Source: Planctomycetia bacterium
GTDB taxonomy: Bacteria > Planctomycetota > Planctomycetia > Pirellulales > UBA1268
DNA length: 33,289 nucleotides
Assembly (NCBI GenBank): GCA_009924545.1
Contig: RFRL01000016.1
Span: forward strand, 1 to 33,289
Direction: 5' to 3'
The first letter of the stretch is position 1, and each line of letters begins with the position of its first letter. The position numbers and the translations under genes were made by a program. The notes below the pieces were generated by a model. The model was not told where the DNA came from and ran no database searches. It was given only the letters and a program-made list of their open reading frames with translations. Of this stretch, positions 1-33,289 are shown in pieces.

Positions 1-951
1 CCGCGACCCGGGAGCGATGGCATTGTTCGGTCCCGAATAGCCGTTGGTCGCGGCATCGGGATCGATCCACGCGTACACCCGACGACCGCCGGCGCTGCCA
101 GGGAGTGCACTACCGTAATTCACCCCATCGGCACCACTCGAGCCCATGATCGACGGTCGGCTGGAAAGCGCGCCGTATTTCGCCACGCTGGGATGGGCCC
201 GACCGGCATCCTCGATGCACAGCAGGGTGTTGGCCGTGCCATCGGTGACGCGCGACATCTTCGGGTTGTCGCAGTTGAGCATGCCACCGACGACCTGGCC
301 GACCCATGCCGCCGAACCGGTGGGCACGGTCCGCTGACCGTAGAGCGGGTCACCGGCAGTGCTCATCACGTCGGCCAGGGCAATGAACATGTAGTCGATG
401 CCGCCGTAGCCGTAGACCGGATCACGGCCGTCGTTGCCCACCGGAGTCGAGGGGCAAACGAAGGTTTCGATCTTCGTCTTGCCCGCCTTCTGGAAGTTGG
501 CATTCGACGGGTCGTCGTAGGTCCGCCCCTTGGCCTTGGTGTGGACCAGCGCGCCCGAGGACGCAGTGAAGTGACCACTGGCGGCGTGGGCGGTGAGACC
601 GTAGGCGGCGACAGGATTGGTGGAATGGTCGAGCAGGTTGTAGACGCTCGTCTGCTCGATGAAGGGCAGGATCTGCGTCGGGGTGGAGTGGATCATGTAG
701 ACGGTCGTCGCCGACCCGGTGGAGTCGCACTGACCGGGATTGGGCAACGCCTTGTAGCTCGACTCGTAGTTGTGCACGCCCAGGCCGATCTGCTTCATGT
801 TGTTGAAGCACTGGCTGCGGCGGGCTGCCTCGCGGGCCGCCTGGACGGCCGGCAGGAGCAGGCCGACGAGGGTGCCGATGATGGCGATGACGACCAGCAA
901 CTCAACGAGCGTGAACGCCCGACGGAAGCTGGACGGGAGGGAATGACGCAT
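1..951 (-). CDS. DUF1559 prepilin-like protein (3' end outside window)
   Basis: A reading frame of 317 codons stays open to the window edge, so the C-terminus is missing. The N-terminus is a type IV pilin-like leader: a short basic stretch ([11 protein letters not shown]), then [19 protein letters not shown] and a hydrophobic helix to about residue 36. The segment that follows ([20 protein letters not shown], with LGVHNYES just after it) is the signature of planctomycete DUF1559 proteins, usually H-X9-DG type. These are secreted or anchored through a pseudopilin-type helix; their biochemical role is unknown. The residue before the Phe is Ala, where most relatives have Gly. The ATG at 949-951 has a GAGGT ribosome site seven bases upstream (957-961). 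It is divergent from the oxidoreductase gene at 1339. Family assignment is firm; function is not known. Confidence 0.95.
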
Positions 952-1338
952 GGGATGACCTCGGAAGGGATGGCCGGTTCGGCCGGAAGGCCGCCGGAAG
1001 TTGGAAAAAACGACCGCTTCGAATCAACCACCCATGAGCCCTCGTTCAAGGGTCCAGAAGCAGCTGACGAGTGCTGAACTTATGGATGCTTGGTCACTGA
1101 GCCATGAGCCGGCGGCGAGAAACATGTGAGTAATCGATGAGAATTCAGTGAGTCCCACATCGATCCCACACAATCCTCTGGCTAGTTCCCATTTCGCCTC
1201 GCCATCCGGAACCCTGCTGCCGGGCCGTGGGGCCGCGGGAATTGCAAAACCTTCCCCTCATGGGACACTCACCCGCCATCGAGAACCGGCTGCGAACCTT
1301 CCCGGACCCATACGGCACGCCCGCCCGGAGCTTCTCTC
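952..1338. promoter_or_regulatory. Divergent intergenic region, no gene seen
   Basis: This 387-base gap separates the divergent DUF1559 and Gfo/Idh genes and should hold both promoters. Bases ~1060-1200 are clearly more AT-rich than the surrounding coding DNA. An inverted repeat, ATCGATG (1133-1139) and CATCGAT (1158-1164) with an 18-base spacer, lies in that part and could be an operator, though it is short enough to arise by chance. I could not settle on -35/-10 pairs. Open frames crossing the region look like shadows of coding-strand composition. Confidence 0.4.
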
Positions 1339-2487
1339 ATGCCGACCACCCCGGCCTTTCGTGACCGACCTGTCCGCACCGCCATCGTCGGTCTTGGGTT
1401 CGGCGCCGAGTTCATCCCCATCCACCAGCGCCATCCCCACGCCCAACTCGTGGCGATCTGCCAGCGCTCACGGGAAAAACTCGACCAGGTTGGCGACCGG
1501 TACGGCGTGGAGCGGCGCTCCACCAGCTATGCCGAGGTGCTCAGGGATCCCGACATCGACGCCGTCCACATCAACTCGCCGATTCCCGACCATGCTCCGA
1601 TGTCGATCGCGGCACTGGAGGCTGGCAAGCACGTGATGTGCACCGTGCCGATGGCCACGAGCATCGACGATTGCCGGCGGATCATCGACCTGTGCGACCG
1701 CACCGGGCTGCGCTACATGATGGCGGAGACGGTTGTCTACGCGCGGGAATTCCTCTTCATCAAGGAGATGGCCGATCGCGGCGAGCTGGGGCGGATCCAG
1801 TTCCTCCAGGCCAGCCACCAGCAAGACATGGACGGCTGGCCCGACTACTGGCCGGGGTTGCCGCCGATGCACTACGCCACCCACTGCGTGGGTCCGTGCC
1901 TGGCCCTGGAAAGGAAGGATGCCGAGGAGGTGAGCTGCTTCGGTTCGGGGCGGATCCGCGACGAGCTGATCGCGCGTTACGGCTCGCCGTTCGCGATCGA
2001 GACCGCGCACGTCAAGCTCCACCACAGCGATGTCGTGGCGCGGATCGTCCGCTCGCTGTTCGACACCGCGCGGCAATACCGCGAGAGCTTTGACGTGTAC
2101 GGGTCGAAAAAGAGCTTCGAGTGGCAACTCGTCGAGGGGGAGGAGCCGGTGCTCCACACCGCCAAGAAGCCGGAGCCCGAGATCCCTGCCCGGGTGCCGG
2201 TGCCCGATTTCGCCCACCGCCTCCCCGAGCCGATCCGCCGCTTCACCACCGGCGGTGTCTATGACGCCGACGATCACCAGCATCTCTCGTTCACGCAGGG
2301 GGGCGGCCACGGCGGGAGCCACCCGCACCTCGTGCACGAGTTCGTTTCGGCACTGGTCGAGGGGCGCGAGCCTTATCCCAATGCCCGGCAGAGCGCCAAC
2401 TGGACCTGCACCGGCCTCCTCGCCCACGAGTCGGGGATGGCCGGCGGGGTGATCAAGAAGCTGCCGGAGTGGACGCTCAGTTCGTGA
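1339..2487 (+). CDS. Gfo/Idh/MocA family oxidoreductase
   Basis: The 382-residue product is a predicted NAD(P)-dependent oxidoreductase acting on sugars, inositols or related alcohols. An N-terminal Rossmann fold (residues ~12-130) has the dinucleotide loop VGLGFGAEF (17-25), the DPDIDAVHINSPIPDH strand-loop (70-85) and GKHVMCTVPMA (96-106). At that last point most family members read C-E-K-P; here the sequence is C-T-V-P, so the usual catalytic or cofactor-contacting Lys is Val. The C-terminal alpha/beta substrate domain carries H178 and H182 (MHYATHC), close to where the family places its substrate histidine. No signal peptide is seen, so it is probably cytoplasmic. The ATG at 1339 has GGAG at 1327-1330. 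It is followed 148 bases later by the ThuA/cytochrome gene on the same strand, a pairing consistent with a carbohydrate-oxidation unit. Substrate unknown. Confidence 0.95.
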   Translation: MPTTPAFRDRPVRTAIVGLGFGAEFIPIHQRHPHAQLVAICQRSREKLDQVGDRYGVERRSTSYAEVLRDPDIDAVHINSPIPDHAPMSIAALEAGKHVMCTVPMATSIDDCRRIIDLCDRTGLRYMMAETVVYAREFLFIKEMADRGELGRIQFLQASHQQDMDGWPDYWPGLPPMHYATHCVGPCLALERKDAEEVSCFGSGRIRDELIARYGSPFAIETAHVKLHHSDVVARIVRSLFDTARQYRESFDVYGSKKSFEWQLVEGEEPVLHTAKKPEPEIPARVPVPDFAHRLPEPIRRFTTGGVYDADDHQHLSFTQGGGHGGSHPHLVHEFVSALVEGREPYPNARQSANWTCTGLLAHESGMAGGVIKKLPEWTLSS

Positions 2488-2635
2488 AGGGTTCCTGAAG
2501 GCGGGCCGGGCGCCATGGTCCGCATGGCGGATGGGCGGAGTTCCGGTGCCGGGGAACGTGGCGTCTGCCGGCGACGCGACACGGAGTATCATGGGACACC
2601 CGGTCCGTGGGTCCACGGGCCACGGAGAGCCCGCG

Positions 2636-5600
2636 ATGCGCTTCCAGTCCCTGTGGTCGGTGTGTTTGTCGGTGGTCCTGCTCGTTCCCGGAGTGGCCGC
2701 CGCGGCGGCCGACACCGCAGCGCCGCTGCGGGTGCTGTTCCTCGGCGACCAAGGGCACCACACGCCGGCCGACCGCTTCCGGCAACTCCAGCCGGTCCTC
2801 GCCCCGCGGGGGATCGAGCTGGTCTACACGGAGCGGCTGGAGGACCTCGATCCAGCCGTGCTCGCCGCCTACGACGTCCTCGCCGTCTATGCCAACATCG
2901 ACGAGCTGCCCCCGGCCGCCGAGGCGGCCCTCCTCGATTTCGTCCGCGGTGGCAAGGGACTCGTCCCGCTCCACTGCGCCAGCTATTGCTTCAGGAATTC
3001 TCCCGCCTGGATCGACCTGGTGGGGGCCCAGTTCCAGAAACACGGAGCGGGTGAGTTCCGCACCGAGTCGGTCGCCCCCGACCATCCGGTGATGCGCGGC
3101 TTCCAGGGGTTCGCCAGCTACGACGAGACCTACGTCCACACCCGGCACAACCCGCGCGGCCGGACCGTGCTCGAGGAGCGCGTCGAGGGGGACCACTGCG
3201 AGCCCTGGACCTGGGTCCGCAGCGAGGGGCAGGGGCGCGTCTTCTACACCGCCTGGGGCCACGACGAGCGCACCTGGGCCCACCCCGGCTTCCACAATCT
3301 CGTGGAGCGCGGCATCCGCTTCGCCGCCGGGGGCGACCCGGCCGCCGCCGGTCCCTACGTCGATCATCCGCGGATGACGAAGCTTCCGGCCGAGCTCGCT
3401 CCCTTCTCCTACGAATCGGCCAAGGTGCCGTTCTACGATCCCGATGCGGCGCAGTGGGGCAAGCAGCTCGAACCGAAGACGACGATGCAGCAACCGCTCG
3501 AGCCGGCAGAATCGCTCCGCCACGCGATCACTCCCGAGGGCTTCCGCGTCGACCTGTTCGCCGCCGAGCCGCTCCTCGAGGCCAAGCCCCTGGCCATCGC
3601 CTTCGACGCGGCGGGGCGGCTGTTCGTGGCCGAGAGCGTCGACTACCCCAACGACATCGTCCTCCCGGGCGAGGGGGCGGGCCGCGACCGGATCGTGATG
3701 CTCACCGACGGTGACGGCGACGGCACGGCCGACACGCGCACCGTCTACGCGGAGGGGCTCTCCATCCCCACCAGCCTCCTCCACCATGACGGCGGGTTCA
3801 TCGTCGCCCAGGCACCGACGATGCTCTACCTCAAGGACGCCGACGGCGACGGCACGGCGGAGATCCGCCGCGAGCTGTTCTCCGGATGGGGCACGCGCGA
3901 CACCCATTCCGGCCCCAGCAGCCTCGCCTGGGGCTTCGACGGCTGGGTCTACGGGATGGTCGGCTACTCCGGCTTCGAGGGGCAGGTGGGCGGCGAGAAG
4001 CACCGCTTCGGGCAGGGCTTCTTCCGCTTCCTTCCCGACGGGTCGAAGCTCGAGTTCCTCCGCAGCACCAACAACAACTCCTGGGGTTTCGGTTTCAGCG
4101 AGGAGGGGCTGGTCTTCGGTTCGACGGCCAACGGCAACCCCAGCGAGCACATGCCGCTGCCGGCCCGGGTCTATGAGCGCGTCCGCGGCTGGAGCGCCAC
4201 CACCCTCGGCGGCATCGCCGGCACCCCGAAGATGGAGCTCGCGCCGCGCGGCGACGGGCTGGCGCCGATCCGCCAGGTCGATCACCACGGCAGGTTCACT
4301 GCCGCCGCCGGCCACCGGCTCTACACGGCGCGGGCTTTCCCGCCGGAATACTGGAACCGCGCCGCCTTCGTCTGTGAACCGACCGGGCACGTCGTCGCCA
4401 CGTTCCAGCTGCAGCCGGTGGGGGCGGGCTTCCGCAGCCGGATGGCCTGGGATCTCCTCGCCAGCGACGACGAGTGGACGGCGCCCATCCAGGCCGAGGT
4501 CGGCCCCGACGGCCGCGTGTGGGTCATCGACTGGTACAACTACATCGTCCAGCACAACCCCACGCCGGCCGGCTTCGAGAACGGCAAAGGCAACGCCTAC
4601 CAGACGCCGCTCCGCGACAAGACGCACGGGCGGATCTGGCGCGTGGGGCCGGATGCCGGCCCGGCCGAGAGGCACGATCCGGCCGCGCTCGATCCGGCCG
4701 GGCTCGTCGCGCTGCTCGGGGCCGACAACATGTTTTGGCGGGAGCGGGCCCAGTGCCAGTTGGTGGCCCGGGCGGCCCAACGCTCCGACGGTGGCCGCGA
4801 CGTGGTGCCGGGTCTGGTGGCGCTGGTGAAAAACCGTGCGGTCGACGCCATCGGACTCGATCCGGCGGCGATCCACGCCCTGTGGACGCTGCGTGCCTTG
4901 GGGGCTTTCGGCCCCGGCGGTGATCTCGCGGCGCTCGATGCGGCGCGGGGGGCGCTCGAGCACCCCTCCGCCGGCGTGCGTCTCAATGCCATTCGCGTCC
5001 TGCCGCGCGACGAGGCGACGCTCACGGCCATCGACCGGGCCGGTGTCGGTGCCGATGCCGTGCCCGTGGTGCGCTTGGCGGTGCTCGAGGCGCTCTCGGA
5101 GTGTCCGCCGTCGGCTCTCGCGGCGCGGCTCGTGGGCCGGCTCCTCGACGATCCGACGACGCTCGCCGATCCGATCCTCGCCGATGCGGCCACCGCGGCC
5201 GCGGCGGTGCACGCGGCCGGCGTGCTCCCGTCGTTGATCACCCCCGGGGCGCGTGCCGCGGCGCTGGTGCCCGCCGCGCTCGTGCCCGTGGCAGTGCTCG
5301 TGGGGCCCGAGGAGGCGGCGCTTGCCGCGCCTCCCGCGCCGCAGCGGCTCGCGCTCATCGAACGGGTCAGCGAACACGTTGCCCGCGGCGCCGATGCGGC
5401 GGTCGTCAACCGGCTCGTGGTGGGCCTCGACGGCGCTGATCCCCTGGTCGCCGGTGCCAGCCTGGCGGGTTTGGCCCGGGGCTGGCCGCGCGGCACGGCG
5501 CTGGAGTTCGCCCCGGCCGCCAGCGCGGCCATCAGCCGGCTGGTGGAGCGGCTCCCGCCGGCGGCGCAGGGGCAACTGGTGACGTTCGTGCAGCGCACCG

Positions 5601-7096
5601 GCAGCACCGTCCTCGACGCCCATGTCGGCACGATCAGCCAGGCGCTCTTCGCCCAACTCGACTCCACGGCCGGCGACGCCCAGCGCGGGGCGGCCGCGGA
5701 GCGACTGGTCGCCCTGCGCCCCGCCGACATGGAGGTGGTCGAGCAGGTGCTCGGCCGGACTGGCGGCAAGACGAGTCCGGAACTGGCTTCGCTCCTGGTC
5801 ACGGCCGTGGGCCGCTCGCAGGCGCCCGAGGCGGTGCCCGCACTCCTCGACCTGCTCCCCACGTTCACTCCCACCGTCCGCGAGGCGGCGGTGCGGGCGG
5901 TGCTCTCGGGGCGCGACGGCGCCCAGCGGATCGTGGAGCGAATGGAAGCGGGGGCCCTGGCTGCCGGCGACCTGCCGCTGGTGGAGCGGAGCAAGCTTTC
6001 CGAGCACCCCGACCGGCGGTTCCGCGACCGGGCGCGGAAGGCGCTGGCGAAAGCGGGCGGCCTCCCCGACGCCGATCGGCAGAAGGTGATCGACGCCGTG
6101 CTGCCGGTGGTCCGTGCCGGGGGTGACGCTGCCCGCGGCAAGGGGCTCTTCGCCCAGCAGTGCGCCAAGTGCCACCGGCATTCGGGCGAGGGAGGGCAGG
6201 TGGGGCCTGACCTGACCGGGATGGCGGTCCACCCGCCGGAGGAACTGCTCATCCACATTCTCGACCCGAACCGTTCGGTGGAGGGCAACTACCGCGCCTA
6301 CACCGTGGCCACCGACGACGGCCGGGTGGTGACCGGGTTGCTGGCGGCCGAGAGCCGCACGGCACTGGAGATCGTCGATGCCGAGGGGAAGCGGCATCCG
6401 ATCCAGCGCGACGAAATCGAGGCCTTCCAGCCCTCGCCCAACTCACTCATGCCGGTGGGCTTCGAAAGGCAGATTCCGCCGGCGGGTCTCGCCGACCTGC
6501 TCGCGTTCCTCACCGCACGCGGCAAGTTCCTCCCCCTGCCGCTGGAGAAGGTGGCCACCGCGGTGAGCACGCGGGGGCTGTTCTACGACGCCGGCAACGC
6601 CGCGGAACGGCTCGTGTTCCCCGATTGGTCGCCGAAAACGTTCGCCGGCGTGCCCTACCACCTCGTCGATCCGCAGGGAGACACGATCCCCAACATCGTC
6701 ATGCTCCACGGACCGCTCGGCTACCTGCCGCCGAAGATGCCGCAGTCGGTGTCGGTGCCGGTGGGGGGCGCGGTGCGCGCGATCCATCTGCTCGGCGGGG
6801 TTTCCGGCTGGGGCTTCCCGGCGATCGGCAAGGGCTCGACGAGCATGATCGTCCGGTTGGTGTATGCCGACGGCACCACCGAGGACCACGCGCTGGTCAA
6901 CGGTGAGCACCTCGCCGACTACATCCGACGCATCGACGTGCCGCAGAGCACGTTCGCCGCCGATCTGGCCGGCCGTCAGATGCGCACGGTGCGCGTCGAG
7001 CCGCGCAAGGCCGATCCGATCGCCCGGCTGGAACTGGTGAAAGGCAAGGACGACACGGCGCCGATCGTGATGGCGATCACGGTGGAGTCGCCGTGA
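2636..7096 (+). CDS. Large secreted ThuA / propeller / HEAT / cytochrome c protein
   Basis: A 1,486-residue multidomain protein. Residues 1-25 form a signal peptide, which is why the start is placed at 2636 (GGAG just upstream) and not at the in-frame ATG at 2531. Residues ~30-232 are a ThuA-like domain (GGKGLVPLHC; FYTAWGHDERTW). From ~298 a propeller dehydrogenase-like domain begins (GFRVDLFAAEPLL; DGDGDGTADT; WGFDGWVYGM), of the 'PVC-type membrane-bound dehydrogenase' kind. Residues ~700-1150 are Ala/Leu-rich HEAT-like repeats. Residues ~1160-1290 are the haem domain with C1176-A-K-C1179-H, GPDLTG and SLMPVGFE. A further ~190-residue C-terminal region looks like a beta-sandwich and I cannot name it. 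It probably oxidises a sugar-like substrate outside the cytoplasm and passes electrons to the bound haem. A TATCAT hexamer at 2587-2592 could be its -10 element. Confidence 0.93.
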   Translation: MRFQSLWSVCLSVVLLVPGVAAAAADTAAPLRVLFLGDQGHHTPADRFRQLQPVLAPRGIELVYTERLEDLDPAVLAAYDVLAVYANIDELPPAAEAALLDFVRGGKGLVPLHCASYCFRNSPAWIDLVGAQFQKHGAGEFRTESVAPDHPVMRGFQGFASYDETYVHTRHNPRGRTVLEERVEGDHCEPWTWVRSEGQGRVFYTAWGHDERTWAHPGFHNLVERGIRFAAGGDPAAAGPYVDHPRMTKLPAELAPFSYESAKVPFYDPDAAQWGKQLEPKTTMQQPLEPAESLRHAITPEGFRVDLFAAEPLLEAKPLAIAFDAAGRLFVAESVDYPNDIVLPGEGAGRDRIVMLTDGDGDGTADTRTVYAEGLSIPTSLLHHDGGFIVAQAPTMLYLKDADGDGTAEIRRELFSGWGTRDTHSGPSSLAWGFDGWVYGMVGYSGFEGQVGGEKHRFGQGFFRFLPDGSKLEFLRSTNNNSWGFGFSEEGLVFGSTANGNPSEHMPLPARVYERVRGWSATTLGGIAGTPKMELAPRGDGLAPIRQVDHHGRFTAAAGHRLYTARAFPPEYWNRAAFVCEPTGHVVATFQLQPVGAGFRSRMAWDLLASDDEWTAPIQAEVGPDGRVWVIDWYNYIVQHNPTPAGFENGKGNAYQTPLRDKTHGRIWRVGPDAGPAERHDPAALDPAGLVALLGADNMFWRERAQCQLVARAAQRSDGGRDVVPGLVALVKNRAVDAIGLDPAAIHALWTLRALGAFGPGGDLAALDAARGALEHPSAGVRLNAIRVLPRDEATLTAIDRAGVGADAVPVVRLAVLEALSECPPSALAARLVGRLLDDPTTLADPILADAATAAAAVHAAGVLPSLITPGARAAALVPAALVPVAVLVGPEEAALAAPPAPQRLALIERVSEHVARGADAAVVNRLVVGLDGADPLVAGASLAGLARGWPRGTALEFAPAASAAISRLVERLPPAAQGQLVTFVQRTGSTVLDAHVGTISQALFAQLDSTAGDAQRGAAAERLVALRPADMEVVEQVLGRTGGKTSPELASLLVTAVGRSQAPEAVPALLDLLPTFTPTVREAAVRAVLSGRDGAQRIVERMEAGALAAGDLPLVERSKLSEHPDRRFRDRARKALAKAGGLPDADRQKVIDAVLPVVRAGGDAARGKGLFAQQCAKCHRHSGEGGQVGPDLTGMAVHPPEELLIHILDPNRSVEGNYRAYTVATDDGRVVTGLLAAESRTALEIVDAEGKRHPIQRDEIEAFQPSPNSLMPVGFERQIPPAGLADLLAFLTARGKFLPLPLEKVATAVSTRGLFYDAGNAAERLVFPDWSPKTFAGVPYHLVDPQGDTIPNIVMLHGPLGYLPPKMPQSVSVPVGGAVRAIHLLGGVSGWGFPAIGKGSTSMIVRLVYADGTTEDHALVNGEHLADYIRRIDVPQSTFAADLAGRQMRTVRVEPRKADPIARLELVKGKDDTAPIVMAITVESP

Positions 7097-7123
7097 TCGC
7101 GCGGTGAACGACGGCCCGGCCGG

Positions 7124-7594
7124 TCAGCGCACCTCGAGCAGCTCGACCAAGAAGTGCAGCGTGGCGTCCGGGGGGATCACCGGAGGGGCACCGCGCTTGC
7201 CGTAGCCGAGCTTGGCGGGAATGAGCAGTTCGATCATTCCCCCCTTGCCCACCAGCTGCATCCCCTCGGTCCAACCAGGGATCACGCCCGACAGGGGAAA
7301 CTCGATCGATTCGCGCCGCTTGTAGGAACTGTCGAACACCTTGCCGTCGTCGAGCCATCCGTGGTAGTGGACCTTGACGGTGCTGCTCGACTTCGGGGCG
7401 ATGCCGCTGCCCTTCCGCAGGATCCGGTACTGCAGGCCCGACGCCGTGGCGGTGAACGTCTTGGCGGCGTCGGTGTCGATCGCGCCGGCCCCCTCGGGGA
7501 GTGTCGGGTGGGGAACGTCGGCGTCGGCAGCGTGCACGGTGATCTCCGGAAGCAGGAACAGGGCGGCCAGAAGGAGGCAGGAGAGAAAGCGCAT
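7124..7594 (-). CDS. Secreted FKBP-type peptidyl-prolyl cis-trans isomerase
   Basis: The 156-residue product has a signal peptide (MRFLSCLLLAALFLLPEITV, cleavage near HAA-DA) and one FKBP domain at ~48-156. Hallmarks are GLQYRILRKGSG, VKVHYHGWLDDGKVFDSS, the FPLSGVIPGWTEGMQLVGKG core, IPAKLGYGKRG and the final hydrophobic strand LHFLVELLEV. Such proteins catalyse proline isomerisation during folding of exported proteins in the periplasm. The start at 7594 gives a proper signal peptide and has GGAG upstream; the longer in-frame ATG at 7690 adds only an Arg/Pro-rich stretch. TATACT on the minus strand (7664-7669) may be its -10 box. It is convergent with the large cytochrome gene, 27 bases away, and I see no clear terminator in that gap. 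Confidence 0.95.
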   Translation of the reverse strand: MRFLSCLLLAALFLLPEITVHAADADVPHPTLPEGAGAIDTDAAKTFTATASGLQYRILRKGSGIAPKSSSTVKVHYHGWLDDGKVFDSSYKRRESIEFPLSGVIPGWTEGMQLVGKGGMIELLIPAKLGYGKRGAPPVIPPDATLHFLVELLEVR

Positions 7595-7736
7595 GGCGGA
7601 GCTCCGCGGGTGCCGCGGGCGACCGGTCCCCGGACGGGAACCTCGGCCATCCCTGGCGGCAGGAGTATAGCAGCGGGCACCCCGCGGCACGGGCCGGCTG
7701 GCACGAGCGGACCGCCGGACCCTCGGGCCCAGCCTG

Positions 7737-9026
7737 CTAGCGCCGGGCCATGAGGGCCTCGATCGCGTCGGCCTCGATGGGCACGTGGCTGCACAGGTCG
7801 ACCGGCCCGGCGGCGGTCACCAGGATGTCGTTTTCCAGCCGCACCCCGATCCCTTCGGCGGGGATGTAGATTCCCGGTTCCACTGTGACGATCCAGCCGG
7901 CGGCGAAGGGACCGTCCTGGGGGGCGAGGTCGTGGACACCCAGCCCGAGGGAATGGCCCAGTCCGTGCATGAAATACGTGCGGCAGGCCGGTTCCTCGGC
8001 GCTGTCGGCCGCGCGCTGCGCGGGGTTGATCAGCCCCAACCCCACCAGTTCGTCGGCCATGTCGACCTGCGCGGCGCGCTTCCAGTCGCGGATCCGCGTC
8101 CCCACGGTGGTCCGGGCGATGGCCCGGTCGAGGACGCGTTTCACGGCGTCGTACACCGCCCGCTGCCGGGGGTCGAAACGGCCGCTCACCGGGTAGGTGC
8201 GCGTCAGGTCGGCAGCGTAGTTGGCGTAGCTGGCCCCGACGTCGATGAGGACGAGGTCGCCCGCGAGGCACTCCGCGTGGTTGTCGAGGTAGTGGAGGAC
8301 GCAGGCGTTCTTCCCGGAACCGATGATCGGTTCGTAGGCCATCCGCGCCCGGCGCCGCGTGAACTCGGCGAGCAGTTCCGCTTCGAGTTCGTATTCCATG
8401 ACGCCGGGGCGGAGGGTGGTCAGGACGCGCTCCAGGCCCGCCGCGGTGATGTCGATCGCCCGGCGGACGAGATCGGTCTCCGCGTCGGCCTTCACCGCGC
8501 GGAGGGAGCGCACGAGCGGCTGGAGACGCTCGTACCGGTGGAGCGGGTAGCGGTGCATGATCCGCCGCGCCAACCGCAGGTCGCGCGGCTCAATCTCGGT
8601 GCTGCTCCGCTCGTGCTCGTTGGAGTCGATCCACACCCGGTCGCAGTCGCAGAGAAGACCGTGGAGGATGGCCGGCAGGTCGGCGAGCCAGCGGACACGC
8701 GGGATCCCCGACACGGCGGTGGCGCGCTCCTTGGTGAGCTTGTCTCCCTCCCACGTCGCCAGCAATTCGTTGGGCTGGCGCAGGAAAAGGATCTCGCGCT
8801 GCGCCGGATCGATGGCGTCCGGGGCGAGCACCAGCACGCTCTCCTCCTGCTCGATCCCCGTGAGCCAGAAGAGGTCGGCCGCCGGGGAGAGGCGCAGCGT
8901 GCCATCGCCGTTGGTGGGGAGGACGTCGGCGGCGTGGACGATCGCCACGCTCCGCGGGGGCAGGAGACGGCGGAGGCGGTCGCGGTTGCCGGCGAACAGA
9001 CCGGGGTCGACAGGCGCGTGCCGCAT
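7737..9026 (-). CDS. pepP: Xaa-Pro aminopeptidase (aminopeptidase P, M24)
   Basis: A 429-residue cytoplasmic metallopeptidase that removes an N-terminal residue preceding proline. The N-terminal creatinase-like domain (to ~170) includes DLFWLTGIEQEESVLVLAPD. The C-terminal pita-bread domain carries the complete dinuclear metal site: D262 (LIDVGASY), D273 (AADLTRTYP), H358 (HGLGHSLGLGVHD), E383 (VEPGIYI) and E398 (VRLENDILV). Length matches bacterial aminopeptidase P. The ATG at 9026 has GGAG a few bases upstream. A TACGAT hexamer on the minus strand (9080-9085) is a possible -10. The FKBP gene follows on the same strand after 142 bases, so they may be separate units. The assignment to aminopeptidase P over prolidase rests on the N-terminal domain and is strong. 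Confidence 0.95.
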   Translation of the reverse strand: MRHAPVDPGLFAGNRDRLRRLLPPRSVAIVHAADVLPTNGDGTLRLSPAADLFWLTGIEQEESVLVLAPDAIDPAQREILFLRQPNELLATWEGDKLTKERATAVSGIPRVRWLADLPAILHGLLCDCDRVWIDSNEHERSSTEIEPRDLRLARRIMHRYPLHRYERLQPLVRSLRAVKADAETDLVRRAIDITAAGLERVLTTLRPGVMEYELEAELLAEFTRRRARMAYEPIIGSGKNACVLHYLDNHAECLAGDLVLIDVGASYANYAADLTRTYPVSGRFDPRQRAVYDAVKRVLDRAIARTTVGTRIRDWKRAAQVDMADELVGLGLINPAQRAADSAEEPACRTYFMHGLGHSLGLGVHDLAPQDGPFAAGWIVTVEPGIYIPAEGIGVRLENDILVTAAGPVDLCSHVPIEADAIEALMARR

Positions 9027-9149
9027 GGACGGTCTCCGGGGCTTTTGCGGTTGGGCGGCGTGCCCTGCCGGCGGCCGGAATCGTACCAGGGAGCGGCGCC
9101 CGCCCGCCGTGAGGCGGAGGGCGGGCCGGGGGTCAGGCCGCGAGCCCTC

Positions 9150-9560
9150 TCAGCGATATGCCGGGTAGTAGGGCTGCGCCGTCTGCTGCGGGTAGGTCGG
9201 CTGCTGGGGGTAGGCAGGCTGGTAGAGCTGTTGCGGGGGCTGTTGGTACGCCGGCTGGCTGGTCGCCGCTTGGGGGACGCCCCCCTGCGCCGCCAACTGC
9301 GCCGCCGCCCGCCGCGCCTCCAGCTCCACTTTCTGCCCCACGACCGCGGCCCGGTCGGCGTTGAAGGAGAACGACGGCAGTCCGTTGACCCAGCGGATGG
9401 AGAGCACGCCGGTGGCGAGGAGGATCGGCACGAGGAGCAGGAGGAGGCGCGAACCCCAGCGGCTGGTGGCCACCTGCTGCACGGGGGCCGGCATGCCCAT
9501 CGTGGCCAGGCCGATGGCCTGCTGGGTGACGGACTTCTTCGATGATTTGCGGCTGGCCAT
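9150..9560 (-). CDS. Small membrane protein with Pro/Gln/Tyr-rich tail, unknown function
   Basis: A 136-residue product I do not recognise. It begins with a basic stretch (MASRKSSKKSV), has one clear membrane helix at about residues 38-58 (RLLLLLVPILLATGVLSIRW), a ~40-residue Ala-rich part that may be helical (RAAVVGQKVELEARRAAAQL), and a low-complexity tail of ~40 residues built from Gln-Pro, Tyr-Pro and Gln-Gln steps (PAYPQQPTYPQQTAQPYYPA). By the positive-inside rule the N-terminus would be cytoplasmic and the tail outside. The ATG at 9558-9560 was chosen because longer in-frame starts add only composition-driven sequence. It lies between the DUF1501 and pepP genes on the same strand. Codon use and the hydrophobic helix support a real gene; function is open. 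Confidence 0.62.
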   Translation of the reverse strand: MASRKSSKKSVTQQAIGLATMGMPAPVQQVATSRWGSRLLLLLVPILLATGVLSIRWVNGLPSFSFNADRAAVVGQKVELEARRAAAQLAAQGGVPQAATSQPAYQQPPQQLYQPAYPQQPTYPQQTAQPYYPAYR

Positions 9561-9790
9561 TGGGGGATCTCCGAGTGAGGGTCCGGGGCTTGCATCGGCC
9601 GGGCAGGCACGGTGATTGAGCCCGCACTGTCCGGCGCCGCAGGCTCTACCAAGAAGGGCCCCTGCAAGGCCAGTGATGCTTGCCCAGCCTGTGAACGGCC
9701 CGGGCACAGCCGGTGGAGGTGGCAGCACCCGGCCGGGACGCGAGCGGAGGAGAACCCGGACGGGACGCCCGCCACGCGGGTGGGGCGGGG

Positions 9791-11080
9791 TCAGGCCAGC
9801 ACGGTGGCGATTGGCTTCCCGCCGCCGCCGATCTTGAAGGGGCGGCCGTTGGGGGCGAAGAACTCCCGCTCGTAGGGCAGCCCCGCTGCCGCGGCGATCG
9901 TGGTATTGAAGTCGGCCACGCTCACCCCGTCGGCCGCCGGTGAGTGGCCGCGCTCGTCGCTCGCCCCGTGGACCACGCCGCCGCGGATCCCCTTCCCGGC
10001 CAGCACCGCGGAGAAGACGGCGGGATGGTGGTCGCGGCCGGCATTCTCGTTGATCCGTGGCGAGCGGCCGAACTCCGAAACGAGGACCACCAGCGTCGAG
10101 GCGAGCAGACCCCGGTCGGCCAGATCGTCGAGGAGCGTCGCCATCGCGGCGTCGAGCTGGGCCGCTTTCGCCGGCAACTCGGCGAACAGCTCGCGGTGCA
10201 TGTCCCAGCCGCCGAACTCCACCTCCACGAAGCGCACCCCCGCCTCCACGAGGCGCCGGGCGAGGAGGCAGCCCTGCGCGAACGGCGTGTCGCCGTAGCG
10301 GCTGCGGACCGCCGCCGGTTCGCGCGACAGGTCGAAGGCCGCCAGGTCGTCACTGCCCAGGAGCCGGATCGCCTCGGCGACCATCTGGTTGTAGGCCTCG
10401 ACCTGGGGGCCGGCGTAGGCGCGGCGGAAGTCGCGGTCGATGCGGTCGGCCAGCGCCAGGCGGCGCTCGAAGTTGGTCTGCGAGAGGTAGGCGGGGCGGC
10501 GCGTGTTCTCCAGGCCGAGCCGGGGATCGGCCACCGGCACCGGGGAGAGCTTGGGATCGAGGAACCCCGCCCCGGGATGCTCGTTGCCGTTGCCCACGAG
10601 CACGTACCCCGGCAGTTCGCGGCTCTTCTTCCCGGCGGCGTGCAGGGCCCAGGCTCCCAGCGCCGGGTGCTGGATGCTCCCTAGCGGCGCGTAGGCGGTG
10701 CGCATCGTGTAAATGCCCTGCTCGTGGGCCCCGGTCTCGGTGGAGAGGCTGCGCACCACCGCCAACCGGTCGGCGCGGGCGGCGAGCCTGGTCATGCTGC
10801 CACCGAACGACACCCCTGGCACCGCCGTCTGGATGACCTCGGTTTCCCCCTGTTCGTCGCGGCCCGGCTTGGGATCGAAGGTGTCGATGTGGCTCAGGGC
10901 CCCCTTCATGAACAGGCAGATGACGTTGCCGAAGTCAGCGGCCGGCGGCGCGGCGCCGGCAGTGCCCGTGACGGCACCGGCAACGGCGTCGAGGATCGCC
11001 ACGCCGAGGCCGGCGCGGGCGGCCCCGGCGAGGAGATGGCGGCGGCTGTGGCAGTCGTCGAACGCGGGGCAGGGGGTCAT
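9791..11080 (-). CDS. DUF1501 domain protein
   Basis: A 429-residue member of the DUF1501 family, which belongs to the alkaline phosphatase/sulfatase-like fold and is abundant in planctomycetes. The N-terminus has a Tat-like leader (SRRHLLAGAARAG followed by a hydrophobic stretch to ~residue 45), suggesting export, possibly folded. Family landmarks are GNVICLFMKGALSHIDTFDP, VEFGGWDMH, LVSEFGRSPRINENAGRDHH and the final YEREFFAPNGRPF. The D/H-rich segments are likely metal-binding positions. It starts 74 bases after the stop of the DUF1549/DUF1553 gene on the same strand, the standard planctomycete arrangement for the two families, so they are probably co-transcribed and work together. Their substrate is not established. 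Confidence 0.95.
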   Translation of the reverse strand: MTPCPAFDDCHSRRHLLAGAARAGLGVAILDAVAGAVTGTAGAAPPAADFGNVICLFMKGALSHIDTFDPKPGRDEQGETEVIQTAVPGVSFGGSMTRLAARADRLAVVRSLSTETGAHEQGIYTMRTAYAPLGSIQHPALGAWALHAAGKKSRELPGYVLVGNGNEHPGAGFLDPKLSPVPVADPRLGLENTRRPAYLSQTNFERRLALADRIDRDFRRAYAGPQVEAYNQMVAEAIRLLGSDDLAAFDLSREPAAVRSRYGDTPFAQGCLLARRLVEAGVRFVEVEFGGWDMHRELFAELPAKAAQLDAAMATLLDDLADRGLLASTLVVLVSEFGRSPRINENAGRDHHPAVFSAVLAGKGIRGGVVHGASDERGHSPAADGVSVADFNTTIAAAAGLPYEREFFAPNGRPFKIGGGGKPIATVLA

Positions 11081-11154
11081 GTCGGGGTCACTCGGGAGGG
11101 TTCACGGAACCGGGCCACGTGCAACGGCCGCATGGACCGGTCGACGGGCACCGG

Positions 11155-13161
11155 TCACTGGATGAAAAGGAATTCGCGCGTGTTGAGCAGGGCCCAGATC
11201 ACGTTGCCGACGCCTGTCGCCGGGGTCTCGGCGGAGGTGATCTCCTGGATGGCGAACTGCCGGTCCTCGGCGCTGGGCCGGTGGGAGAGGATGGCGAGGA
11301 AGATCACGTCCACCGCGCGCCGTGGATCGTCCGCCATCACCTCGGTGTGGAGGGCGCTGCCACGCTCGAGCATGGCATGGGTGATCGATCCGTTGAACAT
11401 GGCGAGGATCTGGGGGATCGTGGCCACAGTCCGCCCCCCCTCGATGCTCTCCCGGTCGCTTTGGCCGAATTGGCGGAGGAAGTGCCCCAGCGGCAGCGGC
11501 GTGGGCAGTTCGCTCGCCCGGGCGAGGACCTGCCCGTGGTAGCCGTACTCCTTGACGAGTTGGAGGCGCGTCTGCCGCGGTCCGAAGGCGGCGACGAAGC
11601 GCTGGTAGGCTTCCTGGGCCTGGGCGAGCGTCACCTTCCCGCGGGTCAGATCGAGCTCCGCCGCGGCGGCGAACTCCTCGGTCCGCGGCCGCTGGTAATC
11701 CTCGGGATCGGTGGCCACGAGGGTCAGGATCGAATCCCACAACTGCTCCGCCGTCATCCGCTTGAGGGCCGGTCCGGTGAAGGCGAACGGTGAGTCGACG
11801 GTGGGGTCGTGGGGCACCGCGCGGCGGGCGAACGTGGCGGTGGAGACGAGCACGCGCAGGTACTCGCGCAGATCGAAGTCGAGGTCGAGCACCAGATCGG
11901 TGAGGTGCTCGAGCAGTTCCGGGTGCGACGGCGGGTTGGCCGCGCGGAAGTCGTCGACCGGGTTCACCAGGCCGACCCCCATCACCTTCTTCCACAGCCG
12001 GTTGGCGATCGTGCGGGCGAACTGCCGGTTGTCGCGCGCCGTGAGCCAGGCGGCGAAGTGTTCCCGGCCGTCGGCCCCCGCGGCGCCACTGGGCACCTCC
12101 CCCCACAGGACCCGCGGGGCGACGACGTCGAGCGGCTTGGCGTCGTCGTACTTGTAGTCGTGGGGGAGGGCGAGCGCCGCGGTGTGGTGGCTGACGATCG
12201 TGCCGTTGGCCTGCAGGAACTGGAGGAACTGATTGTCGACCTTGCCGTCGCGGGCCGAGCGGCGTGCCTCAGCCATCAGGCCACGGACACTGCGCACGAC
12301 CGGGTCGGTCAACGCCTGGCGCCGCTGTTCCTTGGGGAGTTTTCCGCCGGCACCGGCCTGCGTACCGGCGGTGAAGGCGGCCAGTTCGTAGAACTGGTGC
12401 TGGGTCCAGGAATCGAACGGATGGTCGTGGCACTGGGCGCAGCCGATCTGCGTACCGAGGAACACGCGCACCGTGTTGTCGACGTAGGGAAGAGGCATCC
12501 CCTGGTCGCGGAGTTGGAAGCCGACGGCCGGGTTCTCCCAGGTCTTCCCGTCGGCGGTGAGCATCTCGCGCACCCACTCGTCGAACGGGCGGTTGGCGGC
12601 GATCGAGCGCTTCACCCAGTCGAGGTAGGGCTCGCAGTAGAGGTTTTTCTGCGGCCGTTCCGTGAGCCGGAGGATGTCGGCCCAGTAGTTGTAGAGGTGG
12701 CTGACGTAGTCGGGGCTCTCCAGGAGCCGGTCGACCAGTTCGGCACGCTTGTCGGCCGCGCGGTCGTCGAAGAAGGTCACCGTTTCTTCGTGGGTGGGGA
12801 TGCGCCCGCCGAGCTCCAGATACATGCGCCGCACGTAGCGCGCGTCGTCGAGCGCGCGGCTCCCCTCCAGGCCGCGCTCCTGCCAACCCGCCTCCACCAG
12901 CCGGTCGATGGCGGCCGCGGCGGCCGCCACGGTCGCGCGGCGGCTGCGGTCGACGGGGGCCACGACCAGGTTCGTCGTCGCCGGGGCGTCGGTCACCGCC
13001 GGGGGAAGCCGCCCCTGCGCGGCCGCGGCCCGCCGCCGCGCCGGGACGCGCTTCTCCGCCGCACCCGCCCCGACCGCCAGCCCCGCCAGGATCCCGACCA
13101 CGGCCAGGGTCAGGATCGCGGTCCGTCCCCGCTGCGTGTGTGGACGTGGGCGGACGAACAT
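11155..13161 (-). CDS. DUF1549 / DUF1553 domain protein
   Basis: A 668-residue secreted protein. Residues ~14-36 form a signal helix (AILTLAVVGILAGLAVGAGA). The DUF1549 domain spans roughly 75-290 (YVRRMYLELGGRIPTHEET; LVDRLLESPDYVSHLYNYWA) and includes C241-A-Q-C244-H-D-H-P-F, the CxxCH-like motif conserved in this family. DUF1553 follows and ends in the typical NVIWALLNTREFLFIQ. Unlike many relatives it lacks an N-terminal haem-binding PSCyt1 domain. The ATG at 13161 is preferred to the one at 13227 because it has GGAG upstream and puts the signal helix near the N-terminus. It lies between the EF-hand gene (83 bases upstream) and the DUF1501 gene. Role unknown; a link with polysaccharide breakdown or oxidation has been suspected for the family. 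Confidence 0.95.
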   Translation of the reverse strand: MFVRPRPHTQRGRTAILTLAVVGILAGLAVGAGAAEKRVPARRRAAAAQGRLPPAVTDAPATTNLVVAPVDRSRRATVAAAAAAIDRLVEAGWQERGLEGSRALDDARYVRRMYLELGGRIPTHEETVTFFDDRAADKRAELVDRLLESPDYVSHLYNYWADILRLTERPQKNLYCEPYLDWVKRSIAANRPFDEWVREMLTADGKTWENPAVGFQLRDQGMPLPYVDNTVRVFLGTQIGCAQCHDHPFDSWTQHQFYELAAFTAGTQAGAGGKLPKEQRRQALTDPVVRSVRGLMAEARRSARDGKVDNQFLQFLQANGTIVSHHTAALALPHDYKYDDAKPLDVVAPRVLWGEVPSGAAGADGREHFAAWLTARDNRQFARTIANRLWKKVMGVGLVNPVDDFRAANPPSHPELLEHLTDLVLDLDFDLREYLRVLVSTATFARRAVPHDPTVDSPFAFTGPALKRMTAEQLWDSILTLVATDPEDYQRPRTEEFAAAAELDLTRGKVTLAQAQEAYQRFVAAFGPRQTRLQLVKEYGYHGQVLARASELPTPLPLGHFLRQFGQSDRESIEGGRTVATIPQILAMFNGSITHAMLERGSALHTEVMADDPRRAVDVIFLAILSHRPSAEDRQFAIQEITSAETPATGVGNVIWALLNTREFLFIQ

Positions 13162-13244
13162 GGTGGCGGCTCCGGGTGGCGGTGCGGGATCGGGGTGGCG
13201 AATCGTCCACGGACGACGGCGCTTCACGGGCTCCGGTCTGCGGC

Positions 13245-13526
13245 TCAGTTCTTCGGCTTGTTACCGGCCTTGAACTCCTCGAGCGACACCTTTTTGTCGC
13301 CATTGCTGTCGAGGCGGCCGAAGCGCTTGTCGGCGTTCTCCAGTTGCTTGTCCTTGAGATTCGCCTTGAACTCGTCGAGGGAGAGGAACCCGTCGCCGTT
13401 GGTGTCTTTGCGCTTGAAGGTCTTCTCCGGATCGGGGGCCTTCTTGCCCTGCGCGGCTGCGGGCAGGGCGACGGTGGCGAGGGCGGCGACCAGGGCCAGA
13501 CGGGGCAGCCAGGCGACGAGTTTCAT
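13245..13526 (-). CDS. Secreted EF-hand protein
   Basis: A 93-residue protein with a signal peptide (residues 1-25, ending LPAAAQ) and two canonical calcium-binding EF-hand loops: DTNGDGFLSLDE (41-52) and DSNGDKKVSLEE (73-84). Both have Asp/Asn/Asp at positions 1, 3 and 5 and Glu at 12, so both should bind Ca2+. The rest is Lys-rich and short, so it is likely a small periplasmic or extracellular calcium-binding protein. The start at 13526 gives the signal peptide at the N-terminus and has GAGG upstream; a longer in-frame opening would run into the aminotransferase region and is not credible. It lies immediately before the DUF1549/DUF1553 gene on the same strand, so it may be the first gene of that operon. 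Confidence 0.86.
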   Translation of the reverse strand: MKLVAWLPRLALVAALATVALPAAAQGKKAPDPEKTFKRKDTNGDGFLSLDEFKANLKDKQLENADKRFGRLDSNGDKKVSLEEFKAGNKPKN

Positions 13527-13675
13527 GGAACGGGATCCTCGGGACATGCGAATGGGTGAAACGGGGGCCGACAGTTTCCAACGTCCCCGTCGCCGCCAGG
13601 TTGCGGTGCGGGGGATTCCCATTTCCGATTGTCGCCTGCCGTGCCGGGCGCTCACAACCCTGGTTTTGCCGAGCG

Positions 13676-14827
13676 TCACCGGGCAAAAGCCCGCCGCAGC
13701 CGCCGGAGGGCCTCCTCCAGCCGGGGCGTGGGACAGGCCATGTTGAGCCGCACGAACCCCGGCGCCCCGAAGTCCCTGCCGTCGGAGGTGCCCAGGCCGG
13801 CTGCCTCGCAGGCCGCCTGGGGGTCGGCCACGCCGGTGCCCCGGCAGTCGATCCACACCAGGTAGGTGGCCTGTGGCGGGATGCTGGCCAAGCCGGGGAT
13901 CGTGGCCACCGAATCCATCACCATCTGGCGGTGCGCGCGGAGCACTGCCACCAAGCGCTGGCGCCACGCTTCGCCGTGGCGCCACGCGGCCTCGGCGGCG
14001 GCGTAGCCCAGGGAGTTGACCATCGGCAACAGCCCGCCCCCCGCCGCCCGCCAGCGACGCCGTTGATCGGGGTCGGGCACGATCGCCGCGGCACAGCACA
14101 ACCCGGCGACGTTCCAGGTCTTCGACGGCGCCACCAGCGTGATCGCCCGGCGCGCCGCCGGATGGTCGAGGCTGGCGAAGGGCAGGTGCCGCGGGCCGCC
14201 GACGTCGTCGTCGAGGAGGAGGTCGGACCAGATCTCGTCGCTGATCACCGTCAGGTCGTGCCGGTCGGCGAGATCGGCGATGCGGAGGAGGTCGGCAGCG
14301 GAAAACACCGTCCCAGTAGGATTGTGGGGATGGCACAGCCAGATGAGCCGTGTTCGCGGCGACACCGCCGCGGCGAGGGCGTCGTGGTCGATCACCCACC
14401 GGTCGCCGGCGGCGACCAGTGGCACGCGCGTGAGCTTCCGGCCGGCCGCCCCGGGCAGGTTGAGGAACGGCGGATAGACCGGGGTGAAGGAGATGATCTC
14501 GTCGTCGGCCGCGGCCAGGAGCCGGGCGGTCACCGCCAGCCCCGGCACCACCCCGGTGATCCCCCTGACGTGGTCCGGATCGATGGCGAAGCCGTGGCGC
14601 CGCAGGAGGTGGGCGGCGAGGCTCGGGGCGAAGCCGGGAGGGTCGTCGGTGTAGCCGAAGACGCCGTGTTCGACGCGCTCGTGGAGCGCTGCCAGCACCG
14701 CCGGGTCGGTGCGGAAGTCCATGTCGGCCACCCACACCGGGATCACGTCCCGCCCGGCCCACCGGTCCCACTTCTCGGAGCCGGTCCCGTGGCGCTCCGG
14801 GCAAGCGGAGAAAAGAGGGTCGATCAT
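13676..14827 (-). CDS. MalY/PatB-type PLP-dependent C-S lyase
   Basis: A 383-residue fold-type I aminotransferase-family protein. WVADMDFRTDPAVLAAL near the N-terminus is the signature that separates the MalY/PatB cystathionine beta-lyase-like group from true aminotransferases. Other marks are FTPVYPPFLN, the HPHNPTGTVF substrate/PLP loop, ISDEIWSDLLLD (the Asp that contacts the PLP ring) and the Schiff-base Lys K236 in APSKTWNVAGL. The C-terminal FVRLNMACPTPRLEEAL holds the carboxylate-binding Arg. It probably cleaves cystathionine or cysteine S-conjugates, giving pyruvate, ammonia and a thiol, in the cytoplasm. The start at 14827 yields MIDPLFSACPERHG, the usual family N-terminus. The same DNA sequence, including an ATG, is repeated 59 bases upstream in another frame. 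Confidence 0.93.
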   Translation of the reverse strand: MIDPLFSACPERHGTGSEKWDRWAGRDVIPVWVADMDFRTDPAVLAALHERVEHGVFGYTDDPPGFAPSLAAHLLRRHGFAIDPDHVRGITGVVPGLAVTARLLAAADDEIISFTPVYPPFLNLPGAAGRKLTRVPLVAAGDRWVIDHDALAAAVSPRTRLIWLCHPHNPTGTVFSAADLLRIADLADRHDLTVISDEIWSDLLLDDDVGGPRHLPFASLDHPAARRAITLVAPSKTWNVAGLCCAAAIVPDPDQRRRWRAAGGGLLPMVNSLGYAAAEAAWRHGEAWRQRLVAVLRAHRQMVMDSVATIPGLASIPPQATYLVWIDCRGTGVADPQAACEAAGLGTSDGRDFGAPGFVRLNMACPTPRLEEALRRLRRAFAR

Positions 14828-14829
14828 GG
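14797..14829. repeat. 33-bp direct repeat, copy at the C-S lyase start
   Basis: Bases 14797-14829 are identical to 14856-14888; the two copies are separated by 26 bases. The repeat covers the lyase start codon and first ten codons. Identity stops abruptly at both ends, as expected from a recent slippage or short tandem duplication. Confidence 0.95.
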
Positions 14830-14886
14830 CGTGCCGCGCCCGCTCGGGTGGGAGCCCGGGCAAGCGGAGAAAAGAGGGTCGATCAT
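14824..14886 (-). other. Possible 20-codon upstream reading frame before the C-S lyase
   Basis: The upstream copy of a 33-bp repeat contains an ATG at 14884-14886 followed by the same first ten codons as the lyase (MIDPLFSACP). Because the repeat period is 59 bases, this copy is in a different frame. It continues as GSHPSGRGTP and stops at a TGA whose first two bases are shared with the lyase ATG (ATGA, 14824-14827). This geometry would allow translational coupling. No strong ribosome site precedes either ATG, so translation of the short frame is only a possibility. Confidence 0.3.
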
Positions 14887-14888
14887 GG
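14856..14888. repeat. 33-bp direct repeat, upstream copy
   Basis: Exact second copy of 14797-14829, offset by 59 bases. It lies in the lyase 5' region, between that gene and the divergent sigma factor gene, and duplicates an ATG out of frame with the lyase. Confidence 0.95.
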
Positions 14889-14951
14889 GAAGGCCGGGCT
14901 CGGTTCGCCGCGGGTGGGCTGGGCCCCGGGATGGGGGTGGGGAAAAATCGT

Positions 14952-14977
14952 TGTAACAGATCGCGCGCCCCACCGTG
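14952..14977 (+). promoter_or_regulatory. Possible ECF-type promoter of the sigma/VWA operon
   Basis: TGTAAC (14952-14957), a 16-base spacer and CGTGAT (from 14974) resemble ECF promoters, whose -35 elements have an AAC core and whose -10 elements begin CGT or CGA. It lies ~55 bases before the sigma factor ATG in an otherwise GC-rich stretch, as expected for autoregulation. This is read by eye from one site only. Confidence 0.35.
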
Positions 14978-15032
14978 ATCAGGGCAGGCACGTGCCCGCG
15001 GCCCTGAGTTCGCCACGAATCGAGGACAGGAC

Positions 15033-15617
15033 ATGGATCCGCCCGGCGACAGGCAGCGGTGGGTGCTGGGGCTCGTCGCCACCCACGAACGGGCCCTGCT
15101 GCGCTACGCCACGCGGCTCCTCGGCGATGCCGATCGGGCCTGCGATGCGGTGCAGCACGCGTTCGTGGAGTTGTGTGCCCAGTCGCCCGCCGCGCTCGAC
15201 GGCAAGGCCGTGCCCTGGCTGTACCGCGTGTGCCGCAACCGGGCCATCGACCTGCTCCGCCAGGCGGGCCGGGAGCGCGGTCTCGATGAAGTCCATCCGG
15301 AGGCAGGACCCATGCGCACCACCGCCGAACCGGTCACCCGCGAGGCCGATCCTGCCGCCCGGGTGGAGTCGGCTGATCTGGTCGGCCATCTCCGGGCCCT
15401 GATCGCCAAACTGCCCCGCCTCCAGGCCGAGACACTCGATCTCTGGTCGGCCGGCCTCTCCTACCGGGAGATCGCCACCGTCACCGGCAAGACCGAAGGC
15501 CATGTCCGCGTTCTCGCCCACCGTGGCCTCTCCACACTGCGGGCGCATCCACTCATCCGCGACCTGCTCGCTTCGTCCATCACCGTCTCTCCTGCCACCG
15601 TCGAGGTGCACCGATGA
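15033..15617 (+). CDS. ECF-type RNA polymerase sigma factor
   Basis: A 194-residue sigma-70-family factor with only regions 2 and 4. Region 2 spans about residues 15-82: ALLRYATRLLGDADRACDAV, then the AFVELC helix and WLYRVCRNRAIDLLRQ, the core-binding and -10-melting helices. A charged linker with EPVTREADPAARVES follows. Region 4 (~120-175) is a helix-turn-helix: LPRLQAETLDLWSAGLSYRE, then IATVTGKTEGHVRVLAHRG, which reads the -35 element. The linker and spacing are those of planctomycete ECF factors. The start at 15033 has a purine-rich GAGGAC upstream. Its stop overlaps the next ATG (ATGA at 15614-15617), so it should be translationally coupled to the VWA protein, whose N-terminal domain probably holds it inactive. 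The C-S lyase gene is divergent upstream. Confidence 0.94.
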   Translation: MDPPGDRQRWVLGLVATHERALLRYATRLLGDADRACDAVQHAFVELCAQSPAALDGKAVPWLYRVCRNRAIDLLRQAGRERGLDEVHPEAGPMRTTAEPVTREADPAARVESADLVGHLRALIAKLPRLQAETLDLWSAGLSYREIATVTGKTEGHVRVLAHRGLSTLRAHPLIRDLLASSITVSPATVEVHR

Positions 15618-17932
15618 ATGCCGACGACACCCGACCCGATCCCCGCGCCGTGGATCATGAAGCGATCGATCCCCGTGAGCGGGAGGCGAGCCTGCTGACC
15701 GCCCTGGCGCTGGGCGAACTCTCCGGCGACGAGCGCGAGGCGGTCGCCACTCGCTTGCAGGCTGCCGACGCCGCCGACACCCGCCGGCAGGTGGAGGAGG
15801 TGCGGGCGCTCGCGACGGTGCTGCGCGGCATCGCCGCTGACGGTCAGCCCACGCCGGTGACCGGCACGGCCTCGATCCGGGAGGCGGTGGAGGCAGCGCT
15901 CGCGGCTGCGGCACCGGGTGCCCCGCCCGAGGCGCGCGGTGGTTGGCCAGCGCGCCGTCTGACGGGGCTCCTGGCCTGCGGAGCCCTGGTCGCGAGCCTC
16001 GCCCTGGTGATGGTCGTCGACCGGTCGCGGGAGGGGCGGGAAGTGGCCCGGGTCTCGGCCCCAGCGCGCAGCGACCGGCTGGCCGAGGTCACTGAGGTCG
16101 CCGAGGTCGAGGATTTCGCGGTGGTCACCGGCGGTGAGGCGCAGGTGACCGCGGGGGGCAGTGGTTACGTGGCTGCACCGGCCCCTGCCAGCGGCCCCCA
16201 TCCCGGCGGCGTGACATTGTTGTATGATCCGCGCCCCACGAGCCCGGACCCCCAGGACATGCCCGCCGCCATGTCCGATGAGGCCGCGCCTCCGTTGCCT
16301 GTCGAAGTGGCGCGCCGTGCAGGCACGGTCGCCGGGCTGCCGGGCTTGCGGGGCGCTATCGAACGCGAGTTTGTTCGCGAGGCTGAGGCCGGCAAACAGC
16401 TGGACTTGAACCGTGCCCCGTTCGCCGGTCGGCCGGGGCCAGCGGCCGATGCGCTGTCGTCGTTCGAACTGCGTCTCCATTCCCGTGAAAGCTTGGTGCG
16501 GGAGCGCTACGCCCAGTTCGTGGAAAACCCCTTCGAGGATCCTGCCACGGCACCGTTGTCCACGTTTTCGATCGACGTCGACACCGCCTCCTACACGATC
16601 CTCCGCCGCTTCCTCACCGGCGGGCAGCGCCCTCCGCCCGACGCGGTGCGCCTCGAGGAGATGCTCAACTACTTCCGCTACGCCGATCCCGCGCCGGCGG
16701 CCGACGGCGACCCGTTCGCGGTCCGCCTGGAAACGGCCGACTGCCCGTGGCGGCCCGGTCACCGGCTGCTGCGGGTGGGGATCAAGGGGCGCGAGATCGA
16801 AGCCGCGACGCGCCCCGCCGGCAATCTCGTGTTCCTCGTCGACGTGTCGGGCTCGATGGCCGATCCCGACAAGCTGCCCCTGGTGAAGCAGGCCCTCACA
16901 CTCCTCGTCGACCAGCTCCGCGAGGAGGACCGGGTGTCGATCGTCACCTACGCCGGCGACGCCGGTCTCAAGCTCCCCGCCACCGGCGGCCACCGGGCGG
17001 CGGAGATCCGCGCCGTCATCGACCAGCTCGGGGCGGGCGGCTCGACGCACGGCAGCGCCGGCATCGAGCTGGCCTACGACGAGGCGCGGAAGCACTTCAT
17101 CGCCGGGGGTGTCAACCGGGTGATCCTCTGCACCGACGGCGATCTCAACGTCGGCATCACCGACGACGGGCAGCTGGTGAAGCTCATCCGCCAGCGCGCC
17201 GCGGAGGGCACGTTCCTCACCGTCCTCGGCTTCGGCCGGGGCAATCTCCAGGACGAGAAGATGGAGAAGCTCGCCGACAACGGCAACGGCCTGTATGCCT
17301 ACGTCGACTCGGTGCGCGAGGCGCGGAAGGTGCTCGTCGAGCAGCTCACCGGCTCCACGGTGACGATCGCCAAGGACGTGAAGATCCAGGTGGAGTTCAA
17401 TCCGGCCCAGGTCGCCTCCTACCGGCTGCTGGGCTACGAGAACCGTGTCCTGGCGGCACGGGACTTCGCCGACGACACCCGCGATGCCGGCGAGATCGGG
17501 GCGGGGCATGGGGTGACGGCGCTCTACGAATGGGTCCCGGCGGCGGCCGGCGGTGGCCCGCTCCCCGAACTCAAGTACCAGTCGCGGCCGGCGCCGTCGC
17601 GACCCGCGGTGGCAGGGCCGGCGTCTCGCGAACTGCTGACGCTCAAGCTCCGCTTCAAGGAGCCGGCGGGGAGCGAGAGCGTGCTCCGGGAGATTCCCCT
17701 CGTCGATGCGGGCGGGTCGTTCGAGTCGGCCTCCGACGACCTGCGCTTCGCCGCCGCCGTGGCCGCCTTCGGGATGCTCCTCCGCTCGAGCGACCATGCC
17801 GGCACGGCGACGCTGCCGCTGGTGGCCCGGATCGCCGGCGACGCCCTGGGCACCGATCCCGGTGGGCTGCGGGCGGAGTTCCTCGATCTCGTGCGGGCCG
17901 CCGCTGCGGTGCTGCCGCCGGCGCACCAGTGA
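15614..17932 (+). CDS. Membrane VWA/DUF3520 protein with anti-sigma-like N-terminus
   Basis: A 772-residue YfbK-like protein. Residues ~20-110 resemble the cytosolic part of anti-sigma factors (LTALALGELSGDEREAVATR, then LQAADAADTRRQVEEVRALA), but without the zinc-binding HxxxCxxC motif. A single membrane helix lies at ~115-136 (LTGLLACGALVASLALVMVV). After a ~150-residue Pro/Ala-rich linker come the VWA-associated N-terminal domain (~300-395; ENPFEDPATAPLSTFSIDVD), a VWA domain (~403-580) with an intact MIDAS DVSGS at 410-414 and CTDGDLNVG, and a DUF3520 C-terminal domain (~590-765; GYENRVLAARDF). The VWA part should face the periplasm and bind a divalent metal and a protein or surface ligand. 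The overlap with the sigma gene and a GAGGTG ribosome site inside it (15602-15607) argue for a stoichiometric pair. Confidence 0.94.
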   Translation: MNADDTRPDPRAVDHEAIDPREREASLLTALALGELSGDEREAVATRLQAADAADTRRQVEEVRALATVLRGIAADGQPTPVTGTASIREAVEAALAAAAPGAPPEARGGWPARRLTGLLACGALVASLALVMVVDRSREGREVARVSAPARSDRLAEVTEVAEVEDFAVVTGGEAQVTAGGSGYVAAPAPASGPHPGGVTLLYDPRPTSPDPQDMPAAMSDEAAPPLPVEVARRAGTVAGLPGLRGAIEREFVREAEAGKQLDLNRAPFAGRPGPAADALSSFELRLHSRESLVRERYAQFVENPFEDPATAPLSTFSIDVDTASYTILRRFLTGGQRPPPDAVRLEEMLNYFRYADPAPAADGDPFAVRLETADCPWRPGHRLLRVGIKGREIEAATRPAGNLVFLVDVSGSMADPDKLPLVKQALTLLVDQLREEDRVSIVTYAGDAGLKLPATGGHRAAEIRAVIDQLGAGGSTHGSAGIELAYDEARKHFIAGGVNRVILCTDGDLNVGITDDGQLVKLIRQRAAEGTFLTVLGFGRGNLQDEKMEKLADNGNGLYAYVDSVREARKVLVEQLTGSTVTIAKDVKIQVEFNPAQVASYRLLGYENRVLAARDFADDTRDAGEIGAGHGVTALYEWVPAAAGGGPLPELKYQSRPAPSRPAVAGPASRELLTLKLRFKEPAGSESVLREIPLVDAGGSFESASDDLRFAAAVAAFGMLLRSSDHAGTATLPLVARIAGDALGTDPGGLRAEFLDLVRAAAAVLPPAHQ

Positions 17933-17938
17933 GGTTGC

Positions 17939-17959
17939 GCCCCACATCGGGAGTGGGGC
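17939..17959 (+). terminator. Hairpin after the sigma/VWA operon
   Basis: GCCCCAC and GTGGGGC form a perfect 7-bp stem around a 7-base loop, starting seven bases after the VWA stop codon. No T-run follows, so it would be an imperfect intrinsic terminator or an mRNA 3'-end stabiliser. Confidence 0.45.
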
Positions 17960-18140
17960 TCCGCGCGCACCATCCCCACCGACTTGGCGAGACGGTGGAC
18001 CCACAGGGGAAGGACCCGGTCGCCCGGGAGCCGGCAGCGCGTCGAGCGCGACGGCACGATGGGGGAAACGAACGGGGTAGGGGGAGCGGCCGGAGGGCCG
18101 CGGAAGGGAGCGGGGCGCGGGTCATGCCGCCGGCGCCTGC

Positions 18141-18590
18141 TCATTCGTGGTGGCACTCGATGATCGGCGTCACGCCAGGCAGGGCGGCGAGCCGCCCGAG
18201 CACCTCGCGCCACCCGGGTTGGTGGGTGCTGCCGATGCACAGGCACTGCCCGGGGGCGGCGCCGATCCGCCCCCGCGACCCGGGCATGAACTCGATCGAC
18301 CGATCGATACGGCGGACGGTGTCGCGCGCGGCCGGGGTGTCGGGGATGGCGAACTCGTAGGAAACCGCCACCTTCCCGGCCGCCGTCCCGCGCAGACCGT
18401 CGGCATCGATGGCGTCCATGTCGATGGCGATCACGGCGGCGGTCGGCGGTCGGTTCACGCCACACCCGGCCGTTCCGGAGAGGAGCAACGCCACCACGCC
18501 CGCGCCCAGGCGCCCTGCACCGGATCGACACCCGGGCCACGGGTCCGCCGTGGGTTGACCCGGGTGCCGCCGAACCACGGCCCTGCGCAT
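18141..18590 (-). CDS. Putative small lipoprotein, unknown function
   Basis: A 149-residue protein I do not recognise. After an unusually long Arg-rich N-terminal stretch there is a hydrophobic segment (GAGVVALLLSGTAGC) ending in a lipobox-like TAGC, with C43 as the possible lipidated Cys. The mature part has EFAIPDTPAARDTVRRIDRS, a Cys pair in GQCLCIGSTH and a CHHE end, so a metal or disulfide role is possible. Two ATGs lie six bases apart (18596 and 18590). The second is chosen because GGAGG sits at 18597-18601, six bases before it but touching the first. It is convergent with the VWA gene and divergent from the acetyltransferase gene. A TAGGAT hexamer on the minus strand (18630-18635) may be a -10. 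Confidence 0.65.
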   Translation of the reverse strand: MRRAVVRRHPGQPTADPWPGCRSGAGRLGAGVVALLLSGTAGCGVNRPPTAAVIAIDMDAIDADGLRGTAAGKVAVSYEFAIPDTPAARDTVRRIDRSIEFMPGSRGRIGAAPGQCLCIGSTHQPGWREVLGRLAALPGVTPIIECHHE

Positions 18591-18596
18591 CGCCAT

Positions 18597-18601
18597 CCTC
18601 C
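18597..18601 (-). promoter_or_regulatory. Ribosome binding site deciding the lipoprotein start
   Basis: GGAGG on the minus strand ends six bases before the ATG at 18590 and directly abuts the ATG at 18596, so only the downstream start has a workable spacing. Confidence 0.6.
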
Positions 18602-18799
18602 ATCCACGCCCGGTCGGATCACCGCCGCCATCCTATCGCCGTGGAAGCCGCCCGGGTGCGTGGCCCGTCCGCGTGTGCCGGTCCTTCCGGCTGTGCCCGC
18701 GGTCTGCGGTGCCGTGGAGGGTGGCGGGGCAGTCTGTCGAAGAGAGTCCCTGGGAAGGATCGGGTGACGTTGAGCCCTCGGGGGAACGGGAAGCCTGCC

Positions 18800-19336
18800 A
18801 TGACGCTGCCGGGGGAAGAGCAGTCGAGCATCGCCGCGGCCGTGCCGCCGGTCATGTTCCACCAACTCGCCCCCGCCTGGGTCGATGGACTTGGCGCGCT
18901 GTTGGCGGCACTGGCCGCCGCCGGTGACGACCGGCTGTTCCATCCCCATCCCCGCGATTCCGCCACCCTGCGCCGCCTGGCGGACGTCGCGACCGGCCCG
19001 GGAGAACACGACGAATACCATGTCGCCGTCTCCTCCGGCGCCGTGCTCGCCTACGGCCTGCTACGTGGTTGGACCGAGGGCTACCCGGTCCCGAGCCTCG
19101 GCGTGGCGGTGCATCCCGCCGCGCGCGGCCGTGGCGTGGCGCGGCTGATGATGGACCACCTCCACGCCGTGGCCCGCGCCCGCGGCGTGCGCCGCGTGCG
19201 GCTCAAGGTGTACCGCGACAACCTCCGGGCCCTCGCCCTGTACCGCGCCCTCGGCTACCGGATGGAGCCGCTCGGGGGAAGGGAATGGTGCGGCCTCCTC
19301 GATCTCGATTCCCCCGTGAGCGGAAGTGCAGTATGA
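18800..19336 (+). CDS. GNAT family N-acetyltransferase
   Basis: A 178-residue product with a GNAT fold. The acetyl-CoA signature is LGVAVHPAARGRGVARLMMD (motif A, with the R-G-R-G-V-A pyrophosphate loop). Motif B follows (RVRLKVYRDNLRALALYRAL, then GYRMEPL), with the Tyr typical of the catalytic region. The N-terminal half is variable, as usual for substrate recognition. The start is uncertain: 18800 (MTLPGEEQ) is preferred, since upstream codons in the frame look like composition-driven sequence, but a GTG at 18764 is possible. Its stop shares bases with the ATG of the aminotransferase gene (ATGA, 19333-19336), so the two products are coupled. By context it may acylate the amino sugar made by the aminotransferase, though hexapeptide-repeat acyltransferases are commoner in that role. 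Confidence 0.86.
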   Translation: MTLPGEEQSSIAAAVPPVMFHQLAPAWVDGLGALLAALAAAGDDRLFHPHPRDSATLRRLADVATGPGEHDEYHVAVSSGAVLAYGLLRGWTEGYPVPSLGVAVHPAARGRGVARLMMDHLHAVARARGVRRVRLKVYRDNLRALALYRALGYRMEPLGGREWCGLLDLDSPVSGSAV

Positions 19337-20484
19337 ACCGTCGCATCGCCATCGCCGAGCCCGATCTGTCGCCCCTCGAGGAGGGCTACGCCCTGGAGGC
19401 GATCCGCAGCACCTGGATCTCTTCCACCGGCGCCTACCTCACCCGCTTCGAGCAGGAGTTCGCCGCGGCGTGCGGCTGTGGCCACTCCCTGGCGGTGAGC
19501 AACGGCACGACCGCCATCCATCTGGCGCTGGCGGCGCTCAACGTCGGGCCGGGCGACGAGGTGATCGTGCCGTCGATGACCTACATCGCCACCGCCAACG
19601 CGGTGCGCTACTGCGGCGCGGAGCCGGTGTTCGTCGACGTCGAGCCGTCGACGTGGTGCCTCGACCCGGCACGCGTCGAGGAGGCGATCACGTCGCGCAC
19701 CAAGGGGATTATCGCTGTCCATCTCCTCGGCCACCCGGCCGACATGGACCCGCTCCTGGAAATCGCCGCCATCCACGGCCTGTGGGTGGTGGAGGATGCC
19801 GCCGAGGCGACGTTCGCCACCTACAAGGGCCGCCAGGTGGGGGGGCTGGGCCGGATCGGCACCTTCTCCTTCTTCGGCAACAAGGTCCTCACCTGCGGCG
19901 AGGGGGGAGCGATCACTTTCCAGGATCCCACGCTCGCCACCCGGCTGCGGATGCTGCGCGGCCAGGGAATGGATCCGCGCCAGCGATACTACTTCCCTAT
20001 CGTCGGCTTCAATTACCGCCTCACCAACCTCGCCGCCGCCATCCTCTGCGGGCAGATGGAAAGGCGCGCCGACATCCTCCGCCGCCGGCGCGAGATCGTG
20101 GCCCGCTATGAGGCGCGGTTGCGGGGTGTGCCGGGGATCGCCCTGCGGACCGACGCCGAGTGGGCGGTGACGTCGCCGTGGATGTTCGCCGCCACGATCG
20201 AAGCCCGGGCGGGCGTCGACCGCGACACCGTGGCCCGGCGCCTGACCGACGACGGCATCGAGACCCGCCCGCTGTTCGTGCCGATCCACACGCTCCCCCC
20301 GTACCGCGTCGAGCATGCCCGACGCGGCACGGAGCTGCCCGTCACCCATGGGCTCGGCCGTGACGGCATCATGCTGCCGACGCACACGCTCCTGACCGAT
20401 GCCGACGTCGACGAGGTCTGCGACCGCCTGGTCGCCGCGGTCGGTGCCGGGCGCGCGGCGCAGGGGCGGCTTCGGGTGGCCTGA
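19333..20484 (+). CDS. DegT/DnrJ/EryC1/StrS sugar aminotransferase
   Basis: A 383-residue PLP enzyme that transfers an amino group to a nucleotide-linked keto sugar. Motifs are ISSTGAYLTRFEQEF, AVSNGTTAIHLALAALNVGP, IVPSMTYIATANAVRYCGAE, VVEDAAEATFATYKGRQVGG (Asp binding the PLP nitrogen), GTFSFFGNKVLTCGEGG with Schiff-base Lys K184, and GFNYRLTNLAAAI. The SFFGNK-type PLP site and YKGRQVGGLG resemble GDP-perosamine synthases, which aminate GDP-4-keto-6-deoxymannose, but the exact substrate cannot be read from motifs. Length is typical. The start overlaps the acetyltransferase stop. Downstream, on the opposite strand and 76 bases away, lie two glycosyltransferase genes. A cell-surface amino-sugar glycan is the likely destination. 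Confidence 0.95.
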   Translation: MNRRIAIAEPDLSPLEEGYALEAIRSTWISSTGAYLTRFEQEFAAACGCGHSLAVSNGTTAIHLALAALNVGPGDEVIVPSMTYIATANAVRYCGAEPVFVDVEPSTWCLDPARVEEAITSRTKGIIAVHLLGHPADMDPLLEIAAIHGLWVVEDAAEATFATYKGRQVGGLGRIGTFSFFGNKVLTCGEGGAITFQDPTLATRLRMLRGQGMDPRQRYYFPIVGFNYRLTNLAAAILCGQMERRADILRRRREIVARYEARLRGVPGIALRTDAEWAVTSPWMFAATIEARAGVDRDTVARRLTDDGIETRPLFVPIHTLPPYRVEHARRGTELPVTHGLGRDGIMLPTHTLLTDADVDEVCDRLVAAVGAGRAAQGRLRVA

Positions 20485-20560
20485 GGCGCGGCACCGGGGT
20501 GACGGGGAGCTCGGCGGCGCGGAGAGGTGCGGGGACGTCGCGCGGAAGTTCCGCTCGCCG

Positions 20561-21928
20561 TCAGGAGCCGACCCGTCGACGGCGGCCGACGAGGCGGCCG
20601 AGCCGGCCGACGAGGCGGTGGAAGCGGCCGGGCGGCACCGGCCGCGGCAGGGTGCGCGGCCGCGTCCGCCGCGTGGCCGGACCGCGCGCGGCCGCGGCGG
20701 CGAAGACCCCGAGGTAGTCGGCGGCCACGTCGGGCCACCCGCGGCCGGCGAACGTGTCGTGGGCCACGATGGCACGGGCGGCGGCGGCGACCGGATCGCG
20801 TTCCACGGCGGCCATCGCCCGGGCCAGGTCGGCCGCATCGCCGGTGCGGAAGTGGAGGGCGTGGCGGCCGTCCTCTCCGAGGCGTTCCACGAACGGCGGG
20901 ATGTCGCTGTGGACCAGCGGGGTCCGGGCGTGGAGGGCCTCGAACACCGTGCCACTGAAGCCGGCCTCCGACCGCGAGGCGGCGATCGCCCCCGCCGCCC
21001 CCCGGTAGAGTCCGCCGAGGTCGGCGTCGGGAACGAAGCCGAGGGCATGGTAGTCGACGCCATGGACGAGACCGTGGGCCCGGAGGCGGCGGCCGATCTC
21101 CGCGAGGGGTCCCTGCCCGGGATCGTGTCCGCGGAGTTGCTCGGTGCCCTTGCCGCCGATCACCAGGGGCCACGGCCGGCCGCCGTCGTCGCGCAGCCGG
21201 GCGTGCGCCGCGACGATCGTCTCCAGCCCCTTGTGTCCCGCGGCGTGGAGGGCCAGCCAGTAGCGCGGCGGCAGGGCATGGGCCGTCCGCACGCGCGCCG
21301 CCTCGGCGGCGGTGGGATGGAACGTGGGGGGGAGGAAATCGGCGAGGTGGACGACGGTACCACGGTCGGGTGGCAGGCCGTAGTGCGCCCGGGCGTGTTC
21401 CAGCGTGTGTCGTGAGGAGACGACCACCTCCGACGAAGCGGCGAGGAGCGCCCTGGCCTCGGCCCGGAAGCAATCGCCGAACCAGCCGTGCCAACCGAGC
21501 GTGTCGAAGGCGAAGTCGTGGAGCGTGGGCACGAAGTGTGCCGGGAGATCGACTACCTCGCGCACCAGGCGCAGCGTCCACCAGGGTTGCGGCAGCCAGA
21601 CGACGTCGGCCGTGGCGGCCTGCCGGCGGAGGAGGGCGAAGAACCGGTCCTGGTTGTCGTGCAGCCAGTCGCACAGGGCACTGCCGCTGCGGCCGCGGAT
21701 CTCGTCACCACACAGCGGCGTGAACAGGGATCCGGGCCAGTCGATGGGATGGCCGTCGGTGTCGACCGGCTGGGAGAGGACGCGGAACTGCCACTGCGCC
21801 GGATCGGTGGTTTCGAGCCACGTGCCCAGCAGGCGGTGGACGAGGCGGTGGACCCCCCCGGAACTGATCGCGGCGGCGTGGATCAGCACGCGCACCGGTC
21901 GGGCGGTCGTCGTGATCGTGGCGCTCAT
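20561..21928 (-). CDS. GT-B glycosyltransferase (GT4-like)
   Basis: A 455-residue predicted glycosyltransferase. The N-terminal Rossmann half opens with VRVLIHAAAISSGGVHRLVH and includes a possible acceptor segment LPAHFVPTLHDFAFDTLGWH. The C-terminal half has the nucleotide-sugar site: ALHAAGHKGLETIVAAHARL, PLVIGGKG, YHALGFVPDADLGGLYRGAA and SRSEAGFSGTVFEALHARTP, a variant of the GT4 E-x7-E motif with eight residues between the Glu residues. The last ~35 residues are Arg/Pro-rich with LVGRLGRLVGR, which could contact membrane or nucleic acid or be disordered. It overlaps the preceding glycosyltransferase by ATGA (21925-21928). No signal peptide or membrane helix is seen, so it probably acts at the cytoplasmic face of the membrane. 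Donor and acceptor are unknown. Confidence 0.91.
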   Translation of the reverse strand: MSATITTTARPVRVLIHAAAISSGGVHRLVHRLLGTWLETTDPAQWQFRVLSQPVDTDGHPIDWPGSLFTPLCGDEIRGRSGSALCDWLHDNQDRFFALLRRQAATADVVWLPQPWWTLRLVREVVDLPAHFVPTLHDFAFDTLGWHGWFGDCFRAEARALLAASSEVVVSSRHTLEHARAHYGLPPDRGTVVHLADFLPPTFHPTAAEAARVRTAHALPPRYWLALHAAGHKGLETIVAAHARLRDDGGRPWPLVIGGKGTEQLRGHDPGQGPLAEIGRRLRAHGLVHGVDYHALGFVPDADLGGLYRGAAGAIAASRSEAGFSGTVFEALHARTPLVHSDIPPFVERLGEDGRHALHFRTGDAADLARAMAAVERDPVAAAARAIVAHDTFAGRGWPDVAADYLGVFAAAAARGPATRRTRPRTLPRPVPPGRFHRLVGRLGRLVGRRRRVGS

Positions 21929-23217
21929 GCCGCTGCGGACTCCCCCCCCGGAGCCCGTGCCGGCGCGGCGGCTTCACGGAGCAGCGCCAGCCACCGGGCG
22001 CCGGCATCGGCCCAGGTGTAGGCCTGCATGCCGCGGAAGCCGGCCCCCTGCGCGGCGATGAAACCGCTCCGGTCGGCGGCGATGCGGTCGAGTACCGGCA
22101 GCAGCGCCGCCGGGTCGGCCGGATCGACGAACGGCATCGCCTCTCCCAGCGGGGCGAACTGCTCCTCGAGCGCCGGGATCGCCGCGGCCACCGCCGGACA
22201 ACCGCAGGCCAGCGCTTCCATGATCGGGAACGACCCCTGCTCGTAGACCGACGGCACGACCGTGGCCCAGGCGCGCCGGTAGAGGTCGCGGAGTTGGCGT
22301 CGCGTCACCTTCCGCAGCACGTGCACGTGGCCCGTGAGCCCGAGGCGGTCGATCCGCCGGGCCAGGCCGGGTGGGCAGGCGCAGATCCCGGTGAACACCA
22401 CCTGCCAGTCGCGCTCCCCCCGGGCGTGGAGCAGCGCCAGCGCGTCGACGAGCCAGGCATGGTTCTTGTAGGGCTTGAAGCGGGCCGGGTAGAGGAGGAA
22501 CGGCGACCGCACATCGCCGGATAGTTGTGCGCCGTCGGCGTCCGGCGTCCTGTCGGGCCCGGCGCCGATGTCGGCCGGCACCGCCGCGGGGATGACGCAC
22601 GTCCGCTCCCGGGAGAGTCGCAAGGTGCCGACGAGATCGGTGGTGCGGATGAATTCCGACATGCAGGCCACCACCCGTGCGGCGGCCACCTGGCGGTCGA
22701 CGCGGGCGCGGAGCTCCCGCAGCCGCACCGGGCTTTGCATCGCCGGGAAGTGGTAGCTCACCAAGTCGTGGATCACCAGCACGGTGGGCCGCGCGAAGGT
22801 CTGATCGAGGCCCACGTAGGGGAGCAGCCACACGTCGCAGCCGGCGATGATCCGCCGCCGGGCATCCTCCCCGGGATGGTCGGCACGTCGTTGCCAGTCG
22901 GCGAGCAGGCCGTCGAGACGATGGGCCCAGGGCCGCTCGGGCCCGCGGTACCCCGCCCCCTTCCGCAACCGGCGGAACAGGTTCGTGGTCAGCCGCTGCC
23001 AGCGGTCCGGCTGCGGCTCGGCCGCCACCGTCACCCGACCATCGCCCGTGGCCACGGTGTCGGCGAGCCGGTGGGCATCGCGGGGGTTCGCCTTGAGGGT
23101 GATGCGGCAGTCCGGTCCGGCCACGAGCAGGCCGCGGACGAGGTTGTCGACGAACACGCCGATGCCCTCGCTGGGCTCGAGCGTGAAGCCGTAGTCACAC
23201 CAGATGCCGATCCGCAC
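21925..23217 (-). CDS. Group 1 (GT4) glycosyltransferase
   Basis: A 430-residue GT-B enzyme translated from a GTG at 23217, with GGAGGG upstream. MRIGIWCDYGFTLEPSEGIG shows the usual N-terminal GT4 strand and loop, followed by GVFVDNLVRGL. VLVIHDLVSYHFP and CMSEFIRTTDL mark the acceptor side. The donor half has LLYPARFKPYKNHAWLVDAL, GHVHVLRKVTRRQLRDLYRR and VPSVYEQGSFPIMEALACGC, the exact E-x7-E motif. This is a retaining glycosyltransferase of the kind that builds polysaccharides or O-antigens; the sugar is unknown. Its last codons overlap the next glycosyltransferase, so the two are made together and probably add successive residues. The YheT hydrolase is divergent, 233 bases away. Confidence 0.93.
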   Translation of the reverse strand: MRIGIWCDYGFTLEPSEGIGVFVDNLVRGLLVAGPDCRITLKANPRDAHRLADTVATGDGRVTVAAEPQPDRWQRLTTNLFRRLRKGAGYRGPERPWAHRLDGLLADWQRRADHPGEDARRRIIAGCDVWLLPYVGLDQTFARPTVLVIHDLVSYHFPAMQSPVRLRELRARVDRQVAAARVVACMSEFIRTTDLVGTLRLSRERTCVIPAAVPADIGAGPDRTPDADGAQLSGDVRSPFLLYPARFKPYKNHAWLVDALALLHARGERDWQVVFTGICACPPGLARRIDRLGLTGHVHVLRKVTRRQLRDLYRRAWATVVPSVYEQGSFPIMEALACGCPAVAAAIPALEEQFAPLGEAMPFVDPADPAALLPVLDRIAADRSGFIAAQGAGFRGMQAYTWADAGARWLALLREAAAPARAPGGESAAA

Positions 23218-23450
23218 CCGCCACCCTCCCGGCCCACGGCGCCGCCGGCGCGATTCCGGTCCGCGCGGCTGCCACGGGGAGCGGGGATATCGCAGCCGCG
23301 GCGGTGAGGGTCAAGCGGGCGGCGGGGAATCGCCCCGCGGGGTGGCAGGTGCGGAGAGGCGGGCAGTCTGGGAAACCGGTCGGGATCGCGGTCGAGCGCC
23401 GGGGGGTGCGCGAGCCCGAAGCGATAGCATGGGGCCCGGGAGGAACCGCC

Positions 23451-24518
23451 ATGCCGTCCGATGACCCCGCACCGCGCCCGGAGCCCGCACCACCGGGTGC
23501 CAAGCCCGGTGCCGGTTTCGAGCCCCCCTGGTGGTTGCGGAACCGGCACGCCCAGACGATCGTGCCGACGTTCCTGCCGCGCCCCGATGCCGACCACACC
23601 GCGGTGCTGTGCCGCGTGGACCTCCCCGACGGCGACGCCCTCGCCCTCCACGACGACATCCCTCCCGGCTGGCGCCCGGGGGGGAAGGTGGCGGTGCTCT
23701 CCCACGGCCTGGCCGACCATCACCGCAGTCCGCTCCTGGTCCGGCTCACGGCCAAGCTCACCGCCCGGGGGGTGCGCGTGTTCCGCTGGGACATGCGCAC
23801 CTGCGGCGCGGGCCGGGCCTGGGCGCGACGGCCCTACCATGCGGGGTGCTCGGGCGATCTGGCGGCGGTGGTGGCGGCGGTGCTCGAGTGGTGCCGGTCG
23901 GGCCGCGACCCCGATCCCGACCTCACGCTGTTTGGCGTGTCGCTGTCGGGCAACGTGCTCCTGAAGTATCTCGGCGAGCAGCCGGAACGGGTGCCGGCCG
24001 CCGTCGGCCGGGCGATCGCCGTCAACCCGCCGATCGACCTGGTGTGCGGGGTGGAATCGATCGGCACCCGGATCAACCGCGTCTACGACCGGCACTTCAC
24101 CGGTGTGCTCATCAAGCACCTCGAAGCCTGGTGGGAGGTGCGGCCCGACGCGGTGCGCCCCGCGCCCGGGCCCCGCCCGCGCACGCTCCGCGGCTTCGAC
24201 GACTGGTTCACGGCGCCGGCCATCGGCTGCCGCGATGCCGCCGACTACTACCGGCAGGCGAGCAGCGCCCAGTTCATCCCCGCCATCCGCACACCGACCA
24301 CGATCATCACCTCGCGCGACGACCCGCTGGTGCCGTTCGAGATGTTCGCCGCCGAGCGCGTCGCCTACCCGGAGTGCGTCCGCCTCGTCGCCACCGACCA
24401 CGGTGGGCACGTGGGCTTCGTGGGGCGCAAGGGCGACGACCCCGACACCCGGTGGCTCGACTGGCGCGTGGTGGAGATCGTCACCGGCGTCCCGGTGGCG
24501 AGCGCCGAGCAAGCGTGA
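23451..24518 (+). CDS. YheT-type alpha/beta hydrolase
   Basis: A 355-residue hydrolase of the YheT/ABHD1-3 group. The N-terminal WWLRNRHAQTIVPTF is characteristic of the family. The core has VAVLSHGLADHHRSPL (oxyanion-hole region), VFRWDMRTCG, the nucleophile elbow FGVSLSGN (S164; the usual Gly two places on is Ser), an acid in ITSRDDPLVP (D290 or D291) and H320 in TDHGGHVGF. It is probably a carboxylesterase or lipase-like enzyme on short acyl esters; physiological substrates are not settled for the family. The start at 23451 has AGGA nine bases upstream; the longer frame from 23304 adds low-complexity sequence. TAGCAT at 23425-23430 is a possible -10. No signal peptide is seen. It stands alone, with a 311-base gap after it. 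Confidence 0.93.
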   Translation: MPSDDPAPRPEPAPPGAKPGAGFEPPWWLRNRHAQTIVPTFLPRPDADHTAVLCRVDLPDGDALALHDDIPPGWRPGGKVAVLSHGLADHHRSPLLVRLTAKLTARGVRVFRWDMRTCGAGRAWARRPYHAGCSGDLAAVVAAVLEWCRSGRDPDPDLTLFGVSLSGNVLLKYLGEQPERVPAAVGRAIAVNPPIDLVCGVESIGTRINRVYDRHFTGVLIKHLEAWWEVRPDAVRPAPGPRPRTLRGFDDWFTAPAIGCRDAADYYRQASSAQFIPAIRTPTTIITSRDDPLVPFEMFAAERVAYPECVRLVATDHGGHVGFVGRKGDDPDTRWLDWRVVEIVTGVPVASAEQA

Positions 24519-24696
24519 GCCGGGCGGATGGCGTGAGTTTTCCGTGGGGAGCCGGGCGGAGGTCCCGTTGTTGCACGGCAGCGGGCGGACGCTGTAAGGA
24601 TTCGCTGCCGCCGGTCCCGGAGCGGGCGCTTGCGTTGGTTCGAGACTCGCCGATATGCTCCCGGCCCGGTCGGCGTTCACCGCTGTGCTGGACGAG

Positions 24697-24723
24697 GCCG
24701 AGTCGTCGGCCGAGTCGTCGGCC
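24697..24723. repeat. 12-bp tandem repeat (2.25 copies)
   Basis: The unit GCCGAGTCGTCG occurs at 24697-24708 and 24709-24720, followed by GCC. It sits in the leader of the NTF2-like gene. It could be a slippage product; no function is evident. Confidence 0.85.
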
Positions 24724-24817
24724 AGGTCGTTGAATTGGCGGCCGGTCGCGACGGGCGTACCGTCGTGGCTGAACACGTGCGTGTGGAACAAGGTCGTCCT
24801 GGAAACGCTAGAAGTAC

Positions 24818-24823
24818 AAGGAG
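24818..24823 (+). promoter_or_regulatory. Strong ribosome binding site of the NTF2-like gene
   Basis: AAGGAG ends six bases before the ATG at 24830. This fixes the start and excludes the TTG at 24824, which would lie directly against the site. Confidence 0.7.
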
Positions 24824-24829
24824 TTGCGG

Positions 24830-25318
24830 ATGAAACAGTTCGTATCGTGCCTGGTCGTGCTGGCGGCCCTGGGGGCCGTGGCGCGGGGGGAGCAGAATCA
24901 AGGTCAGGACAACGGCGTCAAGGCCGCCGTCGAAGCGTGGGCGGAGGCATACAAGGCCGGTGACGTCGAAAAAATGGCCGCCCTCTACTCCAACTCCGAC
25001 CGTGTGACGCTGATCACGTCCACGGGCAAGTTGATCAAGGGAATCGAAGGCGCCCGCGCGATGTACAAGGTCGATTTCGTTGCCGCGAAGCGCAACAAGA
25101 TCACTTTGAACGACATGTTCGTGAACCAACTTGGTGACATCGCCTGGGTCACGTTCAAGTACACCGCGGACTTCGCGAAGACCGACGACAACAGCAAGTG
25201 GCAACTGAACAGCCGCGGGACGATGGTGCTGAAGAAAGAGGACGGGAAGTGGAAAATCGTCCAGGAGCATTTTTCGCCGCGCGACGACATTGAGCGCCTG
25301 ACGCCCGTCAAGGAGTGA
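24830..25318 (+). CDS. Secreted NTF2/SnoaL-like protein
   Basis: A 162-residue protein with a signal peptide (MKQFVSCLVVLAALGAVARG) and a ~130-residue NTF2-superfamily domain of the SnoaL/DUF4440 kind. AVEAWAEAYKAGDVEKMAAL, then YSNSDRVTLITSTGKLIKG, is the first helix-plus-strand, and SRGTMVLKKEDGKWKIVQEH, then FSPRD, the last strands with the conserved Trp. Such cone-shaped domains bind small hydrophobic ligands or act as enzymes; relatives in secreted form are mostly uncharacterised, so the function is open. The strong AAGGAG fixes the start. The gene has lower GC and more Lys, Asn and Asp codons than its neighbours, and short tandem repeats lie on both sides, hinting at a different origin. 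A perfect hairpin follows ten bases after the stop. Confidence 0.88.
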   Translation: MKQFVSCLVVLAALGAVARGEQNQGQDNGVKAAVEAWAEAYKAGDVEKMAALYSNSDRVTLITSTGKLIKGIEGARAMYKVDFVAAKRNKITLNDMFVNQLGDIAWVTFKYTADFAKTDDNSKWQLNSRGTMVLKKEDGKWKIVQEHFSPRDDIERLTPVKE

Positions 25319-25328
25319 CTCGTGGTCC

Positions 25329-25359
25329 CCTGCCGGGAGGGCCCGCGCCTCCCGGCAGG
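25329..25359 (+). terminator. 12-bp perfect hairpin after the NTF2-like gene
   Basis: CCTGCCGGGAGG (25329-25340) and CCTCCCGGCAGG (25348-25359) are exact inverted repeats around a 7-base loop, ten bases after the stop codon. The stem is very stable. No T-run follows, so it would stop or protect transcripts by structure alone. Confidence 0.6.
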
Positions 25360-25377
25360 CGCACGGGACGATTCGTC

Positions 25378-25430
25378 GACAGACCGCTCGTCGACAGACC
25401 ACGCCGCGACAGACCACGCCGCGACAGACC
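25378..25430. repeat. 15-bp tandem repeat (about 3.5 copies)
   Basis: Units at 25378-25392, 25393-25407, 25408-25422 and a partial one at 25423-25430 share GACAGACC. The second and third are identical (GACAGACCACGCCGC); the first differs in its last seven bases. It lies between two hairpins in the gap between convergent genes. Copies are too short and unspaced for a CRISPR array. Confidence 0.85.
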
Positions 25431-25488
25431 GGGGGCGGGCTGACGGCGGTTCAGGGTGGCGTGGCGCTCGCCGCGCGGGGCGTATCCG

Positions 25489-25517
25489 GGCGGTGGCCTG
25501 TCGCGCAGGCCACCGCC
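25489..25517 (-). terminator. 12-bp perfect hairpin after the propeller/cytochrome gene
   Basis: GGCGGTGGCCTG (25489-25500) and CAGGCCACCGCC (25506-25517) are exact inverted repeats with a 5-base loop, 28 bases beyond the stop codon of the minus-strand cytochrome gene. Together with the hairpin at 25329 it separates the two convergent genes. No T-run adjoins it. Confidence 0.55.
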
Positions 25518-25545
25518 GAGCGCGCGAGAAAAAGCCCGGCGGGGG

Positions 25546-28296
25546 TCACTTCTTCTTCTTGAACCGGCCGCCGTTCCCCTTGTCGCGCGACAGTGAGTAG
25601 GCGAGGAGGTCGAGGACCTCCTCCTCGTTGAGCGTGTCGATGAGCCCCTTGGGCATGAGCGACTGCGACGAGGTCTGGATCTCTTCGATGTCGCTGCGCG
25701 GGATCGTCACCGACTTGGTGGCGTCCTCCGGATCGGTCACCACGGTGATCGAGTCGGCCGACTCGGCGACGATCCGCCCGGTGTGGGCCCGGCCGCCGCG
25801 GGTGAGGACGATGCTCGCCTTGTACTGGTCGGAGATCACCTTGCTCGGTTCGACGATCGCCTCCACGAGGTCCTTCACCGGGAAGCGGCCGGCGGCCTGG
25901 GTGAGGTCGGGGCCGGTCGACCCCCCCTCCTCGCCGAAGCGGTGGCAGACGATGCACCGCGCCGCTGCGAACGCCTTCTTGCCGTGCTCGAAGTCGCGGC
26001 CGCTCTCCAGGCGCTCCGCCGCCGCAGCGAGTACCGCCTCGGTCGTCCACATCCGGCCCGGGCCCGCCGGCTTGGGCAGCGGCGGCGGCGTCCAGGGGGT
26101 GCGCGCCCCGAGGGTCTCGAGGGCCAGCTTGTCGTTCTCAGAGAGGGTCGCCAGGCTCTCCGCCTCGATGTTGGCGAGGAACTTGCGGTAGCTGTTGCCG
26201 CCGGCCCACTGCCGGGCCCGCGCGAACCACTCGTAGTAGCCCTTGCGATCGGCCATGGTCCACATCGACTTGTCGGCCGCGGTGCGCAGCGCGTAGGCGT
26301 AGTGGATCTGGAGGAGGTCGGTGCGCTTCTCGAGCGCCGACCGGACCGCCCCGCCGTAGTTGGCGTTGCGCTCGATGAGGCGGGCGAGGTCGCTCTCGTC
26401 GGGGGCGAGGTTGGTCTGCCCCGCCGAGCGGCTCGGCGCCGCCAGCATCCCCACCAGCTTCGGCACGATCCCCGGTGCCTTCACCGCCACCAGCAGGCTC
26501 GCCAGCTCGCGGTCGAGGTCGAAGTGACCTGAGGGGAAGAGGGGTGCGAGGCGGGCGGCGATCCGGGCCGCCGCCGCGGCCGGTGGGGCACCGAGGCGGA
26601 TGAGGGCCAATTCGGTGGCGCGCACGAGGTCGAGTTGCGCGCCCGGCGGCAGCCCGGCGGGGTCGATCCGATCGAGCGCTGCAAGGATCGCCCCCTGGGC
26701 CGACGGATCGGCCTGCCGGGCCAGCGCGATCGCCCCCTGGATGGTGGCCGTGGCGTTGTCGGCGGCGAGGACCCGGGCCTGCCAGGATTCGACCGGTTGG
26801 TGCTCGAGGGCCACCCGGGCGGCGTAGCGGATGAATCGGTCGGGGTCGCCGAGGTGCAGCAGGGCGGTGGCCACCGCGGCGGCCGGATCGGCGGCGCGGG
26901 TGTGGAGGGCCTCGAGCGCGCGGCGGAGTCGCCGGTCGGCCTCCCCGGCGGTGGAGCGTGCGTCGACGGCGGTGGTCGGCTCATCCCCCGCGTAGGTCAC
27001 GCGGAACAGTTCCCCCTGGCCGCCACGGCCGCCGACGGTGAAATAGAGGGCGCCGTCGCTGCCCACGGTGGCGTCGGTGAGCGGCAACGGCGTCCGTGCG
27101 ACGAACTCCTCTTTCGTGGCCTTGTAGGTGGAGCCGTCGGGTTGGAGATGGACGGCGTACATCGTGCCGAACGTCCAGTCACAGATGAACAGCGCCTGCT
27201 GGTAGCGCGCCGGGAACTTCGTCCCGTAGCCGAAGGTCACCCCCACCGGCGAGCCGGGGCCGATGTCGACAAGCGCCGGCAGGCTGTCGGGGAAGCTGGC
27301 CGGCCACTTGCCCGTGCCGCTCCGCCAGCCGAGTTCGCTCCCGCTGGTGGCGTGATTGACGCGCGTCGGGCGGTACCACGGCGTGCCGAAGTCCCATTCC
27401 ATGTCGGCGTCGTAGACGAACATCTCGCCGTCGGCGTTGAAGGCGAAGTCGTACGGATTGCGGTAGCCGGCGGTCCACACCTCCCAGGCCTTCCCCTCGG
27501 GGTCGGTGCTGACGACGTAGCCCCCCGGGGCGAGGATCCCCGCGGCGTGGCCGTTGCCGTCCCACATCCGCGTCACCATCTGGTCCTCGTCCCAGTTGGC
27601 GGGGAGGCGGCTCGTGGCCTCGGGCGCGAGGGTGACGCGCCGCTGGTTCGCCCGGATGCCCCCCATCGTCTGCGGTTCGGTGACGTCGGTCACCGCGAAG
27701 GGGACCTTCGTGTGGTTGCCGCAGACGATGAACAGCCGCGTGCCGTCGGGGGAGAGGCGGATGGCGTGGGGGCCGTGCTCGCCGCCACCGTCGAAGGTGC
27801 GCAGCTTCTCCACCGCGTCGAGGGTGTCGTCGCCGTCGCTGTCGCGCACCCGGTACAGGCCGCTGCCCGGCCCGCCGTTGCAGACGACGTACAGGCTGTC
27901 GAAGGCCCACAGCAAGCCCTGGGCGCCGGTGAGCGGCACGGGGATCTTCTCCACCACCGTCGGCCGCGAGCCGTCGAGCGGCGCCGGCGTGATGCGCACC
28001 AGCCCCTTGTCGCCCTGGTCGCTGGCGATGAGGCGCCCCTTGGCGTCGGTCCCCAGGCAGACCCAACTGCCGAATTCATCCTTGGGGACGACGAACAGCC
28101 GCTCCACGCGGAACCCGGCCGGCACGATGAACGGCGGCTGGGCCGCGTCGGCGGGGGCGGCGCCGGGGAGCACGGTGGGCATCACCTCGGCGGGCTGCTC
28201 GTGTCGCGCCGCCGCGCCCGCCGGATCGGCGGCGCGGGCGACGGCGCAGGAAACGCACAGCAGGCAGGCGAACGGGAGGGCCTTGCGGATGGGCAT
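25546..28296 (-). CDS. Secreted propeller / HEAT / cytochrome c protein
   Basis: A 916-residue PVC-type dehydrogenase-like protein. Signal peptide at residues 1-22 (MPIRKALPFACLLCVSCAVA). A propeller domain follows (~55-450): PAGFRVERLFVVPKDEFGSW, GLLWAFDSLYVVCNGGPGSG, DGDDTLDAVEKL and SDGALYFTVGGRGG, related to soluble glucose/sorbosone-type dehydrogenases. Then come HEAT-like repeats (~470-740) and a C-terminal haem domain (~760-916) with C781-I-V-C784-H, GPDLTQAAG and SLMPKG, the same pattern as in the larger protein at 2636. The chain ends in FKKKK, a basic tail of four AAG codons. The start at 28296 is chosen to put the signal peptide first. It probably oxidises a sugar-like compound outside the cytoplasm. 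It is divergent from the M1 peptidase gene and has a promoter-like sequence upstream. Confidence 0.94.
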   Translation of the reverse strand: MPIRKALPFACLLCVSCAVARAADPAGAAARHEQPAEVMPTVLPGAAPADAAQPPFIVPAGFRVERLFVVPKDEFGSWVCLGTDAKGRLIASDQGDKGLVRITPAPLDGSRPTVVEKIPVPLTGAQGLLWAFDSLYVVCNGGPGSGLYRVRDSDGDDTLDAVEKLRTFDGGGEHGPHAIRLSPDGTRLFIVCGNHTKVPFAVTDVTEPQTMGGIRANQRRVTLAPEATSRLPANWDEDQMVTRMWDGNGHAAGILAPGGYVVSTDPEGKAWEVWTAGYRNPYDFAFNADGEMFVYDADMEWDFGTPWYRPTRVNHATSGSELGWRSGTGKWPASFPDSLPALVDIGPGSPVGVTFGYGTKFPARYQQALFICDWTFGTMYAVHLQPDGSTYKATKEEFVARTPLPLTDATVGSDGALYFTVGGRGGQGELFRVTYAGDEPTTAVDARSTAGEADRRLRRALEALHTRAADPAAAVATALLHLGDPDRFIRYAARVALEHQPVESWQARVLAADNATATIQGAIALARQADPSAQGAILAALDRIDPAGLPPGAQLDLVRATELALIRLGAPPAAAAARIAARLAPLFPSGHFDLDRELASLLVAVKAPGIVPKLVGMLAAPSRSAGQTNLAPDESDLARLIERNANYGGAVRSALEKRTDLLQIHYAYALRTAADKSMWTMADRKGYYEWFARARQWAGGNSYRKFLANIEAESLATLSENDKLALETLGARTPWTPPPLPKPAGPGRMWTTEAVLAAAAERLESGRDFEHGKKAFAAARCIVCHRFGEEGGSTGPDLTQAAGRFPVKDLVEAIVEPSKVISDQYKASIVLTRGGRAHTGRIVAESADSITVVTDPEDATKSVTIPRSDIEEIQTSSQSLMPKGLIDTLNEEEVLDLLAYSLSRDKGNGGRFKKKK

Positions 28297-28371
28297 GGAA
28301 CCGGTGCCTCGGGCGGGAAATGGAGAGCCTGCGGCGACCCTCCCCACGGGGGCCGGCGCGGAAACCCGGCC

Positions 28372-28400
28372 ATGATACCCGGCCCCCGATCCGGTCCCAA
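28372..28400 (-). promoter_or_regulatory. Sigma-70-like promoter of the propeller/cytochrome gene
   Basis: On the minus strand, TTGGGA (28395-28400), a 17-base spacer and TATCAT (28372-28377) match the housekeeping pattern at 4/6 and 5/6 positions. It lies ~75 bases before the ATG, in DNA that is otherwise very GC-rich. A TATACT at 28429-28434 on the plus strand could serve the divergent peptidase gene but has no good -35 partner. Confidence 0.45.
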
Positions 28401-28472
28401 CGTGGCCCCGGGGCCCCCGCCGGCGAACTATACTCGCGGGGTTTCCCTCGTCGTCCGCCGGAGGTGGTGATC

Positions 28473-31211
28473 ATGTCGCAGGGCGTCCGCACGATGCGGC
28501 TGAGGGTGTCGGGGTTGGTCGTGGCCGCCGTGGCCCTGTGCGCGCCTGGCGTTGAATGCGTGGCCCGGGCCGCCGAGGAGGAGATCCTCTGCCGCTGCCA
28601 CCATGGCGCCTGCCACGAGCATGCCGGCGCTGCCGCCCCCGCGGCCAAGGGGGATCCGCCATCGCGGCAGTACGCGCCCGACCGCACGGTCGACATGCTC
28701 CACCTGAAGATCGACTGCACCCCCGACTTCGCCCGGCATGCGGTGCGCGCCACGACGTCGCTGTCGTTCCAGCCGATCGCCCGGCCGCTCACCACGCTGC
28801 GCCTCGACGCCGTCGACCTCACCGTCCACTCTCTCCGCGCCGAAGCGGCCGGGGCCGACGTGCCGGTGGCCGACGTGGCCGTGGGGCGCGACGCGATCCT
28901 GGTGACCTTCGCCGCGCCGGTGGCGGCAGGCCGGGAGATCACCCTCCACGTCGACCACTCCGCCGAGCCGCGCCGCGGGCTCTACTTCCGCACCCCCGAC
29001 ATGGGTTACCCCGCCGGCGACACGCACGTGTGGACACAGGGGGAGTCGCACGAGGCGCGGCACTGGTTCCCGTGCCACGACTATCCCAATGAGAAGTGCA
29101 CGACCGAGGTGATCTGCCATGTGCCCCCGGCGATGACCGTCCTCTCCAACGGCCGGCTGATGGGGGAGGAGACCGATCCCGCCACCGGCCTCAAGGCGGT
29201 GCGCTGGCTGCAGGACAAGCCGCACGTCAGTTACCTCGTGTGCCTCGTCGCCGGGCACCTGGCGAAGCTCGAGGGGAAGCACCGCGACGTGCCACTGGCC
29301 TTTTGGACGCAGCCGTCGACGGCCGCCGTGGCCGCCAACTCCTTCCGCGACACCCCCGGCATCATGGCCTTCTTCGAGGAGGAGATCGGCGTCCCCTTCC
29401 CGTGGGCCAAGTACGACCAGGTCACGATCCAGGATTTCGTCGCCGGCGGGATGGAGAACACGAGCCTCACCACGCTCACCGACCAGACGCTGTTCTCCAC
29501 CGCGACGGAGAACATCCGCACCACGCGCTCCCTCGACGCCCACGAGATGGCCCACCAGTGGTTCGGCGACCTGGTGACCTGCAAGGACTGGAGCCACCTG
29601 TGGCTCAACGAGGGCTTCGCCACCTACTATTCCCACCTCCACGCCGGCCGGCTCTTCGGCCGCGACGAGCTGCTCTACGGCCTGTGGCTCGATGCCGAGA
29701 ACAAGATCCTCCCCCAGGCCGACGATCACCGGCCGATCGTCCACAAGGGCTACCGCGATCCGCGCGAGCAGTTCGACTGGCGCGCCTACCCCAAGGGGAG
29801 CTGGGTGCTGCACATGCTCCGCCACCAACTCGGCGAGGATCTCTACCGCCGGGCGGTGCGCACCTACCTCGAGCGCCACGCCTACGGCACGGTGACCACC
29901 GACGACTTCCGCCAGGTGCTCGAGGAGACCAGCGGCCTGCCCCTCGACCGGTTCTTCGACCAGTGGCTCTACCACGGTCGGCACCCCGACCTGAAGATCG
30001 AGTACCGCTGGCAGCCGGAGGAGAAGCTGGCCCATGTCGCGATCCGGCAGACGCAGCCGGTCTCGGCCGACGTCCTCCTGTTCGCCTTCCCGGCGACGAT
30101 CCGTTTCGTGCTCGGCGACGGCACGGTGGTCGACCGGCGGGTGGAGATCGACTCCGCGGCCCGCGAGTTCGACTTCAGCCTGCCTGTGCAGCCGAAGCTC
30201 GTGCGCTTCGACCCCGACTTCACGCTCCTGGCCCGGATCGACTTCGACCTTCCCGATGCCATGCACCTCGAGCAGCTCGAGCGGGCCGACGATCCGATCG
30301 GGAGAATCCTCGCCGTGAAGGCCTTCGGCAAGCGGAAGACCCGCGCGGGGATCGAGCGTCTCGGCCGCGTCCTCCGCGAGGACCCCTTCCGTGGCGTCCG
30401 CGAGCAGGCGGCAGCGGCGCTCCAGGGAGCCGGCAGCGACGAGGCCCTCGTCGAGCTGGAGCGGTCGCTCGACCAGCCCGACGCGCGTGTCCGGCGCCGC
30501 GTGGTGGAGGCGTTGGCCACGTTCTACCGCCCGGCGGTGATGGAGCGGCTGTTGGTGATCGCCCGCGACGAAGCCAACCCCGCCATCCGCGCCGCGGCCC
30601 TCGAGGGGCTTGCCAAATACGACGCCGACCAGGCCCGGGAAGCGATCCTCGTCGGCCTGCGGAGCGAATCGTTCCGCGAGGAGGTGGCCGCCGGCGCGAT
30701 CGCGGCGCTCGGCGGCACGCACGACGACACCCTGCTCGAGCCGCTTCTGCGCACGGTTCAGGCCCGGGGCGACGGCCTCCCGCCGCGGGTGCTCGGCCGG
30801 GCGCTGGAGACCGCCGGCCGGCTGGGGAGCCTGCGCACGGAAAAGGACACCGTCCGCGAGTTCCTCCTCGCCCACACGTCCGACCAGCGGCTGCCAGTGC
30901 GGTCGGCCGCCCTGACGGCACTCGGTGAGCTGGGCGACGCGCGGGCCCGGCCGGTGCTCGAGGGCTTCGCGGCCCTGGGGCCCGACGACCGCGTCGGCAA
31001 GGTGGCGACCGAGGCCCTCGACACACTGCGCCAGCGGCAGCCGGCGGTGCCCGAGGAGGTCAAGGAGCTCCGCGGGGAGTTGCGGCGCGTCGCCGACGAG
31101 CAGCGCAAGCTCCGCGACGAGCTGGAGGGGGTCGAGCGTCGTGCCAAGGAGCGCGCCACCGCTCCACAGAACCCTGCCCCGGCGCCTGCCGCTCCCGCCC
31201 CTGCCGGGTGA
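28473..31211 (+). CDS. Secreted M1 family metallopeptidase with HEAT repeats
   Basis: A 912-residue aminopeptidase N-like protein. The ATG at 28473 has a strong GGAGGT (28460-28465). A signal peptide ends near residue 34. A Cys/His-rich patch follows: CRCHHGACHEH at 40-50. The beta-sandwich N-domain leads to the catalytic domain with GGMEN (325-329), HEMAH (357-361) and E380 in LWLNEGF, a complete zinc site of M1 type, so it should release N-terminal residues from peptides. The substrate domain ends near 600 (FFDQWLYHGRHPDLKI). HEAT-like repeats occupy ~620-855, then a coiled coil (861-895; KELRGELRRVADEQRKLRDE) and a Pro/Ala tail. HEAT repeats plus coiled coil suggest docking to another envelope protein. 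It is convergent with the permease gene. Confidence 0.95.
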   Translation: MSQGVRTMRLRVSGLVVAAVALCAPGVECVARAAEEEILCRCHHGACHEHAGAAAPAAKGDPPSRQYAPDRTVDMLHLKIDCTPDFARHAVRATTSLSFQPIARPLTTLRLDAVDLTVHSLRAEAAGADVPVADVAVGRDAILVTFAAPVAAGREITLHVDHSAEPRRGLYFRTPDMGYPAGDTHVWTQGESHEARHWFPCHDYPNEKCTTEVICHVPPAMTVLSNGRLMGEETDPATGLKAVRWLQDKPHVSYLVCLVAGHLAKLEGKHRDVPLAFWTQPSTAAVAANSFRDTPGIMAFFEEEIGVPFPWAKYDQVTIQDFVAGGMENTSLTTLTDQTLFSTATENIRTTRSLDAHEMAHQWFGDLVTCKDWSHLWLNEGFATYYSHLHAGRLFGRDELLYGLWLDAENKILPQADDHRPIVHKGYRDPREQFDWRAYPKGSWVLHMLRHQLGEDLYRRAVRTYLERHAYGTVTTDDFRQVLEETSGLPLDRFFDQWLYHGRHPDLKIEYRWQPEEKLAHVAIRQTQPVSADVLLFAFPATIRFVLGDGTVVDRRVEIDSAAREFDFSLPVQPKLVRFDPDFTLLARIDFDLPDAMHLEQLERADDPIGRILAVKAFGKRKTRAGIERLGRVLREDPFRGVREQAAAALQGAGSDEALVELERSLDQPDARVRRRVVEALATFYRPAVMERLLVIARDEANPAIRAAALEGLAKYDADQAREAILVGLRSESFREEVAAGAIAALGGTHDDTLLEPLLRTVQARGDGLPPRVLGRALETAGRLGSLRTEKDTVREFLLAHTSDQRLPVRSAALTALGELGDARARPVLEGFAALGPDDRVGKVATEALDTLRQRQPAVPEEVKELRGELRRVADEQRKLRDELEGVERRAKERATAPQNPAPAPAAPAPAG

Positions 31212-31273
31212 CGGCGCGGCAACTGTGACGTCGCGGTGAGACGTCCCGCGAGCGGTGCGCCATCTCCAGTCGC

Positions 31274-32827
31274 TCAGTCGATCGGCTCGGAGCGGAACGC
31301 GGACGACAGATAGCGGAAGGCGCGGCTCGCTTCGAGGGCCAGCCGTGTGACCTCGTCGCGCGGGTCGCCGTCCTCCAACGCGTGCTCGAGCTCCTCGAGA
31401 CGGTCCTGGTAGAGTCGCGACTTGGCGCGGTGGTAGTCGCTGACGCGGCCGTGCCGCAGGTACGCGCCGACCACGAGGCGCCGGTTCCAGCCCTCGCAGA
31501 CGGGGATCCAGTCGAGCGACCGTTTCGCGTCGCCGCTGATGGCAGCGGTCACCGCCTCGACGTTGGCCGAGGAGAGCTCCTCGAGCGCCACGCCCGGCTC
31601 CGGGTAGTAGGCGTAGCAGCCGACCACGCTGCCGGCGACGATGCCCCCCAGGCAGGCCAGCGCCAGCACCGGGGCCGGAAGGACGATGTCGTACTTGCCG
31701 ACGCCATGGTCCTTCGCGGGGGCGCAGAGCAACCAGGCGTCGAGGCGCCTGGCGGGATCGCACCGACGCAGCAGCACGCCGGACAGCGCCAGCACCCCCA
31801 GCAGCGCCGCTCCGACCCACTCGTGGGGCAGTGTTTCCATGCGGATCCGGTGGAGGATGTCGGCGGCGAATCCCCCCGCCGGTGCCGAACCGGCGCCATA
31901 GGGCCCGCAGAAGCGGTCGAAGGCGTGCGTGTGGCCGGCATCCTCGGCATCGGCAGGGTAGAGGGGCCGCTCGATCCCGTAGGAGATCGCCAGCACCACC
32001 GCCAGCATCAGCCCGATCCACACGGCCAGTTTCCGCCAGCCGTAGGTCTGCCACATCCAGGCCACGAGGCCCAGGTTCATCCCCGCGCCGAAGGTCAGGA
32101 GCACGAAGGCGGCGCCGATCGAATTGCCGTGCTGGAACATCGAGCCGAGTTGGCCCATCACGGTCATCGGCGTGGCGTAGGCGGGGAGGGCCACGGCGGT
32201 CATGAGGAGCGGTGCAGCGTGATTCTCGTGGCCCAGCACGTTCTGCAGGATCCCGGCGGGGAGGACGGCCGCCAGCAGACCGACGCCGAGCAAACCGATG
32301 CCGACAAGACCTGCCGTGCCGCTCACCGTCTCACGGGCCATCGCCACGAGGATGGCAAGCATCCGCTTGAATCCGGGTGGCGGTGCAGGAGGCTCGATGA
32401 CGGGTGCTTCGGATCCGGGGAACAGGGTGTCGAACAGACTCCCGGAGAGGGTGACCACCACCAGCGAGCAGGCGGCGAACGCGAGGATCGTCAGCGGCTT
32501 GGAGAGCGTCAGGCCGTAGAGGATCGAGAGTGGATCGAACAGTGGGCTCGAAAGAGCGAAGGCGAAGATCGTGCCCACGGAGATACCGCTGCCGCGTAGC
32601 TGCCGGCAGACCGGAATCACCCCCAGTGAGCAGCCGGGCAGGATCATGCCGATGAGCCACGACTGGACCAGGGAGGCGAACGAGTTGGAGCCGAACAGTT
32701 TCCGGGTGTGAATGCGGCCAAGCAGCGTGTCGAGGACCGCGGCGATGCACAGGCCGGTGAGGATGAACGGGGCCCCCTGGAGGAAGGCCTGGATCATCCG
32801 CAGCACGACTCCCCAGACCAGTTCCAT
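31274..32827 (-). CDS. ArsP/DUF318-like permease with C-terminal helical tail
   Basis: A 517-residue membrane protein with about ten hydrophobic segments in two repeats. WLIGMILPGCSLGVIPVCRQ and VALPAYATPMTVMGQLGSMF are the paired conserved loops of the DUF318/ArsP permease group, whose members export organoarsenicals or, in the SO_0444 branch, are proposed to export metals. In many relatives the first loop reads P-G-C-S-C-G; here the second Cys is Leu. After the last helix (~residue 413) comes a ~100-residue soluble tail (SGDAKRSLDWIPVCEGWNRR and EHALEDGDPRDEVTRLALEA) not part of the permease family. The ATG at 32827 is chosen because codons upstream in the frame overlap the lipoprotein gene and are Arg-rich noise; it lies two bases after that gene's TAG. 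Substrate not known. Confidence 0.88.
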   Translation of the reverse strand: MELVWGVVLRMIQAFLQGAPFILTGLCIAAVLDTLLGRIHTRKLFGSNSFASLVQSWLIGMILPGCSLGVIPVCRQLRGSGISVGTIFAFALSSPLFDPLSILYGLTLSKPLTILAFAACSLVVVTLSGSLFDTLFPGSEAPVIEPPAPPPGFKRMLAILVAMARETVSGTAGLVGIGLLGVGLLAAVLPAGILQNVLGHENHAAPLLMTAVALPAYATPMTVMGQLGSMFQHGNSIGAAFVLLTFGAGMNLGLVAWMWQTYGWRKLAVWIGLMLAVVLAISYGIERPLYPADAEDAGHTHAFDRFCGPYGAGSAPAGGFAADILHRIRMETLPHEWVGAALLGVLALSGVLLRRCDPARRLDAWLLCAPAKDHGVGKYDIVLPAPVLALACLGGIVAGSVVGCYAYYPEPGVALEELSSANVEAVTAAISGDAKRSLDWIPVCEGWNRRLVVGAYLRHGRVSDYHRAKSRLYQDRLEELEHALEDGDPRDEVTRLALEASRAFRYLSSAFRSEPID

Positions 32828-32829
32828 CG

Positions 32830-33258
32830 CTACGGCTCCTCGGTGTTCACCGCTCGCGACGTCACGATCGACTCCAGGCGGTCGGCGGCCTCGGCGATGT
32901 GCACGGCGAGGGCGGCGGAATCGCCGTCGGCGTGCGCGGCGAGGCGTACCGCGGCCCGGTCGGCGAGCGCCGCCACCTCCTCCCAATCCGTGCGCCCAAG
33001 CGTGGTGTCGGCGGCGAGGAGCGGCAGCCAGCGGACGATGTCGACGCACTCGCGGCGGGCGCGATCGGCTTCATCGGTCGGGCCGCCCAGTCGGACCGCC
33101 CGGGCCCGCAGTGCCGTCACGGCGCCGGTGATGGTGCCGGGATGATGCGCGGGGCGTGCGTGGGCATCGGCGCCGGCGCCCGGGTCCGGTGCGGACGGCG
33201 CGCAGCCGCCCATGGCGGTCAGGAGAAGGACGCGACACACGTGGTGCAGGCGGCTCAT
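32830..33258 (-). CDS. Putative lipoprotein encoded with the permease
   Basis: A 142-residue protein with a short leader ending in VLLLTAMGGC and a lipidation Cys at 19, then a Pro/Ala/His linker (HARPAHHPG) and an all-helical region from ~41. WLPLLAADTTLGRTDWEEVA, then LAAHADGDSAALAVHIAEAA, is reminiscent by eye of the tail of the permease. The ATG at 33258 has GGAGGTG upstream (within 33270-33276). Its TAG is separated from the permease ATG by two bases, so both are on one transcript and probably act together, perhaps as an envelope partner of the transporter. The two-gene unit may extend beyond the window. I cannot assign a family. Confidence 0.76.
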   Translation of the reverse strand: MSRLHHVCRVLLLTAMGGCAPSAPDPGAGADAHARPAHHPGTITGAVTALRARAVRLGGPTDEADRARRECVDIVRWLPLLAADTTLGRTDWEEVAALADRAAVRLAAHADGDSAALAVHIAEAADRLESIVTSRAVNTEEP

Positions 33259-33289
33259 GGGTGCGTCGGCACCTCCACGCGGCGGACCA

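Follow-up and report, generated by a model that had tools for sequence, protein, structure and literature searches.

Short separated direct duplications – exact copies of a short segment, closely spaced, sharply edged and confined to one lineage – arise from replication slippage or template switching. Cysteine attenuation leaders, in which a short frame with Cys codons precedes a sulfur-metabolism gene, contain several such codons and have a terminator between leader and gene. A further kind of arrangement links neighbouring frames through translation: as one study sets out, gene pairs whose stop and start codons overlap in ATGA can be coupled by termination-reinitiation (PMC6728339). The locus described here has features of each, namely the exactness, spacing, edges and restricted distribution of the first, a Cys codon in a short frame before a sulfur-metabolism gene as in the second, and the stop/start overlap of the third. 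Yet it differs from the usual direct duplication in that a start codon is included and a spacer lies outside the copied part; from attenuation leaders in that there is a single Cys codon, taken from the enzyme's own N-terminus, and no terminator; and from coupled pairs in that its upstream frame is 20 codons long, unconserved, born of a duplication and at most putatively translated. This arrangement was not found in the portions of the literature covered on start-region duplications that create leader frames and on local template-switch duplications in bacteria.

The window analysed is a 33,289-nucleotide stretch of DNA from a Planctomycetia bacterium, whose genome assembly, a metagenome-type draft, comprises 444 contigs totalling 4.36 Mb. 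On its minus strand, at 13676–14827, lies a gene for a PatB-family C-S lyase, a pyridoxal-phosphate enzyme of 383 amino acids. The earlier note's reading of this gene as a C-S lyase is borne out by a match to TIGR04350 of 382.6 bits, above the NCBIfam cut-off of 340, which spans residues 7–381 and is thus nearly full length. Translation from 14827 begins MIDPLFSACPERHGTGSEKWD, and since three congeners have an ATG at the same protein position, 14827 is supported as the true start. Divergent from the lyase, on the plus strand at 15033–15617, is a gene for an ECF-type sigma factor, followed by one for a YfbK-like von Willebrand protein. Upstream of the sigma gene stands the conserved motif TGTAACAGATC-N11-CGTGATC (14952–14980, plus strand), which fixes how far upstream the lyase leader can extend; its general form, TGTAAC[AG]GATC-N11-CGTGATC, occurs in all six loci with a divergent sigma gene (the last base being missing from the match in L030) and is absent from the remaining 24 of the loci L002–L031. 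It is probably the sigma factor gene's own promoter.

Within the leader, a 33-bp segment of the lyase start is repeated exactly (33/33 identity, start-to-start spacing 59). Copy 2 (14797–14829, minus strand) is the gene's own start, comprising CC, the ATG and the first ten codons, while copy 1 (14856–14888, minus strand) repeats those 33 bp without change in the leader, 59 bp further upstream, just as had been claimed from the sequence. The 26-bp spacer between them (14830–14855, minus strand) does not clearly duplicate the stretch of the lyase gene downstream of copy 2. Chance alone would give about 4e-11 pairs of such length per window at separations up to 400 bp, and cannot account for the repeat. 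Allowing up to three mismatches, no further site for the 33-mer was found anywhere in the 4.36-Mb assembly, and a dispersed or mobile repeat is accordingly rejected. Identity between the copies stops abruptly at both edges of the 33 bp, so a plain 59-bp tandem duplication is rejected as well; under a looser extension, the repeat reaches 49 nt at 86%, with the 16 added positions matching at 9. Near-identical and close together, lineage-specific and not dispersed, the copies have the properties of a short local direct duplication.

Similar repeats occur elsewhere in this genome. A count of separated exact repeats no shorter than 30 bp and no more than 400 bp apart, made across 1,220,318 sampled bases in 101 stretches, gave nine loci (14 pairs), this one included; some of these are tandem arrays, possible coding repeats or lie at a contig end, and some have equally sharp edges. 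The nearest analogue, in L126 (5397–5503), is a 48-bp exact repeat, again with a spacing of 59, in which the stop codon and a hairpin at the end of a gene have been duplicated. The same count over 400,000 sampled bases of a congener (G002) gave five pairs at two loci, four of the pairs being in one array. Six of the listed repeat loci have a spacing of 57–61 bp, a recurrence that may reflect chance, mutational preference or an assembly effect. An array in L231 (2058–2300) has units of 58–59 bp.

The possibility of an assembly effect bears directly on the repeat described here, since a loop in the assembly graph might have duplicated the start region artificially. The draft, with its many contigs, is of a type in which this could happen, the spacing of 59 is seen twice, and another of the repeats (in L184) sits at a contig end; one common assembler also has 59 among its default k-mer lengths, though this may not be the assembler used here. 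Against such an origin, the repeat lies in mid-contig and the surrounding 301-bp stretch matches the assembly here only, and the two copies together span 92 bp, less than one short read. Moreover, the 26-bp spacer is joined to both copies, and reads crossing those joins should therefore exist. We consider an artefact unlikely. A local error of replication or repair, by slippage or template switching, would instead have copied the 33-bp segment of the lyase start 59 bp upstream and left the 26 bp of unrelated spacer between the copies.

Related genomes help to place this event in time. Matches to the lyase were obtained in 64 of 98 genomes searched, and the best 30 loci were taken, one of them the window's own; the leaders compared are thus those of 29 relatives, the best of the 64, including three congeners (L003–L005). 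For each, the gene's first 60 bases were matched against the 200 bases ahead of it (a shorter stretch in L023, where the contig ends), the start being projected from the alignment rather than taken from annotation in relatives outside the genus. None of the 29 leaders, neither those of the three congeners nor those of the 26 others, contains a copy of the start region: the longest exact match between leader and start is 6–12 nt in the relatives and 31 here. A scan of viral contigs found no relative. Congener lyase proteins are 87% (L003) and about 80% (L004 and L005) identical to this one, and at fourfold sites the gene agrees with that of L003, its nearest congener, at 132 of 214 positions; an unconstrained copy dating from the split with L003 would be expected to have lost about one third of its bases. 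As the copies agree at 33 of 33 positions, the duplication is younger than that split. The alternative offered by the earlier note, a fresh mutation, is thus favoured by both the absence from relatives' leaders and the identity of the copies. As a separate observation on the gene itself, seven genomes of genus g8 (G010, G026, G038, G043, G047, G053 and G059) each show a single in-frame TAA or TAG inside the region matching the lyase, possibly through decay or a shifted gene end.

The leader of L003 aligns lengthwise with that of this genome, its ATG lying at a distance of 112 from the CTGTTACAA motif as against 123 here; L004 and L005 have short leaders, with distances of 70 and 69. The L003 counterpart of copy 1 matches it at 16 of 22 positions, a weak and colinear likeness reached in 36 of 2000 shuffles, or in 11 of 2000 for a segment delimited by eye, which is weak evidence; for the spacer, with segments likewise cut by eye and the evidence likewise weak, 1903 of 2000 shuffles were as good. 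Part of the leader similarity could therefore be older than the duplication. From the alignment, the 33-bp segment may either have been inserted or have overwritten older leader sequence.

The copied ATG opens a frame of 20 codons and a TGA (14824–14886, minus strand), which is probably accidental and reads, from 14886 to 14824, MIDPLFSACPGSHPSGRGTP*. Translation agrees with what had been claimed of it: its stop overlaps the true lyase ATG in ATGA, and its first ten residues, with their one Cys, are identical to the lyase's. The identity follows from the copying of the start region, and the Cys belongs to a CP motif that the enzyme conserves in 27 of 29 relatives. Neither the Cys nor the ATGA overlap is thus an independent oddity, because the copied region already begins with ATGA and already carries the conserved Cys. 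The frame would by accident run on to the first available TGA, which lies inside the ATGATC of the lyase start; such an ending is favoured because the lyase starts with ATGA and stop codons are rare in this DNA of 71% GC. When the repeat was pasted at random distances of 0–60 nt in a simulation, an ATGA end resulted in 1449 of 5000 cases (about 29%), and 610 of 5000 shuffled leaders held some ATG frame with such an end. On the plus strand, each copy of the repeat reads GGAG-AAAA-GAGGG-TCGATC-ATG, an SD-like start opening a short frame; these frames span 14826–14978 and 14885–14956 by eye.

Could the upstream frame nonetheless matter for expression of the enzyme? Ribosomes would start at the copied ATG, terminate on the TGA and begin again from the lyase ATG, so that the putative leader frame sets lyase output. 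Overlaps of this type support termination-reinitiation across many prokaryotes, according to the study cited above (PMC6728339). Between the copied ATG and the divergent promoter motif are 64 nt, much like the 69–70 nt that separate the motif from the true ATG in L004 and L005, and the copied codon may therefore sit where initiation once happened; if the lyase promoter lies within that stretch, ribosomes could reach the copied ATG first. A sigma-70-like promoter was looked for and not found. Set against this, an ATGA overlap is, by the simulation, an expected by-product of random placement, and the arrangement lacks conservation in the relatives examined. Among the 28 with an assigned ATG (no ATG start was found in L008, which was left out), a single one, and none of the three congeners, has a frame ending in an ATGA overlap; this frame, in L018, has 11 codons and is unrelated, and in L019, L021 and L022 frames end near or past the lyase start. 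Neither ATG has an SD-like element (GGAG, GAGG or AGGA) in the 20 bases before it as read from the sequence, and folding of the two start regions is close to that of shuffles (z -0.31 and -1.13). The missing SD does not itself speak against translation, because Planctomycetes are among the phyla with few SD genes, as a study of non-SD genes indicates (PMC5397173). Weak translational coupling to the lyase is possible from the sequence, although we think it improbable that the frame sets the enzyme's output. Somewhat less probable still is the stronger version, in which the newborn frame would carry the main initiation and the enzyme would be re-initiated through ATGA, which would amount to an early glimpse of a coupled leader peptide coming into being.

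The single Cys codon and the nature of the downstream gene, a C-S lyase, might also suggest a cysteine-responsive attenuator, in which stalling at that codon would control the enzyme. This candidate we reject as very improbable: the frame's 20 codons include a single Cys, which comes from the copied CP motif, no terminator-like site was found in 14700–15100 – where leader and gene moreover overlap – and folding is no better than that of shuffles. A conserved leader peptide is also rejected, there being no counterpart in the leaders of the 29 relatives. Of the regulatory leader proposed in the earlier note, then, the anatomy stands, but conservation, SD, terminator and unusual folding all fail to accompany it.

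The duplication is real, young, lineage-specific, short and of an ordinary kind. Taken with its sequence context, it is quite probably a recent and near-neutral local event with an accidental upstream frame, and any effect on lyase translation would be incidental; that the frame is accidental is most likely. The species is represented by one genome and the genus by three further congeners, and persistence of the duplication within the species would hint at selection. More generally, the locus counsels caution, as a duplicated gene start automatically yields a gene-like leader frame with a shared Cys and possibly an ATGA end, and selection is not needed for any of these. If the frame were translated and did steer the lyase, it would provide a dated example of the origin of a leader peptide.
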